DNA of 64,000 bases from Burkholderiales bacterium (GTDB lineage Bacteria; Pseudomonadota; Gammaproteobacteria; Burkholderiales; JAHFRG01): the NCBI GenBank assembly GCA_035543335.1, contig DASZZH010000006.1:1-64000 (forward strand), given 5' to 3'. The position numbers were made by a program, and so were the translations under genes. The stretch's first letter is position 1; each line of letters opens with the position of its first letter. Below the pieces are notes generated by a model that saw nothing but the letters and a program-made list of their open reading frames with translations, was not told where the DNA came from and made no database searches. Below, one piece after another: positions 1 through 64,000 of this stretch.

Positions 1-77
1 GTAAGCGCCACCCCGCGTTCCTTTACCAGCTTCACTGCCTCAAGCTTGAACTCCCGGCTGAATTTCCGTCTTTCCAT
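1..77 (-). CDS. IS3-family transposase OrfA, N-terminal part
   Basis: The first 25 codons of an IS3-family OrfA, running off the left edge of the window. The translation starts MERRKFSREFKLEAVKLV, the usual opening of the helix-turn-helix DNA-binding subunit in this family. A GGAGG ribosome site lies just upstream of the ATG. OrfA normally combines with OrfB by frameshifting to give the active transposase; OrfB would lie outside the window. Whether the element is intact cannot be judged. Confidence 0.85.
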   Translation of the reverse strand, partial: MERRKFSREFKLEAVKLVKERGVAL

Positions 78-139
78 CGTACACCTCCATAGGTATCATC
101 CTACCTTAACAAGGTGTCCGTGAAACCGGGGGCAGCCCA
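1..139 (-). mobile_element. Right end of an IS3-family insertion sequence
   Basis: The orfA start is followed, outward, by a terminal sequence read on the minus strand as CTGCCCCCGGTTTCACGGAC, typical of the IS51/IS407 type of IS3-family inverted repeat. The boundary is about position 137-139; the exact target duplication cannot be set because the other end is missing. The insertion interrupts the left end of the cassette array, which would explain why no attC is visible downstream of the first cassette gene. Confidence 0.75.
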
Positions 140-247
140 AATTGCCGCGGCCAAAACATGCATTGAGTGTCAGAATCGAGTTTTTTGGATGAGTTGATCT
201 CACAAAAAATCTGGCTCTGCCCCGTTTGCTCGCTCTTCACTGAGAAC

Positions 248-706
248 TCAGCCTCTTGGATAGCCTTTGTCCTCCAGGTCGGTCCGATCTTCTTCAAACG
301 CCTTTTTTAACGTGCTTAGTACTGCAATCCTGAAAAACGGCTTCAGTACTTTCTTGATCCCGTTCAGCGGAATTTGCACCCGGATTTGTATCAATGTTGC
401 GTTTGGCTCTAACGGCTGAAAGGACTGAAAGATCTTGGTTCCCTTGTTAGTGCCGGAGATCACTTCGCTTTCAAGACTTCCATCAGCCAACCGTTTCTGA
501 AAAACTTCATCTATCTGCTTCATCCCGAGCAACGCCACTTCTTGCTTAAAGTGGCACACTCCGTTTTGCTCGGATAGCACTGTAAATGCGATATCGGGGT
601 GAACCCGGTGTTTAGCGTGATGGCGAATGTCTCCATATTGCTTGCTGACAATATGTAATGGTTGTCGTATTGTCCCCGTAAATTTGACTGTCAACGTGTT
701 TGTCAT
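248..706 (-). CDS. Conserved hypothetical protein, possible SRPBCC-fold
   Basis: A 152-residue soluble protein starting MTNTLTVKFTG at 706; a longer reading from 778 crosses the attC-like site and is unlikely. There is no signal peptide or membrane segment. Alternating beta-strand patterns with a C-terminal amphipathic helix (around LKKAFEEDRTDLED) suggest a START/SRPBCC ligand-binding fold, but no signature residues confirm it. It is the last cassette gene before the IS3 end and lies directly downstream of an attC-like site, so it is probably a mobile integron cassette. Function unknown. Confidence 0.6.
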   Translation of the reverse strand: MTNTLTVKFTGTIRQPLHIVSKQYGDIRHHAKHRVHPDIAFTVLSEQNGVCHFKQEVALLGMKQIDEVFQKRLADGSLESEVISGTNKGTKIFQSFQPLEPNATLIQIRVQIPLNGIKKVLKPFFRIAVLSTLKKAFEEDRTDLEDKGYPRG

Positions 707-772
707 TTTTTTCACCCGCTTTTTGGAAGCATAGGTTACGCATAACGGACGAATTTGGATGCGAAAGGGGTT

Positions 773-830
773 GCCCAACGGTGCGGCTCAACGGCGGCTG
801 CCAGCCGTCCGCTGGAGCAATTAGTCAGGC
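773..830 (-). repeat. attC-like recombination site
   Basis: On the minus strand this is an imperfect palindrome ending in GTTGGGC, which matches the integron core consensus GTTRRRY. Inner arms GCTCCAGCGG and CCGTTGAGC pair with unpaired extra bases, as in real attC hairpins. It separates the cassette gene ending at 845 from the one starting at 706. The outer left core is degenerate. Confidence 0.6.
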
Positions 831-844
831 CTACTCCCCGGGCT

Positions 845-1339
845 TTATGGCAGCGGAGCGGTTACTTTGTACACGACGTCGTTCTCGCGCGCGTGGGCGG
901 TCACTCCCAGGCCGAATTCCTGTCCCGCACTGACTTCAGACACGGGTTTGTGCTCGATCTGCATGGACTCGACCAGCTGGCGGAAGTCGCTCGTGTGGCC
1001 CCAGACATGAATCGCGTCGCCGACGCGCAGGCTGCCCGACTCCATCCGCACCACTGCGACAGAAAGATGGCTGTAGTAGTGAGTCACGCTCCCGACGCGC
1101 TCCTCACCTGCCAAGGGAGCGGGTGCCGCCGCTCCGGCCGGCCGCGGGGGCGTGCGTACTCGTCGCGCCTTGGGGGACGGCCGGGCTGCCGGCTTTTTCT
1201 TTGGCGCTGCGCGCCGCACCGTCGGCTTTTTCCCTGCGGCCTTTTTCCTGACCGGTGCGGTTTTCTTCAGGGTTGCCGGTTTTCTGGCCGGCGTCTTCTT
1301 CCGCTTTACTTTGGCTTTCGCTTTCTTTCTGGCAGCCAT
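845..1339 (-). CDS. Histone-like Lys/Ala/Pro-rich tail fused to an EF-Tu domain II-like barrel
   Basis: A 164-residue protein with an ideal GGAGG ribosome site before the ATG at 1339. Residues 1 to about 75 are almost entirely Lys, Arg, Ala and Pro with repeated AAKK/KKPA-type runs, like histone H1 or AlgP tails that bind nucleic acid without sequence specificity. Residues about 80-164 (from ERVGSVTHYYSHLSV) resemble the beta-barrel of translation elongation factor-like proteins and of the C-terminal domain of U32 peptidases, with the VGDAIHVWG and EFGLGV-type strands. There is no GTPase domain. It sits in the cassette array. Possible role: RNA or ribosome binding; this is inference from domain type only. 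Confidence 0.65.
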   Translation of the reverse strand: MAARKKAKAKVKRKKTPARKPATLKKTAPVRKKAAGKKPTVRRAAPKKKPAARPSPKARRVRTPPRPAGAAAPAPLAGEERVGSVTHYYSHLSVAVVRMESGSLRVGDAIHVWGHTSDFRQLVESMQIEHKPVSEVSAGQEFGLGVTAHARENDVVYKVTAPLP

Positions 1340-1414
1340 GGGTAACCTCCTTCGGGTGTCTAGATTAGGGGAATGCCTAATAATCCTAGTCGCCCGAGCG
1401 GAACATATCAATCT

Positions 1415-2011
1415 TCACCCGAACAGGCTCCGAAGCAGCAAATGCGTAGGAAGATAAATAAGCACGGGGAAGCCAACCATCAGCAGACCCAGATAAGCCA
1501 GTGGCGCCATGCGGTTTTGCGGTTGGTTTCCGGGACCAAACACCCAGTTCACGTTCTCTGCGGGATCCGTGAGCCAATAACACAGCGGGAGCACAAACCA
1601 GGCAAGGGCCGTCTGCGCAATCCAGGCTCCCGGTTCATATCCAAGTCGAGCAATCATCCAGATCAGCAATATGGGCAAGAACCCATGGAACAACGAGAGT
1701 GCCCTGAGATACAGCGGCTTGCGTGCGTTGAACATGTAGTCGGTCAGTCCGCTCACGCGCTTGCCGGTCAGGAGCTGCCCGAAGAAGCTTACATTCCAGA
1801 GCGCCTCCGGCAGCAGTATCCCAACCGCCATCATGCTTGCCAGGAAAGGGCTCTCGAACCAGAGCGCGGCGACGGTGGCCAACAAGGCGATGTCCGAAAA
1901 CCAAAGGAAGTTGTCGCGACTGTACTTGGTCGCGTAGACCGGCACGGTGATTGCTACAAAAAGCGTGTAGGCAAGCTTGATCCAGAGCGGGATCAGGCTA
2001 TCGGGTTCCAC
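1415..2011 (-). CDS. Multi-pass inner-membrane protein of unknown function
   Basis: A 198-residue protein with five or six hydrophobic segments spread over its whole length and little soluble sequence. Tryptophan- and proline-rich loops such as WLTDPAENVNWVFG connect the last helices. The start is GTG at 2011, only about 15 bases after the attC core, which is typical of integron cassette genes; a short AGAAGAG lies before it. I do not recognise a named family with certainty, and no catalytic motif is evident. Cassette cargo in the leftward array. Confidence 0.6.
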   Translation of the reverse strand: MEPDSLIPLWIKLAYTLFVAITVPVYATKYSRDNFLWFSDIALLATVAALWFESPFLASMMAVGILLPEALWNVSFFGQLLTGKRVSGLTDYMFNARKPLYLRALSLFHGFLPILLIWMIARLGYEPGAWIAQTALAWFVLPLCYWLTDPAENVNWVFGPGNQPQNRMAPLAYLGLLMVGFPVLIYLPTHLLLRSLFG

Positions 2012-2021
2012 TCTTCTAGCG

Positions 2022-2102
2022 TCCTAACGTCGGAATTCACCGGCTCGTTGCAAGCGGTGCGAAGCGCCGATTGCAACGGGTCCGGTGGAATGAGTAGTTA
2101 GC
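2022..2102 (-). repeat. attC site between cassettes
   Basis: An 81-bp imperfect palindrome. The ends are TCCTAAC (2022-2028) and GTTAGCA (2096-2102); inner arms TTCACCGG and CCGGTGGAA pair, with extrahelical bases as expected of attC. The stop codon of the upstream cassette gene (2104) abuts one end and the next gene's GTG lies just past the other, the classic compact cassette geometry. Confidence 0.8.
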
Positions 2103-2103
2103 A

Positions 2104-2592
2104 TCATTGGGAAAGGATCGGATTTGATCTCTTCTTGGTCACACATTCAATATAGCCACGAATAAAACTATCCCGTAACGAGATAAATTCTTCATAGGTC
2201 TTGAACCTGCGATTCTCTGGCGCTTGATTCAAGAAATAGATGGTTACAATTACCGAGTCTTCGTCCCACAAAATCTGGGTTATCCCGAGTGTCCTTCCGG
2301 TTAGTTCTCTTTTCGTGAGCGTTTGGACTGAGAAACCCTGACCGGAGAAGTCAACTAGATCTGATTTGCCATTCGCCTTCGCTATGTCCGCAAAGTACGA
2401 TGTGACGATCTGTTTATCCTCTAGATATTTTGAAGGGTCAGATCGTTCAGCCTTCAGGTTCGCGAAGGGATAGGTCCTAGCATACGAGTACATCACACTG
2501 TAGCCATCTATTACCGAGATACGCTGGCTCTTGCCACCGAAACTTACTTCCCGCCATGGTTCGGCAGTCTGCGGACGCCGGTCTAGAGTCAC
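2104..2592 (-). CDS. Hypothetical cassette protein, likely the mature part of a split secreted protein
   Basis: A 162-residue reading starting at GTG 2592, which overlaps the TGA of the preceding 52-codon signal-peptide frame as GTGA. It has no leader of its own, is predicted soluble and matches no family I recognise. The phrase WDEDSVIVTIYFLNQ looks like a beta-strand core. Two readings are possible: a translationally coupled second cistron, or the body of one exported protein whose leader was separated by a one-base frameshift. I favour the latter because the upstream frame has a leader but almost no mature domain. Confidence 0.55.
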   Translation of the reverse strand: MTLDRRPQTAEPWREVSFGGKSQRISVIDGYSVMYSYARTYPFANLKAERSDPSKYLEDKQIVTSYFADIAKANGKSDLVDFSGQGFSVQTLTKRELTGRTLGITQILWDEDSVIVTIYFLNQAPENRRFKTYEEFISLRDSFIRGYIECVTKKRSNPILSQ

Positions 2593-2747
2593 TCCACGTA
2601 CTCCTTCAGCGAACCATCACAACGAACATACGGTTGAAGCTTCAAATCGCTCTCCAGTTGCCTCGGAGGGCCAAGTTCCCCGGCATAGGAGCTACCGCGT
2701 GTAACTAGGAGCAGCAAGAAAAGCAGGAACGGGGCAAATCGGTTCAT
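2589..2747 (-). CDS. 52-residue reading with signal peptide, upstream half of a split cassette gene
   Basis: Starts MNRFAPFLLFLLLLV at 2747, a strong Sec signal peptide with a probable cleavage site near SYA-GEL, followed by only about 30 residues before TGA. It starts eight bases from the 38-bp attI-like site, so it is the first gene of the left cassette array. Its stop overlaps the GTG of the next frame. It is too short to be a convincing secreted protein alone, so a frameshift joining it to the 2104-2592 frame is likely. Confidence 0.45.
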   Translation of the reverse strand: MNRFAPFLLFLLLLVTRGSSYAGELGPPRQLESDLKLQPYVRCDGSLKEYVE

Positions 2748-2754
2748 GATCGCT

Positions 2755-2792
2755 AACTAGATATAGACACCCGAAAAGGTGTAATTAATTGC
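2755..2792 (-). other. attI-like integron recombination site, copy A
   Basis: One of three identical 38-bp copies in the window, running from AACTAGATATAGACACCCG to AATTAATTGC on the plus strand. Read on the minus strand it ends in a core G-TTAGC junction immediately before a cassette gene. The sequence contains a short hairpin (GACACC, GAAAA loop, GGTGT). Copy B lies beside an integrase remnant, which supports the attI interpretation. Outside the 38 bp this copy is more diverged than B and C are from each other. Confidence 0.65.
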
Positions 2793-3051
2793 CCCATAGA
2801 GCGGGGTATGCTGTCATCCTATGACAGAATCCATGCGCTATAAAGGAACAAAAAATATTGTTACCACGCCGCGTTTTGCTCTGCGCGCAAGCGCGGGCAA
2901 GCGACTATTAGAAGGCATATCGAAAACGCAAAAGCGACTCTCGTCCCCCCACTACAACCTCTTCTATTGGACGCGCCTCATACCTGCAACCAATCAAGTG
3001 CAGTCGATTCGACTTTTTAACCCGGCGGTTTGCTCAAACCGAAACGATATG

Positions 3052-3519
3052 TCAGAATGGCTCTACCTGGATACGTTTTCCCTCAAGACGCGATTCGGAC
3101 GTCCTCTCCTCGTTGTCCTGCAAGTCGCGTGCGCTGACTTTGGCCACGCCCGTGAATTCGTTGTCGCCAGGGCCCTGGATAATGTGTATCCGGGTCATAT
3201 TGCTTCCGATCCACTTTCCGTTTTGATCGAATCGAAACGCGATATAGGTAGCATCAAACTCCCTGTCGCCGACGCGCTTCCAGGCACCATGCGCGCCGCT
3301 GAGTACCGGATGCGTATCCCCGCTTCGAAAGAAAGTACCATCCGACGAAAAGGTAAGAAGGTTCTTCCCCACACCACCTGGGCGACTGGCTGACACGAGC
3401 CACGCCCCCACCAATCCTCGGCTAGTTTCGCTGGCAGCATCATGACGGGTGACCCCCGCGCAACCGGCAACGACCACGACAGTCAGTAGACTCAACAGAA
3501 CAGATCTAACCCTAATCAC
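3052..3519 (-). CDS. Lipoprotein with lipocalin-like fold
   Basis: A 155-residue protein with a lipoprotein signal peptide ending in VVVAGC at the acylated cysteine (Cys20). The mature part has the pattern LVGAWLVS...LLTFSSDGTF...GAWKRVGDREFDATYIAF...RIHIIQG, which resembles small lipocalin-like domains that test stress or export phenotypes in many proteobacteria. No ligand can be predicted. It is the second cassette behind attI-like copy B and lies downstream of a good attC. I see no attC between it and copy A. Confidence 0.65.
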   Translation of the reverse strand: MIRVRSVLLSLLTVVVVAGCAGVTRHDAASETSRGLVGAWLVSASRPGGVGKNLLTFSSDGTFFRSGDTHPVLSGAHGAWKRVGDREFDATYIAFRFDQNGKWIGSNMTRIHIIQGPGDNEFTGVAKVSARDLQDNEERTSESRLEGKRIQVEPF

Positions 3520-3600
3520 TGGACATGGTTTCTCTCCCTCAGTATGGGTGCCCGAACCCCTCGCGACCCTCTTCTTCCGTCACGGTCGCTCCTCCTGCCT

Positions 3601-3669
3601 TCTAACGTCCGCGTTGAGCGGCGCGCGGCCGCATGGTCGCGCGTCCGTTCTCGAACGCGCGGTTATGCG
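3601..3669 (-). repeat. attC site between cassettes
   Basis: On the minus strand it opens with GCATAAC (overlapping the upstream gene's stop codon) and ends with GTTAGA. Arms CGCGTTCGAGAACG and CGTCCGCGTTGAGCG-type complements pair with extrahelical bases, and a GC-rich centre forms the rest of the hairpin. It is one of the clearest attC sites in the window. Confidence 0.8.
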
Positions 3670-4290
3670 CTTTTGATGTAGCTATTGGGATTGGCCTTGA
3701 TCCCATCCAGAGCCTCCAGAATTCCATCAATCACCAACTCAAATTTCTCCCGACTGAAAATAATTTGGTCGCCGCGCTTGTACCAGTTGAACCGCTCACA
3801 CTTTGCGACATCAGCGGTCGTGATCGCTCGGTTATGAATAATCGCGTGTCGCAACCACCGAAGCTCTCCAAATACGGGTACTTCTATTTGCGCGGGTTCT
3901 ACTTTTAGCTCACCTGCAATTGCCGCGCGATAGTGGTCTTCCCAGTACTGATAAACCACTGCCAAACATGTGTTGCCAATAAACTGAAAGTTGGAGCCTC
4001 CCTCCGAATTCCGTCGAATAAGCTCTTCAATTGGCACTTGGTGTAAGTGGCTGTAAGTCCGCGCACCCGCGCGAACGATGCGTCCATATGAGTGCTCAAG
4101 TCCCCCGTACTTCATCCCCGCATACTCGGGTCTTTCTTCGATGAGCTTCTCTACGCGTTGCTTACTCTCAACCTTAAGACTTTTCCGCCTTCTCGAGAAC
4201 ATGCGCAAATCCGTCGCGCGCATCCAAGAAAATACCGTAGATGGCGTCTACAACCGCGCGGTATTCATCAATGATCGGCTCAACGGGCAC
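3663..4290 (-). pseudogene. HEPN-like cassette gene with a frameshift near its 5' end
   Basis: The main frame (from ATG 4223 to 3663) encodes a mostly helical protein. It contains LRWLRHAIIHNRAI, which fits the Arg-x4-His motif of HEPN ribonucleases. Upstream, a second frame from GTG 4290 gives VPVEPIIDEYRAVVDAIYG and continues to a stop at an AAAA run near 4196, exactly where the main frame takes over. The two frames read as one protein broken by a one-base slip. This is the first cassette behind attI-like copy B. The HEPN assignment is inferred from one motif. The gene could be dead or translated by slippage. Confidence 0.55.
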
Positions 4291-4302
4291 GGCCTAGCGC
4301 AT

Positions 4303-4340
4303 AACTAGATATAGACACCCGAAAAGGTGTAATTAATTGC
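4303..4340 (-). other. attI-like integron recombination site, copy B
   Basis: Identical in all 38 bases to copies A and C. The minus strand ends in a core GTTATGC, after which the leftward cassettes begin. Homology with the copy C surroundings continues for about 70 further bases to the right (GCAGCATG, TCATCCTAC-like, ATCAAG, CGTTATG blocks), so the repeated unit is about 110 bp. An integrase remnant follows on the opposite strand, which is the normal divergent intI-attI arrangement. Confidence 0.75.
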
Positions 4341-4421
4341 GTCAAATGCAGCATGTTTTTGTTATCCTACACCGGAATCAAGGCGTTATGGGAGAGTGGC
4401 TTTATAAAATCACAGACCACC

Positions 4422-4549
4422 TTGAGGGAACTGGTGGGGCATCAGGATGTTTCGACCACCATGATCCTTCGACAGGCTCAGGACAGGTCTACACCCACGT
4501 GACGAACAAAGGAGGTCAGGGGGTGCACAGCCCACTAGACATGGGCTAA
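4422..4549 (+). pseudogene. intI: Remnant of integron integrase IntI (C-terminus only)
   Basis: Codons from 4422 read LRELVGHQDVSTTMI, and after a 23-base insertion (4467-4489) the frame resumes YTHVTNKGGQGVHSPLDMG and stop. This is the C-terminal box of integron tyrosine recombinases, where GH, then DVSTTMIYTHV (with the catalytic Tyr), then GVRSPLD are characteristic. Everything N-terminal has been deleted. The insertion is a CTTCGACAGGCTCAGGACAGG-type dispersed repeat. It lies about 80 bases from attI-like copy B and diverges from the cassettes, as intI does. No intact intI is in the window. Confidence 0.8.
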
Positions 4550-4557
4550 ACTGCTTC

Positions 4558-6513
4558 ATGCCCGACTTCGACTCTATTTTTTCTACTCAAGGGGCACTCG
4601 CCAAGGCCGTAAACGATTACAGTCCACGGCCCCAGCAAGTCGAAATGGCGCACGCGGTCGCGGAGGCACTCAAACGCAATTCGGTGCTGATCGCGGAAGC
4701 CGGCACCGGTACCGGCAAAACCTTCGCGTATCTGGTTCCCGCGCTGCTCTCCGGCGGCAAAGTGATTATTTCCACCGGCACCAAGACGCTGCAGGACCAG
4801 CTTTTCGACCGCGATATTCCCTCTGTGCACGCGGCGCTGAAGGCGCCGGTCAGCGTGGCCTTGCTCAAAGGACGCGCCAATTACGTTTGCCATTACCGAT
4901 TGAATCAGGCTTTGAATGAGGGCCGGTTTGCGAGCCGCGAAGACGCGGGTTATCTGCCGCTGATTACGCAATACGCGCGCACTTCCTCCTCGGGCGACAA
5001 AAGCGGTTTGGGCAATGTGCCGGAGAATGCCGGCATCTGGCCGCACGTCACCTCGACGCGGGAGAACTGCCTCGGCCAGGAATGCCCCAACTACCAGGAA
5101 TGCTTCGTGATGAAAGCGCGCAAGGAAGCGCAGCAGGCGGACGTGGTGGTGGTGAATCATCATTTGTTCTTTGCCGACGTGATGCTGCGCGACGAGGGCG
5201 TGACGGAATTGCTGCCGGCGTGCAACACGGTGATTTTCGACGAGGCGCACCAGTTGCCGGAAACCGCCAGCTTGTTTTTCGGGGAAAGCATCGGCACCGC
5301 GCAGATTCTAGAGTTCGCCCGCGATACGCGCACGGAGGGCATCGCCAATGCGCGCGATTTCACGGTGTTGCCGGAGGCTGCAGCCGCTCTGGATAAAGCC
5401 GCCAGGGATTTGCGGCTGACTGTGAAAGAAGACAACGCGCGCCTGTCGCAGCAATCGTTACAGGATATTTCCGGTTTCAAGGCGGCCCTGGATGGGTTAT
5501 GCGAAAAACTCGATGCGCTCACCGGATTGCTGGAAAGCCAAGCCGAGCGCGGCGAAGGTCTGCGCCATTGCCGGCAGCGCGGCCTCGAGCTTGCGGCTAA
5601 AATTGCGCGCTGGCGCGACGCGGAGGACATCACGCAGGTGCGGTGGGGCGAAGTGTTTGCGCATTCAATGCAGCTGAACAGCACGCCTTTATCAATTGCC
5701 GAAATTTTCCGCAAGCAGATCGAAGGCAATGCGCGCGCGCTGGTGTTCACCTCGGCCACCTTGTCGGTGAATCGCGACTTCAGCCACTATCAACAGGAAA
5801 TGGGGCTGCAGGATGCGGCCACCGCTTCCTGGGACAGCCCGTTTGAATACGAGCGGCAGGCGCTTTTGTATCTGCCGCAGGCGTTGCCCGATCCCAATAG
5901 CGGCGAGCATACTCAAGCGGTGATTAAGGCAGCTCTTCCCCTCATCAGAGCCAGCCGCGGCCGCGCTTTCCTGCTGTTTACCAGTCTGCGCGCGATGCAG
6001 GAAGCGCGAAGCCTGCTTAAGGAATATTTCCACGAAGCAAAGCTGGATTATCCGCTGCTGGTGCAAGGCGAGGGCTCGCGCAGCGAATTGCTGGAACGCT
6101 TTCGCAGGCTCGGCAATGCGGTGCTGGTGGGCAGCCAGTCGTTCTGGGAAGGAGTGGACGTGCGTGGCCCGGCGCTGTCGCTGGTGGTCATAGACAAGCT
6201 GCCGTTCGCGCCGCCGGATGATCCGGTGCTGGCGGCGCGGATCGAGCAAATCAACCGGCAGGGGCGCAATGCGTTCATGGAATATCAGTTGCCGCGGGCG
6301 GTGATAACATTGAAACAGGGCGCGGGGCGTTTAATTCGCGATGAGACCGACCGCGGGGTACTGATGATTTGCGACCCGCGCTTGTTGTCCAAGTCTTATG
6401 GCCGCAGAATCTGGCGGAGCCTGCCGCCGATGCGGCGCACGCGCGAGGAAACCGAAGCCGTGAATTTTCTCGAAGAATGCCACTCTGTCATGCAAACGGA
6501 AAGCGTGAAATGA
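4558..6513 (+). CDS. ATP-dependent iron-sulfur DNA helicase, DinG/YoaA family
   Basis: A 651-residue XPD-like superfamily 2 helicase. Walker A is EAGTGTGKT (about 47-55) and the DEAH box is FDEAHQLPE (about 225). Four cysteines near 111 and 170-185 (RANYVCHY, then ENCLGQEC and YQECF) form the iron-sulfur cluster site. Helicase motif VI is near QGAGRLIRDETDRG. Length and layout fit YoaA/DinG, which unwind DNA during repair and replication-fork problems. The integrase remnant ends nine bases upstream and no clear ribosome site is visible, so its original 5' region may have been replaced. It overlaps the next gene by ATGA. Confidence 0.93.
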   Translation: MPDFDSIFSTQGALAKAVNDYSPRPQQVEMAHAVAEALKRNSVLIAEAGTGTGKTFAYLVPALLSGGKVIISTGTKTLQDQLFDRDIPSVHAALKAPVSVALLKGRANYVCHYRLNQALNEGRFASREDAGYLPLITQYARTSSSGDKSGLGNVPENAGIWPHVTSTRENCLGQECPNYQECFVMKARKEAQQADVVVVNHHLFFADVMLRDEGVTELLPACNTVIFDEAHQLPETASLFFGESIGTAQILEFARDTRTEGIANARDFTVLPEAAAALDKAARDLRLTVKEDNARLSQQSLQDISGFKAALDGLCEKLDALTGLLESQAERGEGLRHCRQRGLELAAKIARWRDAEDITQVRWGEVFAHSMQLNSTPLSIAEIFRKQIEGNARALVFTSATLSVNRDFSHYQQEMGLQDAATASWDSPFEYERQALLYLPQALPDPNSGEHTQAVIKAALPLIRASRGRAFLLFTSLRAMQEARSLLKEYFHEAKLDYPLLVQGEGSRSELLERFRRLGNAVLVGSQSFWEGVDVRGPALSLVVIDKLPFAPPDDPVLAARIEQINRQGRNAFMEYQLPRAVITLKQGAGRLIRDETDRGVLMICDPRLLSKSYGRRIWRSLPPMRRTREETEAVNFLEECHSVMQTESVK

Positions 6514-7055
6514 AAAGCAAAAATCTGCTGCTTCTCAATCTGGGGCAGATCTGCGGTTTGCTGCTATTGTTGCCGGCCGCACAGGCGCAGAATCCCATGT
6601 GCCAGCTCCAGCCGAACGCCTACTGCCAAAGCGCCGACCTGCGCGGCGCGAACTTGCAATTCGCGCAGCTTTACGAATCCAATTTCGATGGCGCAAACCT
6701 GGAAAAGGTGAATCTGCAAAACGCCTTTCTTTACAACTCCTCGTTGGAGGGCGCGAATCTGCAGGGCGCCAACCTGATGTCCGCCAGCATGTCGCACGTG
6801 AACCTCAAGCGCGCCAACCTCAAGGAAGCCAATTTGTACCGCACCAATTTGTTCGGCGCCGACCTGGAAGGCGCGGATTTGCAGGGGGCGAACCTGGTCA
6901 AGGCCAATCTTAATGGCGCAAACCTTAAGGGCGCGAATCTGGCCGCTGCGAATTTAAAGGGGGCGAAGCTGGAAGGTGCGAATGTGCAGGGCGCCAACCT
7001 GCAAGGCGCCAATTTCGAGGGCGCGCACACCGACAATTGCAAGGGTTGTCCTTGA
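6510..7055 (+). CDS. Exported pentapeptide-repeat protein
   Basis: A 181-residue protein with a signal peptide (LLLLNLGQICGLLLLLPAAQA) and then about 25 tandem pentapeptides of the A(N/D)LxG type from residue 45 to the end, which fold as a right-handed quadrilateral beta-helix. Four cysteines, two near the N-terminus of the mature protein and two in the last residues (NCKGCP), may staple the ends in the periplasm. The start overlaps the helicase stop (ATGA), so the two are probably cotranscribed. The function of exported members of this family is not known. Confidence 0.85.
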   Translation: MKSKNLLLLNLGQICGLLLLLPAAQAQNPMCQLQPNAYCQSADLRGANLQFAQLYESNFDGANLEKVNLQNAFLYNSSLEGANLQGANLMSASMSHVNLKRANLKEANLYRTNLFGADLEGADLQGANLVKANLNGANLKGANLAAANLKGAKLEGANVQGANLQGANFEGAHTDNCKGCP

Positions 7056-7056
7056 A

Positions 7057-8376
7057 TTAATTCTTGAGCGGCGCCGCCCACAAATCGTGAGCATCGGAGG
7101 CGGTGATTTTGACTTTTACCAGTTCGCCAGCCACAAGTCCGCGTGAATTCTTGAGGTGAACCCGGCCGTCGATTTCCGGCGCATCGGCGGAGCTGCGCGC
7201 CACCGCGCTGCCGCCGGTGATTTCATCCACCAACACGGTCATGGTCCGTCCGATTTTGCGCTTCAAGCGCTCGGTGCTGATTTTCTCCTGCAACGCCATG
7301 AAGTGCGCTTTTCTTTCTTCCTTCACTTCTTCGGGAACATGCCCCGGCAGGGCGTTTGCCGCGGCGCCGTCCACCGGCGAATAGGCGAAGCAGCCGACGC
7401 GATCGAGCTGCGCTTCCTCGAGAAACTCCAGCAGTTGCTCGAAATCTTCTTCGGTTTCGCCGGGAAACCCGACGATGAAAGTGCTGCGTATCGTGATGTC
7501 GGGACAGACTTCGCGCCAGGAACGTATGCGCGCCAGATTGCATTCCGCTCCTGCCGGGCGTTTCATGGCTCTAAGTATGCGCGGGCTCGCGTGCTGGAAC
7601 GGCACATCCAGGTAAGGCAGGAGTTTCCCTTCCGCCATCAGCGGAATCACTTCGTCGACGTGGGGGTAAGGATAAACGTAATGCAGTCTGACCCAGGCGC
7701 CCAGCTCGCTCAAGCTGCGCGCAAGTTCGGCCAAGCAGGTTTTGAGCGGACGGCCGCGCCAGAAGCCAGTGCGGTACTTGATGTCGACGCCGTAGGCGCT
7801 GGTGTCTTGTGAAATCACCAGCAATTCCTTCACGCCTGCTTTAACCAGGTTTTCTGCTTCCTGCATGACTTCGTTGATCGGGCGGCTCACCAGATTTCCG
7901 CGCATCGAAGGAATGATGCAAAAAGTGCAACGGTGGTTGCAGCCTTCGGCAACCTTGATGTACGCGTAATGCGCGGGCGTGAGCTTGACGCCTTGCGGCG
8001 GAATCAGGCTGGTGTAAGGATCATGCGGCTGAGGCAAATGTGCGTGCACCGCGTCCATCACTGCCTGGGTCGAGTGCGGACCGGTGACCGCCAGCACTTG
8101 CGGGTGAGCCCGGCGCACCACGTCGGTTTTGGCGCCGAGGCAACCGGTGACGATGACGCGGCCATTTTCATCAAGAGCTTCGCCAATAGCGTCCAGCGAT
8201 TCTTCCACTGCGCTGTCGATAAATCCGCAGGTGTTGACTACGACGAGGTCGGCTTCCTCATAGCTCGGCGCAATCAGATAGCCTTCGGCGCGCAAACGGG
8301 TGAGGATGCGCTCCGAATCCACCAGCGCCTTGGGGCAACCCAGGGAGACAAAACCGATTTTCGGAACAGCGGTCAC
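7057..8376 (-). CDS. rimO: Ribosomal protein S12 methylthiotransferase RimO
   Basis: A 439-residue radical-SAM methylthiotransferase. The N-terminal UPF0004 domain has cysteines in [18 protein letters not shown] and GCLGAK that hold one iron-sulfur cluster. The radical-SAM motif is [17 protein letters not shown], and the C-terminal part is a TRAM domain. The SLGCPKxxVDSE opening separates RimO from MiaB. The enzyme adds a methylthio group to an aspartate of ribosomal protein S12. It is convergent with the pentapeptide gene and follows phaR on the same strand. Confidence 0.96.
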
Positions 8377-8406
8377 GCGGCGGCCAGGGAAGTAAAGATC
8401 ATTTGC

Positions 8407-8997
8407 TTATTTTTTGTCTTCTTCCTTATTCGGGCCGGCGGCGGGTGGTTCTTGTGGAGTAACACCGAAATTGGGAAAGGTGAAATTGCCGAAGATGTTG
8501 CGCGTCTGTTTTTGCAGCTGGCTCTGCATGTCGAGGAACATTTTGGCGCTTTGCTCAAGGTAGCTCGTCATCAGGCCCTGGATCGCCGGGCCTTGGAATT
8601 TCAGGAACTGCGCCCAGGTTTCCGCGTTCAGCATGGGGTTGTCGCCGTACATGGCGTGTGATTGATCCTGCAAGCGCTGCTGCATTTCGATGAAGGTCTG
8701 GATGTTTTTCTCCAAATAAACTCCCATCATGCCCTGCATGGCGTGGCCGTAAAAGCGGATGATTTTCGACAGCATGTCGGAAGAAAACATTGGCATGCCG
8801 CCGCTTTCCTCCTCAAGGATGATTTGCAGCATGATGCTGCGCGTGAGGTCTTCATTGGTTTTGGCGTCCACCACTCGGAAATCGACATGATCCAGCACCA
8901 ATTGCTTTACGTCGGCGACCGTGATGTAGCTGCTGCTGGTCGTGTCGTAAAGACGGCGGTTCGGGTACTTCTTGATGACTCTGGCGGTGTCGTTCAT
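8407..8997 (-). CDS. phaR: Polyhydroxyalkanoate synthesis repressor PhaR
   Basis: A 196-residue protein beginning with the conserved DNA-binding region VIKKYPNRRLYDTTSSSYIT, then a PHB-accumulation regulatory domain rich in Met and Gln that senses the PHA granule. PhaR represses phasin genes and is titrated off DNA by nascent PHA. An AAAGGAG ribosome site precedes the ATG. It is divergent from phaP, and the shared intergenic region carries a strong promoter flanked by GTTGC/GCAAC palindromes likely to be its operators. Confidence 0.95.
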   Translation of the reverse strand: MNDTARVIKKYPNRRLYDTTSSSYITVADVKQLVLDHVDFRVVDAKTNEDLTRSIMLQIILEEESGGMPMFSSDMLSKIIRFYGHAMQGMMGVYLEKNIQTFIEMQQRLQDQSHAMYGDNPMLNAETWAQFLKFQGPAIQGLMTSYLEQSAKMFLDMQSQLQKQTRNIFGNFTFPNFGVTPQEPPAAGPNKEEDKK

Positions 8998-9120
8998 GCT
9001 GCACGCTCCTTTATCAGGCCTTGCCGCGACTGTCTAGGTTTATGTTCGTTGCGGCAAATACGGACTTAATTATAACCTCATGATTTGGGAATGAAAAATA
9101 TGAAAGCCGCAAACTTTGAT

Positions 9121-9195
9121 ATTGCGTTGCACAATAAATGATTGACAAAGCTAAACATGGCCTCTAGAATAGCATTGTTGCGGTGCAACATAAAG
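9121..9195 (+). promoter_or_regulatory. phaP promoter with probable PhaR operators
   Basis: The -35 box TTGACA (9142-9147) and -10 box TAGAAT (9165-9170) are separated by 17 bases, close to the ideal sigma-70 promoter. It is flanked by two TTGC...GCA(A) sequences: TTGCGTTGCACAA upstream (about 9122-9134), and the perfect palindrome GTTGC-GGT-GCAAC just downstream of the -10. PhaR is known to bind TGC-rich palindromes of this kind at phasin promoters, so the arrangement fits repression when no PHA is present. Binding is inferred. Confidence 0.7.
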
Positions 9196-9232
9196 CCCTT
9201 GCCGATTATCAAATTTTGTAAAGGATTTCCCC

Positions 9233-9772
9233 ATGTTTAACGAGCAATTCCCCGAGCTCAACAAGAACACCCTGGAAAACACGCTGCGTTTTGCCAAGAT
9301 CACCATGGAAAGCGCGGAACGCCTGGTCAAGCTGCAGCTTGAAACCGCCAAACAGGCGATTGAAGAGAATGCCAAGAACGCGAAAGCCTTGAGCGAAGTA
9401 AAAGACTTGCAGGAAGTGGTAGCTTTACGCACGAAACTCGCCGAAGCGGGTGTCGAGAAGGCGCTGGATTATTCGCGCAGCGTGTACGAAGTCGCGGCGC
9501 AGGCGCAAACCGAGCTAGCCAAGCTGTTTGAAGAAAGCCTGTCTGCTTACACCAAGGATTTGGTGGGCGCCATTGAAAAAACCAGCAAGAACGCCCCCGG
9601 TTCCGAAATGGCGGTGGCGGCTCTGAAATCCACCATGGCCGCCACGCAGGCCGCCGTGGACAGCATGACCAAGGCCGCGAAACAGGTGGTGGAACTTGCC
9701 GACGCCGGCGTCAAGGCCGCGCACTCGGCGACCTCCAGCGCGGTAAAAGACGGCTCCAAGAAGAACCATTAA
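9233..9772 (+). CDS. phaP: Phasin, PHA granule-associated protein
   Basis: A 179-residue, almost entirely helical, alanine- and lysine-rich protein with the phasin-family core (from ENTLRFAKITMESAERLVKL to the Ala-rich tail). It coats PHA granules and controls their number and size. The start has an AAGGA site a few bases upstream. Transcription from the strong promoter at 9142-9170 and termination at 9836-9863 make it a single-gene unit, divergent from its repressor phaR. Confidence 0.93.
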   Translation: MFNEQFPELNKNTLENTLRFAKITMESAERLVKLQLETAKQAIEENAKNAKALSEVKDLQEVVALRTKLAEAGVEKALDYSRSVYEVAAQAQTELAKLFEESLSAYTKDLVGAIEKTSKNAPGSEMAVAALKSTMAATQAAVDSMTKAAKQVVELADAGVKAAHSATSSAVKDGSKKNH

Positions 9773-9835
9773 GAAGAGCCGCTGACACAGAATCCTCCTC
9801 CTTTATCCTAAGGTTTTCCTTATTATAAAGGTTAG

Positions 9836-9863
9836 CCCCGCCAAAACCTGGCGGGGTTTTTTT
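9836..9863 (+). terminator. Rho-independent terminator of phaP
   Basis: A seven-base-pair stem CCCCGCC/GGCGGGG with an AAAACCT loop is followed by seven T. It lies about 60 bases after phaP and reaches the stop of the convergent phaB. The T run is only on the plus side, so it serves phaP. Confidence 0.9.
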
Positions 9864-10608
9864 AGTACATGTGCTGGCCGCCGTTGATGGAGATGTTGGC
9901 ACCAGTCACAAATGCCGCTTCGTCCGAAGCAAGATAAATAATCAACCCGGCGACTTCCTCCGGCTTGCCTAATCTTCCGACCGGTATCTGCGGCAGGATT
10001 TTGCTGTCCAGGACTTCTTTGGGTATCGCCATCACCATCTTGGTGCCGATGTAGCCGGGGGAAATAGTATTGATGGTGACGCCTTTTTTCGCCACTTCCT
10101 GCGCCAGCGCCTTGGTGAAGCCATGCATGCCGGCTTTCGCTGCGGCGTAGTTGGTTTGCCCGAACGCGCCTTTCTGGCCGTTGACCGATGAGACGTTGAT
10201 GACGCGTCCCCAGCCGCGTTCCACCATCCCGTCCAGCACCTGCTTGGTCATATTGAACACGCTGTCCAGATTGGTTTTGATTACGACATCCCAATCCGCC
10301 TTAGCCATTTTTTTAAATGTCATGTCACGGGTGATGCCGGCGTTGTTGACCAGCACGTCGATGGGGCCGACATCCTTTTCCACTTTCGCAACCATCCTGG
10401 CGCAGGAATCGAAATCGCTGACATCCACCTGCGCGGTATAGAACTCGTAATCCCGCGATTTCATTTCCTCCGCCCATTGTTTGACCTTGGAGTTGTTCGA
10501 TGAATAAGTGGCGACAACCCGATAGCCTTGATCGGCCATTTTGGTGCAAATCGATTCGCCCAGCCCGCCCATGCCGCCGGTGACCAGGACTATTCTTTGT
10601 TTTGCCAT
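9862..10608 (-). CDS. phaB: Acetoacetyl-CoA reductase (PHA pathway)
   Basis: A 248-residue short-chain dehydrogenase. The NADPH-binding glycine motif is TGGMGGLGESI (about 10-20). NNAG is present, the catalytic Ser is in NVSSVNG, and the catalytic pair is in YAAAKAG. It reduces acetoacetyl-CoA to (R)-3-hydroxybutyryl-CoA, the monomer for PHB. It lies 44 bases downstream of phaC on the same strand, so phaC-phaB are likely one operon. Confidence 0.95.
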   Translation of the reverse strand: MAKQRIVLVTGGMGGLGESICTKMADQGYRVVATYSSNNSKVKQWAEEMKSRDYEFYTAQVDVSDFDSCARMVAKVEKDVGPIDVLVNNAGITRDMTFKKMAKADWDVVIKTNLDSVFNMTKQVLDGMVERGWGRVINVSSVNGQKGAFGQTNYAAAKAGMHGFTKALAQEVAKKGVTINTISPGYIGTKMVMAIPKEVLDSKILPQIPVGRLGKPEEVAGLIIYLASDEAAFVTGANISINGGQHMY

Positions 10609-10652
10609 ATTGTTTCCCCCGGGTAAATAATGTCGTTATACAAAGATTCGGG

Positions 10653-12446
10653 TCATCCTGCTTCCTGCTTGAAGTCGTTTCTCGCACAACATTCCGTGAC
10701 ATAGCGCCCCGGCGCCGCCTCGATTTCGCGATGGCTTTTGTTGCCCGGTTTGGTGCGCGCCGGAATTTCCTTGCCGCGCTTTTGCGCAAGCCATGCGCTC
10801 CAGTGCGGCCACCAGCTGCCTGGGTGGGATTGCGTAGCGGCGAGCCACGCTTCCGCGTCCGTATCGAGAGCGCCGCCGCTATAAAAGCTGCGCTTGCTTT
10901 TCGCCGGGGGATTGACCACGCCGGCGATATGCCCGCTGGCGGTGAGCACAAACTCGATTCGGCCTTTGAGCAGCGAGGCGCTGGCGTAAGCGGATTTCCA
11001 CGGCACGATGTGATCTTCACGCGCCGCCAGCATATAAGTCGGCAGATTGATTTTGGTTAGATCTACCGGCACGCCGCACATGGCGAGTTTGCCGGGTATT
11101 TTCAGACTGTTTTCCAGATACATGTTCCGCACGTAGTAAATGTACATCGGGCCCGGCAGGTTGGTGCCGTCGCAATTCCAGTAAAGAAGGTCAAAGGCAT
11201 CGGGAGTTTTGCCCTTGAGGTAATTGTTTACCACATAGAACCACACCAGCTCGTTGGCGCGCAGGCTGGCGAAAGCCAGCGCCAGTTCACGCCCCGGAAT
11301 AATTCCACCGCGACCGAGGCCAGCTTCGCGTTTCTGCACATAGGCTTCGTCCACATAAGCGCTGATTTCTCCGGTGTCGGAGAAATCCAGCATGGTGGCG
11401 AGTAGCGTGAGGCTGTTAACCGCATTGCGCCGTTTGGCGCGCAGCGCCGCCAGCGCGCAGGCGAGCAGGGTACCGCCGACACAGAAGCCCAGCGTGTTGA
11501 GTTTTTTGACTCCGGCAATGGCGAGCGCGACGTCAATTGCCTGAATTACACCGAGTTCGAGGTAATCGTCCCAAGTCAGATGCCCAAGTTCATGCGGAAT
11601 ATTGCGCCAGGAAACGATGAACACCGTGTTGCCTTGCTCCAGGCAATGGCGCACGAAAGAGTTTTCCGGCTGCAGGTCAAGGACATAATACTTGTTGATG
11701 CAGGGCGGAATGATGAGTAGCGGCAGCTCCCCCACGGTTTCGGTGAGCGGCTTATACTGGATAAGCTGAATCAGCTCGTTTTCAAATACCACCGCGCCGG
11801 ACGTCGTGGCCAGATTCCTGCCGACTTCGAAGGCCGACTCGTCGGTCATCGAGATATGGCCTTTTTCCAGATCCTCTATGAGGTTTTTCAAGCCCTGGCT
11901 GATAGTCGCGCCGTTGCTCTCCGCCGCGAGTTTCAGCACTTCCGGATTGGTCGCCGGAAAATTGGTGGGCGACAGGGCGTCAATGTACTGCCTGGTGAAA
12001 AAGCGCAGTTTTTTCTTGGCCTCTGGATCGACCCGCGCGGCTTCCACTATTTCTAACAGCCACTGCGAAGAGAGCAGGTAGTACTGCTTGAGATAATCGA
12101 AAAGCGGCAGGGCGCTCCATTCGGCAGATTGGAAGCGGCGGTCGCCTTTTTCGGGCGCCACCACCGGCGGGCAGGTTTCGCCCGGTTTGCGTTCCAGCAT
12201 TTTCATCCACAAATCAACCTGCTTCTGGTAGAAGCGGTTGTGGATGCCCATCAGGCGCTGCGTGTCCTGCGCCGCGCTGGCGGTGAGCAGCTGAAAAATT
12301 TCGCCCACCGAGTCGAGATTGCGCTGGCTCGAAAGATTTTTAAGCAAGTCTTGCAGGAGTTTCCGGCTCGCCTCGTTGTCGGGCGGTAGAGACTGCGATT
12401 CCGGTTGCGAGCTCATGGGGGAGAATAGGAAGATATTTTTAAACAT
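10653..12446 (-). CDS. phaC: Class I poly(3-hydroxyalkanoate) synthase
   Basis: A 597-residue polymerase of typical class I length. The N-terminal PhaC domain is followed by an alpha/beta-hydrolase fold. The lipase-like box GFCVGGT holds the nucleophile cysteine, AAREDHIVPWKSA the aspartate and TASGHIAGVVNPP the histidine. It polymerises hydroxyacyl-CoA into the storage polyester at the granule surface. The start at 12446 (MFKNIFLF) has a weak GAAGAG site; ATG 12416 is an alternative. It heads the phaC-phaB operon. Confidence 0.96.
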   Translation of the reverse strand: MFKNIFLFSPMSSQPESQSLPPDNEASRKLLQDLLKNLSSQRNLDSVGEIFQLLTASAAQDTQRLMGIHNRFYQKQVDLWMKMLERKPGETCPPVVAPEKGDRRFQSAEWSALPLFDYLKQYYLLSSQWLLEIVEAARVDPEAKKKLRFFTRQYIDALSPTNFPATNPEVLKLAAESNGATISQGLKNLIEDLEKGHISMTDESAFEVGRNLATTSGAVVFENELIQLIQYKPLTETVGELPLLIIPPCINKYYVLDLQPENSFVRHCLEQGNTVFIVSWRNIPHELGHLTWDDYLELGVIQAIDVALAIAGVKKLNTLGFCVGGTLLACALAALRAKRRNAVNSLTLLATMLDFSDTGEISAYVDEAYVQKREAGLGRGGIIPGRELALAFASLRANELVWFYVVNNYLKGKTPDAFDLLYWNCDGTNLPGPMYIYYVRNMYLENSLKIPGKLAMCGVPVDLTKINLPTYMLAAREDHIVPWKSAYASASLLKGRIEFVLTASGHIAGVVNPPAKSKRSFYSGGALDTDAEAWLAATQSHPGSWWPHWSAWLAQKRGKEIPARTKPGNKSHREIEAAPGRYVTECCARNDFKQEAG

Positions 12447-12549
12447 TACTTTGCTCTTCGAGGCGGCGCCCTGTCAAGCGAAGCGGGGTGATTGAGAGCG
12501 ACTGCGCTGGCGTGGGATACTGGTGCGGATTAAGCGGAGAGGTCTGCTC

Positions 12550-12774
12550 ATGTACATCGTGGCGATTGCCTGGCTTTATGTGGCAGGCATCATGGCATTC
12601 ACCGAGACGAGCGTGGTGGCGGGCTTGCTTACTTTTGTTTTTTATGGCCTCGCGCCGCTTGCGCTTTTGTTGTGGCTGATCGGCACGCCGCAGCGCAAGC
12701 GCAATAAGCTACGCCAGATGGCCGGAGAGGCTGCGCGTGAGCCAGATGGAGCCGATGCCCAGCGTGATGAGTAG
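12550..12774 (+). CDS. Small inner-membrane protein
   Basis: A 74-residue protein with two hydrophobic helices (IVAIAWLYVAGIMAF and VAGLLTFVFYGLAPLALLLWLIG) and a basic, charged C-terminal tail (PQRKRNKLRQ). A GGAGAGG ribosome site precedes the ATG. Its 3' end overlaps the last 66 bases of the convergent ZIP transporter gene. Small proteins of this layout are common in betaproteobacteria but unnamed. No function can be assigned. Confidence 0.7.
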   Translation: MYIVAIAWLYVAGIMAFTETSVVAGLLTFVFYGLAPLALLLWLIGTPQRKRNKLRQMAGEAAREPDGADAQRDE

Positions 12775-13485
12775 CACCTGCTGTAGCGTGGCATGCAGTT
12801 CCGGACGCCGGTGCAGCCCCGGAATCAAATCCGCGACCGCGACATAGAGCATGCTTGCCACCGCCAGGCCCAGGATCGGCGGCACCATCTGCTGCATGGT
12901 ATGCAAAGTGAAATAAGCCAGCAGGCCGCCCGCCAGGGTCGCGGTGCCGGAGAGCAGATTGAACACCAGCGCTTGTTTCCGCGTGTACCCCGAGTGCAGC
13001 AGAATCAGAAAATCGCCGATTTGCTGCGGGATTTCGTGCGCGATGATGGCGAGCGAGGTGACGATGCCGAGCCGCACGTCGGCGAGAAAAGCGGCCGCAA
13101 TCAGAACGCCGTCGACGAAATTGTGGAAGGTGTTGCCGATCATGATCATCATGCCGCTGCGGCCGCGATCGTGCCGGGGATCGTCGCCGCCGTGCGCTTC
13201 GCATTCGTCCTGGTGGCAATGGCGCCAAAGCACCAGCTTTTCCAGCACGAAGAACAGCAGGATGCCGAACAGAATGGTGGCGGTCAGGTGCTCCACATTG
13301 CGGGAGAGCTCGAAGGCATGCGGCAGGATTTCCAGGAATACCGCGCCGAGCAGCGCGCCGATGGCATAGCTCACCAGCATCGGCAGCCACGCGGCACGGG
13401 CGTTCAGGGCGAACCCCGCCGCGCACAGCACGCTCAACATGCCGCCGGCAAGACTTGCGCAGACTATCCAGGCCAGGATGGACAT
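12709..13485 (-). CDS. ZIP-family divalent metal transporter
   Basis: A protein of about 258 residues with eight predicted helices. The metal-binding ZIP motifs are HNFVDGVLIA in helix IV and HEIPQQIGD in helix V. A His/Asp-rich cytoplasmic loop (HCHQDECEAHGGDD) precedes them, as in zinc or iron ZIPs. It imports divalent metal ions into the cytoplasm. The start at 13485 (MSILAW) puts the first helix at the N-terminus; ATG 13539 would overlap pgeF by 26 bases. Neither start has a strong ribosome site. Confidence 0.9.
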   Translation of the reverse strand: MSILAWIVCASLAGGMLSVLCAAGFALNARAAWLPMLVSYAIGALLGAVFLEILPHAFELSRNVEHLTATILFGILLFFVLEKLVLWRHCHQDECEAHGGDDPRHDRGRSGMMIMIGNTFHNFVDGVLIAAAFLADVRLGIVTSLAIIAHEIPQQIGDFLILLHSGYTRKQALVFNLLSGTATLAGGLLAYFTLHTMQQMVPPILGLAVASMLYVAVADLIPGLHRRPELHATLQQVLLITLGIGSIWLTRSLSGHLA

Positions 13486-13513
13486 TGGTGGAAAAAGAAA
13501 ATTGATTTTGTAA

Positions 13514-14284
13514 TTATACCTGCTGCGAGCTAAGTTCATCCGGTTTCGTGTCCAGCCAGATGAGCGAAGCCATGCGTCCGGTGTGGCCGTCGCGGCGATG
13601 CGAGTAGAAGCGGGCTTTGTCGGTGTGGGTGCAATAATCGCCGCTGCTGATTTTTTTCACGCCGAGACGGTTTAAGCGTTGCCGCGCGAGAGAATAAAGA
13701 TTCGCCAGCCATTTACCGGAGGCGCAGGGGGCGAAAGCCTGTTCCGCCCCGGCGTCGCCGCGCAGGAACGCATCACGCACATCGGCGCCGACTTCATAGG
13801 CATGAGGGCCGATGGCCGGCCCCAGATAAGCGAGCAGGGAAGCGGGCGGTGCCTGCATGGCTCTGATCGTTTGTTCTATCACGCCGGCCACCAGCCCGCG
13901 CCAGCCGCAGTGCGCCGCCGCGATCACCGTGCCCTGTTCATCGCAGAGCAACAGCGGCAGGCAGTCGGCGCTCAATATGGCGCAGACCGTGCCGGATTGC
14001 CGGGCCACCGCGGCGTCGCCTTCTTCGCCCGCAGCACTCACATCGGCGTCCAGCACCCTGGTGCCATGCACCTGCTTCAGCCATTTGGGTTCCGACGGCA
14101 AATGAGCGCGCAGCAATTTACGGTTATGCAAAACCGCGGAAGGCTCATCGCCCACATTCCCGCCGAGGTTGAATTGGGCATACGGTCCGGAACTCGCGCC
14201 GTTTTTACCGCGGGTGGTGATGAGCGCACGCACCTGAGCGGGAGCGGGCCATTGCGGGATGATCCACTCTGCCGGTGCGCGCAC
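13514..14284 (-). CDS. pgeF: Peptidoglycan editing factor PgeF (purine nucleoside phosphorylase/laccase-like)
   Basis: A 256-residue Cu-oxidase_4 (YfiH) family protein. The metal-binding residues are in KQVHG, SADCLPLLL and AAHCGWRGLVAGV. Members cleave purine nucleosides and, in E. coli, remove misincorporated amino acids from peptidoglycan precursors. I chose GTG 14284 because AAGGAG lies seven bases upstream and the protein then begins VRAPAEWIIPQW, as homologues do. A longer frame from 14380 has no support. It follows rluD, the usual neighbour. Confidence 0.9.
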   Translation of the reverse strand: MRAPAEWIIPQWPAPAQVRALITTRGKNGASSGPYAQFNLGGNVGDEPSAVLHNRKLLRAHLPSEPKWLKQVHGTRVLDADVSAAGEEGDAAVARQSGTVCAILSADCLPLLLCDEQGTVIAAAHCGWRGLVAGVIEQTIRAMQAPPASLLAYLGPAIGPHAYEVGADVRDAFLRGDAGAEQAFAPCASGKWLANLYSLARQRLNRLGVKKISSGDYCTHTDKARFYSHRRDGHTGRMASLIWLDTKPDELSSQQV

Positions 14285-14340
14285 GCTGTTCGCTCCTTGA
14301 TTCGCGGGGACAGGAAAGACCAGCAAGTTTTTGCCGTGGT

Positions 14341-14562
14341 TTATTGGGAAGCCGTGCCTGCGCGCACAGCGTTTTCCCAATCGAAGTCAACGTTTTCGCA
14401 GCGCAGATTTACGGCGTGAAACTCGGAAAAACGGCAGGTTTCAAGGCGGTAAACCAGTTCGGCCGGCATGGCTTGCCGCAAGCTTCCATACGACCGGTGA
14501 TTTGACGAGAGCGCGCTCGCGAACAGTGCCAGAACGCACAATACGCCAAACACAAAAATCAC
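14341..14562 (-). CDS. Possible small membrane-anchored protein between rluD and pgeF
   Basis: A 73-codon reading from GTG 14562 begins VIFVFGVLCVLALFASAL, a good single membrane anchor, followed by a soluble tail containing LVYRLETCRFSEFHAVNLRC. It fills most of the roughly 350-base gap between rluD and pgeF and runs in the same direction. Support is weak: the start has no close ribosome site (GGAGG is 16 bases away) and I recognise no family. The alternative is non-coding spacer. Confidence 0.3.
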   Translation of the reverse strand: MIFVFGVLCVLALFASALSSNHRSYGSLRQAMPAELVYRLETCRFSEFHAVNLRCENVDFDWENAVRAGTASQ

Positions 14563-14635
14563 TGCTCTGGCCGTGCTTCCTCCCGGTCTTCGGGTTTGCC
14601 CGTTTGGTGAGTATAGGACAAGAACATCCGGGTTC

Positions 14636-15577
14636 TCAGTTTCGGCCGCGCAGAGATTCAAGCAATTGTCGCATATCGGCCGGCAACCCGGCTTTCCAGC
14701 CCATGGTTTTTCCGCTTCGAGGGTGGAGGAGGGCGAGATGGTGCGCATGCAGCGCTTGGCGGGCGAATGCGGGTGTCTTCTTTTTCGCGGAATAAACCGG
14801 GTCGCCGACCAGCGGGTGGCCGATCGATTGCAGGTGCACGCGGATCTGGTGCGTACGCCCGGTTTCCAACCGGCAGCGCAGCAGGGTGCAATGGGCAAAG
14901 CGTTCCATCACCTCGTAATAAGTCAATGCAGGTTTGCCGCGCGCAACCACCGCCATCCTGGTGCGGGCAAAGGGATGGCGGCCAATCGGCGCTTCGACTT
15001 GGCCGCCGCGCGCCACCTTGCCCTGCACCAGCGCCAGATATTCGCGCTTCACGCTGCGCGCCTGCAATTGCTGCACCAGATTGGTTAGCGCCTCGAGGGT
15101 TTTCGCGACAACCAGAAGACCGCTGGTGTCCTTGTCCAACCTGTGCACAATCCCGGCGCGCGGGATTTCGGCAAGCCCGGGTGAGTGCTTGAGCAGCGCA
15201 TTGAGCAACGTTCCCCGCCAGTTGCCGCTGCCCGGATGAACCACCAGCCCCGGCGGTTTGTTGATGATCAACAGGGATTCATCTTCATGGACGATGTCGA
15301 GCGGGATATCCTCCGGTAAATGCGCCGGCGTTTCGGCGGAAGGCGCGGCGGCGACACGGATTTTTTCTCCGCCCCCCACCTTGCGCTTGGCGACAGCGGG
15401 AGCGCCGTTTTGCCACACCCGTTTTTCGCGTATCCAGGTTTGCAGCCGGTTGCGGGAAAATTCAGGCAATAAACGCTGCAAGGCCTGGTCCAGGCGCAAG
15501 CCGGCGCAATCCGGCGGGATCACCAGTTCAATGTGAGGCGCTGCCTTTGGGTTATAATCGCGCAAAGGTTTTTCCAT
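14636..15577 (-). CDS. rluD: 23S rRNA pseudouridine synthase RluD
   Basis: A 313-residue RluA-family enzyme. The S4 RNA-binding domain is at residues about 15-75 (GLRLDQALQRLLPEFSRNRL). The catalytic motif AGIVHRLDKDTSGLLVVAK contains the essential Asp, and the later motif is TGRTHQIRVHL. It makes pseudouridines in helix 69 of 23S rRNA. The start MEKPLRDY at 15577 overlaps the divergent bamD start region, so each promoter must lie inside the other gene or in the few bases between. RluD, BamD and PgeF are commonly linked. Confidence 0.95.
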   Translation of the reverse strand: MEKPLRDYNPKAAPHIELVIPPDCAGLRLDQALQRLLPEFSRNRLQTWIREKRVWQNGAPAVAKRKVGGGEKIRVAAAPSAETPAHLPEDIPLDIVHEDESLLIINKPPGLVVHPGSGNWRGTLLNALLKHSPGLAEIPRAGIVHRLDKDTSGLLVVAKTLEALTNLVQQLQARSVKREYLALVQGKVARGGQVEAPIGRHPFARTRMAVVARGKPALTYYEVMERFAHCTLLRCRLETGRTHQIRVHLQSIGHPLVGDPVYSAKKKTPAFARQALHAHHLALLHPRSGKTMGWKAGLPADMRQLLESLRGRN

Positions 15578-15584
15578 GCCGGTC

Positions 15585-16367
15585 ATGAAGCATAGTCTAG
15601 CTTTAATCCTGTGTCTGCTGTTAGGCGGCTGCTTCCTGTTTCCGGACAAGGAAGACCCGGGCAACGTGCCTCCCAGCAAGCTGTTCGCCGACGCCATGGA
15701 CGATATGGATGACGGCAATTTCGAGGGGGCCATCAAGAAATTTGAAATCCTGGAGTCGCGCTATCCCTACGGCAAGTATGCGGAGCAGGCGCAACTGGAA
15801 GTGGCTTACGCCTATTACAAGCAGGAAGATACGGCCTCCGCGGCGGCGGCGTGTGACCGCTTCATCAAGCTGCATCCGACCCATCCCAGCGTGGATTACG
15901 CGTATTACCTCAAGGGACTTGTCAATTTCAATGAAAATATGGGATTCATAGCCTATCTCGTGAACGAGGATATCGCCGAACGCGATCCCAAGTCGGCGCG
16001 CGAATCTTACGAAACGTTCAAGGAGCTGGTCACGCGTTTTCCCAACAGCATATATGCGGAAGACGCCAGCGCACGCATGCGTTTTTTGTTGAACAGCCTG
16101 GCACAGCACGAAATCCATGTGGCACGCTATTACATGAAGCGCAAGGCTTATGTCGCGGCGGCAAACCGCAGTCAGCTGGTCCTGCAGAACTATCCGCAAA
16201 CGCCGGCTATCGAAGAAGCTCTGCTTATCATGGTCCAGGCTTACGATGCGATGGGCCTGAACCAGTTGCGCGACGACGCCGAACGCGTCATGCGCTACAA
16301 CTTTCCCGACAGCAAATACCTTTCCAAAGTAGGCGACGCCACCAAACCCTGGTGGAAGCTGTGGTAA
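15585..16367 (+). CDS. bamD: Outer-membrane assembly lipoprotein BamD
   Basis: A 260-residue lipoprotein. The signal peptide MKHSLALILCLLLGGC gives the acylated Cys16. Five TPR-like repeats follow, beginning KLFADAMDDMDDGNFEGAIKKF, with the conserved ESRYPYGKYAEQAQLE and FPNSIYAEDA patterns. BamD is an essential part of the BAM complex that folds outer-membrane beta-barrels. ATG 15576 is in frame and would add MPV; the 15585 start puts the basic residue at the N-terminus. A TATAAT at 15553-15558 may be its -10. Confidence 0.95.
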   Translation: MKHSLALILCLLLGGCFLFPDKEDPGNVPPSKLFADAMDDMDDGNFEGAIKKFEILESRYPYGKYAEQAQLEVAYAYYKQEDTASAAAACDRFIKLHPTHPSVDYAYYLKGLVNFNENMGFIAYLVNEDIAERDPKSARESYETFKELVTRFPNSIYAEDASARMRFLLNSLAQHEIHVARYYMKRKAYVAAANRSQLVLQNYPQTPAIEEALLIMVQAYDAMGLNQLRDDAERVMRYNFPDSKYLSKVGDATKPWWKLW

Positions 16368-16436
16368 TCGATAAAGTCAGGATCAGGGAAAGAGGTCAGG
16401 AATAAAACAAGCTGGGCCTGATCCCGGGCCATGAGG

Positions 16437-16670
16437 TCATTTCGGTTCCTGCAAATAATGGAGTTCGTCACGCAGAATCTCGACGCACTGCTGCGCCCTG
16501 CCGGTTTCCACCATGAGCCGCATGTCACCCAGGCCGGCTGGCGGAAGGATGCTGTTCAGGTGTTCATTGGTGATGAAATAATCAACGCCCTCGCGTTCCA
16601 GCACCATTTTCAGCATCATGACTTCCAACGGGTCGTTCGGCCGGTAAATTTCGGTGTAGGCGGGGCGCAT
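16437..16670 (-). CDS. DUF2007-domain small protein
   Basis: A 77-residue soluble protein with the DUF2007 (putative signal-transducing protein) pattern: YRPNDPLEVMMLKMVLEREG, then YFITNEHLNS, then GDMRLMVETGRAQQCVEIL. Proteins of this family resemble PII-like small ligand-binding domains, but no ligand is known. It is convergent with bamD and follows the EamA transporter gene on the same strand. Confidence 0.8.
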   Translation of the reverse strand: MRPAYTEIYRPNDPLEVMMLKMVLEREGVDYFITNEHLNSILPPAGLGDMRLMVETGRAQQCVEILRDELHYLQEPK

Positions 16671-16748
16671 GATTTCAACGAGGCCGGTGTAAAAGCAACA
16701 AGTCCTTGGCGTAGGTAAAACGGAGGTTAAAAGCAAAACCGACCCGCG

Positions 16749-17609
16749 TCAACCCAGCGCCAGCGCGATGACGCCGATGACCATGGCGGTGGCGGCGAGC
16801 GCGCGCCGCGGCAAATCACCTTCCGCCAGAAAGTGCGCGCCCATCACCGCGGCGATCAGGATGCTGATTTCACGCGCCGGCGCCACGTAACTTACCGGCG
16901 TGAACACCATTGCGCTCAGAATCATGATGTAGGAAAGTGGGCAGAGAATCGCAACCAGAATGACTTGCCTGCGATAGTTTTTCCAGGTTGCGCGGATACT
17001 GGCCGAATGGCGTCTGGCAAGCGGAAGCATGAGCAGCGTCCGCCCGCAGTTGGTGCCCCAGTCTTGTATTAACGGCGGAATCAACAGAGCACTCACCGCG
17101 AACTTGTCCCACAGGGTATACGCGGCGATCACCACGCCGGTCATGAGCGCGAAGCGCACTGCGTGCAATGCCCCGTTTTCCTTCAATTTGCGTGGATCGC
17201 CGGTGAGCAGAAATGCGCCGATGCCGATCAGCACCGCTCCCGCCAGCACGCTCCCGCTCGGCCGCTCGCCGAGAAGCAGCACGGCCGCCACTATGGCAAT
17301 CAGCGGGCCGCTGCCGCGTGCCAGAGGATAGACCAGCGACAGATCGCCGGCGCGGTAGCCCTTGTCGAGGAGCAGATAGTAGATCGTGTGCAAGCCGGCG
17401 CTGCCGAACAGGAAAGCCAGCTGGATCAAGCCGAGTTGCGGCTTTTGGATCAGGAACAGGCCTATCGCCAGCGGCGCGTAAACCAGCGTGGAGCAAGCCG
17501 CAAACAGCCAGACAAACCCGACCCCGCCGCCGCTTTTTTTCAGCACATAGTTCCAGCCGGCGTGCAGAAAAGCCGCCGCGAGCACCAGCGTCAGTGCGAG
17601 TGCGCTCAT
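16749..17609 (-). CDS. EamA/DMT-superfamily membrane transporter
   Basis: A 286-residue protein with ten hydrophobic helices in two EamA repeats. The first helix carries AAFLHAGWNYVLKK, the usual start of this branch. A conserved GSGPLIAIVAAVLLLGERPS sits at the end of the first repeat, and the second repeat ends MGAHFLAEGDLPRRALAATA. Drug/metabolite transporters of this type export or exchange small metabolites; the substrate cannot be told. It starts just past the decayed cyclic-nucleotide-binding fragment. Confidence 0.85.
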   Translation of the reverse strand: MSALALTLVLAAAFLHAGWNYVLKKSGGGVGFVWLFAACSTLVYAPLAIGLFLIQKPQLGLIQLAFLFGSAGLHTIYYLLLDKGYRAGDLSLVYPLARGSGPLIAIVAAVLLLGERPSGSVLAGAVLIGIGAFLLTGDPRKLKENGALHAVRFALMTGVVIAAYTLWDKFAVSALLIPPLIQDWGTNCGRTLLMLPLARRHSASIRATWKNYRRQVILVAILCPLSYIMILSAMVFTPVSYVAPAREISILIAAVMGAHFLAEGDLPRRALAATAMVIGVIALALG

Positions 17610-17610
17610 G

Positions 17611-17870
17611 TCAGCGAGTGAATTTACGCACCACTTGCATCAATTCTCCGATGGCACACCCCCCGCCGCCGGACTTGACGGCGTTTTGCACACAGCCGCG
17701 CTGAACAATGAAGAAGCGTTCCGGCTCGCCGTGCTGCGGCGAGAAGATGACCGTGTCCGCGGCGTAATATGCGAGCTTGGCTTTTTCGACGAGAAAGCGC
17801 AGCGCCGCGTCGTCCATCTTGCTGAAAGGCGGATGGCGGCGCAGCGTGTTGATCGTGCGTTGACGAGGAG
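17611..17870 (-). pseudogene. Fragment of a cyclic-nucleotide-binding/CBS signalling protein
   Basis: About 65 codons match the start of the DUF294-type regulators: LRRHPPFSKMDDAALRFLVE, then AYYAADTVIFSPQHGEPERFFIVQRG. After VQNAVKSGGGG the match ends and the frame stops at MQVVRKFTR. There is no clear start codon and no CBS or nucleotidyltransferase domain. It is a truncated relic between lysS and the EamA transporter. Confidence 0.65.
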
Positions 17871-17900
17871 CGCTGGCGTTTTCACGAAGGTTCTGCCCGG

Positions 17901-19406
17901 CTAAATCTCCGGGCGCATTTGAGGAAAAAGGATTACATCGCGGATGCTGGGACTGTCGGTGAACAGCATCACCAGACGGTCGATGCCGATGCCGCAACCG
18001 GCGGCGGGCGGCAGGCCGTATTCCAGTGCGCGGATGTAATCGGCGTCATAGTGCATGGCTTCCTGGTTGCCGGCTTCTTTTTGCTTGACTTGCTCCGAGA
18101 AACGCGCCGCCTGGTCTTCGGGGTCGTTAAGCTCGGAAAAACCGTTGGCGATTTCGCGCCCGGAGATATAGAGCTCAAAGCGCTCGGCAATCTCCGGGTT
18201 GTTGTCGTTGCGGCGCGCGAGCGGCGAGACCTCGGCGGGGTAATCAACAATAACAGTCGGCTGGATGAGCAATTGTTCGGTGGTGTGCTCGAACAGCGTA
18301 AGCTGCAGGCCGCCGATGCCGTCACCGGGTTTGTAGGCGATGCCGCGCTTTTTGAATTCACCGACCAGAAACTCGCGGTCCTTGAGCCTGGCGTCGGTGT
18401 ATTCGGGATGATATTTCCGGATCGCCTGCGTGATGGTGAGCCGCGGATAAGGTTTGCCAAAATCGATTTCCTGCCCTTGATAATTGATTTTGCTTGAGCC
18501 CAGCACGGTTTGCGCCAATACGCGCAGCATGGATTCGGTGAAGTCCATCAGATAGCGGTAATCCTGGTAGGCGCAATAAAACTCCAGCATGGTGAACTCG
18601 GGATTGTGGCGCGTGGAGATGCCTTCGTTCCTGAAGTTGCGGTTGATCTCGAATACTTTTTCCATGCCGCCCACCACCAGGCGTTTGAGATAAAGCTCCG
18701 GCGCGATGCGCAAATAAAGCCGCATGTCGAGCGCGTTGTGATGGGTGACGAAAGGGCGCGCCGCCGCTCCGCCGGGAATCGGATGCATCATCGGCGTTTC
18801 CACCTCAATGTAACCATCCTGGACCAGGAGTTCGCGCACCGCCTGAATGATTATGCAGCGAATGGAGAATACCTTGCGCGTATCCTCGTTGGTAATCAGG
18901 TCCACGTAGCGCTGGCGGTATTTACTTTCCTGGTCGGTCAGGCCGTGGAATTTCTCCGGCAGCGGGCGCAGGGATTTGGTAAGAAGCCGCAATTCATGAA
19001 CGCGCACCGACAGCTCGCCGGTCTTAGTTTTGAACAGCGTGCCTTTGGCGCCGATGATGTCGCCCAGATCCCAGTGCTTGAACGCTTCGTGCGCCGACTC
19101 GCCCGCGTGGTCGTTGGTGATGTAAAGCTGGATGCGGCCGCTCATGTCCTGAATGGCGGCGAAGCTCGCTCTTCCCATCACGCGCTTCAGCATTATCCGT
19201 CCGCCGACGCTGACCTTGATGTGCGCGGCTTCAAGCTCTTCATGGGATTTACTTCCGTGCCGCGCGTGCAGCTCGCTAGCGAGATGCTCGCGCCGGAAAT
19301 CGTTGGGAAAGGCGACGCCTTTGCCGCGCAATGCTTTCAGCTTCTCGCGGCGCTCTTCGATGATCTGGTTGGTATCCAGATTTTTTTCGTTGTTTTGTTC
19401 GGGCAT
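17901..19406 (-). CDS. lysS: Lysyl-tRNA synthetase, class II
   Basis: 501 residues with an N-terminal OB-fold anticodon-binding domain ([21 protein letters not shown]) and a class II catalytic core. Motif 2 is [20 protein letters not shown], and motif 3 is [21 protein letters not shown]. It charges tRNA-Lys. It starts one base after the prfB stop on the same strand, the usual prfB-lysS pair. Confidence 0.97.
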
Positions 19407-20511
19407 TTACACTCCCTGTTTCAGGCTGGCGGTGATGAAATCATCAAGGTTTCCATCCAACACTGCCTGCGTGTTGCCGATTTCAACCCCAGTGCGCAGG
19501 TCCTTGATGCGCGATTGATCCAGCACGTAGGAGCGGATCTGGTGCCCCCAGCCGATGTCGGTCTTGGCGTCTTCCAGTTTGTCGCGCTCGGCTTGGCGCT
19601 TGCGCAGCTCAAGCTCATAGAGGCGCGATTTCAGCATCGCCATCGCCTCGGCGCGGTTGCGGTGCTGCGAACGGTCGTTCTGGCATTGCACCACGATGCC
19701 GGTCGGAATGTGAGTGAGCCGCACCGCGGAATCGGTCTTGTTCACATGCTGGCCGCCGGCACCGGAGGCGCGGTAGGTGTCAACGCGCAAATCCGCGGGA
19801 TTGATTTCAACTTCGATGGACTCATCCACTTCCGGATAGACGAACACGCTGGCGAACGAAGTGTGGCGACGGTTGCCGGCATCGAACGGCGATTTGCGCA
19901 CCAGCCGGTGTACGCCGGTTTCAGTGCGCAGCCGGCCGTAGGCATAGTCGCCGTTTATCTTCATGGTTGCGCTCTTGATGCCGGCGACTTCGCCCTCCGA
20001 TTCCTCCAGCAATTCCACCCGGAAACCATGCCGCTCACTATAGCGCAAATACATGCGCTCGAGCATCGCGGCCCAGTCCTGCGCCTCGGTGCCGCCGGAG
20101 CCGGCCTGGATCATGAGAAAGCAATTGTTGGGGTCCATCGGATTGGAAAACATGCGCCGGAATTCCATTTCGGCGACGGTCTGTTCCAGCTCGACCGTCT
20201 CGGCGCGTATGCTTTCCAGCGCGGCGTCATCGTTTTCCGCTTTCGCCATGTCAAACAGCTCGCGCGCATCGGAAAGCGATCGTGTGAGCCTTGAGAGCGT
20301 GCCGACCGTGTTTTCCAGCGCTTTGCGCTCTTTGCCGAGTTCCTGGGCGCGCTTGTTGTCACTCCAGACAGCCGGATCTTCGGAAAACTTGACGACTTCG
20401 CTCAGGCGTTCTTGTTTTGCCTCGAAGTCAAAGATACCTCCGCAGTTCCGCCGCCCGGGCATCGAGGTCGGTCAGGCGGTTGGCGATGGCATTGAGTTGT
20501 TCGGCTTCCAT
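19407..20511 (-). CDS. prfB: Peptide chain release factor 2, with programmed +1 frameshift
   Basis: RF2 of about 367 residues. The first 27 codons from ATG 20511 ([13 protein letters not shown]) end at a TGA at 20428-20430. A +1 shift at CTT-TGA-C then continues as [11 protein letters not shown] to 19407. A Shine-Dalgarno-like GGAGG lies just before the slippery CTT, as in the classic autoregulated prfB site: low RF2 favours the shift. SPFDAG is the UGA-recognition tripeptide region, and [15 protein letters not shown] carries the catalytic GGQ. ATG 20514 is an equally possible start. lysS follows. Confidence 0.95.
20426..20442 (-). promoter_or_regulatory. prfB programmed frameshift site
   Basis: On the minus strand the sequence is GGAGGTATCTTTGAC. 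The internal Shine-Dalgarno GGAGG lies just upstream of the slippery CTT and of the TGA codon followed by C. This is the conserved RF2 autoregulation signal: slow termination at UGA-C lets the ribosome slip +1. Confidence 0.93.
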
Positions 20512-20541
20512 CATGCATTCCTTGGAGATTTGCGAATTTTA

Positions 20542-22245
20542 TCACGGCGCGGGCGTCCAATGCTCGATATTGAGCTGCAGCGTCTGCAGGCCGTTGTATT
20601 CGTTCACGGTCAGACGGAAAACCGCGCGGATGCGATCGGGCAGAGGATCGGCGCGCTGGAACAGCATGGCTTCAAGCACGCGGTCGGCTTTTCTCAGCTT
20701 GAGTTTGAGGTGCTTTTCACCGACGACACGCTGGTTCTCCACCGTGAAGGCGTCGTCGAAGAGCGGGGCGGGGAAACCCTGCCCCCAAATTTCGTGTTCC
20801 AAAAGGCGGGCGAACTCGATGTGCAGTTCCTGCGCCTCCAGCGCCCCGTCGATTTCAATCACCTGTTCCAGATCGGCGGGTGTGAGCAGGGTCTGCACGG
20901 TTTCCTCGAAAATCCTGGCGAACGACTCGAAGTCTTTTTCGTACAGCGTCAGGCCCGCCGCCGCCGCGTGCCCGCCGAATTTCAAAATCAAACCGGGATG
21001 GCGTTTGGTCACCAAATCCAGCGCATCGCGCAGATGCAGCCCCTTGATGGCGCGACCCGAGCCCTTGATTTCGCCGTCATTGCCTCTGGCAAACGCAATC
21101 ACCGGCCGGTGCAGCCGGTCCTTGATGCGCGAGGCGAGAATCCCGATCACGCCTTGATGCCAGCCCGGATCGTAAAGACACACGCTATAGCTTTCCCGGA
21201 ATTCCATCTTTTCCAGCGCCGCCAGCGCCGCTTCCCGCATGTCTTGCTCGATTTCCCGGCGCTCGCGGTTAAGCGCATCCAGTTGCCGTGCGATTTCCTC
21301 GGCACGGATGGTGTCATCAGTGAGCAGGCATGAAATGCCGAGCGCCATGTCGGAAAGCCTGCCCGCGGCGTTAAGGCGCGGTCCGAGCATGAAGCCGAGA
21401 TCATAGGTGGAAGCACGGCGCGCATCCCGTCCCGCGGCGCGGAACAGCGCCTGCACGCCGGCGCAGGCTTTCCCCGCGCGTATGCGCTTCAGGCCCTGGC
21501 TCACCAGAATGCGGTTGTTGTCATCCAGCGTCACCACATCCGCCACCGTGCCCAGCGCCACCAAGTCGAGCAGGGTTGAAAGATTCGGCTCGGGTTTCGC
21601 GGCAAACGCGCCGCGCAGCCGCAATTCGGCGCGCAGCGCCAGCATCACGTAGAACATCACGCCGACACCGGCGAGGTTTTTGCTGGGGAATCCGCAGTCG
21701 GGCTGGTTGGGGTTCACGATGGAGGCCGCCTGCGGCAGCGTGCTTCCCGGCAGGTGATGGTCGGTAATCAGCGTTTCTATTCCCAGCCCTGCGGCTTCCG
21801 CAACCCCTTCGACCGAGGCAATTCCGTTGTCCACCGTGATCAATATATCGGGACGCTTGGTTTGCGCCGCGAGCCGCACGATTTCCGGCGTGAGGCCATA
21901 GCCGTATTCAAAGCGGTTGGGGACGAGATAATCCACAGTGGCGCCGAATTCGCGCAGCGCGCGCAGGCCCACCGCGCAGGCGGTGGCGCCGTCGGCATCG
22001 TAATCGGCGATGATGAGCAGCCGTTTTTTCGCCGCGATTGCGTTAGCCAGGATCTGCGCCATGCGCGTTGCGTTTTTCAGCCGGTCGCAAGCCGCGAGGC
22101 CTGACAACTCGCCGGCGAGCTGTGCCTTGGCAACGATCCCGCGCGCGGCGTAAATGCGCGCGAGCACCGGATGCACGCCTTCCGCCAGCAGGGCTTGATA
22201 GGCCTGTTGGGGAAAGCTGCGATAAACGATTTTGGGCGCACTCAT
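20542..22245 (-). CDS. recJ: Single-stranded-DNA-specific exonuclease RecJ
   Basis: A 567-residue DHH/DHHA1 nuclease. Metal-binding motifs are IADYDADGATACAVG (motif I), VTVDNGIAS (motif II) and LITDHHLPG (the DHH motif). The later GGHAAAAG motif belongs to DHHA1, and an OB domain follows. It degrades single strands 5' to 3' in recombination and mismatch repair. MSAPKIVYRSF at 22245 is the family start; no strong ribosome site is seen, and the gene lies two bases after its upstream neighbour, suggesting coupling. Confidence 0.95.
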   Translation of the reverse strand: MSAPKIVYRSFPQQAYQALLAEGVHPVLARIYAARGIVAKAQLAGELSGLAACDRLKNATRMAQILANAIAAKKRLLIIADYDADGATACAVGLRALREFGATVDYLVPNRFEYGYGLTPEIVRLAAQTKRPDILITVDNGIASVEGVAEAAGLGIETLITDHHLPGSTLPQAASIVNPNQPDCGFPSKNLAGVGVMFYVMLALRAELRLRGAFAAKPEPNLSTLLDLVALGTVADVVTLDDNNRILVSQGLKRIRAGKACAGVQALFRAAGRDARRASTYDLGFMLGPRLNAAGRLSDMALGISCLLTDDTIRAEEIARQLDALNRERREIEQDMREAALAALEKMEFRESYSVCLYDPGWHQGVIGILASRIKDRLHRPVIAFARGNDGEIKGSGRAIKGLHLRDALDLVTKRHPGLILKFGGHAAAAGLTLYEKDFESFARIFEETVQTLLTPADLEQVIEIDGALEAQELHIEFARLLEHEIWGQGFPAPLFDDAFTVENQRVVGEKHLKLKLRKADRVLEAMLFQRADPLPDRIRAVFRLTVNEYNGLQTLQLNIEHWTPAP

Positions 22246-22247
22246 TA

Positions 22248-23264
22248 TTAATGCGTATATTCGGCTAACGGCCTGCTTCTCCGCCACCATTTCCATGAGT
22301 CTTTGCGCGTGATGCTGAACGACGAGCCGTCCGCAACGATAATAATTGCCGCTACCCGGCCACGCTTGAGCGCGGCAAGCAGCGGCGCAAACCACGAAGT
22401 TTCGAGTTCTTTCACCCCGGAACGCCAGCGCCCGGGGTCGTGATAGAGCACCGCGCCTTGCAGCTGATCGAGCACAATCAAGTGCTCGTCTTGAACCGGC
22501 ATTTGCTTCAGCCATTTTTCCGCGTTGGGAGGGAGTGAAGCCCAAGGTATGGCGCTGGCGAGCGCCAGACTTCTCGGCAGATGCCCATCGGCCCACACCT
22601 GGGTAAAAGGTTTCCGGGAAAGCATGGCTAAATGGCCGCCTCCCCACAGCCAGACACCGTTGATGGGCAATTCGCCTCTCGCTTCGCGTACCTGGTTGAG
22701 CGGATGCTCGTGCAGCAGCATTTGCGCTTCGTTGCAGACGCCTTGCCAATGCAGGCCATCCGCGCCCATTGCCAGAAAATCATCCACGTTTTTACCCACC
22801 ACCCGATCAAGCGGCGAGGTTTGCAGATTGGGGGCTTTATCCAGGCGCAGGTACCAGCGCTGCGGATGCGGCGCCTGAAAAACATAACCCCGGTCGGCGA
22901 ACTGACTGTTGAGCACGCGGATGAATTGATCTGCTTCATCTTGTGCAATTGGGAAAACGCGGCTGTCCATCAGCAGCAATTGCCCGCGATCCACTTGCAG
23001 ATTTACCGGGTCGGCGCGCAACCAATAAGCCGCGCCGGGATTGATGCCGTCCGCCGCGAGCGCCAATGCGGCGACCGGCCAGTCTTGCTGTTTTTCCGCA
23101 CCAAATGCATGGCACAGCCAGGATTCCATATCTACTTCCGATTCGCGGGCCGGGGTGGCGCGGGCGAGCAGTGTGCGCAATGCGGGCGCGGATAAGTTCT
23201 CATACAGGCCGTTGGTTGACGCGGCGGGCTTAAGCAGGGCGGGAATAAGAAGGTGGCAGCGCAT
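22248..23264 (-). CDS. Conserved hypothetical protein, COG4255-like, upstream of recJ
   Basis: A 338-residue soluble protein, mostly acidic, with conserved phrases LCHAFG, WLRADPVNLQ, NSQFADRGYVF, PNLQTSPLDRVVGKNVDDFLAMG, NEAQMLLHEHPLNQVR and INGVWLWGGG. This is the betaproteobacterial protein commonly found directly upstream of recJ and listed as an uncharacterised conserved family. Some annotations relate it to phosphoglycerate-mutase-like (alkaline phosphatase fold) proteins, but I see no metal-binding motif that proves it. Likely cotranscribed with recJ. Confidence 0.75.
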   Translation of the reverse strand: MRCHLLIPALLKPAASTNGLYENLSAPALRTLLARATPARESEVDMESWLCHAFGAEKQQDWPVAALALAADGINPGAAYWLRADPVNLQVDRGQLLLMDSRVFPIAQDEADQFIRVLNSQFADRGYVFQAPHPQRWYLRLDKAPNLQTSPLDRVVGKNVDDFLAMGADGLHWQGVCNEAQMLLHEHPLNQVREARGELPINGVWLWGGGHLAMLSRKPFTQVWADGHLPRSLALASAIPWASLPPNAEKWLKQMPVQDEHLIVLDQLQGAVLYHDPGRWRSGVKELETSWFAPLLAALKRGRVAAIIIVADGSSFSITRKDSWKWWRRSRPLAEYTH

Positions 23265-23301
23265 GCGGAGTTTGGAGTTGTCCGGAAAAGTTTAACATGC
23301 G

Positions 23302-24609
23302 GTGCCAATGGAGTCGTTGGCGGGAATGTGGCAAACTGCACGCAGTTCAAACTGGATTGCCCGCGTGCAGCCTTACGAACTCCTCATCGGTCTCCGCTAC
23401 AGCCGCGCCAAGCGGCGCAATCATTTTGTTTCCTTCATTTCGCTGATTTCCATCATCGGCATGGCACTCGGCATCACCGTGCTGATTTCGGTGATGTCGG
23501 TGATGAACGGCTTTCAGAAGGAAATCCGCGAACGCATCCTCGGCGTGGTGTCACACGTGCAGGTGAGCGGCGTGAACGGCAAGCTCAACGACTGGCACAA
23601 GGTCGCCGCTGAAGCGGGGAAAAACCCGCAAGTCATCGCCAGCGCGCCGTATGTCGCCGAACAGGGCTTGCTTTCGTTCGAACAGGCGGTGAAGGGGACC
23701 ATCGTGCGCGGCATACTGCCGGAATACGAAAACCAGGTGGTGGATCTGGGCCGGCGCATGAAAACGGGGCGGCTGGATGCGCTGCGCCCAGGGGGATTCG
23801 GCATTGTGCTGGGCGTGGATCTGGCCCGCACTCTGGGCGCAACCGTGGGCGACAAAGTGCTGCTGATCGCGCCGCAGGGCCAAGTAACCCCGGCGGGAAT
23901 TCTGCCGCGCCTCAAGCAGTTTACCGTCGTCGGCATTTTCGAGGTCGGCCACTATGAATACGATGCGGGACTGGCGCTGATTCATCTTGAAGACGCGCAG
24001 AAGCTCTACCGCTTCGACGGCAACGTCAGCGGCGTGCGGCTGCGTCTCAAGGATTTGTATGAGGCGCCGCGAGTGGCAAACGAGCTCGCACACACGCTGA
24101 CGGTGGACGCCTACATCAACGACTGGACGCGCATTAACGCCAACTTTTACCGCGCGGTGCAGATTGAAAAGCGCATGATGTTTTTCGTGGTGATACTGAT
24201 CGTCGCGGTGGCGGCGTTTAATATCGTCTCCACGCTGGTGATGGCGGTGACCGACAAACAATCGGAAATCGCGATCCTGCGCACCCTCGGCGCAAGCCCG
24301 CGCAGCATCATGAAAATCTTCATCGTGCAAGGCACGTTGATTGGTATTCTGGGCACGCTGCTCGGCCTCATCGGCGGCGTGGCTCTGGCGCTTAACATCG
24401 ACGTGGTGGTGCCGTTCATCGAGAACCTCATCGGCGTCAAATTCCTCGCCAAGGATGTGTACTACATCAGCGAATTGCCGTCCGACGTGGAATTCTGGGA
24501 CGTGGCGGTGATTGCCGTGGTCTCGTTCGCGCTGTGCCTGCTGGCGACTTTATATCCCAGCTGGCGCGCGGCGCGGAGCAATCCGGCGGAAGCGTTGCGC
24601 TATGAATGA
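23302..24609 (+). CDS. lolC: Lipoprotein-releasing ABC transporter permease LolC/LolE
   Basis: Up to 435 residues in MacB/FtsX topology: an N-terminal helix ([21 protein letters not shown]), a large periplasmic domain, then three C-terminal helices ([21 protein letters not shown] onward). With LolD it extracts mature lipoproteins from the inner membrane to LolA. ATG 23302 is listed; homologues usually begin about [10 protein letters not shown], so GTG 23365 is a strong alternative. Only one permease gene is present, as in species where LolC and LolE are merged into LolF. It is divergent from the COG4255 gene. Confidence 0.92.
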
Positions 24610-24641
24610 TGATTCAGGATTTGGGATTCGGGATTCAGGAC

Positions 24642-25316
24642 ATGAGTGAAACGGTTTTATCCTGCCGCAATCTGCAGAAGTCTTATTACCAGGGCAAGCT
24701 GGAAGTGCCAGTGCTGCTCGGAGTGAATCTCGAAGTCGGCCACGGTGAACGCGTGGCCATCGTCGGTGCCTCCGGCTCGGGCAAAAGCACGCTTTTGCAT
24801 CTGCTCGGCGGATTGGATGATGCGACTTCCGGCGTAGTGCTGATCAACGGGCAGGATATCCAGCACCTGAGCGACGCGGAGCGCGGCAGGACCCGCAACC
24901 AGTCGCTGGGCTTTGTTTACCAGTTTCATCACCTGCTTGCGGAATTCTCCGCGCTGGAAAACGTGGCGATGCCGCTGCTCATCCGTGGCCTGTCCACGGC
25001 AGACGCAAGCCGGCGCGCCTCGGAAGTGTTGCAACAAGTGGGCCTGAGCCACCGGCTCAACCATCGTCCGGGTGAGCTATCGGGGGGCGAGCGCCAGCGT
25101 GCGGCCGTGGCGCGCGCATTGGTGACCAAGCCTGCATGCGTGCTCGCGGACGAACCGACCGGCAACCTCGACCGGCACAACGCCGAAAGCGTGCTCGAGC
25201 TGATGCTCGAGCTTAACCGCAGCCTCGGCACCAGCTTCGTCATTGTCACCCACGACCATGATCTGGCGGCGAAGGCGGAACGCGTCTTGCGGCTGGTGGA
25301 TGGGGTGCTTGGTTGA
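24642..25316 (+). CDS. lolD: Lipoprotein-releasing ABC transporter ATPase LolD
   Basis: 225 residues. Walker A is GASGSGKST, the Q-loop is in [10 protein letters not shown], the signature is [15 protein letters not shown], Walker B is [12 protein letters not shown], and the switch His is in IVTHDHDLA. It powers the Lol complex. Homologues begin near [10 protein letters not shown], favouring ATG 24642. A start at 24606, overlapping the lolC stop, would add a short stretch encoded by a GATTCGGGATTC-type simple repeat that seems to have been inserted at the gene junction. Confidence 0.93.
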
Positions 25317-25450
25317 TGGTTAGGAAAGAGATGAATATCGATCGGTAAACGGGGCTTATGCTTGCGGCATCAAGCGTTTGCGAGTAGAGTTGCGACGGTT
25401 TCTATGCGCAAGCGGTTGCCGCCACCGCCGCCGGAACCGAAGGTGTGTGA

Positions 25451-25774
25451 ATGGATCAACAAACCCGTCAAGTTATTAAATTCACCATCGCGCTGGTGTG
25501 CTTCATCCTCGCGCTCGCGGGGGTGGTGGGGCTGGCTTACAAGATTTTCAGGCCCGAGGGCTGGCTGGTGCAGGCGGTAAGCCGGGTGTGGGACTTGCAA
25601 TTGAACTATTCCATCTTGACTATCCCGGTGCTGATCGGCGTGTTCTTGCTGGGCAAAGCATTGTTCTCGGGCGTGCTTGAGAAGAAAAGCAAGTTCGGCA
25701 ATTTCATGACTTATGCCTTCATGGCGCTCGGCCTGTATTTCATCGTAAGGGTCCTGTTTTTTGACGGTGTGTAA
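25451..25774 (+). CDS. Small three-helix membrane protein
   Basis: A 107-residue protein with three predicted membrane helices (IKFTIALVCFILALAGVVGLAY, YSILTIPVLIGVFLLGKALF, and FMTYAFMALGLYFIVRVLFF) joined by short charged loops. No cysteine, His cluster or known motif is seen. It stands alone between lolD and the convergent glycosylase gene. I do not recognise it, and no function is proposed. Confidence 0.7.
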   Translation: MDQQTRQVIKFTIALVCFILALAGVVGLAYKIFRPEGWLVQAVSRVWDLQLNYSILTIPVLIGVFLLGKALFSGVLEKKSKFGNFMTYAFMALGLYFIVRVLFFDGV

Positions 25775-25786
25775 GCGGTATTGCCG

Positions 25787-26407
25787 TCAATACTCCACCG
25801 GAATCGGGTCGAGGCTTCGCCACAAATACCAGGTAGCGACCGAGCGCCACGGTACCCAGTCTTTGGCGATGGCGCGCATCTTGAGTTTGCTCAAAGGCCG
25901 GTTTTTGTTGTAGTGCATGCTCATCGCGCGCTGCAAGCCGATATCGTCGAGCGGCAGCACGTCAGGGCGCATCATATAAAAAATCAGAAACATGTCGGCG
26001 GTCCAGCGCCCAATGCCTTTTACCTGGATAAGATCGGCGACGAGTTCCTCGTCACTAAGGCGCTCCCAGTTCGCCACATTGAGCGAGCCGTTGATAAGAC
26101 GATGGGCGAGGTCCTGCAGGCATGACACTTTTTTGCTGGAAAGCCCGCAGTTGCGAAGTGCAGCGTTTTCCACTCCGGTAATATGCTGCGCGCTGATTGC
26201 CGGCACCGTGGAGACCAGTTTTTCCCACACCGTTTCCGCCGCCTTCAACGAGATTTGCTGACCGACGATGGAGCGCGCCAGAGTCATGAAAGCATCGCCG
26301 CGGCTGCGCATAACAAGGCCGCGGTGAATTTTAATCAGGCGCCTGAGCACGCTGTCGCGTTGCGCGAGCTCCTGGCTTGCCTGTTTCCAATGAGTTGGGG
26401 TGGTCAT
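25787..26407 (-). CDS. DNA-3-methyladenine glycosylase II (HhH-GPD family)
   Basis: A 206-residue all-helical glycosylase without the N-terminal AlkA extension. The helix-hairpin-helix is VKGIGRWTADMFLIF, and the catalytic aspartate is in LPLDDIGLQRA. SIVGQQISLKAA is the family's first conserved helix. It excises alkylated purines in base excision repair. It follows the DUF2062 gene on the same strand by 11 bases, so the two are probably cotranscribed. Confidence 0.9.
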   Translation of the reverse strand: MTTPTHWKQASQELAQRDSVLRRLIKIHRGLVMRSRGDAFMTLARSIVGQQISLKAAETVWEKLVSTVPAISAQHITGVENAALRNCGLSSKKVSCLQDLAHRLINGSLNVANWERLSDEELVADLIQVKGIGRWTADMFLIFYMMRPDVLPLDDIGLQRAMSMHYNKNRPLSKLKMRAIAKDWVPWRSVATWYLWRSLDPIPVEY

Positions 26408-26418
26408 GAGTGAGAAAA

Positions 26419-26976
26419 TCAGTGTGCCGTGCTCCGCCGCATTTTTCTTTTACGCCACTGTAGCATGATGTATGCACGCCATGCCAGTTGGACGGCCACA
26501 TAGCCCATTGCGGCAAACAGCAGCGCCAGCAGGATAAGCCCTAAAGCCAGTGGCTTGCCCATGGCGGCCGCCCAGTGGATGAGCGCGGATATCCAATCGG
26601 TGAGCGGTAAATCCCACAGATTCAGTTCGTGCTGCGGCAGATTGCCGTTATTCTGGCCGATGAAAAATGCCCCGAGCTTGTAGGCCAGAAAGTAAAGCGG
26701 CACGATGGTAAACGGATTGGTGTAAAACGTAACGAATACCGCAACCGGCAAGTTGACGCGGAAAATAACGGCGGCCAGCGCCGCGGCGGTGAATTGCACC
26801 GGATTGCTGCCGGGGATTAATCCGGTAAACAAGCCCGCCGCCACACCGCCGGCCACCGCATGCCGGTTCAAGTGCCAGAGATTCGGGTGTTGCAAAGCGG
26901 AAAAGCGGCCGATAAAGCGGTTTTCCCTGATACTCTCGGCGCTGGGCAGGTATTTTCTGAAAAACTTGGGTAGCAC
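26419..26976 (-). CDS. DUF2062-domain membrane protein
   Basis: A 185-residue inner-membrane protein with the DUF2062 pattern: N-terminal AVAGGVAAGLFTGLIPG, then VFVTFYTNPFTIVPLYFLAYKLG, and a C-terminal helix followed by a basic tail (RKRKMRR). Members are widespread in betaproteobacteria and have no proven function; they are sometimes near glycosyltransferases. Here it precedes a DNA glycosylase. The promoter region lies next to the MITE-like element at 27045. Confidence 0.85.
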   Translation of the reverse strand: MLPKFFRKYLPSAESIRENRFIGRFSALQHPNLWHLNRHAVAGGVAAGLFTGLIPGSNPVQFTAAALAAVIFRVNLPVAVFVTFYTNPFTIVPLYFLAYKLGAFFIGQNNGNLPQHELNLWDLPLTDWISALIHWAAAMGKPLALGLILLALLFAAMGYVAVQLAWRAYIMLQWRKRKMRRSTAH

Positions 26977-27044
26977 GGCGGCTTCTTGAGATAAATGTCT
27001 TTTGCACTTTACCGCAAAGCAATGAGCGCGTGTAGGTGATGCAG

Positions 27045-27443
27045 GGAACCTCTGATTAAGTCCTACGCGGTTGCGACGGCGTGCAATCCGGGTGCAGAGC
27101 GAGGCGTGAGGAACGCCGTTTGGTGGAGGCCAAACCAGTGACGAACAACAACGCTATGCGCACGAAAAGCGCCCCGGACTCGGACTCGCGCAGCGTGGAG
27201 CGGGAAGGGGCGCATGCTGCTGCAAGAAACATTGTGAAACGGGGCGCTATTGCTGCCGCTCCCGCACCCCAAGCTTCGCTGACCGTGTCGCGGCAGCCGT
27301 CCCTTCGGGTTGCGGCAAAATGCGGCGTCTGCGGCGTTGCGCTCCTCGTGCTTAAGCTACGGCTAGGCACCTTCGTCGCGCGCCTTGCATCCATCCGCAT
27401 TTTGCCAGCAACGCAATCCGCGGGGGACTTAATCAGAGGTTCC
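27045..27443. repeat. MITE-like palindromic element, copy 1
   Basis: A 399-bp element with perfect 19-bp terminal inverted repeats, starting GGAACCTCTGATTAAG at the left and ending with its complement at the right. Inside is a second inverted pair, GCAAAATGCGG and CCGCATTTTGC. Blocks such as GGTTGCGGC, GTCTGCGG and GTTGCTGG are shared with copy 2 at 53561, while the arms differ but remain self-complementary. It has no coding capacity. The right end lies four bases before the comEC ATG, and its AGAGG could serve as that gene's ribosome site. Confidence 0.75.
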
Positions 27444-27447
27444 TACA

Positions 27448-29838
27448 ATGCGACTGAATATTCTTTTATTTATCTGCGGCGTCTGGCTGTTGCAAAACCA
27501 GGCGCAGTTGCCTGATTGGTCTTGGGCGTGCGGGTTGCCGGTTTTGCTGGTGACCGCTGTTTTCTTTTACTTCAGACAGGGGAACGGGCCACGTTACGCT
27601 CGCGCAGTTCTGCTCAACCTGTTTTTTCTCGGCGCCGGTTTTTTCTGGGCGGCGTGGCTGGCGCAGGCCCGGCTTGCCGATGCCTTGCCTGCCGAATGGG
27701 AAGGCAAAGACATCCGCTTGAGCGGCGTGGTGGCGAGTCTGCCGCAGGAAAATGAACGCGGCATGCGTTTCGAGCTGGATGTCGAGGAAATACAGACGCA
27801 GCAGGCGAAAGTGCCGGCGCATATTTCATTGACCTGGTACCAGGACCGCAGGCAGCCGGGAAAACCTCTGCCGCAACTGCACCCGGGCGAGCGCTGGCAG
27901 TTGACGGTGCGCCTGAAGCGCCCGCACGGCAACGCCAATCCGCACGGTTTCGATTACGAAGCGTGGCTTTTAGAGCGCAACATTCGCGCCACCGGCTATG
28001 TGCGCGAATTCGCCGGGAATGCGCTGATTGCCGAAAGCGTTGCGCGCCCCTCTTATCTGGTGGAACGCATGCGGGAAGCGGTGCGCGAGCATTTGCGGCA
28101 AGAACTGCCGCAGGAACCTTATGCCGGCGTGCTCACGGCGCTGGCCATCGGCGACCAGCAGGCGATTCCGCAATCGCAGTGGAAAATTTTCACGCGCACC
28201 GGCGTGAATCACCTGATGAGCATTTCCGGCCTGCATGTAACCATGGTCGCAAGCCTGGTGCTGGGCCTGGCTTACCTGCTGTGGACACTCGTGCCGCGGC
28301 TCAGTTTGTGGTTGCCGGCACGCAAGGCGGCGGTGGTGGCTGGTGCGCTTGCCGCATTAGCTTATGCGCTGCTGGCGGGATTTGCGGTGCCGGCGCAGCG
28401 CACCGTGTATATGCTTTCAGTGGTGGCGGTGGCATTGTGGTTCGGCAGACAGAGTTCCGCTTCGCTAGCGCTGTGCATCGCGCTGTTTGTCGTGACATTG
28501 TTCGACCCCTGGGCGGTGCTGGCGCCGGGATTCTGGCTTTCCTTCGGCGCGGTCGCGGCGATTTTTTTCGTCACCACCGGGCGCGTGGGCCAATCGCATT
28601 GGCTTGCCACCTGGGGGCGCGTGCAATGGGCGGTGACGCTGGGGCTCACACCTTTACTGCTCATACTGTTCCAGCAGGTCTCGCTGATTTCGCCGCTCGC
28701 CAATGCGGTCGCCATTCCCGTGGTGAGCTTCATCGTGGTGCCGCTGACCTTGTTAGGCAGCCTGCCGCTGCTCGATTTCCTTTTGCCTGCGGCGCATCTC
28801 ATCATGCAGTGGCTGATGGTTGGGCTTACATGGATGAGCGCGTTGCCCGACGCGGTTTGGCAGCAGCACGCGCCGCCTGCGTGGGCAGCCGTCGCGGGAG
28901 TGGCCGGTGTAGTGTGGCTGCTGATGCCGCGCGGTTTTCCCGCGCGCTGGCTGGGCTGCGCCGGCTTGCTGCCGCTGTTTTTGCTCGCGCCTGTCGCGCC
29001 GGAGCCGGATGAATTACAGCTTACCGTTCTGGACGTGGGGCAGGGACTGGCGGTAGTGGCGAGAACACGGAACCACGCGCTGCTCTACGACACCGGGCCG
29101 GCTTTTTCCTCGGAAACCGACAGCGGCAACCGTATCATCGTGCCTTATTTGCGTGCGGCGGGGATCAAAAGTCTCGACGGTGTCATCGTCACCCACGCCG
29201 ACAGCGATCACAGCGGCGGCGCGATTTCGGTGCTGGACAGTCTGCCGGTGGACTGGTTCGCTTCGTCTCTTTCGGCGGAGCATCCAATCCAAACTCATGC
29301 GCGGCGGTCGCTGACTTGTTACGCCGGGCAAGCGTGGGAATGGGACGGCGTGCGTTTCGACATGCTGCATCCCGAATTATCAAGCTATCAGAACGCAAAA
29401 CTCAAAACTAATGCGCGCGGCTGTGTGCTGAAAATCACCAGCCGTTACGGCGCCGTGCTGCTGCCCGCGGACATCGAAAAACGCTCTGAAGAGGAGTTGC
29501 TCAAGCGTGCCCCGGAACAGCTGCAAGCGGACGTGCTGGTCGCGCCGCATCATGGCAGCAAGACTTCTTCGTCTGAAATTTTTATCGAGAAAGTCAGACC
29601 CAAAAACGTGATTTTCACCGTGGGCTACCGCAACTCATTCGGCCACCCGAAACCCGAAGTGGTGGAGCGTTATAAGACACTCGGCGGCAAAATTTACCGC
29701 TCCGATTTGGACGGGGCGCTCACGCTGGATTTCGATTCGCGCGGCGTTACGGTACGGCCTTACCGTGCCGAGCGCCGCCGCTACTGGCAATCCTGGCCAA
29801 GCGCCGAAGCGGGCGGCGCGGGCGACGCCTTATCCTAG
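27448..29838 (+). CDS. comEC: DNA internalization protein ComEC/Rec2
   Basis: A 796-residue competence channel. Residues 1-90 hold hydrophobic helices. An OB-like soluble domain follows (residues about 90-190), then the competence domain with GVNHLMSISGLHVTMV and seven or more helices. The C-terminal metallo-beta-lactamase-like domain has VLDVGQGLAVV, THADSDHSGG and APHHGSKTSS. It passes single-stranded DNA through the inner membrane. The length is usual for the family. The start is only four bases from the MITE-like element, which may supply its ribosome site. Confidence 0.94.
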   Translation: MRLNILLFICGVWLLQNQAQLPDWSWACGLPVLLVTAVFFYFRQGNGPRYARAVLLNLFFLGAGFFWAAWLAQARLADALPAEWEGKDIRLSGVVASLPQENERGMRFELDVEEIQTQQAKVPAHISLTWYQDRRQPGKPLPQLHPGERWQLTVRLKRPHGNANPHGFDYEAWLLERNIRATGYVREFAGNALIAESVARPSYLVERMREAVREHLRQELPQEPYAGVLTALAIGDQQAIPQSQWKIFTRTGVNHLMSISGLHVTMVASLVLGLAYLLWTLVPRLSLWLPARKAAVVAGALAALAYALLAGFAVPAQRTVYMLSVVAVALWFGRQSSASLALCIALFVVTLFDPWAVLAPGFWLSFGAVAAIFFVTTGRVGQSHWLATWGRVQWAVTLGLTPLLLILFQQVSLISPLANAVAIPVVSFIVVPLTLLGSLPLLDFLLPAAHLIMQWLMVGLTWMSALPDAVWQQHAPPAWAAVAGVAGVVWLLMPRGFPARWLGCAGLLPLFLLAPVAPEPDELQLTVLDVGQGLAVVARTRNHALLYDTGPAFSSETDSGNRIIVPYLRAAGIKSLDGVIVTHADSDHSGGAISVLDSLPVDWFASSLSAEHPIQTHARRSLTCYAGQAWEWDGVRFDMLHPELSSYQNAKLKTNARGCVLKITSRYGAVLLPADIEKRSEEELLKRAPEQLQADVLVAPHHGSKTSSSEIFIEKVRPKNVIFTVGYRNSFGHPKPEVVERYKTLGGKIYRSDLDGALTLDFDSRGVTVRPYRAERRRYWQSWPSAEAGGAGDALS

Positions 29839-29953
29839 TGGTGATGGCGGAAGCAGCTGACGAGGTTGATTTATCTATTCCGGCCATTATTTAAAACGAA
29901 CCGGACCGCGCCAGAAGCTATAATCTCATCAAGCGCATTCTTTGGAGAGGGTA

Positions 29954-31345
29954 ATGGGCAAGTTCCGCACCGAGCGTGACACCTTCGGCGAAATTCAGGT
30001 GCCGGCGGAAAAGCTATGGGGCGCGCAGACGCAGCGCAGCCTGGAGAATTTCAGGATTTCCGGCGAGCGCATGCCGCTGGACCTTATTCACGCGCTGGCG
30101 CTGGTGAAGCGCTGCTGCGCCAAGGTGAATCGCGAGCTTAAGCTGCTCGACGCCAAAAAGGCCGAAGCGATTATCAACGCGGCGGATGAAGTCATCGAAG
30201 GCCGCCATGACCAGGAATTTCCGCTGGTGGTGTGGCAGACCGGTTCCGGCACGCAGACCAACATGAACATGAACGAGGTGTTGGCGAACTGCGCCTCGGA
30301 ATTGCTCGGCGGCGAGCGCGGCGAAAAACGGCTGGTGCATCCCAATGACGACGTGAATAAAGGCCAGTCGTCGAACGATGTGTTTCCCACCACGATGCAC
30401 ATCGCGGCGGCGCAGGCACTGGTCAATCGCCTGATACCGAGCATCCAGAAACTGCGCGATACATTAAATCGGAAAGCGCAAGCGTTCGAGGCCATCGTCA
30501 AAATCGGCCGCACGCATTTGCAGGATGCCACACCCTTGACGCTCGGCCAGGAATTTTCCGGCTATGTCTCGCAGCTCGATCACGGCCTGGCGCATGTCGA
30601 GGCGGCGCTGCCGCATTTATACGAGTTAGCGCTAGGCGGAACGGCGGTCGGCACCGGTCTTAACGCGCATCCGGAGTTTGCGGTGCGGGTTGCGAATGAA
30701 CTTGCGCAGGAAGCCGACTTGCCTTTTGTTTCCGCGCCCAACAAGTTCGAGGCGATTGCCGCCAACGATGCGCTGGTGCACGCGCACGGCGCGCTGAAAA
30801 CGCTCGCTGCGTCACTCATGAAAATCGCCAACGACGTGCGCTGGCTGGCAAGCGGCCCGCGTTCCGGCTTGGGCGAACTCAAAATTCCCGAGAATGAGCC
30901 GGGCAGCTCCATCATGCCGGGAAAAGTGAACCCGACACAATCCGAAGCGATGACCATGCTGTGCGCCCAGGTGTTCGGCAACGACGTGGCCATCAATATC
31001 GGTGGGGCGTCGGGCAATTTCGAGCTCAACGTGTTCAAGCCGCTCATCATCCACAATTTCCTGCAAAGCGCGCGGCTGCTTGCCGACGGCGCGCAGAGCT
31101 TCAACGACAATTGCGCGGCGGGAATTGAAGCCAATCGCGAGCGCATCAATGAACTCATGAACAATTCACTGATGCTGGTCACCGCATTGAATCCGCATAT
31201 CGGCTACGACAAGGCGGCGAGAATCGCCAAGAAAGCGCACCAGGAAGGAATAAGCTTGCGCGATGCGGCTATCGCGCTCGGTTTTGTCACCGCCAAACAG
31301 TTCGACCAGTGGGTGAAACCACAGGACATGGTGGGTAAAAAGTAG
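29954..31345 (+). CDS. fumC: Class II fumarate hydratase
   Basis: 463 residues of the fumarase/aspartase superfamily. Conserved substrate motifs are [14 protein letters not shown] and the signature [13 protein letters not shown], with the catalytic Ser just before IMPGKVNP. It interconverts fumarate and malate without an iron-sulfur cluster. ATG 29954 has a GGAGAGG site seven bases upstream, which decides it over ATG 29942. A TATAAT near 29918 is a possible -10. The second cassette array begins about 270 bases downstream. Confidence 0.96.
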
Positions 31346-31611
31346 CCTAAGTACAATCCTTGCCGCACGGATAGAGACGCATCTAAAGCCGCACTACCCC
31401 ACGGTGAACGAAGTCGTCAACAAAAGAGATAAACTCATGGCAAACTTATGTTGCAAGACCTGATCTCAATATTTCTGATACCAATAGTACCGTGATTTGG
31501 CGTGTCTATAGAGCAGGTCCTTTGAGGTGTATTTGTCCGAAATCTTTTAAAGCTGCACTCGCATAACGTCTTGATTTTGACGTAGGATGACAAAATCATG
31601 CTGCATTTGAT

Positions 31612-31649
31612 GCAATTAATTACACCTTTTCGGGTGTCTATATCTAGTT
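31612..31649 (+). other. attI-like integron recombination site, copy C
   Basis: The reverse complement of copies A and B, identical over 38 bases. It reads rightward into the core GTTGGGC (31647-31653), a perfect GTTRRRY. The first cassette gene starts seven bases later. Homology to copy B continues leftward over about 70 bases (blocks GCAGCATG, ATCCTAC, ATCAAG, CGTTATG), but no integrase coding sequence follows within the 270 bases to fumC. Confidence 0.75.
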
Positions 31650-31659
31650 GGGCATCAAA

Positions 31660-32544
31660 ATGAACTGGTTCGCGGCACTCTTGGATCTCTTCGAAAGGAT
31701 CCCACCACTTTTTTGGGGCGTCGTGGTCGGCTCCTTTTTCTCCCTCGGCGGGGTTGTCTTGACCAACCGCGCCAACGATAGAAGGTTGCGGGCACAGCTC
31801 GCCCATGATCGAGATCTCAAGAATCGGGATCGAGAGTTATCCTTACGCAAGGAGGTCTACCTAGCAGCCGCGGAGGCGATCTTTGCGGGGTTTATCTCGG
31901 TAACGAAGTTCGCTAATTTGGAGATCGCGCACGACAAAATTACAGAGACATACCTTGAAAAGGCTCCGGCTATAGCGAAGATTCACGTCATCGCACAGGA
32001 GGAGACCGCAAGGGCTTTGGCCCGCTTTTCTGGTGAGCTCGGTGCTGTTTATCTGAGGCTTTTTGCGAAACGGGTTCCTTTGGGTTTTCAGAAACAACAA
32101 CTCACTATGCTCGATCGGCAGATTGTCGGCTTTGCCAATGAACGTGACCGTATGCTCGAGTTGATGAAACAATACAACCTGGAAGGAGCAACGGATCAGC
32201 GTCGTTGGAAAGTAATACAGGATAATTTCGACTTCGAACAGAGGCGCGTAGCCGAGTCGAGTAAACAGCGAGAGGCCCTTGCCGCGACGCTGTATGCCAC
32301 CCAGCTGGAGTACATGAAAGAGTGCATCTCCGAGACGACGAAACTCAGCCGCCTGTTAGTTCCAGTTATCGTCGCTGTCCGGACCGAGCTTGATTTACCC
32401 ATTGATGAAGCCACGTATCTGCAGATAATTGAGGAAGCAATTGAGAAACAACAAGCCAGTCTCGCCGAGTTTCTACAGCAGGCCCGGGGGTTTATTGCCG
32501 CCCAACCGGGCGCTGCAGGGGACGCCGCTAAAGCGGCCCCCTGA
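31660..32544 (+). CDS. Membrane-anchored coiled-coil protein, first cassette of the second array
   Basis: A 294-residue protein with one N-terminal membrane helix (PPLFWGVVVGSFFSLGGVVL), then about 250 residues of charged, heptad-like helix (for example RLRAQLAHDRDLKNRDREL and VAESSKQREAL) and a small C-terminal Ala/Pro tail. The architecture suggests a membrane-tethered scaffold; no catalytic motif is visible. Its stop codon lies inside the attC at 32500-32559 and its start is just after the attI-like core, so it is a textbook first cassette. The family is not recognised. Confidence 0.65.
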   Translation: MNWFAALLDLFERIPPLFWGVVVGSFFSLGGVVLTNRANDRRLRAQLAHDRDLKNRDRELSLRKEVYLAAAEAIFAGFISVTKFANLEIAHDKITETYLEKAPAIAKIHVIAQEETARALARFSGELGAVYLRLFAKRVPLGFQKQQLTMLDRQIVGFANERDRMLELMKQYNLEGATDQRRWKVIQDNFDFEQRRVAESSKQREALAATLYATQLEYMKECISETTKLSRLLVPVIVAVRTELDLPIDEATYLQIIEEAIEKQQASLAEFLQQARGFIAAQPGAAGDAAKAAP

Positions 32545-32559
32545 GCTAATGCGTTAGCC
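32500..32559 (+). repeat. attC site of the first cassette
   Basis: Bounded by GCCCAAC (32500-32506) and GTTAGCC (32553-32559). Arms GCTGCAGGGG and CCCCTGAGC pair with unpaired extra bases, and an inner GCCGCT/AGCGGC stem completes the hairpin. It overlaps the end of the coding region, a compact cassette design. Confidence 0.8.
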
Positions 32560-32574
32560 CTCAGAAAAAACCGG

Positions 32575-33456
32575 ATGGAGTTCCTCCACGGGGAAATTGA
32601 AAGGGAGTATACCCGCTGGCTAAAACTTGTCGGCGCAGAGGATCCCTACACATCTCGCTATACGGTTGGGCTTCACGAGGTCCTGCGGGCGCACTTCTTG
32701 ATCGCGGACTTTTTCATAGAGAGTGATTACGGAATTGGTGGAGTGGGTCCTCGGGATCAAAATCTCCTGCACTCCGCCATTTATCGCCAATTCATAACCT
32801 TTGGCGGCAAGGAAAAGTGGCCAGAACCGTACGAAAAATGCGCCACGCTTATGTTTGGACTGGTGAAAGACCATCCTTTTCACGACGCGAACAAGCGCAC
32901 TGCACTTTTGGTAACTTTGTATCAACTGGACAAGTTGCACCGGATTCCTAAAATAAGACAGAAGGAATTCGAGAATTTTGTGGTCGAAGTTGCCGATAAT
33001 CGCTTGGCCAAATACGCCAGATATAGGGAACTCTCCCGCGAGGAAGAAGACAGTGAGGTGCTATTCATCGCTGACTTTCTTAAGCGAAATACTCGACAAA
33101 TTGATGGACGATACTACACAGTCACCTACCATCAGCTCAATCAACTGTTGCGGAAGTATAGCTTTGGCCTTGCTAATCCAAGTGGAAATTTCATTAATGT
33201 CGTTCGCGTTGAAACGCGACACAAATATCTTGGGATTGTCGGTCCGGCCGTGACTCGCGAAATACGACTTGCTCAAATAGGCTTTCCTGGTTGGAAACGA
33301 CAGGTGGGGCGCGGCGCGCTCAAGACTGTTCGCGAAGCGACGGGTCTTACCCAACAACGCGGATATGATTCCGCAGTTTTCTACCAAGACGCGGATCCAT
33401 TGCATGCCCTTATTGACATGTACTCGGAGCCGCTACGTCGGCTTGCAAATCGATAG
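32575..33456 (+). CDS. Fic/Doc-family protein
   Basis: A 293-residue protein with the Fic active-site motif HPFHDANKRTA at residues 100-110 (catalytic His100; Doc-like DANKR). Fic proteins transfer AMP or, in Doc, phosphate onto target proteins; Doc toxins inactivate EF-Tu. The C-terminal half (residues about 160-293) has no recognised domain and is longer than in Doc. I see no separate Phd-like antitoxin and no inhibitory S/TxxxE(G/N) motif that I can place with certainty. Cassette gene between two attC sites. Confidence 0.8.
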   Translation: MEFLHGEIEREYTRWLKLVGAEDPYTSRYTVGLHEVLRAHFLIADFFIESDYGIGGVGPRDQNLLHSAIYRQFITFGGKEKWPEPYEKCATLMFGLVKDHPFHDANKRTALLVTLYQLDKLHRIPKIRQKEFENFVVEVADNRLAKYARYRELSREEEDSEVLFIADFLKRNTRQIDGRYYTVTYHQLNQLLRKYSFGLANPSGNFINVVRVETRHKYLGIVGPAVTREIRLAQIGFPGWKRQVGRGALKTVREATGLTQQRGYDSAVFYQDADPLHALIDMYSEPLRRLANR

Positions 33457-33472
33457 CATGAGGGCTAACCCT

Positions 33473-33522
33473 TGCGTGCAGCCGATGCTCGCGAACGGGC
33501 GCGGCTGACGCTAGGTGGTAAC
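33473..33522 (+). repeat. attC-like site, degenerate right end
   Basis: Opens GGCTAAC. Arms CCTTGCGTGCAGCCG and CGGCTGACGCTAGG pair with extrahelical bases. The right-hand core should read GTTRRRY but is GGTAACA, so this site may be inactive. It separates the Fic cassette from the zinc-ribbon cassette. Confidence 0.65.
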
Positions 33523-33526
33523 AGGG

Positions 33527-33675
33527 CAGGTCTTGAAATATCAGCATTGATGTAAAAAAGTAAATTGACCGTGGAAAAACTCTGCATCAAATGCGGCTAC
33601 CAGCGAAAACCCGGCGACACCGCGCTTGAAACTGAATGCCCGCACTGCGGCGCGCCGCTGAACGGCACGTTGGGC
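33527..33675 (+). repeat. Zinc-ribbon repeat unit 1 (same unit at 35968-36119)
   Basis: About 145 bases shared with 35968-36119 at roughly 85-90% identity by eye. Both begin CAGGTCTTGAAATATCAGC immediately downstream of an attC, and both end at a GTTRRRY core. The palindrome GCGGCGCGCCGC lies near the 3' end. Unit and boundaries together look like a duplicated integron cassette. Confidence 0.75.
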
Positions 33676-33681
33676 GTCTAG
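33571..33681 (+). CDS. 36-residue zinc ribbon, cassette copy 1
   Basis: From GTG 33571 the reading is VEKLCIKCGYQRKPGDTALE then TECPHCGAPL, with two CxxC pairs (CIKC, CPHC) forming a complete zinc ribbon. It ends at 33681, with the integron core GTTGGGC (33669-33675) inside its last codons. It matches the first 30 residues of the full-length protein at 36664. The 44 bases before the GTG (from CAGGTCTTGAAATATCAGC) are also repeated before copy 2. Expression is uncertain, as the start has no clear ribosome site. Confidence 0.5.
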   Translation: MEKLCIKCGYQRKPGDTALETECPHCGAPLNGTLGV

Positions 33682-33693
33682 GGAGATAGTGCA

Positions 33694-34158
33694 ATGACAC
33701 AAAGAGATAACCCTGGCGTAATCGCGTTCCCGCCGTTGCTCTACGGCATCGCGTTTGCCGTTGTTCTTGCACTTCATTGGTTCTGGCCGATGCCAATCTT
33801 TGGCCGCGCCGTTGCTCTCTGGCCCGGCCTCGCGTTGGTCATGCTTGGCGTTGGGATCGCAATATGGGGAAGAAGAGCGTTGCAGGCGGCAGGTACGAAC
33901 GTGAATCCCTCGCTCCCCACCACGGCCATTGTCACATCCGGCCCGTTTCGCTTCTCCCGCAATCCCCTCTATATGGCCCTAACGCTCCTCTACTTCGGAC
34001 TCACCTTGGCCGTCAATACGTGGTGGGGCATTGTCGTGCTAGTCCCGCTTCTCATCCTCATGCATCGCGGGGTTGTCCTGCGCGAGGAGCGCTACCTCGA
34101 GCAGAAGTTTGGTGAGACCTATCGGCAGTACTGTTCCACGGTTCGAAGATATCTCTGA
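33694..34158 (+). CDS. Isoprenylcysteine carboxylmethyltransferase-like membrane methyltransferase
   Basis: A 154-residue membrane protein with four helices. The ICMT/phospholipid-methyltransferase pattern is present: VTSGPFRFSRNPLYMALTLL (the RNPLY SAM-binding signature), then VVLREERYLEQKFGETYRQY, in which the EERxLxxxFGxxYxxY box is diagnostic. Bacterial members methylate lipids or membrane-bound amines; the substrate is unknown. The ATG has GGGAGA just upstream. Cassette cargo in the second array. Confidence 0.85.
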   Translation: MTQRDNPGVIAFPPLLYGIAFAVVLALHWFWPMPIFGRAVALWPGLALVMLGVGIAIWGRRALQAAGTNVNPSLPTTAIVTSGPFRFSRNPLYMALTLLYFGLTLAVNTWWGIVVLVPLLILMHRGVVLREERYLEQKFGETYRQYCSTVRRYL

Positions 34159-34159
34159 A

Positions 34160-34224
34160 TATGCGACTATCAGCGGAAACCAAGCGACACCGCGCCTGAA
34201 ACGAATGCCCGCGTTGCGGCTTAA
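34160..34224 (+). pseudogene. Decayed zinc-ribbon fragment
   Basis: About 65 bases match the zinc-ribbon repeat (TGCGACTATCAGCGGAAACC, then ACACCGCGCCTGAAA, then GAATGCCCGCGTTGCGGC) but with base losses that destroy the frame and with the palindromic end gone. It is the third relic of the same sequence in this array, located just after the methyltransferase gene. Confidence 0.6.
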
Positions 34225-34285
34225 TCCAGGCTTTAGGTAGCAATACCCTAATGGGCGTAAAATAGCAGCCAACGCGGAGATACCC

Positions 34286-34492
34286 ATGAATTTCACTATT
34301 GAGCACGAACGCGAAGACGATGGGCGGTGGCTTGCCGAAGTGCCCGAGCTGCCGGGAGTTCTTGCCTATGGCGCTACACCCCACGAAGCAATGGCGAAGG
34401 CCGAGGTGCTTGCGTTGCGGGTTCTCGCCGAGCGGCTTGAGCACAACGAAGCCGGACCCCAACCCATCTCCATCGCCATCACGTCTGCATGA
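34286..34492 (+). CDS. hicB: HicB-family antitoxin
   Basis: A 68-residue protein of the short HicB type: FTIEHEREDDGRWLAEVPELPGVLAYGATPHEAMAKAEVLALRVLAERLE, a partial RNase-H-like fold with no separate DNA-binding domain. It neutralises HicA, an mRNA interferase. An ACGCGGAGATACCC stretch provides the ribosome site. Its stop overlaps the ATG of hicA as ATGA. The antitoxin is intact while the toxin downstream is frameshifted. Confidence 0.88.
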   Translation: MNFTIEHEREDDGRWLAEVPELPGVLAYGATPHEAMAKAEVLALRVLAERLEHNEAGPQPISIAITSA

Positions 34493-34701
34493 CGGCATGG
34501 CCTTCGTCGAAGGCCCGGCGTGTAACTCGCCGCGCTGTTTCGGATTGGCTGGACTCTCAAGCGCCAGTCCGGGTCACATAAGACTCTCTCCCGTCCTGGA
34601 TCGCCGATTTCGTCTTCGCGTTTCACGACGGAGAGGAAATTGGGCCTCGAATGCTCGCCCGCATTGCAAAGTGCACGGGGTTGACACCAGAGGATTTGTG
34701 A
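34489..34701 (+). pseudogene. hicA: HicA-family toxin, inactivated by two frameshifts
   Basis: The segments MTAWPSSKARRV, LAALFRIGWTLKRQSGSHKT and DFVFAFHDGEEIGPRML appear in order. Together they match a HicA-like toxin with the catalytic His in the GSHKT motif. They lie in different frames: an extra base near 34525 and a missing base near 34605. As it stands, translation from the ATG stops after about 30 codons. The two shifts cancel each other, so only the central third is in the wrong frame. Sequencing error is possible, but nearby core genes show no such faults. Confidence 0.75.
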
Positions 34702-34808
34702 ACGCAGGCGCTTGCCACCCAAGCGTGCCGTCGAAACCGACGCGCCGATCAGCCTCCTTCAGCTTTGGTAGCATCGTGCCGGCGCCCCGCTGACGCTGGT
34801 CGTTAGAA
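34697..34808 (+). repeat. Possible attC site, poorly conserved
   Basis: The right-hand core GTTAGAA (34802-34808) fits GTTRRRY, and GACGCTGGTCG before it can pair loosely with AACGCAGGCG just after the hicA stop. The inner region is G+C-rich but the arms are weak. It is placed where a cassette boundary is expected, between hicBA and the lipoprotein gene. Confidence 0.4.
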
Positions 34809-34887
34809 CTCGGGAGACACAGATGAGTGGGAACTGGAAGGACGTATGAGTGACAGTTCTGTTGAGAGTCGTGCTGAAGAACAGTTG

Positions 34888-35565
34888 ATGCGCGTAGCGC
34901 CCATTGTCGGACTCCTCTTCGTTCTCCTGACGGCGGGCTGTGCCGGCGTAAAGCCCGCGGCGCCGGACGCGGGGCCCCAGAGCGGTGCGCCGCAGGGTGG
35001 GGCCGAAGCCCTGGCGCCGGTGGTCAGTCCGGCCACGTCGCCGAGCCAGCCGCCTCAGGCCGGTGCGCCGCAGGATGGGGCCGCTGCGGTTGAACCGACG
35101 GGTCGTCCGGCCACGCCGTCCACGACCCGTTCCACAGGCCAGAACGTAACCAAGCCCGACTCGCCCGGCGCGAAGACCCCTGCGAAGGTCCCCCCGTCCC
35201 CCTTGCCCACCGCGCAGCTCCCGAAGAAGGACAGCATCACTCCAGACCTTGGGAAGCAGAAGGCGTCACCGCCGCTGGACTTGGCATCTCTGGAAAAGCG
35301 TCTGAAAGAAACCAAAGCCATCGGCGTATTCACCAAGATCACGCTCAAGAATCAGGTCGATGACCTGCTGAATCAATTCCGGGCATTTTACCAAGGGAGG
35401 GTCAAAACCACTCTGGCCGAGCTCCGGCAACCGTATGATCTGCTGCTCCTCAAGGTGCTTTCTCTCCTGCAGGACAGCGACCCATCGTTGGCAGCGGCGA
35501 TCGTGACCTCGCGCGAAGCGATCTGGAGTATTCTTGCGGATCCGGCAAAGTTCGCAACTATCTAA
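34888..35565 (+). CDS. Pro/Ala-rich lipoprotein of unknown function
   Basis: 225 residues from ATG 34888. The lipoprotein signal is MRVAPIVGLLFVLLTAGC, with the acylated cysteine at 18. Residues about 20-120 are a low-complexity Pro/Ala/Gly linker containing two near-repeats of QxGAPQxGA. Residues about 130-225 form a helical domain (LASLEKRLKETKAIGVFTKI, then NQVDDLLNQFRAFYQGR). The design suggests an outer-membrane-anchored domain spaced into the periplasm. GTG and ATG starts upstream (34846) lack a leader. Family not recognised. Cassette gene. Confidence 0.65.
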   Translation: MRVAPIVGLLFVLLTAGCAGVKPAAPDAGPQSGAPQGGAEALAPVVSPATSPSQPPQAGAPQDGAAAVEPTGRPATPSTTRSTGQNVTKPDSPGAKTPAKVPPSPLPTAQLPKKDSITPDLGKQKASPPLDLASLEKRLKETKAIGVFTKITLKNQVDDLLNQFRAFYQGRVKTTLAELRQPYDLLLLKVLSLLQDSDPSLAAAIVTSREAIWSILADPAKFATI

Positions 35566-35584
35566 TCTGACGGCAGGAGAAGCT

Positions 35585-35839
35585 ATGAGCAAACGTATGA
35601 CGGGTTGGGCCCTGATGATTTTGATGGCGACGTTCTTCGCCGTGTCCGCGCTCGCTGCTGATGACGCATCGCTCAGCAAGGATCTGACGGCCGTGATCGC
35701 ATTGCACGGTTTGCCATGTGGCCAGGTCGTCAGCGTCAAACGGCAAGACGACAACGACTACATTGCATCATGCCAGGACGGGAACCGTTACCGTGTATAT
35801 GTCAACTCCGAGGGCCGAGTGGTAGCGCAGAAACAATAA
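35585..35839 (+). CDS. Small exported protein
   Basis: An 84-residue protein with a signal peptide cleaved near VSALAA-DDAS. The mature part, about 60 residues, holds two cysteines (GLPCGQVV and YIASCQDG) that could form a disulfide, and a compact alpha/beta pattern reminiscent of PepSY-like modules. AGGAG lies five bases before the ATG. It follows the lipoprotein by 19 bases in the same cassette, so the pair is probably functionally linked. Role unknown. Confidence 0.7.
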   Translation: MSKRMTGWALMILMATFFAVSALAADDASLSKDLTAVIALHGLPCGQVVSVKRQDDNDYIASCQDGNRYRVYVNSEGRVVAQKQ

Positions 35840-35861
35840 GGGCTCTTCGGGAAAGGGCGAG

Positions 35862-35943
35862 ATCTAACTATTCGTTCAACACGTACGCCGGTCGGCGGCA
35901 CTTCGTGTCCCTCCGCGGGCGCCGGTTAACTCAGTCGTTAGGT
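35862..35943 (+). repeat. attC site of the lipoprotein cassette
   Basis: Clear ends ATCTAAC (35862-35868) and GTTAGGT (35937-35943). The left arm runs TATTCGTTCAACACGTACGCC and the right arm GGGCGCCGGTTAACTCA; GGCG-rich inner segments pair to make the hairpin. This is the best-formed right-hand core in the second array. Confidence 0.75.
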
Positions 35944-35967
35944 CGCCGAAGAAGGAGAAAAAGCGGT

Positions 35968-36119
35968 CAGGTCTTGAAATATCAGCATTGATGTGTAAAA
36001 AAAGTAAATAGTCCGTGGAAAAACTCTGCGTCAAATGCGGCTACCAGCGGAAACCCGGCGACGCCGCGCCTGAAAGCGAATGCCCGCACTGCGGCGCGCC
36101 GCTTGGCGCGACGTTAGAC
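35968..36119 (+). repeat. Zinc-ribbon repeat unit 2
   Basis: Second copy of the unit at 33527-33675, again placed right after an attC and ending at a GTTRRRY core. It has small indels in the A-rich stretch before the GTG. The unit boundaries match integron cassette ends rather than the ends of a transposon. Confidence 0.7.
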
Positions 36120-36140
36120 CGCGCATGTCGTATGGAGTAA
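36015..36140 (+). CDS. 41-residue zinc ribbon, cassette copy 2
   Basis: From GTG 36015 it reads VEKLCVKCGYQRKPGDAAPE then SECPHCGAPL, a full zinc ribbon with CVKC and CPHC, and ends 20 bases past the integron core GTTAGAC (36113-36119). Its nearest relative is copy 1 at 33571, and both match the start of the protein at 36664. Whether such a short ribbon is made as a protein is unknown. The 47 bases before the start are conserved with copy 1. Confidence 0.5.
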   Translation: MEKLCVKCGYQRKPGDAAPESECPHCGAPLGATLDRACRME

Positions 36141-36170
36141 TATTAGAGTTCAGATCTTTGGAGCATCACC

Positions 36171-36374
36171 ATGACACAATTGCTTAAGAAAGCGCTAAGC
36201 GAAGTCGCCAAGCTTCCCGCGCCCGAACAGGATGTGTTGGCGGCTATCCTATTGGAGGAGCTTGCTTCGGAGCGCCGTTGGTCGGAATCCTTTGCTAAGT
36301 CTCAGGATGTACTGGCTAAGCTTTCCGAGGAAGCGCTTGCCGAATACCTGGCCGGGCGCACTCAACCCCTTTAG
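36171..36374 (+). CDS. Antitoxin of a RelE/ParE-type toxin-antitoxin pair
   Basis: A 67-residue acidic, helical protein (LLKKALSEVAKLPAPEQDVL then AILLEELASERRWSESF then LAKLSEEALAEYLAG) of the short antitoxin type that accompanies RelE-like toxins in many cassettes and plasmids. The toxin reading begins six bases after its stop. The ATG follows a TTTGGAG-type site. The antitoxin frame is complete, unlike its toxin partner. Confidence 0.75.
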   Translation: MTQLLKKALSEVAKLPAPEQDVLAAILLEELASERRWSESFAKSQDVLAKLSEEALAEYLAGRTQPL

Positions 36375-36379
36375 AGCTG

Positions 36380-36648
36380 GTGCAGTCGCAAACCACTCAG
36401 AAATTCCGTCAACTTCTCGCGGCTGCTCCTGAAGCTGTTCAAGCGAAAGCCCGCACTGCCTATCGCCTCTGGGCAGACAATCCTGGACACCCATCTCTCC
36501 GGTTCAAAAAGGTTCACACTACTCTTCCGGTTTATTCGTTCGTATAGACCTGAACTGGCGCGCGGTGGGTGTGCTGTGTGTAGATACGGTTATTTGGTTT
36601 TGGATCGGCCCTCACAGTGAATACGAAAAATTGCTCACACAATTTTAG
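36380..36648 (+). pseudogene. RelE/ParE-type toxin with a one-base frameshift
   Basis: The reading from GTG 36380 gives VQSQTTQKFRQLLAAAPEAV through FKKVHTTLPVYSFV and stops. Reading on in the next frame gives VRIDLNWRAVGVLCVDTVIW then FWIGPHSEYEKLLTQF, exactly the expected second half of a RelE-like fold. A single base missing near 36529 in the codon after the tyrosine explains the break. The C-terminal IGPHxxYEKL box is characteristic of these toxins. No attC is visible after it. Confidence 0.75.
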
Positions 36649-36663
36649 GGCGCTGTCTAATCC

Positions 36664-37413
36664 ATGCCCCTAGAAAAACTCTGCATCAAATGCGGCTACC
36701 AGTGGAAAGCCGGTGACGCCGCGCCTGAAACCGAATGCCCGCGCTGCGGCGCGATTTACGCCAAGGTTGAAGCCTCGCTCAAAGCCGCGCCAATCCAGGA
36801 ACAGGAACGGAAAGAAGAAACGGGTTTCCTGCGCGCCTTCCGCGAGGAAATTGAAACCTGGTGCCGAGGGCGCCTCTGGTATGGGCGAGCGCTGTTTTTG
36901 CTGTGGCTCGCCTGGATCGGGATCGAACATCTGCGCGACCCGCTGTATTCCAGCCTGTTCGGCGGCTTGAATCTGGGCATACACGAAGCCGGCCATCTGC
37001 TGTTCCGTTTTTTTGGATTCGAGTTTCTGATGGTGGCGGGGGGCACGCTGCTGCAGCTGGCCGCGCCGGTCGGCGCCGCCGTCATGTTCCTGCGCCAGCC
37101 GGATTATTTTGCGCTTTCCGTGTGCGGCGCGTGGCTCGCCATCAATTTCTATAATGTCGCGATCTACATGGCTGATGCCCGCGCCATGGAATTGCCCTTG
37201 GTCTCGGTCGGCGGCGGGGGCGACGTCATCCACGACTGGCACTACATGCTTTCCACACTTCATCTTCTCGCTTGGGACACTCGCTTTGCCGCATTCACGC
37301 GACTCATCGCCTTTTTGGTGATGTGGGGTTCAATTGCCTTCGGCGCGTGGATGCTGTGGAAAATGGCGAAAACCCGACCTCGCAATCCTGCGGTGACCGA
37401 TGATGCGGTTTGA
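36664..37413 (+). CDS. Zinc-ribbon membrane protein with M50-like HEAGH motif
   Basis: A 249-residue protein. Residues 7-29 are a zinc ribbon (CIKCGY, CPRCGA). A charged linker follows, then about five membrane helices. HEAGH at residues 107-111 fits the HExxH zinc-binding site of site-2-protease-like enzymes, and GGGGDVIHDWHYML (about 190-205) could supply further ligands; the usual LDG motif of M50 is not obvious. Cytoplasmic ribbon plus intramembrane HExxH suggests regulated proteolysis, but activity is unproven. Its 5' end is the source, or a copy, of the zinc-ribbon cassettes upstream. Confidence 0.75.
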   Translation: MPLEKLCIKCGYQWKAGDAAPETECPRCGAIYAKVEASLKAAPIQEQERKEETGFLRAFREEIETWCRGRLWYGRALFLLWLAWIGIEHLRDPLYSSLFGGLNLGIHEAGHLLFRFFGFEFLMVAGGTLLQLAAPVGAAVMFLRQPDYFALSVCGAWLAINFYNVAIYMADARAMELPLVSVGGGGDVIHDWHYMLSTLHLLAWDTRFAAFTRLIAFLVMWGSIAFGAWMLWKMAKTRPRNPAVTDDAV

Positions 37414-37449
37414 AGGCGGCACGCCTTTCAGTTAGAATTTATGTTTCTT

Positions 37450-37526
37450 AGGCGCGTAGCTCAGCTGGTTAGAGCATCACCTTGACATGGTGGGGGTCGT
37501 TGGTTCGAGTCCAATCGCGCCTACCA
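37450..37526 (+). tRNA. tRNA-Val (GAC)
   Basis: A 77-nt cloverleaf. The acceptor AGGCGCG pairs with CGCGCCT, the D-arm is GCTCAGCTGGTTAGAGC, the anticodon stem CACC/GGTG carries loop TTGACAT (anticodon GAC), the T-arm is TTGGTTCGAGTCCAA, and CCA is encoded. A partial copy of its 3' end lies at 38773-38798. Confidence 0.93.
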
Positions 37527-38110
37527 ATAACCTCCGGCGTTTACATTTTGATTCCAGGTCGCGGAGATCAACGCATTCACTTGCCACGCTGCCGTTTTCT
37601 TCTTAAGTGGCTGTGCAATTTGCTGGTCTCGGTTTGTTGCGCGGCTGTTCCCGCGGTTTTCTTCACGTGGGCAAACTGACGCTCCCGTGTTTAAGTTTTG
37701 CGGCATGGTCCTCCTTAAGCAATAAGCCGTCTTGCCGGCTTGGGCGATCGGTCGTTGCAGATCGCGCTCAAGCCGCTTTTTTATCCCCGATTCGCCATGA
37801 CAATAAATGGAGCGCGAGGCCTACCGTATTCAGAGCGAGTTTCTGGTACACTACGGCGTCTACCAGCCGGTGGGCCTGAGCCTGCAGCCGCAGGCTGCGA
37901 AACCCTGGCCCACCATGAATGATCCGTCGCCCCACCGCCCTCCGTTGATAAAACTTTTAACTTGGCGCAACATTGCATTGAAGTAGGCATGTTAGACTAG
38001 GAAGCGAACGTGTTTTGCAGAGTTTGAATGCGTTCAATGGCGCAGGCCGTTCGCGGGGCAATCCGCAGGGGCTCTGCAATGTTGATCAACTTTCCAGGAG
38101 GTAACAAGAA
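37527..38110. other. Intergenic region between tRNA-Val and the EF-hand gene
   Basis: About 580 bases without a convincing gene. A 60-codon reading at 37807-37989 (MEREAYRIQSEF) has no ribosome site and no relatives I recognise. The region ends with an AGGAGG site for the EF-hand gene. Nothing else could be supported. Confidence 0.5.
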
Positions 38111-38401
38111 ATGATGAAATCGGTACGTATGGCGCTTTTGGCTGCGATTGTGACGACTTCGTTCATGGGTGTTTCCTATGCGCGCGAGGAGTCTACCGGC
38201 CCTGAAGCATGGTGGGGGGCAAGCGGTTATGCCTACCCCGGGAAAGGCATGCGCAGCATGAAGATGATGCACATGATGGATACCAATAAAGATAGCAAGA
38301 TAAGCAAGGCAGAATTCATGGCCTACTACGAGAAGGTATGGGAAAAGATGGACAAGAAGCATCTCGGTGAAGTCGGCGTAAATGAATGGATTGGCCATTA
38401 A
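38111..38401 (+). CDS. Exported EF-hand protein
   Basis: A 96-residue protein with a signal peptide (MALLAAIVTTSFMGVSYA, cleavage near SYA-REE) and one clear EF-hand, DTNKDSKISKAE, whose loop positions 1, 3, 5, 7 and 12 fit calcium binding. A methionine-rich stretch (MRSMKMMHMMD) precedes it. A second, degenerate EF-hand may lie at DKKHLGEVGVNE. AGGAGGT is ideally placed before the ATG, and a strong terminator follows. Small periplasmic EF-hand proteins of this sort are common in metal-exposed proteobacteria; the role here is unknown. Confidence 0.8.
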   Translation: MMKSVRMALLAAIVTTSFMGVSYAREESTGPEAWWGASGYAYPGKGMRSMKMMHMMDTNKDSKISKAEFMAYYEKVWEKMDKKHLGEVGVNEWIGH

Positions 38402-38426
38402 GCGCATGAATTAGCCTAACCGGCAC

Positions 38427-38455
38427 GCGGCGGGGCACTTCCCGCCGCTTTTTTT
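38427..38455 (+). terminator. Rho-independent terminator after the EF-hand gene
   Basis: An eight-base-pair stem GCGGCGGG/CCCGCCGC with a GCACTT loop, followed by seven T. It lies 26 bases after the stop codon. Confidence 0.92.
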
Positions 38456-38872
38456 GCGCAACAGCTTTAGACTTTAAAGACCGCTATGAACGGTTGAGCT
38501 GAAGCGCTACCGCCGGCGCAGACCTGAGGTAAAAACGCGCAAAACCTGAAGGCGCTCACCGCCGAGTCTGTCTGGTTCGTGGAGAATAACGCCCGAGATT
38601 CACAGGCGTAACTTTTCCACGATCATCGACGCACGTTGCTTCGGGCGGGCTGCTCCTGAGTCGCCCTGTATTTTAGGTCAAGTTCGGGGAAATCAGGGGC
38701 AATGCTGGGGCAGCGTTTTTGTTAAGCCTATGATACTATTTCTCTCGGCGCACCGTCGGTTCCCCCATTTAGTGGTTCGAATCCAAGCGCGCCTGCCAAT
38801 TTAGCTGGGAGCATAGCGGCTTTCAGCTTTTACGAGTGCGGCGCGGCCGCACTTTTGTTTTGTGGATTAGCC
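38456..38872. other. Intergenic region upstream of thrS with a tRNA fragment
   Basis: About 415 bases with no gene that I can support. At 38773-38798, TGGTTCGAATCCAAGCGCGCC then TGCCA matches the tRNA-Val 3' end at 37501-37526 with three differences; the rest of that tRNA is absent. The T-stem no longer pairs, so it is a relic. Confidence 0.55.
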
Positions 38873-40789
38873 ATGCCCGTTGTGCGTTTACCTGACGGTT
38901 CGGAGCGCAAGTTCGATAGGCCCGTGACGGTCGCCGAAGTCGCGGCCAGCATAGGCAGCGGACTGGCGCGCGCCGCGCTCGCCGGAAGAGTGAACGGCAA
39001 GCCGGTCGATACCTCGTTTGTAATCGAGAAGGACAGCGAAGTTGCGATTGTCACCGACAAGGATAAAGACGGGCTGGAAATCATCCGCCACTCCACCGCG
39101 CATTTGCTCGCGCACGCAGTCAAGGAATTGTTTCCCGATGCGCAAGTGACCATCGGGCCGGTGATTGAAGACGGTTTTTATTACGATTTTTCCTACAAGC
39201 GCCCGTTTACCCCGGAAGACCTGCAGGCGATAGAAAAGCGCATGGCGGAAATCGCCAAGCGCGACATTCAAGTCAAGCGCCAGGTCATGCCGCGCGACGC
39301 GGCGGTTGAATTTTTCAAAAATCTGGGCGAGCACTACAAGGCGGAAATCATCGCCTCGATTCCCGATGGCGAGCCCATTTCGCTCTACGGGCAGGATAAC
39401 TTCATCGATCTTTGCCGCGGGCCCCACGTACCTTCCACCGGCAAGCTCAAGGTATTCAAGCTCATGCGGGTGGCGGGTGCCTACTGGCGCGGCGATTCGC
39501 GCAATGAAATGCTGCAAAGGATTTACGGCACTGCCTGGACCGAAAAAGAAGAGCAGGACGCTTACCTGCACCGGCTGGAGGAAGCGGAAAAGCGCGACCA
39601 TCGCAAGTTAGGCAAAGCTCTCGACCTGTTTCACACCCAGGACGAAGCGCCGGGGATGGTGTTCTGGCATCCCAGGGGCTGGGTGATTTACCAGATCATC
39701 GAGCAATACATGCGCAGAATATTCCGCGACAACGGCTATCAAGAAGTATGCTGCCCGCAAATTCTCGACCGTAGCCTATGGGAAAAATCCGGACACTGGG
39801 AAATGTTCCGCGAGTACATGTTCACCACCGAATCGGAAAAGCGCGTTTACGCGGTAAAGCCGATGAATTGCCCAGGACATGTGCAGATTTTCAACCAGGG
39901 GCTGAAGAGCTACCGCGATTTGCCCCTGCGCCTGGCGGAATTCGGTTCCTGCCATCGTAATGAGCCCTCCGGCGCGCTGCATGGGCTGATGCGCGTGCGC
40001 GCTTTTACCCAGGACGATGCGCATATTTTCTGCACCGAAGCGCAGATTCAGGACGAGGTCTCGAACTTCATCGATCTGTTGCAGCTGGTGTACGCCGATT
40101 TCGGCTTCAACGAAATTCTGGTGAAGCTTTCTATCCGCCCGCCGAAGCGCGTCGGCGCCGAGGAACTGTGGGACAAGGCGGAAAAAGCCTTGGATGCCGC
40201 GCTTAACAGCACAAGATTGCGATGGGAACTGCAGCCGGGCGAAGGCGCGTTCTATGGCCCGAAAATTGAGTTTTCGCTCAAGGATTGTTTGGGGCGCGTG
40301 TGGCAATGCGGCACCGTGCAGCTTGATTTTTCCATGCCGGCGCGGCTGGGCGCGGAGTACGTGGACGAAAACAGCAGCCGGCAGGTGCCGGTGATGCTGC
40401 ACCGGGCGGTTCTGGGCTCGATGGAACGCTTTATCGGCATTCTGCTTGAGCACTACGCCGGGGCGCTGCCGCTGTGGCTGGCGCCGGTGCAGCTCATGGT
40501 GATGAATATTTCCGAAGGGCAGGCTCAATATGCCCAAAAGGTCGCCGAAGGGCTTAAAAAAGCGGGCTTTCGGGCCGAATGCGACTTGAGAAATGAAAAG
40601 ATAAGCTATAAAATTCGCGAACATAGTTTGCAAAAGCTGCCCTACCAGGTCATCGTGGGTGACAAGGAAGTGGTGGCGCAAAAGGTTGCCGTGCGTGCCC
40701 GATCCGGGCAAGACCTGGGTCAGATGTCTCTGCAGGCGTTCATCGAACGCCTTCAATCCGAGACCTCGCTTAAGGGCGGCGCGGCTTAA
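38873..40789 (+). CDS. thrS: Threonyl-tRNA synthetase
   Basis: 638 residues with the full domain order: N-terminal TGS domain ([20 protein letters not shown]), editing domain with [10 protein letters not shown] and the zinc-dependent editing site near CRGPH, class II core (motif 2 around [20 protein letters not shown]), and C-terminal anticodon-binding domain ([17 protein letters not shown]). ATG 38873 gives the family start MPVVRLPDG. It heads the thrS-infC-rpmI-rplT-pheS-pheT-ihfA cluster. Confidence 0.97.
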
Positions 40790-40812
40790 TTTTTAATTGA
40801 CTTGGGGGCTGT

Positions 40813-41331
40813 ATCGCTCAGGAAAAAGAGCTGCGAATCAACGGCGAGATTAATGCGCCCGAAGTTCGTCTGATTGGCGCCAAAGGCGAGCAAATTGGCA
40901 TCGTTAGTATAGCGGCCGCCAATACCATGGCGGAGGAAGCCGAGACCGATCTGGTGGAAATCGCGCCGCTGGCGAAGCCGCCAGTGTGCCGGCTGATGGA
41001 TTTCGGCAAGTACAAGTACCGCGAAGCCAAGAAAAAACACGAAGCCAAGCTCAAGCAAAAGCAGATCCAGGTCAAGGAAATCAAGTTCCGCCCCGGCACC
41101 AGCGAAGGCGATTACCAGATCAAGTTGCGCAACCTCATCCGCTTCCTGGAAGAGGGCGATAAGACCAAGGTGACGCTGCGTTTCCGCGGCCGCGAGATGG
41201 CGCACCAGGAATTCGGCATCCGGCTGCTGCAGCGGGTGCAGACGGATCTCGACAGCTACGGGGTGGTCGAGCAGTTTCCCAAGATGGAAGGGCGGCAGAT
41301 GGTGATGGTGCTGTCGCCGAAGAAGAAGTAG
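40813..41331 (+). CDS. infC: Translation initiation factor IF-3, AUC start
   Basis: 172 residues from ATC 40813 ([20 protein letters not shown]). The N-terminal domain is followed by a Lys-rich linker ([20 protein letters not shown]) and a C-terminal domain ending [10 protein letters not shown]. No ATG, GTG or TTG exists in frame between the upstream stop and the conserved N-terminus, and GGGGG lies four bases before the ATC. IF-3 genes use rare AUU or AUC starts because IF-3 itself rejects such codons, giving autoregulation. An ATG at 40927 would cut off the first domain. Confidence 0.93.
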
Positions 41332-41336
41332 CTTTT

Positions 41337-41432
41337 ACCGCAGAGGCGCAGAGAAATTGCGGATTTAATGCCGGCGTTTTGAATTTTTGAGTTGTTTTTG
41401 TTTTCTCTGCGTCACGGCGTCTCCGCGGGTCA
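41337..41432. repeat. Inverted CGCAGAG-type repeat between infC and rpmI
   Basis: ACCGCAGAGGCGCAGAGAAA on the left and, inverted, TTTCTCTGCGTCACGGCGTC with CTCCGCGG on the right form a long hairpin. This is the widespread CCGCAGAG(A/G)CGCAGAG intergenic repeat. It lies inside the ribosomal operon and might attenuate or stabilise the message. Confidence 0.6.
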
Positions 41433-41515
41433 GCTGCGATAGAACAAGTGGTGTCGGGGTTTTAAAAGCATTCCTTCCGGAAATCACCCCGCGCCAGGCT
41501 AAAACAGGAGTAGTC

Positions 41516-41713
41516 ATGCCCAAGATGAAGACCAAGAAAGCGGCTGCCAAGCGCTTTAAAGTACGCGGAAGCGGCAGCATCAAGCGCTCGCAGGCGTTCA
41601 AGCGCCACATTCTGACTAAAAGAACCACCAAGAATAAACGCCAGTTGCGAGGCAGCACCGGCGTGCATTCCAGCGACCAGGCGTCGGTGCGCGCCATGTT
41701 GCCGTACGGCTGA
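41516..41713 (+). CDS. rpmI: 50S ribosomal protein L35
   Basis: A 65-residue basic protein with the L35 pattern [20 protein letters not shown], then [20 protein letters not shown] and the C-terminal [15 protein letters not shown] lies before the ATG. It sits between infC and rplT as usual. Confidence 0.97.
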
Positions 41714-41724
41714 GGAGAGCCGCC

Positions 41725-43144
<1,420 letters not shown>

Positions 43145-43222
43145 AACCGCAGATGAACGCAGATAAACGCGGATCTTGTTTTGGTTTTATCGGCGCGTAT
43201 CGGCGTTTATCGGCGGTCGTGG
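43145..43222. repeat. ACGCAGAT-type repeat hairpin between pheS and pheT
   Basis: CCGCAGATGAACGCAGATAA and, inverted, TATCGGCGTTTATCGGCGG-type units give a loose hairpin just before pheT. This class of short intergenic repeat is common in bacterial genomes and usually has no gene. Confidence 0.5.
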
Positions 43223-43226
43223 TTTT

Positions 43227-45245
43227 ATGAAATTCTCTGAAAACTGGCTGCGCACTTTGGTGAACCCTTCGCTTGACAGCGAAGCGCTCGCCCATGCCCT
43301 CACCATGGCCGGGCTGGAAGTCGAAGAGTTGGCACCTGCCCTTGACGACAAAATCTTGACACTCAAGCTCACTCCCAATCGGGCCGATTGCCTGAGCGTC
43401 AACGGTGTGGCGCGCGAAGTCGCCGCGATTACCGCTTCCAGTCTCAAGACCGAGCCAATCAAACCTGCTGCAGTGACCGTCAGTGACAGCCTGCAGGTTA
43501 AAGTGGCGGAACCGCAAGCCTGCCCGCGCTATTGCGGCAGGGTCGTGCGCGGCGTTAATCCTGGCGCGGCCACGCCGGCATGGATGGCGCGCCGTCTTGA
43601 GCGCAGCGGCGTAAGAAGCTTGAACGCTTTGGTTGACATCACCAATTATGTGATGCTGGAACAGGGTCAGCCGTTGCATGCGTTTGATCTCGCCAAAATC
43701 AAGGGCGGTATTCATGTGCGTTACGCCCGCAAAGCGGAGGAACTGGTTTTGCTGAATGAAAAGAAACTCGCGCTTACGCCGGATTTGCTGGTGATTGCGG
43801 ATGAGGCCAAACCGTTGGCGCTCGCCGGCATCATGGGCGGTTTGGAAAGCGCGGTAAACGGTAAAACGCAAAATGTATTTTTGGAAAGCGCCTTCTTCAG
43901 CCCCGAGGCCGTCGCAGGAAAATCGCGCATTCTGGGTTTTGCCACCGATTCTTCGCACCGCTTCGAGCGCGGCGTGGATTTTGCCGCAACCCGCGAAGCG
44001 CTGGAACGTGCCACTCAGTTGATTCTGGAGATTTGCGGCGGTGAGGCCGGGCCGGTGACGGAAGCATCAGCCGGATTGCCCAAGCGCGATCCGATACGGC
44101 TACGCGTGCCGCGGGTGCAGAAAGTGCTGGGCATTGCGCTCGATTCCACCAATGTAAGCGGCCTGTTGCGCCGGCTGCAATTCAGTTTTGCCGAAGAGCG
44201 CGATGTTTTTTATGTAACGCCGCACAGCTACCGCTTCGATCTGGCTATTGAGGAAGATTTGATTGAGGAGCTGGCGCGCATCCACGGCTACGATGAGATT
44301 CCCGTGAGCCTCCCCAAAGCCCGGCAGCACATGCTGTCGTTGAAGGAAACCCGCCGCGACGAGGCGGGGCTCAGGAAACGACTGATTGCCCGCGATTACC
44401 AGGAAGTCATCACTTACAGCTTTGTCGATGCGCAATGGGAGGCTGATTTTTGCGGCAACAGTAATCCGATCAGGCTCATCAACCCGATTGCGAGCCAGAT
44501 GGGCGTAATGCGCTCCAGCCTCATCGCCAGCCTTACGGATTGCCTGCGCGGCAATTTGAACCGCAAGCAGCCGCGCGCGCGCCTGTTCGAAATCAGCCGT
44601 TGCTTCACGAAAGATAAATCCGGATATGCCCAGCCCGAAAAGCTGGCGGGTCTATGCTACGGATTGAATCTGCCCGAACAATGGGGTGCGCCCCAGCGTA
44701 GCGTGGATTTTTTCGACGTCAAAGCCGACCTTGAAGCCCTGTTCTGGCCGCTGGCCCCGCGCTTTGTTGCGGGCCGGCATCCGGCGCTGCATCCCGGCCG
44801 TGCGGCGCAAGTCTGGGCGGGGGAGAGATTGGCTGGCTGGGTGGGAGAGCTGCATCCGCAGTTGCAGCATAAATACGAACTGCCGCAGCCGCCGGTGGTG
44901 TTTGAACTGGAACTGGAGGTTTTAATGCAGCGCGAGCTGCCGCTGGCACAGGAAGTCTCCAAATTCCCGCCGGTGAGGCGCGACATTGCGGTGGTGGTGG
45001 ACGCCCAAGCAAACGTTCAAGCCATGCTGGAGAGCCTGCAGGCCGGCAAGCCGCTAGCCGTCACGGAGATTGCGCTGTTTGACCTCTATCAGGGCGAAGG
45101 CATTGATTCTGGTAAAAAAAGTCTTGCATTTCGTGTATTATTACAAGATACTCAAAAAACATTTACCGACGCCGAGGTCGAGGCGGCGGTCGCGCAACTA
45201 AAGCAAATTCTGCAACAAGAATACCACGCCAAGTTACGTATCTAG
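43227..45245 (+). CDS. pheT: Phenylalanyl-tRNA synthetase beta subunit, lacking the tRNA-binding OB domain
   Basis: 672 residues against roughly 780-800 for most bacterial PheT. The N-terminus MKFSENWLRTLVNPSLDSEA and GLEVEELAPA are normal, but LDDKILTLKLTPNRADCLSV follows at once, so the usual EMAP/Arc1p-like tRNA-binding domain of about 110-115 residues is missing in frame. B3/B4 editing, B5, the class II-like core and the C-terminal FDX-ACB anticodon domain (SKFPPVRRDIAVVVD) are all present. ATG 43227 is the family start. Activity is likely retained, because the lost module is dispensable in some lineages. Confidence 0.93.
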   Translation: MKFSENWLRTLVNPSLDSEALAHALTMAGLEVEELAPALDDKILTLKLTPNRADCLSVNGVAREVAAITASSLKTEPIKPAAVTVSDSLQVKVAEPQACPRYCGRVVRGVNPGAATPAWMARRLERSGVRSLNALVDITNYVMLEQGQPLHAFDLAKIKGGIHVRYARKAEELVLLNEKKLALTPDLLVIADEAKPLALAGIMGGLESAVNGKTQNVFLESAFFSPEAVAGKSRILGFATDSSHRFERGVDFAATREALERATQLILEICGGEAGPVTEASAGLPKRDPIRLRVPRVQKVLGIALDSTNVSGLLRRLQFSFAEERDVFYVTPHSYRFDLAIEEDLIEELARIHGYDEIPVSLPKARQHMLSLKETRRDEAGLRKRLIARDYQEVITYSFVDAQWEADFCGNSNPIRLINPIASQMGVMRSSLIASLTDCLRGNLNRKQPRARLFEISRCFTKDKSGYAQPEKLAGLCYGLNLPEQWGAPQRSVDFFDVKADLEALFWPLAPRFVAGRHPALHPGRAAQVWAGERLAGWVGELHPQLQHKYELPQPPVVFELELEVLMQRELPLAQEVSKFPPVRRDIAVVVDAQANVQAMLESLQAGKPLAVTEIALFDLYQGEGIDSGKKSLAFRVLLQDTQKTFTDAEVEAAVAQLKQILQQEYHAKLRI

Positions 45246-45254
45246 GGGGGTAGT

Positions 45255-45557
45255 ATGACGCTGACCAAAGCCGAACTCGCTGACTTGCTGTTTGAAAAAG
45301 TCGGGCTGAACAAGCGGGAAGCCAAGGACATGGTGGAATCATTTTTCGAGGAGGTACGCGCCGCATTGGAAAACGGGGGAAGCGTCAAGCTCTCCGGATT
45401 CGGCAATTTCCAGCTGCGCGACAAGCCGCAACGTCCGGGGCGCAATCCCAAGACCGGGGAGGAAATCCCCATCACCGCACGCCGGGTGGTCACGTTCCAC
45501 TCCAGTCAGAAGCTGAAGCTGCTGGTGGAAAAAAACTACCATGGAAACAAGTCGTAA
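45255..45557 (+). CDS. ihfA: Integration host factor alpha subunit
   Basis: A 100-residue HU/IHF-fold protein: [20 protein letters not shown], then the DNA-intercalating beta-arm with [20 protein letters not shown] (Pro at the arm tip). It bends DNA as a heterodimer with IhfB, serving recombination, replication and promoters. The start lies nine bases after pheT, and its end overlaps the MerR-family gene by 17 bases; this is the typical pheT-ihfA-merR order. Confidence 0.96.
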
Positions 45558-45900
45558 GGAGGCGTTACCGCCAATACCCGCCAAGCGCTACTTTACCATC
45601 GGCGAAGTAAGCGAGTTGTGCGGGGTCAAACCGCATGTGCTGCGCTACTGGGAGCAGGAATTCACCCAGTTGAAGCCGGTCAAGCGCCGCGGCAACCGTC
45701 GCTATTACCAGCACCATGAAGTGCTGCTGATCCGCCGCATCCGTGAACTCCTCTACCAGCAGGGCTTTACCATCAGCGGCGCGCGCAACCGCCTCGATGA
45801 AGCGGTGGGCATCCCGGAAAAACCGATCGCCCACCTCAAATTCGATTTTTCTCTAGTGCGCCTCGAAATCAAAAGCGTCCTCGAAATTCTGCAGCGCTGA
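45541..45900 (+). CDS. MerR-family transcriptional regulator downstream of ihfA
   Basis: A 119-residue protein with an N-terminal MerR winged helix: [20 protein letters not shown], then [20 protein letters not shown] and [20 protein letters not shown]. There is only a short C-terminal helix and no effector-binding domain or metal cysteines, so it is the CueR-unlike, ihfA-linked type found across proteobacteria. Targets unknown. It starts inside the end of ihfA, implying translational coupling. Confidence 0.9.
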
Positions 45901-45943
45901 TGCCAGTTTCCTCTCTCCCAGTTCTGGTATAATTTTTCGCTGA

Positions 45944-46020
45944 CGGGGCGTAGCGCAGCCTGGTAGCGTACTTGCATGGGGTGCAAGTGGTCGCGAGTTC
46001 GAATCTCGCCGCCCCGACCA
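45944..46020 (+). tRNA. tRNA-Pro (GGG)
   Basis: A 77-nt cloverleaf. CGGGGCG pairs with CGCCCCG, the D-arm is GCGCAGCCTGGTAGCGT, the anticodon stem CTTGC/GCAAG carries loop ATGGGGT (anticodon GGG), the T-arm is GCGAGTTCGAATCTCGC, and CCA is encoded. A TATAAT 12 bases upstream is its likely -10. The last 45 bases recur perfectly at 52699-52743. Confidence 0.95.
45976..46020 (+). repeat. Left attachment-like repeat (tRNA-Pro 3' half)
   Basis: The 45 bases from ATGGGGTGCAAG to CCCCGACCA are identical to 52699-52743. A perfect direct repeat of a tRNA 3' end at both edges of a gene block is the standard mark of site-specific integration. Confidence 0.85.
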
Positions 46021-46360
46021 GTTCAGAATTCAGAAGACGGAAAACAGAGGTCAAAAATCGCAACGTTGAGCTTTGTCCTTTGGGCCGGCTGCGCGTCCCA
46101 TCAAAGTATTATCTTAAAAATAACGGTTCCAAAAAGAGCCAAGTTCCGGGTGTGGTACACAGTTTGCGCCGTGTAAGCACTTTGGTATGTCCGCAACAAT
46201 GTCCCTGGAGAGCGAGAAAAAATAATTCTTAATTGGCCCGGCACCACCTCGGCACTCCCCAAATTGCGCGTGCTCAGTCGCGCATAGGGGCGCCCACCTT
46301 TTTTTCGGCCTAGTCAATGGCACCGTCACATGCGGCCTATACTTCATTTAGGGCTGCAAT

Positions 46361-46606
46361 ATGCATAATGCAAAAAACTCATTCCACATTGCCACTGTAT
46401 TCATTGGCTTGGTGTTTGTTGTTCTTGGCGGCTGCGCTACATAAGGTGTAAAGGCAGCGTGGAAAGCCGAAAATGCAGCAAGCAAGACAACTCCCAATAC
46501 GCAGCTTCAGCGCCAGGACAAAACAGTCGCTAAGACGATACCAGTTGGCTTGGCCAAAGAATTCGTCAAGACGGCAAGCGACACCCCGCCGACGGTATTG
46601 CATTAA
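46361..46606 (+). pseudogene. Small lipoprotein gene with an in-frame TAA
   Basis: ATG 46361 starts a lipoprotein signal (MHNAKNSFHIATVFIGLVFV then VLGGC) that meets TAA at 46442. The same frame then continues without another stop as GVKAAWKAENAASKTTPNTQ to LH and TAA at 46604. The length (81 codons) and the charged mature part fit a small lipoprotein. Either the stop is a recent nonsense mutation or the continuation is chance; the lipobox directly before the stop favours a decayed gene. Confidence 0.45.
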
Positions 46607-46625
46607 ACCAGTGCTGCATTAAACC

Positions 46626-48029
46626 TCAAGCGAGCTGCGAGAGCTGGCCGGCAAACGCTTTTTCATCCTCCAGGCAGCGCAAGTCCAGACAAAACGCATC
46701 GTCCTCTATCCTGCCTATCACCGGAACCGGCAGTGCACGAAAAGCGGCGGCAATTTTCTCAAGCCAGGTGCCGGGATGGCGCTCCGTCTGTGGCGGCAAA
46801 ATCGCGATGCAATGGCTGGGAAGCATCTCGACCGGCAGCGCGCCGCTGCCGATTTGGCTGTGGCAAGGCTTCATCGAGACGCGCGCTCTGCCTGCAAGGC
46901 TCTTTTCAACGAGCGGCAAAAGTCTTGCCGCCAGAGCCTCAATCTCTTTTTGCGGGCGCGTGAGGAGCCTTAGCGTCGGCAAGCGCTCCTTGAGCCGCTC
47001 GGGGTCGCGGTAAAGGCGCAGCACCGCCTCCAGCGCGGCGAGCTTGATTTTGTCCACGCGCAGCGCGCGCTTCAAGGGATTCTTCTTGATTTTTTTCAAG
47101 ACCTCTTTCGCGCCCACAATCAACCCCGCCTGTGGGCCGCCTAAAAGCTTGTCGCCGCTGAAGGTCACGACATCGGCACCGTGGCTCAAGGTCTGCTGCG
47201 GCGTGGGCTCGGCAGGCAAACCAAAATCCTTGAGATTCACCAGTGTGCCGCTGCCCAAATCCACCATGAACGGCAGACCGTGCTTGTTGGCGAGCGCGGC
47301 GAGTTCCTTTTCCGGCACCGACGCAGTGAAACCCTGAATCGCGTAATTGCTGGTGTGCACCTTCATGAGGAGCGCGGTGTGCGCATTCAGCGCATCTTCG
47401 TAATCCTTGAGATGGGTGCGGTTGGTCGTGCCGACTTCTATCAGTTTGCAGCCAGCGCGCTTCATGATGTCGGGGATGCGGAACGAGCCGCCGATTTCTA
47501 TGAGCTCGCCGCGCGAAACCGGCACTTCCTTGCCAAGCGCCAACGTATTCAAAACGAGGAACACCGCCGCCGCGTTGTTGTTCACCACCGTGACCGCCTC
47601 CGCGCCGGTGAGTTCGCACAGCAAGCGTTCGACGTGCTCGTCGCGCTCACCGCGCGAACCGGATTTGAGATCGTATTCGACATTCGCGGGTTTGCTCATC
47701 ACTTCGAGCACCGCTTGTTGCGCTTCCTCGGGCAAAAGCGCGCGCCCAAGATTGGTGTGGAGCACGGTGCCGGTGAGATTGAAGACCGGCCGCAATGAGG
47801 GCTTTTCGGTTTCCTCCAGCCGCGCGCGGCATTGCGCTTCGAACCACGTTTCGTCGAGGCGCGCGCCATTACCCGAGGCGACTAGGTTTTTGCGCGCTTG
47901 CGCGAGCAGCGCGCGCACCGAAGCGAGCACCGCCTGACGGCCGTAGCCATCAATGAGCGGCTTGAGCGCCGTGAAATTCATCACGCGGTCAACCGAAGGC
48001 AGCGCAGTCAAGCCGGCTTTATCGGACAA
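46626..48029 (-). CDS. selA: L-seryl-tRNA(Sec) selenium transferase
   Basis: A 467-residue PLP enzyme that converts seryl-tRNA(Sec) to selenocysteinyl-tRNA(Sec) with selenophosphate. Conserved blocks are NLTGTVLHTNLGRALL, LLCELTGAEAVTVVNNNAAA and VTFSGDKLLGGPQAGLIVG, whose lysine binds PLP. The start is TTG 48029 with GAGGTAAGG before it, lying in the 17 bases between tRNA-Sec and selA. It is therefore probably the last gene of a selB-selC-selA unit. Confidence 0.95.
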   Translation of the reverse strand: MSDKAGLTALPSVDRVMNFTALKPLIDGYGRQAVLASVRALLAQARKNLVASGNGARLDETWFEAQCRARLEETEKPSLRPVFNLTGTVLHTNLGRALLPEEAQQAVLEVMSKPANVEYDLKSGSRGERDEHVERLLCELTGAEAVTVVNNNAAAVFLVLNTLALGKEVPVSRGELIEIGGSFRIPDIMKRAGCKLIEVGTTNRTHLKDYEDALNAHTALLMKVHTSNYAIQGFTASVPEKELAALANKHGLPFMVDLGSGTLVNLKDFGLPAEPTPQQTLSHGADVVTFSGDKLLGGPQAGLIVGAKEVLKKIKKNPLKRALRVDKIKLAALEAVLRLYRDPERLKERLPTLRLLTRPQKEIEALAARLLPLVEKSLAGRARVSMKPCHSQIGSGALPVEMLPSHCIAILPPQTERHPGTWLEKIAAAFRALPVPVIGRIEDDAFCLDLRCLEDEKAFAGQLSQLA

Positions 48030-48046
48030 ACCTTACCTCGAAAAAT

Positions 48047-48143
48047 TGGCGGAAAAGAGTGGGAGTCGAACCCACCAAGAACCGTCAGACGGCCCTTCCC
48101 GGATTTGAAGTCCGGACGCCCCACCGGGGAACGTATCTCTTCC
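48047..48143 (-). tRNA. selC: tRNA-Sec (UCA), selC
   Basis: A 97-nt tRNA with encoded CCA. It has an eight-base-pair acceptor (GGAAGAGA with TCTTTTCC), anticodon loop CTTCAAA (anticodon TCA, reading UGA), a long variable arm (GAAGGGCCGTCTGACGGTTC region) and T-arm TGGGTTCGACTCCCA. These are the hallmarks of bacterial tRNA-Sec. It lies between selB and selA in the same orientation, so it must be processed from their transcript or have its own promoter at the selB end. Confidence 0.96.
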
Positions 48144-48161
48144 GTAAAACGAGAATCCTCC

Positions 48162-50102
48162 CTACACTTTTTTCTGCACGGAAGCTGAATCGCCGAACAC
48201 TGCGCTCCAGTCGCGGCGGATTTTGCGCCCCTCCTCCACGCGTATCGTGAAGCCGCTGCGGTCAAAAAATTCGAGCAGCGGTATCGCCAGGCTGCGGTTC
48301 ACTCCCGTGCCATCGCGGAACTGCACCACGGTAAACACCCCACCCGGGTTTTTCTGCGCGAGCGCCTGGGTGGCGGCGGCGATTTGCGCCATGACTTTCG
48401 GGTGGAAAAATAATTCCTCAGAAACTTGCCGGAGCTTACCCATTTGCGCAAGCCTGCGCAACAGCAGGCGTAATTGCTTTTCCTCGACCCGAAGCTGCTG
48501 CGCAAGCTCGCGCACCTTGGGCGCTTTGAGAGCAGCGGTTTGCAACAGCAGCACAATTTTTTCGCTCAAGGCCTGGTCCTGCGCAGAGAGTTTCGACTGA
48601 TGGCCAGGCAACCTGAATGCCGAGCCTTCGCGCGCGACTTTGTTTTCCGCAATCAGCACCTCAAGCACGGCGTTAAGGAGCGGCTGGGACAACCTTTCCG
48701 CCAAGGCTTTCCTGAGTTCGGCCGGCGTTGCGCCCGATTGGTCGGGATTGCGCTTCTGGCAGGCTGCGAGCGCGTCGAGCGCGTATTGCTGCAACTGTTG
48801 CCAGCGCTCCGTAGCAAACGCCAGGAGCTTGCCGGCGACCGTCGCTTTGGCCATGGGCGCTTTTTCCCAAAACGAATGTGCTTCTTCAGCGGTCAGATTC
48901 CAAGCGAGCGCAAGCTTTTGCAAATCCAGACCTAGCGGGCTTAGCGCGAGCAATGCGCTCAACGCCATTTCAGGCGTGGCGCTTTCCAGAGTGGAGAGAA
49001 TAGAGAGACGCTGCGGTTTGCGCCTGCCGCGCTGCGGCGGAAAAGGATCGATAATCGCGCCGCCGCCGAGGGTGCGGGTCGCCGACTGGTCGCGGATGAT
49101 GAAGCGGTCGCCGCGCAGCGCGCCCACGGGCTCAGCCAGCACCAGTTGAGCGAGCGCGCTACTTCCCGGTTCGAGCGCGTTTTGTTCGAGCAAAGCGACT
49201 CGGCCAGCAACGTCGGAGGCGCCCACGTGGACGTGCACCGGCGTCCAGTGCTTGAGCGGCCTCGCTTCCCCGGCCAGCAAGTTCAGGCGCGCATCGAAGC
49301 AGGCTGTCGGCGCGTGCGCCCCTTCCGCCACAATCCAGTCGCCGCGCTTGATGTCGCTTTTCTCCACGCCGCCGAGGTTCAGTGCGCAGCGCTGGCCCAC
49401 GCGGCCACTGAGAGAGGCCTGGTTTTGCGCGTGTATGCCTCGTACTCGCACCGGCAGGCCATTGGGCGAGACGATGAGCTTGTCGTTTAATTTCACTTCG
49501 CCCGAAAACACCGTGCCTGTCACCACCACACCGATTCCAGGGAGTGTAAAGCATCGGTCCACAGCGAGGCGGAAATGGCCGTTTGGTGGGCGTTGCGGTG
49601 TATTCAGCATTGCTTCGCGCAAATGCTTTTCCAGCGCGGCGACGCCCGCTCCCGTTGCCGAGGAAACGGGAAAGACCGGCAGATCTGCAAGCGCGGTTCC
49701 TTGAAGCAGGGATTGAATTTCTGCGGTCACCGCGTTGACCCGCTCCGCACTCGCCAAATCGGTCTTGGTCAGCGCCACCGCGCCGTGCGACAAGCCGAGC
49801 AGGTGCAAAATGGCGAGATGTTCGCGGGTCTGCGGCATGGGGCCGTCGTCGGCAGCCACCACCAGGAGCACGTAATCGATGCCGGTCGCGCCGGCGAGCA
49901 TGTTGTGGATGAATTTCTCATGCCCCGGCACGTCGACAAAACCCAGCACCGCGCCTTCGGGTAGCGGCTTGTAGGCGAAGCCCAAATCAATTGTAATCCC
50001 GCGCGCCTTCTCCTCCTTGAGGCGGTCGGCGTCAATGCCGGTCAGCGCTTTCACCAGCGAAGTCTTGCCGTGGTCTATGTGTCCCGCCGTGCCGATTATC
50101 AA
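48162..50102 (-). CDS. selB: Selenocysteine-specific elongation factor SelB
   Basis: 646 residues from TTG 50102, chosen because GGAGG lies nine bases upstream and the protein then begins directly with [19 protein letters not shown], the G1 loop. [13 protein letters not shown] and TKTDLASAE are the other GTPase motifs. EF-Tu-like domains II and III follow, and then the C-terminal winged-helix repeats (about residues 390-646) that bind the SECIS hairpin. It delivers Sec-tRNA to UGA. The full-length C-terminal domain shows it is built for bacterial SECIS reading. Confidence 0.95.
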
Positions 50103-50117
50103 TGCAATCTGCCTCCA

Positions 50118-50152
50118 CAAAAAAAGAGCCCGTGCGCCTGCACGGGCTCTTT
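50118..50152 (-). terminator. Rho-independent terminator between the solute-binding protein and selB
   Basis: On the minus strand an 11-base-pair stem AGAGCCCGTGC/GCACGGGCTCT is followed by seven T. It ends the solute-binding protein transcript. The selB ribosome site begins only a few bases after the T run, so selB needs read-through or a promoter overlapping this hairpin. Confidence 0.9.
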
Positions 50153-50169
50153 ACAGAACGCCTGACAGG

Positions 50170-51693
50170 CTACTTCTTGATCGTCGTTTCAGCCAGCTCG
50201 AGCACGGTGGTCTTGTAAGGCACAAAATTCACCTTGTTACTCACCGCGTAGAGCTTGGAGGGCGAGGGCAGGAACAGCACTTGCGCGTTGGTGTGCACAT
50301 AGCTGTCAATTTCACGCGTCAGTTGCTCCTGTTTCGCCAGGCTGCTCGTCGCGTAGGTCTTCGCGATCAGGGCCCCCAGCTTTGGATCGACCGGCCCCTT
50401 GCGGAAGCCGCCGTCCTCGCCGAAGAACTCGCGGTACACCACGCCGACCGGGAAATTAGGCGACCAGTCGAAGTGCTCAACCAGCATGATGTCCCAGTCA
50501 CCCTTGGCTTCGCCCACGATATTGACCGACACGCCGGCCTTTTCCATGCTCTTGGCAATGACATCGGCGACGCCCCTGTGGCCGTCATCGGAGACGATGG
50601 TGATGCTGCTGACGCCGGCCCGGCTCAGAGCCTGCTTCGCCGCGGCCGGGTTGTAGCCATAGGGCTTCATGCTCGGGGTGGAGGCGAATTGGCCGGGTAT
50701 GATCATGGAACCGATGACCGTGCCGTAGCCGCCCATGCCGTCCTTCACCACCGTGCGGCGGTCAACCGCCAGGTTGATGGCCTTGCGCAGACGTGCGTCG
50801 TTCCACTTCGAGCTGGACGACTCTTGGTTGAACACGCCGACCAGAACCGTCTTGGCCTTGCTCTTGACCACGTGGGCGTTCTTGCTCTTCCTGACTTGCG
50901 CCGCCTCGGCGGGCGTGAGCTCGGTGACGATGTCGACCTTGCCGCCTTTCATCACCTCATCCAGCGCTTCCGACTTGGAAATCACGTTGTCGAACTGCAT
51001 TGTAGCTTTCGGCATGCGCCCCTTGTTCCAATAGTTCGGATTGGGCACCAGAGTGACAACGGGTGCGCGCTTTTCCAGCGTCGACACGCCGTCTTTCAAC
51101 ATAAACGGGCCAGTCCCCCACGGACCGGCTGCGTCAATCACTCACCAATGCGCTTCGGCTTTACCGGTCTTCTCGTCGATAAAGCCGAGTTCGTTCCAGA
51201 AGCGCGTGCTGCCAACGTGCATGCCGCGCAGCTTCATGAACGTGGAACCGTCAGTCTTGGGGAAGGTAAAGCGTACGGTGTGGGCGTCAATCACGTCGAG
51301 CTTGGCGCCCTTGGCGTAATTCAAAAACGCGCCCGGCGGATGCGGGTTCTCCCAGCGCTGTACTTCGTCAAAGCTGCGGCGGAACATCTGGCCGGTGAAC
51401 TTTTCGCCGTCATGAAACTTGACACCTTTGCGCAGTTTCACTTCGAGCGTTTTATCGTCCACCCATTTCCAGCTTTCCGCCAGGTTCGCCACCATCCGGC
51501 CGTCCTTGTCCACGCGCACCAGTTCTTCCATGGTGTTCCAGGTAATCCAGAGCCAGTTCACGGGAGAGGGATCGACGACGGTAATGGTGTTGCCGCTGAC
51601 TGCCAGCGCGGACGGCGAGGCGAGCGTGAAGCCTATCGCCATTGCCGCTGCGAGGCCGGTCAGTTTTTTCTTGAACTTCTGAACGGGTAACAT
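50170..51693 (-). CDS. Family-5 solute-binding protein with in-frame UGA: probable selenoprotein
   Basis: 507 residues from ATG 51693 (AAGGAGG site eight bases upstream). The Sec signal peptide ends near SPSALA. The family-5 (peptide/nickel-type) fold shows [51 protein letters not shown] and the C-terminal domain to 50170. An in-frame TGA at codon 184 (51142-51144) sits in [15 protein letters not shown]. The protein continues in the same frame for 323 codons with no other defect, and a SECIS-like hairpin follows. Selenocysteine is therefore the likely residue. No permease or ATPase gene adjoins it, so ordinary uptake is not evident. Confidence 0.82.
51109..51129 (-). promoter_or_regulatory. 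Predicted bacterial SECIS element
   Basis: On the minus strand, eight-base arms GCCGGTCC and GGACTGGC pair completely (one G-U) around the five-base loop GTGGG. The loop starts 20 bases after the UGA. Counting the U of UGA as 1, its G-U lies at 24-25, next to 23-24 in the E. coli fdhF SECIS. It satisfies the usual bSECIS rules (distance, stable stem, G early in the loop). Confidence 0.78.
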
Positions 51694-51729
51694 GGCCATC
51701 TCCTCCTTCTTCAAGTTAAACAACAACTG

Positions 51730-52272
51730 CTAACCTACCAACTGCTGCAAAATCTGTTCGAGCTTGCCTTTGGGAATTTCCCCAAGAAAGGTGGATACCA
51801 CCTTGCCCTTAGCGTCAATCACGATGCTGAACGGGAGCCCCCCGACTTTATTGCCCATTTGCTTTGAAAGATTCACCACCTCGGCGCCGCCGTAAACAAT
51901 CGGGTAACTGATGCCGTGCTCCTTGGTGAATTTTTCGACCTTGTCGGCGTTGTCCACCGCGACGCCCACAATCACTACGTCGCGCGAGCGGTATTTGTCG
52001 TAGATCTTGATGAGCTCGGGAATCTCGGTGAGGCAGGTTTTGCACCAGGTGGCCCAGAAATTCACGACCAGGGTCTTGCCCTTCCACTGGCTCAAGGGCT
52101 GCATTTTGCGGCCGAAATCCTTGAAGTTCGAAGCGAAAACCGGGTCGGAGGAAAGCTCTTGAGCGGACGCGAAAGGGAGCGGTGCGGCGATATTACCGAT
52201 GAACCCAGTAATCAAGGCGATACCCGCCAAGGCGGTGAAAATTTTTCTCGCTGGGCGCAGCGTGCCACTCAT
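51730..52272 (-). CDS. TlpA-like periplasmic thioredoxin
   Basis: A 180-residue protein with an N-terminal signal or anchor (ALAGIALITGFIGNIAAP) and a thioredoxin-like domain: LVVNFWATWCKTCLTEIPEL has the redox motif WCKTC, IVGVAVDNADKVEKF follows, and the cis-Pro is in GGLPFSIVID. TlpA proteins reduce periplasmic disulfides or deliver reductant to metalloprotein assembly. It starts 36 bases upstream of the solute-binding protein region on the same strand, so the two are likely one operon. It is a natural redox partner for the selenocysteine. Confidence 0.88.
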   Translation of the reverse strand: MSGTLRPARKIFTALAGIALITGFIGNIAAPLPFASAQELSSDPVFASNFKDFGRKMQPLSQWKGKTLVVNFWATWCKTCLTEIPELIKIYDKYRSRDVVIVGVAVDNADKVEKFTKEHGISYPIVYGGAEVVNLSKQMGNKVGGLPFSIVIDAKGKVVSTFLGEIPKGKLEQILQQLVG

Positions 52273-52817
52273 GGGTGATTCCGCTTTTAATTCAAATGGG
52301 TAAACTAGCCCGCACGATTTGCGGGCGTAATTTCATCCTACCATGAAAGCAGTACGCTGAAAATTGCTCTTTGGATGTTTGCGCTTCACCCTGCCGATAT
52401 CCGTTTTCCGGAATTCTGCGTAGTGAAGGTATTCCGGCTCAAGCGGCTTCCGCCCGGAGGCAAAGCGGCTGCTATAATCGCGCCAATGGGTACACTCGAC
52501 TATTCCGACCAATACCTACCAGTGCCCAGTTTTGCCTTGGTCGGGGAGCCACGGAAACAGAAACATTAGAACCAACGTAACCATCACGTAACCACTTTTA
52601 AGCTTTGTGAAGCTTTTTAAGACTGTCTAGTACTAATTTTAGAAATGGCGAGCGTTGCAAGGCATTGATTGATAAAATGCCCCGATGCTATGATGCAGAT
52701 GGGGTGCAAGTGGTCGCGAGTTCGAATCTCGCCGCCCCGACCAACATTTGAGTTTAGAGTTCGGAGTTCAGGGTTCAGAGTTAAACACTAAACGCTCAAC
52801 ACTAAACTCGAATCCTC
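52273..52817. other. Intergenic region at the right edge of the island
   Basis: About 545 bases. A GCCCGCA...TGCGGGC hairpin near 52310 precedes an A+T-rich promoter-like stretch for the thioredoxin operon. A 64-codon reading (52375-52569) has no ribosome site or relatives. The tRNA-Pro 3' copy is at 52699-52743, followed by GGAGTTCAGGGTTCAGAGTT-type filler before surE. Confidence 0.5.
52699..52743 (+). repeat. Right attachment-like repeat (copy of tRNA-Pro 3' half)
   Basis: 45 bases identical to 45976-46020, from ATGGGGTGCAAG to CCCCGACCA. No 5' half of a tRNA precedes it, so it is not a functional tRNA gene. Confidence 0.88.
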
Positions 52818-53579
52818 ATGCGCATCCTGCTCAGTAACGACGACGGCTATTTTGCACCGGGGCTCGCCATGCTCGCCGTGACGCTGTCGCGCATCGCCGA
52901 AGTCACGGTGGTGGCGCCGGAGCGCGACAGCAGCGGCGCCAGCAACTCCCTCACTCTCGACCGGCCGCTGAGCCTGCACCAGTCCCAAGGCGGTTTTTAC
53001 TACGTGAATGGCACGCCCACCGATTGCGTGCATCTGGCGGTGACCGGCATGCTGGAGCGATTGCCCGACATGGTGATTTCCGGCATCAACGACGGCGCCA
53101 ACATGGGCGATGACACGATTTATTCCGGCACCGTGGCGGCGGCGACCGAGGGCTTTCTGCTTGGCATTCCTTCGCTGGCGGTGTCGCTGGTCACCCATTC
53201 CGCGGTACATTACGCCACCGCGGCGCAAGTCGCCGTGGAAATCGTCAAGCGCTTCGAAAAACGCCCCCATTCCCAGCCGGTGCTGCTTAACGTCAACGTG
53301 CCGGATGTTGAGTATTCCAAACTCAATGGGCTTGAAATCACCCGGCTCGGCCGGCGCCACAAGGCGGAGCCGGTAGTAAAAACCCGCAATCCGCGCGGTG
53401 AGACGGTGTACTGGGTGGGCGCGGCGGGCGGGGTGCAGGATGCCGGCGCCGGCACCGATTTTCACGCCGTGGCGCAAAACAAAGTGTCGGTCACGCCGCT
53501 GCAGATTGATCTCACCCAGTTTGCGCAGATGGAAAGCCTCAAGCTCTGGCTTGAGAGTAGAGAGCCTCTAACACCATGA
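52818..53579 (+). CDS. surE: 5'/3'-nucleotidase SurE
   Basis: A 253-residue metal-dependent nucleotidase. The N-terminal [19 protein letters not shown] holds the Asp-Asp metal site, [15 protein letters not shown] and [20 protein letters not shown] the other ligands. It removes phosphate from nucleoside monophosphates and participates in stress survival. The last residues (REPLTP) and the stop codon are encoded by the left arm of the MITE-like element at 53561, so the insertion changed the natural C-terminus. First gene of surE-pcm-nlpD-rpoS. Confidence 0.95.
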
Positions 53580-53834
53580 AACGCATATTGCGACAGCGCG
53601 GGATCAAGAGCAGGCCGCGAAGCGAGCCGCGCCGTTTAGTGGGGCTAAACCAGCAGCGAGCGACAAAGGTATGCCTTGAGCTCCTCCGCGCCGTCCCTAC
53701 GGGTTGCGGCCCAAAAGCGCGTCTGCGGTGTTGCTCGGGCTGGCGTTACTACGGAGTAGCGCTGCGCCCTTACGCCTTGCATCCACATCTTTTGGGCCAG
53801 CAACGCAAATGTGTTTTATGGTGTTAGAGGCTCT
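53561..53834. repeat. MITE-like palindromic element, copy 2
   Basis: A 274-bp element with 17-bp perfect terminal inverted repeats (AGAGCCTCTAACACCAT and its complement), extending imperfectly to about 30 bp. An inner pair GGCCCAAAAG/CTTTTGGGCC occupies the place of GCAAAATGCGG in copy 1. Central blocks (GCCGTTT, GTGG, GGTTGCGGC, GTCTGCGG, GTTGCTGG-type complements, CCTTGCATCCA) are shared with copy 1. The right end's AGAGG lies nine bases before the pcm ATG. Confidence 0.75.
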
Positions 53835-53839
53835 GTAGC

Positions 53840-54496
53840 ATGACCGCGCGGCACTCCGGCATCGGCATGACTTCGGAGCGCACGCGTACGCGCATGGTGG
53901 AGCGCCTGCGCAGCCAGGGCATACTTGACGAGATGGTGCTCACCGCCATGGCGACGGTGCCGCGCCACATTTTCGTGGACGAGGCGCTGGCGAGCCGCGC
54001 TTATGAGGATGTCTCGCTGCCGCTGGGCTTTGGTCAGACCATTTCCAGCCCGTACACCGTGGCGCGCATGCTGGAACTGTTGCGCGGCGGCAAGCCGTTG
54101 AAACGTGCGCTGGAAGTCGGCACCGGTTGCGGTTACCAAGCGGCCGTGCTGGCGCGCCTCGCCGATGAAGTGTATTCCCTCGAGCGCATTGCTTCGCTGT
54201 CCACCAAGGCAAAGCGACGGTTGCATGAGTTGCGCATCAGCAACGTGCGCGTGCGGCTGGCGGACGGCCACGGCGGTTTTCCCGATGCCGCGCCTTTTGA
54301 CGCGATTATCGTCGCCGCCGCCGCCACCTATGTGCCGGCGCCGCTGCTCGAGCAGCTGATGGTTGGTGGTAGAATGGTTCTGCCGATGGGAATCCAGGAA
54401 CAAAAGTTGTGTGTCATCGAGCGCAACTCGCAAGGTTGCACGCAGACAGTTTTGGAAGCGGTGAAATTCGTGCCGCTGCGGCCCGGGATGGAGTGA
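53840..54496 (+). CDS. pcm: Protein-L-isoaspartate O-methyltransferase
   Basis: A 218-residue SAM-dependent methyltransferase that starts repair of isoaspartyl residues. Motifs: [40 protein letters not shown], the SAM loop [19 protein letters not shown], and the post-motifs LADGHGGFP and [10 protein letters not shown]. The start at 53840 has AGAGG provided by the element's end. It overlaps nlpD by one base (TGATG). Confidence 0.95.
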
Positions 54497-55464
54497 TGAA
54501 GCATCCCTTGTTGGTGAAAAATAGCTGGCTGTTTTTGACGGCGCTGATGATTGCGGGCTGTATCAGCGCACCGGGCAGGGTGCCGGTAATCGAAAAATCA
54601 CCCCAGGCCAGAGAAGCCGCCAAACCTTTAGCCGAAGCCAAACCTGTCGCCAAACAGGAAGGCGACTGGCGTCCCGAGTCTTATACCGTGCAGAAAGGTG
54701 ATACGCTCTACAGCATCGCGCTGGAGCACGGGCTGGATTACAAGGATTTGGCGCAATGGAACAACATGGATAATCCGGCGACGATCAGCGCCGGCCAGCA
54801 ATTGCGTCTCACGCCGCCGCCGGATGCAGCCGTGACGGCCCCCTTGCAGGTGACGCCGGGAGTGGAGGGCCAGCCGGTAGCGGGCGACATCATCGAAGCC
54901 AAGCCGCTCCCGCCCCCGGGCTTTGTGAAATCCGAACCCAAGGCGGTGAAGCTTCCGTATTCCGACCAGACCCTCGCCCAATTGCAAAAACCCGAAACCG
55001 CGCGCACCATGACCGGGCCGCCGGAAGAGGTCAAACCGGAAGTCAAGGCGGCGGCGCCGGCAAGCTCCATCGTGGATGGCATTGACTGGGGCTGGCCGGC
55101 GAAAGGCAAAATTGTTTCCGGTTACAGTGAGAGCGCCAATCTCAAGGGCGTGGACATCGCCGGCAAGCTGGGGCAGCCGGTGTATGCCGGCGCGGCCGGC
55201 AGGGTGATCTATAGCGGCGGCAATTTACGCGGCTACGGGAAACTGATTATCATCAAGCACAACGATGTCTATTTCAGCGCCTACGCGCACAACAGCGAGA
55301 TTCTGGTGAAAGAGGGGCAAACGGTGGTCAAGGGCCAGAAAATTGCCGAGATGGGCAATACCGACGCCGACCAGGTGAAGCTGCATTTTGAAATCCGGCG
55401 TCTGGGCAAACCGGTTGATCCGGCCAAATACCTGCCCGGCCCGGCCAGCGATAAAACATCATGA
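54496..55464 (+). CDS. nlpD: Murein hydrolase activator NlpD
   Basis: A 322-residue lipoprotein. The signal [12 protein letters not shown] gives the acylated Cys. The LysM domain is [20 protein letters not shown] at about 60-105. The C-terminal M23 (LytM) domain from [15 protein letters not shown] lacks the full catalytic His set ([10 protein letters not shown] in place of the H-x3-D zinc site), as expected of an amidase activator. ATG 54496 overlaps the pcm stop. It precedes rpoS and usually carries part of its promoter. Confidence 0.93.
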
Positions 55465-56390
55465 ACAACAATTTTTCCCCTGAAGACGAGCCGCTCGACG
55501 AAGGCATGGCGGTGCCAGCCGAGGAACCTGTGGCGGAAGTGGACCACTTCACCGCCGACGTGCTGTCCGACGTCACGCAGATTTATCTCAATGAAATCGG
55601 CCAGAACGCGCTGCTTTCGGCGGAAGACGAATTGCGCTACGCGCGGCTTGCCAAGCAGGGCGATTTCAAGGCGCGGCAGAAGATGATCGAGCACAACCTG
55701 CGCCTGGTGGTGAACATCGCCAAGCACTATGTGCATCGCGGCATGGCGCTGCTCGATCTCATTGAAGAGGGCAATCTGGGTCTGATTCACGCGCTGGAGA
55801 AATTCGACCCGGAACGAGGTTTCCGCTTTTCCACCTATGCCACGTGGTGGATCCGCCAGAACATCGAACGCGCCATCATGAACCAGTCGCGCACTATCCG
55901 GCTGCCGGTGCACATCATCAAGGAGCTCAACATCGTGCTGCGCGCGCTGCGCCATCTCGAGACGCATTGTGAGCGCGAGCCGACCAACGAGGACGTGGCG
56001 CATCTGCTCGGCTGGTCGGTGGAAGACGTGCGCAAGATGCTGTTGCTTAACGAGCGCGTGGCCTCGCTAGATGCGCCGCTGGATATTGATCCCATGCTTT
56101 CCATCGGCGAGTCCATCCCCGATGAAAACAACCCCACGCCCGATGTCAGGTTCGAGTACTCGGAACTGGAAAACTACGTGCGGGAGTGGCTCGACCAGTT
56201 GAACGAAAAACAGCGGCGGGTGATTGAGCATCGCTACGGGCTGAACGGTTACGAAATCTCCACCCTTGAGCAACTGGCGGAGAGCCTGGATCTCACCCGC
56301 GAGCGGGTGCGGCAGATCCAGATCGAGGCGCTTTACAGCCTGCGCAAGATACTCAAGCGCAAGGGCGTGTCTAAGGACGTTCTGCTGTAG
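55461..56390 (+). CDS. rpoS: RNA polymerase sigma factor RpoS
   Basis: A 309-residue sigma-70 family factor with a short acidic N-terminus. Region 1.2 contains [19 protein letters not shown], region 2 has [20 protein letters not shown] and the -10-binding [17 protein letters not shown], and region 3 follows. Region 4 ends [20 protein letters not shown]. It directs the stationary-phase and general stress response. The start overlaps nlpD by ATGA. The 3' end overlaps the relic of a PAS-GGDEF gene on the other strand. Confidence 0.95.
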
Positions 56391-57000
56391 AGCCTGAGGC
56401 GCGGTACTGGTATACCTCGTAGTTATTGCGCTCCTTCTGCTTGGCCTGGTACATGGCGCCGTCCGCCATCTTGACCAGCGTATCGCCGCTTATGTCCGTG
56501 CTGCCGGAAAAGAACGTGATGCCGATGCTGGCAGTGGCGTTGACCTGGCAATGCTCAAGTGAGAATGCCGGGCGCAAGGCACTAATGATTTTTTCGGCGA
56601 TACGCCTCGCATCATCCGGCTGGTGCAACCGTTCCTTGGCCCGGATGAGCTCTGCCTCAGACCATCTCCGCTCGCTGATATCGCGCATCACCCAGACGAT
56701 AATCCGGTTTTTCCCGATGCGTATCTCAGTCCATTTCCAGTTGAAAGACCGAGCCGTCCTTGCGCCGCCCCCAGAACTCCGTCCCGCTTTTGCCCGGCAC
56801 ATGCACTTCGCCGGTTTTGAGGTATCGCTCCATACCGCATGCGGAAGAAACAGACCCGTCTTCCGGCATTAGTATTTTGATATTTTTCCCAATGATTTCG
56901 TCGGCAGAGTAGCCAAATATCTTGATGCGCCGGAATTAAACGATTCGATGGCGCCTGCTTGATTGATAGTGATGACTCCGTCCTTGTCCACCGCATCACC
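56371..57000 (-). pseudogene. Decayed PAS-GGDEF gene
   Basis: Minus-strand pieces match a PAS sensor (VDKDGVITINQAGAIESFN, then SGTEFWGRRKDGSVFQLEMT-like segments scattered over three frames). The linker VWVMRDISERRWSEAELIRA follows, and then the last part of a GGDEF domain (VNATASIGITFFSGSTD, MADGAMYQAKQKERNNYEVY). The GG(D/E)EF catalytic loop and the start of that domain are deleted. The stop overlaps the rpoS 3' end by 20 bases. Confidence 0.75.
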
Positions 57001-57004
57001 CTAT

Positions 57005-58963
57005 TCAAGGTTCAAACTCGCTTACCAGCTGCCGCAAACGCTGCACTGCCGGTTTGCCAGCCAGAGTGCCGTAACGCAACGCAATATAGAGTTCGCTGAT
57101 GCTGCGTATCGGTTCAGTCTGCCGCGGTTTGGCTTGCGCAAGCCGCAGCGCGTAATCCTGTGGTCCTTCCGCCGGGTGGCGCGGCAGGCCGTGCTTGGCT
57201 AGCTTGCCGCAGAATTTGGAGTAGGCTTTCTGCACCGGGTCGGTGGCGGTGGCTTTGAGACGCCACAAGATCATTCCGGCCAACCCTAGCATGACCAGGC
57301 CGGCGGCGACAAGTAGGGCAATCGCCATGTTTTGCCAGGTGGCTTCGCTCATGCCCAGATCCGACAAAAACTGTTTTTGGCGCTGCGGGTTGTAGCCTAG
57401 CACCCATTGGTTCCAGTTGTTCGCCATCGCATCCCAGATCAAGCGCGCCTGGCGCAACCATTGCAAATCCTGTCGCACCAGCAATGGCAGGGGATCGGTC
57501 TTCGGCACGGCGGCGGCGATGCCGGCTTCGACCCGCAAGGGCGAGACCGCCGCAGTCGGATCAACCCGCACCCAGCCCCGGTCTTTGAGCCACACTTCGG
57601 TCCAGGCGTGCGCGTCCGCCTGGCCGACGATGAGGTAGTCGCCGAGATCGTTAAGTATCCCGCCCTGGTAGCCGGTGACGACGCGCGCAGGAATCCCCGC
57701 CACGCGCATCAGGAACGCAAAGCTTGAGGCATAGTGCTCGCAAAAGCCGCGCTTGGTATCGAACAGGAATTCATCCACCGAATCCTCTCCCAGCAAAGGC
57801 GCCTGCAGAGTATAGAAAAACTTCTCGCTGCTGAACATTTTCAATGCTCGTTTAATCACGGCGGCATCGTCGGCCAGAGTTTGCCGCCAGGATTCGGCCA
57901 ATGCGCGAGCACGAGGATTGTAGCCGCGCGGGAGCTGCAGCGCGCGCCTTAATTCATCCGCTTGCTCCTCCACGCCCGCGCGGTAGTCGGGATAAGACAC
58001 CACCTCATAGCGCAGCCGATTGCGCACCGGAGCATTCGCCAGCACCTGAAAATCACGGGAAATCTTCGCCTGCGGTGGCGCGATGTCGGCTAGGTCGAGC
58101 GCAAACAGCCAGTTCCTGTTATGCGGTTCCAGCGTCACCGTGTAGCGCAGCGATTGGCCTAAGCCTTTCCATTGCGGCGGCTCGCCTGAAGTGAATCGTC
58201 CCGCCGACCAGGTGCGGCCGTCGAAGCGCCACAACACCGGCCCGCGCCAATACAGCGTCGAAGCTTTGGGCGCAAGCCCGTCGAATTTAACTCGAAAAGC
58301 AACCGCATCAGACAGGGTCAACTCACTAAGCGAGCCGGGCGACATGGTGTCGCTTAAACCGGTAATGCCGGAATAAGCGTCCTGCGGCAAACCCCACAGA
58401 GGGCCTTGGATGCGCGGAAAAAGCAGGAACAGCACCACCATTAACGGTATCGCCTGAAGCAGCAGGGCGCCGGCAAGCTTGAGGCTTTGCTTCACGCCAT
58501 AGGCGCCGGTTGCACGGTTGAGTTCCAAGAGTGCTGCGGTCAGCACCAGCACTACCAACAGCATGTAAAGCCCGGTGGTTATGGTTTGCGAGTAGAGAAA
58601 ATTGGTGATGACCAGAAAATAGCCGATGAAGAAAACCAGCGTGGCGTCGCGGATGGTTTGAGTTTCCATGAGCTTGAGCCCCACCAGCAGCATCAGCAGC
58701 GCCACACCGGTATCGCGCCCGAAGATCCTGGTGTAGCTCAAATAAATCCCGGCAAAAGCGGCAATAGCCAGGAGGAACAGCAGCCATTTCGGCAACAACG
58801 GCTGCCGGCGCAGCCCCATATAAAACCGCCACAGCATCAGCGCGCCGGCGGCGAGCGGAATCCATATTGGCAGCCGTTCGACATGCGGCGCCATTACCAT
58901 GCCAAGGCCCGCCAAAAGCCAAACCCAGTGGCGTAATTCAAGCTGCTGCATCATCCAGTCCAA
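57005..58963 (-). CDS. TgpA-like transglutaminase membrane protein (DUF3488)
   Basis: 652 residues: about six N-terminal membrane helices with DUF3488, then a periplasmic transglutaminase core, one more helix (MAIALLVAAGLVMLGLAGMI) and a C-terminal DUF4129-like domain. The catalytic triad is visible: Cys in TKRGFCEHYASSF, His in QADAHAWTEVWL and Asp in VRVDPTAAV. In Pseudomonas the homologue TgpA is essential, probably acting in the envelope. It is the last gene of a moxR-DUF58-tgpA operon and overlaps DUF58 by 26 bases. Confidence 0.92.
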   Translation of the reverse strand: MDWMMQQLELRHWVWLLAGLGMVMAPHVERLPIWIPLAAGALMLWRFYMGLRRQPLLPKWLLFLLAIAAFAGIYLSYTRIFGRDTGVALLMLLVGLKLMETQTIRDATLVFFIGYFLVITNFLYSQTITTGLYMLLVVLVLTAALLELNRATGAYGVKQSLKLAGALLLQAIPLMVVLFLLFPRIQGPLWGLPQDAYSGITGLSDTMSPGSLSELTLSDAVAFRVKFDGLAPKASTLYWRGPVLWRFDGRTWSAGRFTSGEPPQWKGLGQSLRYTVTLEPHNRNWLFALDLADIAPPQAKISRDFQVLANAPVRNRLRYEVVSYPDYRAGVEEQADELRRALQLPRGYNPRARALAESWRQTLADDAAVIKRALKMFSSEKFFYTLQAPLLGEDSVDEFLFDTKRGFCEHYASSFAFLMRVAGIPARVVTGYQGGILNDLGDYLIVGQADAHAWTEVWLKDRGWVRVDPTAAVSPLRVEAGIAAAVPKTDPLPLLVRQDLQWLRQARLIWDAMANNWNQWVLGYNPQRQKQFLSDLGMSEATWQNMAIALLVAAGLVMLGLAGMILWRLKATATDPVQKAYSKFCGKLAKHGLPRHPAEGPQDYALRLAQAKPRQTEPIRSISELYIALRYGTLAGKPAVQRLRQLVSEFEP

Positions 58964-59936
58964 ACAAGGCCAGCGCTTCCAGGCATTGCTGCTGGTGCAG
59001 CTCGCCGTGCGTCGGCTGGATTTCTCTCCCCGGCAGACGCAGGCCGTAGCTTAAGCCCGCGCTTTCCGCATCCAGCGCCCAGCGGCACAAGCGCGAAAGC
59101 TTCTGTTCCTCGTCGAGGGAGGCGGGCAGCTCGTTCCAGTCGAGCCAAAGTTCGGCGTCCGCCCGGCCGATGAATTGCTTGGTGAGCAGGCCGTGGTCGC
59201 GCGCCACCGCTTTCCATGCGATATGCCGCGGCGAATCGCTGGGCTGATGCGGACGCAAACCGGTGAAATCGTCGCAGCCCTGGCCATGCTCGAGGCCTTC
59301 CCCCGGCTTGGCTTGCATTACGGGTGGCGGCAAATGCGCAGCTTCAGGCTGAGGGTAAACCAGGCAGCGCATGTCGAGCTCCACATACGACCAGGCGCGA
59401 AACAACCCGAGAGGATGGCGTGTGAACAGCGTGAAACGTCCGGGCTTGAGCCAGCCGCGCCGCTTTGATGGAATGTTTAGTGCCGCGACGGTGCCGGCAT
59501 GGGGGGAGACATCGCAATAGACCGGTTCCCGCCGGTTGCAAGCTATCCCGATGGAGTAGCGCGGCAGCAGGCGCTGATTGTCCAGGCACACGCCGAAACT
59601 TGCGTCTTCTCCGGCGAAAACCGGATCGGCTTTGCCGGGGCGCACCTGCAGTCCCGCCAGATTGCGAAACGCGTGCAGCATGGACAGGTTCGCCATGGCC
59701 GCCAGCAAGAAGGTGAGGATATAACCCAGGCTCAGGTTGTAATTGATGGAGCCAATGAGGAGCAGCAGCAGCAACAGCCCGAACAGCAGCCCCTGGCGGG
59801 TGGGCAGTATGAATACGCGGCGCTGGGTGAGAACCGCAACGGCTTCCGGCCCTTTGAGCCGGAACAGCCAATCGTTGAGAAAGCTGTTCAGATGATTTTT
59901 GAGCGCGAGCAGCATCTGGCGTAGCCAGACTTTCAA
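58938..59936 (-). CDS. DUF58-domain protein
   Basis: A 332-residue protein with two N-terminal membrane helices (QGLLFGLLLLLLLIGSINYN and LGYILTFLLAAMANLSML) and a cytoplasmic DUF58 domain carrying PGEGLEHGQGCDDFTGLRPHQPSD and SPRHIAWKAVARDHGLLTKQF, which resemble the von-Willebrand-related fold of this family. It pairs with the MoxR ATPase in the adjacent gene, overlapping by four bases, in a chaperone-like complex. Confidence 0.9.
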   Translation of the reverse strand: MKVWLRQMLLALKNHLNSFLNDWLFRLKGPEAVAVLTQRRVFILPTRQGLLFGLLLLLLLIGSINYNLSLGYILTFLLAAMANLSMLHAFRNLAGLQVRPGKADPVFAGEDASFGVCLDNQRLLPRYSIGIACNRREPVYCDVSPHAGTVAALNIPSKRRGWLKPGRFTLFTRHPLGLFRAWSYVELDMRCLVYPQPEAAHLPPPVMQAKPGEGLEHGQGCDDFTGLRPHQPSDSPRHIAWKAVARDHGLLTKQFIGRADAELWLDWNELPASLDEEQKLSRLCRWALDAESAGLSYGLRLPGREIQPTHGELHQQQCLEALALFGLDDAAA

Positions 59937-60877
59937 GGTATCGCGACCGCGCTGATGAGGCTCTCGGCCAAATTCTTGCCGCGCGCGTGTTCGGCTGCGG
60001 GGTGCAACCGGTGGCCGGCCACGCTGGGCAGCACCGTCTGCACGTCTTCCGGCAGCACCTGATGGCGTCCGTGCATCAGCGCCCAGGCACGCGCCGAATG
60101 CAGAAGCGCGAGCCCCGCGCGCGGACTCAAACCCGTCACAAACAGCGGCGATTGGCGGGTGTGGTTAATCAACGCCTGCAAATAATCGGTGAGCGCATCG
60201 GAAGCATGCACCGCTCTTACTTTTTGCTGCAACTCCAAAAGTTCGGCCACATTCACGCAGGGAGTTAAATGGGTAATCATGTCGCGCCGCTCGCTGCCCT
60301 TGAGCAGCGCGCGCTCCGCCTGCTTGTCGGGGTAACCCAGCTTGATGCGCATGAGAAAGCGGTCAAGCTGCGATTCCGGCAGCGGGAAAGTGCCGACCAG
60401 ATGCGAAGGATTTTGCGTGGCAATGACGAAAAAGGGCTCGGGCAGCGGGCGCGTTTCGCCTTCGGTGGTGGCCTGGTGCTCTTCCATCGCTTCCAGCAGC
60501 GCACTTTGGGTCTTGGGCGTGGCGCGGTTGATTTCGTCGGCGAGCACCACCTGCGCGAACACCGGCCCGGGATGAAACTTGAACGCCCCGGTGTTACGGT
60601 CGAAAATCGAAACCCCGAGAATGTCCGCCGGCAGCATGTCGCTGGTGAACTGGATGCGGTGGAATTCCAGCCCCAGCGAGCGCGCCAGCGCATGCGCCAG
60701 CGTGGTTTTGCCCACTCCCGGCAGGTCTTCAATCAGCAAATGGCCACGCGCCAGTAGGCAGGCCAGCGCCAAGCGGATTTGCCGGTCCTTGCCGAGGATG
60801 ATCTGGCTCACCTGATTGATAATGCGGTCCATCGGCTGCGAAATTTTGGAGCCTTGGGGTAGCAGATGTGGTTGCAT
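59933..60877 (-). CDS. MoxR-family AAA+ ATPase
   Basis: A 314-residue AAA+ protein. Walker A is EDLPGVGKTTLAHALARSLG, Walker B is VVLADEINRATPKTQSALLE, and sensor I is in FFVIATQNPSHLVGTFPLPE. The C-terminal lid is short. MoxR proteins act as chaperones for complex assembly with their VWA-like partners, here DUF58. The operon moxR-DUF58-tgpA is conserved in proteobacteria. Confidence 0.93.
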   Translation of the reverse strand: MQPHLLPQGSKISQPMDRIINQVSQIILGKDRQIRLALACLLARGHLLIEDLPGVGKTTLAHALARSLGLEFHRIQFTSDMLPADILGVSIFDRNTGAFKFHPGPVFAQVVLADEINRATPKTQSALLEAMEEHQATTEGETRPLPEPFFVIATQNPSHLVGTFPLPESQLDRFLMRIKLGYPDKQAERALLKGSERRDMITHLTPCVNVAELLELQQKVRAVHASDALTDYLQALINHTRQSPLFVTGLSPRAGLALLHSARAWALMHGRHQVLPEDVQTVLPSVAGHRLHPAAEHARGKNLAESLISAVAIP

Positions 60878-60912
60878 GAATTGGGCGATTTTGGGTTGTT
60901 AAAAAGTTTTTC

Positions 60913-61281
60913 TCAGCCGAGCAGCAAAGCCGCGGCGACCTTGCGTCCTTCCGCAACGAGGATGTTGTAAGTGCGGCAGGCCGCGCGCGTGTCCATGACT
61001 TCAAGGCCGATTTTTGCGTTAACCAATGATCTCGACAGTCCCGGATGCGGAAAACGCAAGCGCGGACCTGTTCCCAACAGCACGATTTCGGGCGCGAGGT
61101 TCATCAGAAACTCAAAGTGCTTCTGGCTGAGTGCTTCAAATGCGGTAACCTCCCATTCCATCAGGCGTTCGGGCAGCACGACGAGGTTCTTTTCGTGGCG
61201 CACGTTGTTGACCAGGACATAGCCTTCACCATATCCGGTGAAACGGTTTTCGGCGCTCGCGGTGGCGAGGTGCAGTTTCAT
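60913..61281 (-). CDS. Mth938-like domain protein
   Basis: A 122-residue alpha/beta protein of the Mth938/AAMDC (DUF498) type: [20 protein letters not shown], then [20 protein letters not shown] and [20 protein letters not shown]. Members occur near respiratory complex I assembly genes and aminotransferases; the biochemical role is unclear. ATG 61281 is preferred over GTG 61287. It is divergent from alaC. Confidence 0.85.
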
Positions 61282-61370
61282 CAGCACAAGTCCAATTGCG
61301 GCAGGGTGACCGGTCGGGTAAGATTATACCTTTTTGTCAAACCTTCAAAGATTTGATATTTGTCACAAAC

Positions 61371-62555
61371 ATGCAGGAATTTTCACGCATCCAGCGTCTT
61401 CCTCCTTATGTGTTTAACATCACTGCCGAACTCAAGGCGGCGGCGCGGAAGCGCGGCGAGGATATCATCGACTTCGGCATGGGCAATCCCGACGGCGCGA
61501 CGCCCAGGCACATCGTCGACAAGCTGATTGAAACCGTGCAGCGCCCGGGTACCCATCGTTACTCGGTGTCCAAGGGCATTCCGCGGCTGCGCCGCGCCAT
61601 ATGCAACTGGTACAAGGCGCGCTTCAACGTCGAGTTTGATCCCGATTCGGAAGCGATTGTCACCATCGGCTCGAAAGAGGGGATTTCTCATCTCGCTTTG
61701 GCAACGCTGGACGGCGGCGACATTGTGCTGGTGCCGAACCCGAGTTATCCCGTTCATATTTACGGCCCGGTAATCGCCGGCGCCGATATCCGCCATGTGC
61801 GCATCACGCCGGGCGTCGATTTCTTTGCCGATCTGGAAAAAGCGCTCAAGGATTCGTATCCGAAGCCGAAGCTCCTCATCATCAATTTTCCGAGCAACCC
61901 GACTACGCAGTGCGTGGAACTGTTATTCTTCGAAAAAATCATCGCGCTGGCGAAAGAGTACGGGATTTACGTGGTGAATGATTTGGCGTACGCCGATATC
62001 GTGTTCGACGGCTATAAGGCGCCTTCCATCATGCAGGTGCCGGGCGCGCGTGACGCCGCGGTGGAGTTTTTCACGCTGTCGAAAAGCTACAACATGCCCG
62101 GCTGGCGCGTAGGCTTCATGGTCGGCAACAAAAAACTGGTATCGGCGCTCGCGCGCATGAAGAGCTACCATGACTACGGCACGTTTACGCCGATCCAGGT
62201 GGCTTCCATCGTGGCGCTGGAGGGGCCGCAGGACTGCGTGGAGGAAATCCGCCGGACTTATCAAAACCGCCGCGACGTGCTGTGCAAGAGCCTGCAGGCG
62301 GCAAACTGGCAGGTGCAAACGCCCAAGGCTACCATGTTCGTCTGGGCGCGGATTCCCGAAGCCTATCGCAATATGGGTTCGCTCGAGTTTTCCAAGAAGC
62401 TGCTCGCTGACGCCAAAGTCGCGGTATCGCCTGGCGTCGGGTTTGGCGCGCACGGCGATGACCATGTGCGGTTTTCACTCATTGAGAACGAGGCGAGGAC
62501 AAGACAAGCATTGCGCGGCATCAAAGACATGTTTCGGAAGGATGGGTTGTTATAA
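61371..62555 (+). CDS. alaC: Alanine transaminase AlaC-type class I aminotransferase
   Basis: A 394-residue fold-type I PLP enzyme: [40 protein letters not shown], the PLP-lysine motif [19 protein letters not shown], and the substrate arginine in [20 protein letters not shown]. It converts pyruvate and glutamate to alanine. In betaproteobacteria this gene directly precedes hom, as here. The start at 61371 gives [15 protein letters not shown], the family N-terminus; the longer frame from 61296 is unlikely. Confidence 0.92.
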
Positions 62556-62570
62556 AACCGGTTAGCCACA

Positions 62571-62655
62571 GAGCACACAGAGGTCACGTAGAAAAGATTA
62601 ATTCAGGATTCATTTTTAGCTTGGGAAATTCGGGTGTTCTCTGTGCCCTCTGTGG
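62571..62655. repeat. CCACAGAG-type inverted repeat between alaC and hom
   Basis: GCCACAGAGCACACAGAGG on the left and, inverted, TTCTCTGTGCCCTCTGTGGC on the right form a hairpin. This short intergenic repeat class is common in many bacterial genomes. It lies in the space before hom. Confidence 0.6.
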
Positions 62656-62673
62656 CAAAAGGATTTTAAGTTT

Positions 62674-63990
62674 ATGAAGCCAATTAATGTAGGACTGCTA
62701 GGTATCGGCACCGTGGGCGGCGGCACGTTCACCGTTCTGCGGCGCAACCAAAAGGAAATCACCCGTCGTGCCGGGCGCGGCATCGTCATCAGGATGATTG
62801 CCGACAAGGATGTGGCAAAGGCGCGCAAGATCGCCGGCAAAAATGCCGTGGTGACGGGCGATGCGATGGAAGTAATCAGGCATCCCGAGATTGACATCGT
62901 GGTGGAGCTGATTGGCGGCACTACGGTGGCGAAAAAATTCATTCTCAAAGCGATTGAGAACGGCAAGCATGTGGTCACCGCTAACAAGGCGCTGCTGGCT
63001 AAGCACGGCAACGAGATTTTCGCCGCCGCGCAAAAGCACGGGGTAATGGTGGCGTTCGAAGCAGCGGTGGCGGGCGGCATTCCCATCATCAAGGCGCTGC
63101 GCGAAGGCCTGACCGCCAACCGCGTGGAGTGGATCGCCGGCATCATCAACGGCACCAGCAATTACATCCTCTCGCAGATGCGCGAGAAGGGCGTGAGCTT
63201 CGACGCGGCGCTTAGGCAGGCGCAGGCGCTGGGCTACGCCGAAGCCGACCCGACTTTCGATATCGAAGGGATTGACGCCGCGCACAAGCTCACCATTCTG
63301 GCGGCGATCAGCTTCGGCATTCCGATGCAGTTCGACAAGGTTTACACTGAAGGCATCTCTAAACTCACTCGCGAGGACATCCGTTATGCCGAAGAACTGG
63401 GCTACCGGATTAAACTCCTCGGCATCACCAAACGCACGCCGAAAGGCATTGAACTGCGCGTGCACCCGACGCTGATTCCGGCGCGGCGTCTCATCGCCAA
63501 CGTGGAAGGCGTGATGAACGCAGTGCTGGTGAAAGGCGACGCGGCGGGCGCCACCCTGTATTACGGCGCCGGCGCCGGAGCGGAACCGACCGCTTCCGCC
63601 GTAGTGGCGGATTTGGTGGACGTGACCCGCATGTACACCGCGGACCGCAAGCACCGCGTGCCGCATCTCGCGTTTCAGCCGGATGCGCTCACCGATACGC
63701 CCATCCTGCCGATATCGGAAGTGCAGACTTCTTATTATCTGCGCCTGCGCGTTTTCGACAAGCCGGGGGTGCTGGCCGACATCACCCGCATTCTCGCCGA
63801 TTCGGGGATTTCGATTGACGCCATGGTGCAAAAGGAGCCGAGCGAAGGCGAGGAGCAGGTGGACATCATCATGCTCACGCACGAAACCGTGGAGAAACGC
63901 ATCAATGCCGCGATCAGGAAAATCGAAAAGCTTTCCACCATTTCCGGCAAGGTCACCCGCATCCGGCTGGAAGAGTTGAATAGAAATTAG
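62674..63990 (+). CDS. hom: Homoserine dehydrogenase
   Basis: 438 residues. The NAD(P)-binding loop is VGLLGIGTVGGGTFTVLRRN, the catalytic region is FEAAVAGGIPIIKALREGLT with INGTSNYILSQM, and YAEADPTFDIEGIDAAHKLT is family-typical. A C-terminal ACT domain (YYLRLRVFDKPGVLADITRI, then SIDAMVQKEP) mediates feedback control by threonine. It reduces aspartate semialdehyde to homoserine for threonine and methionine. thrC usually follows, outside the window. Confidence 0.96.
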   Translation: MKPINVGLLGIGTVGGGTFTVLRRNQKEITRRAGRGIVIRMIADKDVAKARKIAGKNAVVTGDAMEVIRHPEIDIVVELIGGTTVAKKFILKAIENGKHVVTANKALLAKHGNEIFAAAQKHGVMVAFEAAVAGGIPIIKALREGLTANRVEWIAGIINGTSNYILSQMREKGVSFDAALRQAQALGYAEADPTFDIEGIDAAHKLTILAAISFGIPMQFDKVYTEGISKLTREDIRYAEELGYRIKLLGITKRTPKGIELRVHPTLIPARRLIANVEGVMNAVLVKGDAAGATLYYGAGAGAEPTASAVVADLVDVTRMYTADRKHRVPHLAFQPDALTDTPILPISEVQTSYYLRLRVFDKPGVLADITRILADSGISIDAMVQKEPSEGEEQVDIIMLTHETVEKRINAAIRKIEKLSTISGKVTRIRLEELNRN

Positions 63991-64000
63991 AATCTTTAAC

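Follow-up and report, generated by a model that had tools for sequence, protein, structure and literature searches.

The window, a 64,000-nucleotide stretch of DNA from a Burkholderiales bacterium, encodes what is in all probability a new selenoprotein, SBP-U (positions 50170 to 51693, minus strand), a predicted family-5 solute-binding protein with selenocysteine (Sec) at residue 184. The reading frame from 51693 to 50170 contains a sole in-frame stop, a TGA at codon 184 (51142 to 51144, minus strand), and the read-through product is 507 residues long. A reading of this DNA from the sequence alone had described a single TGA splitting an otherwise open family-5 gene, and the profile match bears this out: residues 67–412 match PF00496 (SBP_bac_5; E = 4.8e-54, 184 bits against a gathering score of 32.4) on both sides of the TGA. 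The same reading had proposed a new family-5 selenoprotein with Sec184, a proposal upheld here by a conserved TGA followed by a SECIS-like hairpin, by purifying selection after the TGA, and by linkage to sel genes. As far as comparative genomics can show, Sec insertion at codon 184 is close to certain, and the broader view that the TGA is decoded as Sec and that the gene belongs to a cassette is highly probable. The whole protein contains no Cys residue. Its AlphaFold2 model (pLDDT 84.8, with a moderate value of about 61–64 in the Sec loop) has family-5 solute-binding proteins as its closest solved structures (Z about 35), and thus a predicted cluster-C binding-protein fold, that of NikA, GsiB/GbpA, and DppA.

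SBP-U was found in five genus-level lineages, with 44–67% identity between lineages. Orthologues of the window protein occur in G028 and G074 (one genus), in G332 and G274 (one genus), in G606 and G483 (one genus, from another order within the class of the window), and on pNYY1_1, a plasmid of the cultured alphaproteobacterium Methylobacterium radiotolerans NYY1, whose copy likewise carries the TGA. SBP-U is therefore directly testable in a cultured bacterium. All seven orthologues in the alignment have the TGA in one shared column, and the G483 copy also reads TGA there. After the TGA, pN is 0.22 against a pS of 0.64 in the comparison of the window with G028, and dN/dS is 0.06 between G028 and G074; in less diverged comparisons pN is much lower than pS both before and after the TGA. 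This pattern bears on the possibility that the TGA is a true stop, either within a pseudogene or between two halves of a gene with re-initiation right past the TGA. A GTG does directly follow the TGA (TGAGTG) in the window, G028, and G074; however, the next codon is GTC, which is not a start, in G332, G274, G606, and Methylobacterium. The TGA has been retained across 44–67% identity, the sequence on either side of it is under purifying selection, and selB is closely linked; a true stop is therefore extremely improbable, and the pseudogene and split-gene interpretations were ruled out by conservation.

Some records of the gene are irregular. The G074 copy (L036/L015) has a frameshift after the signal region and a transposase-like ORF a short way downstream, and that genome gave no SelB match above cut-off; this copy possibly reflects an assembly error, or decay after the loss of selB. 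In Methylobacterium, SBP-U (L108, 11754–13516, NZ_CP090580.1) is omitted from the PLSDB gene table though its neighbors are listed, with locus tags RS29210 and RS29215 skipped, and it was probably called a pseudogene in RefSeq.

The putative SECIS element is an 8-bp hairpin with a 5-nt loop, GCCGGUCC-GUGGG-GGACUGGC (51109 to 51129, minus strand), recognized by folding and by comparison of orthologues. It begins 12 bases past the TGA and spans bases 16–36 counted from the U of UGA, which places the G-U of the loop at nucleotides 24–25; the stem length, the loop, the 12-base spacing, and the position of the loop G-U had been noted from the sequence alone and are present in the window. The hairpin fits the description of bacterial SECIS elements, which form just past the UGA and carry a G in a small apical loop (PMC1088965). 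It is contained in the minimum free energy structure (−18.4 kcal/mol), with a stability that is unexceptional (z = −1.55; 11 of 200 shuffled sequences fold equally well). Because hairpin energy alone is weak evidence, the case for Sec rests on the relatives. The segment CCGTGGGGGACTGG is the same in all seven aligned copies. When one copy per lineage was taken from the five lineages, codons for identical residues used a single codon at 3 of 5 positions in the hairpin versus 7 of 121 elsewhere (Fisher p = 0.003). In G606 the outer pair has changed from G-C to C-G, and G606 and Methylobacterium each have one mismatch. A one-column shift of the pairing leaves 64.6% or 47.9% of the cells paired, compared with 95.8% in register. 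Formal covariation is weak, with one double change and 163 of 500 shuffles doing equally well. The hairpin is near-invariant across the orthologues, with the exception of the G483 copy (L089, around 5096), where an 11-nt deletion removes the 5′ arm and shifts the frame while the TGA remains; this is either an assembly error or real decay. No SECIS motif turned up when viral contigs were scanned for it.

A homologue with Cys at the Sec position is usual for bacterial selenoproteins, though not obligatory, and none was found for SBP-U. Among more than 1,200 genomes (searches at the level of order, class, and phylum, several hundred genomes each, with some overlap), no Cys-containing or TGA-free SBP-U was found; in the same searches, homologues above about 36% identity are TGA copies only, and the next full-length relatives reach 33%. 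The search of plasmids likewise found no Cys form, the best plasmid match itself carrying TGA, and phages gave no SBP-U match. An alignment with 17 SBP_bac_5 proteins shows that the stretch around Sec (about AEAHWUVIDAAG), directly before the conserved GTGPF, is mostly gapped in the other proteins, and Sec is thus predicted to sit in an insertion that is specific to the family and directly precedes the GTGPF strand. The sequence-only reading, which called for an alignment at codon 184, is partly supported: close relatives do carry TGA followed by a hairpin, as expected, but no relative with Cys appeared. The suggestion that Sec replaces a Cys found in relatives is not supported, as every close homologue found has TGA and the relatives at 33% identity or less are without the Sec-bearing insertion. 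Because no Cys form was found, searches based on Sec/Cys pairs would miss SBP-U.

The gene order of the cassette is [tlpA]-sbpU-selB-selC-selA. That selB, tRNA-Sec, and selA follow downstream on the same strand, as first read from the sequence, is confirmed by profile and tRNA searches: selB, the selenocysteine-specific elongation factor, lies at 48162 to 50120 (minus strand; TIGR00475, 435.7 bits against a cut-off of 242), selC, a tRNA-Sec with anticodon UCA, at 48051 to 48143 (minus strand; ARAGORN; RF01852, 68.8 bits), and selA, the L-seryl-tRNA(Sec) selenium transferase, at 46626 to 48029 (minus strand; TIGR00474, 607.5 bits). Two further features of the window went unmentioned in that reading. 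The first cassette gene (51730 to 52272, minus strand) encodes a TlpA/ResA-like thioredoxin with a CxxC motif (FWATWCKTC) that is probably exported (PF08534, 1.7e-24; ResA/TlpA models), and an intrinsic terminator, a 13-bp stem followed by a T run, lies between sbpU and selB (50123 to 50152, minus strand). A hairpin and T run occur at the same site in G028, G274/G332, and G606 (L039, L037/L038, and L088), an arrangement that would fit either a higher output of SBP-U than of the sel proteins or regulated read-through. The sequence of the terminator is specific to each of the four lineages in which it is present.

The sbpU gene is immediately 5′ of selB in the window, G028, G332, G274, G606, G483, and the M. 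radiotolerans plasmid. TlpA-like genes accompany six SBP-U copies and are 36–86% identical to one another (47–53% between the window gene and the other five); none was seen beside the Methylobacterium gene. Directly upstream of sbpU and in the same direction, two lineages (G274/G332 and Methylobacterium) carry a MarR-family regulator whose best PDB matches are OhrR (E = 3e-34 and 5e-27). Their scores do not reach the cut-off of NF052638, whose name refers to Vibrio; a Cys aligns with the LCFALY motif of OhrR, and by homology they are OhrR-like, with the position of the sensing Cys kept. SelA, SelB, tRNA-Sec, and SelD are all present in the genome. Within roughly 116 kb of plasmid read in M. 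radiotolerans, neither selA nor selC was found.

In Sec-decoding alpha- and betaproteobacteria, selA-selB-selC have been described beside fdhA, the sole selenoprotein gene, and FdhA or SelD has been proposed as necessary for maintenance of the Sec trait (Zhang et al. 2006, PMC1794560). Across the seven SBP-U genomes, no molybdopterin-family match contains a TGA, nor does the formate dehydrogenase (FDH) of the Methylobacterium plasmid. All seven genomes searched for SelD, of which five carry SBP-U, have the gene, and none of these SelD genes contains a TGA. Other selenoproteins in the window genome are excluded for the families tested. As a positive control, each annotated fdnG in FDH-linked plasmid operons showed one internal TGA within the motif ARV-U-HGP. 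On a Terrarubrum plasmid, a TlpA-family gene (L110, 456–1034) on the other strand adjoins a Sec-dependent FDH/sel operon. A congener of the window bacterium without sbpU (G001) has a molybdopterin-family gene with TGA adjoining its own sel genes.

In a SelB tree of 17 sequences, which has a small reference sample and a long Methylobacterium branch, the seven SelBs linked to SBP-U all lie to one side of a branch with support of 95/94, separate from FDH-linked SelBs. They group together although their hosts come from more than one order and class and G001 belongs to the genus of the window. Taken together, the TGA-free molybdopterin and SelD matches and the SelB branch suggest a cassette that has been co-inherited and moved horizontally. 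SBP-U seems to have taken the place of FdhA in maintaining the trait, and the combined proposal of a cassette with trait maintenance by SBP-U is probably correct. Within the order, 102 of the 399 genomes carry SelB, and SBP-U is therefore a minority user of the Sec trait.

Genes for SBP_bac_5 proteins are usually encoded with an ABC permease and ATPase. Neither was found in the SBP-U cassette loci examined, and the one other SBP_bac_5 gene of the window genome has its own Opp-type permeases. Signal-like N-termini, judged by eye in the proteins from the window, G274/G332, and G606, could point to export in most lineages, while the Methylobacterium protein, whose start has a good ribosome-binding site upstream, apparently has no signal peptide. 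Because SBP-U has no permease of its own and apparently no signal peptide in Methylobacterium, transport is probably not its main job. In a profile search SBP-U fell below every named NCBIfam equivalog cut-off; the nearest named models are nickel-binding proteins, and the NikA-type equivalogs score 109.3 bits against a cut-off of 600 and 100.9 against 393.

The absence of a permease and of an equivalog match, the TlpA-like and OhrR-like neighbors, and the apparent absence of a signal peptide in Methylobacterium lead us to favor, tentatively and from the neighboring genes, a redox-active binding protein recharged by TlpA; the lack of Cys in the window protein is also counted as support. With high probability, the SelB, tRNA-Sec, and SelA encoded alongside decode the TGA as Sec under the direction of the hairpin that begins 12 nt further on. 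In the tentative redox role, the cleft of SBP-U would capture an oxidized or electrophilic ligand, which its single selenol would attack or reduce; the selenol would then be restored by the TlpA-like thioredoxin encoded with it or, in Methylobacterium, by a cytosolic thioredoxin. In two lineages, the OhrR-type thiol sensor could switch on the operon under peroxide-type stress.

A less likely alternative is a scavenging or uptake protein in which Sec coordinates a soft metal or organometal, an idea comparable to that put forward for the SAO systems. The nickel-binding models, though far under their cut-offs, are the nearest named ones, metal ligation has been suggested for Sec in SaoB and SaoC (2026 review, PMC13188914), and a lone selenol without a resolving Cys would suit the role of a ligand. 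However, no metal genes adjoin sbpU, whose neighbors are instead a thioredoxin and a peroxide-type sensor, and SBP-U has no permease and is unrelated to SaoB and SaoX. It is improbable that SBP-U serves the uptake of a selenium compound by borrowing another permease. The operon shared with selA, selB, and selC would fit such a role, and the Opp-type permeases of the other SBP_bac_5 gene in the window genome could be shared; but a dedicated permease is missing, the Methylobacterium copy seems to be without a signal peptide, and a need for Sec in the very protein that fetches selenium would be self-limiting. If the favored redox role is combined with the cassette, a selenoprotein of a third kind, distinct from both FdhA and SelD, could suffice to maintain and spread the Sec trait, namely a redox protein with a solute-binding fold and without a Cys counterpart for its Sec, which travels in a transmissible cassette together with a thioredoxin partner and a SelB lineage of its own. 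We consider this possible, short of probable.

A 2026 review (PMC13188914) inventories 119 prokaryotic selenoprotein families, among which the binding proteins are SaoB, SaoX, and BtuF and none belongs to SBP_bac_5; in our search of the open-access literature, too, no family-5 binding protein with Sec was found described. SBP-U would add a family absent from this inventory. SaoB (NF040727) and SaoX (NF040735), like SBP-U, are predicted Sec-containing solute-binding proteins, but they belong to other sequence families, have the motifs CUxxT and UxP where SBP-U has HWUVID, and belong to the SAO system, none of whose genes was seen here. The solute-binding selenoprotein of the SAO systems had been offered as the closest idea; SBP-U has no match to SaoB or SaoX at E ≤ 10, and membership in these families was rejected. 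The BtuF selenoprotein (cd01144) also has Sec in a periplasmic binding protein (PMC13188914), but it is of another family and has the motif CxxU, whereas the Sec of SBP-U has no accompanying Cys. NikA, GsiB/GbpA, and DppA share the fold and Pfam family of SBP-U but have neither Sec nor the insertion, and the nearest non-Sec relatives found reach no more than about 33% identity; SBP-U for its part is without permease partners. The Sec-dependent FdhA/FdnG operons with selA-selB-selC resemble the SBP-U cassette in that one selenoprotein gene lies beside the sel genes in a laterally mobile unit (PMC1794560). They differ in that SBP-U is a binding protein rather than an enzyme of formate oxidation, in the gene order [tlpA]-sbpU-selB-selC-selA, and in a SelB that falls across a supported branch, and the SBP-U cassette would be a clear exception to the maintenance of the trait by FdhA or SelD in alpha- and betaproteobacteria (PMC1794560).
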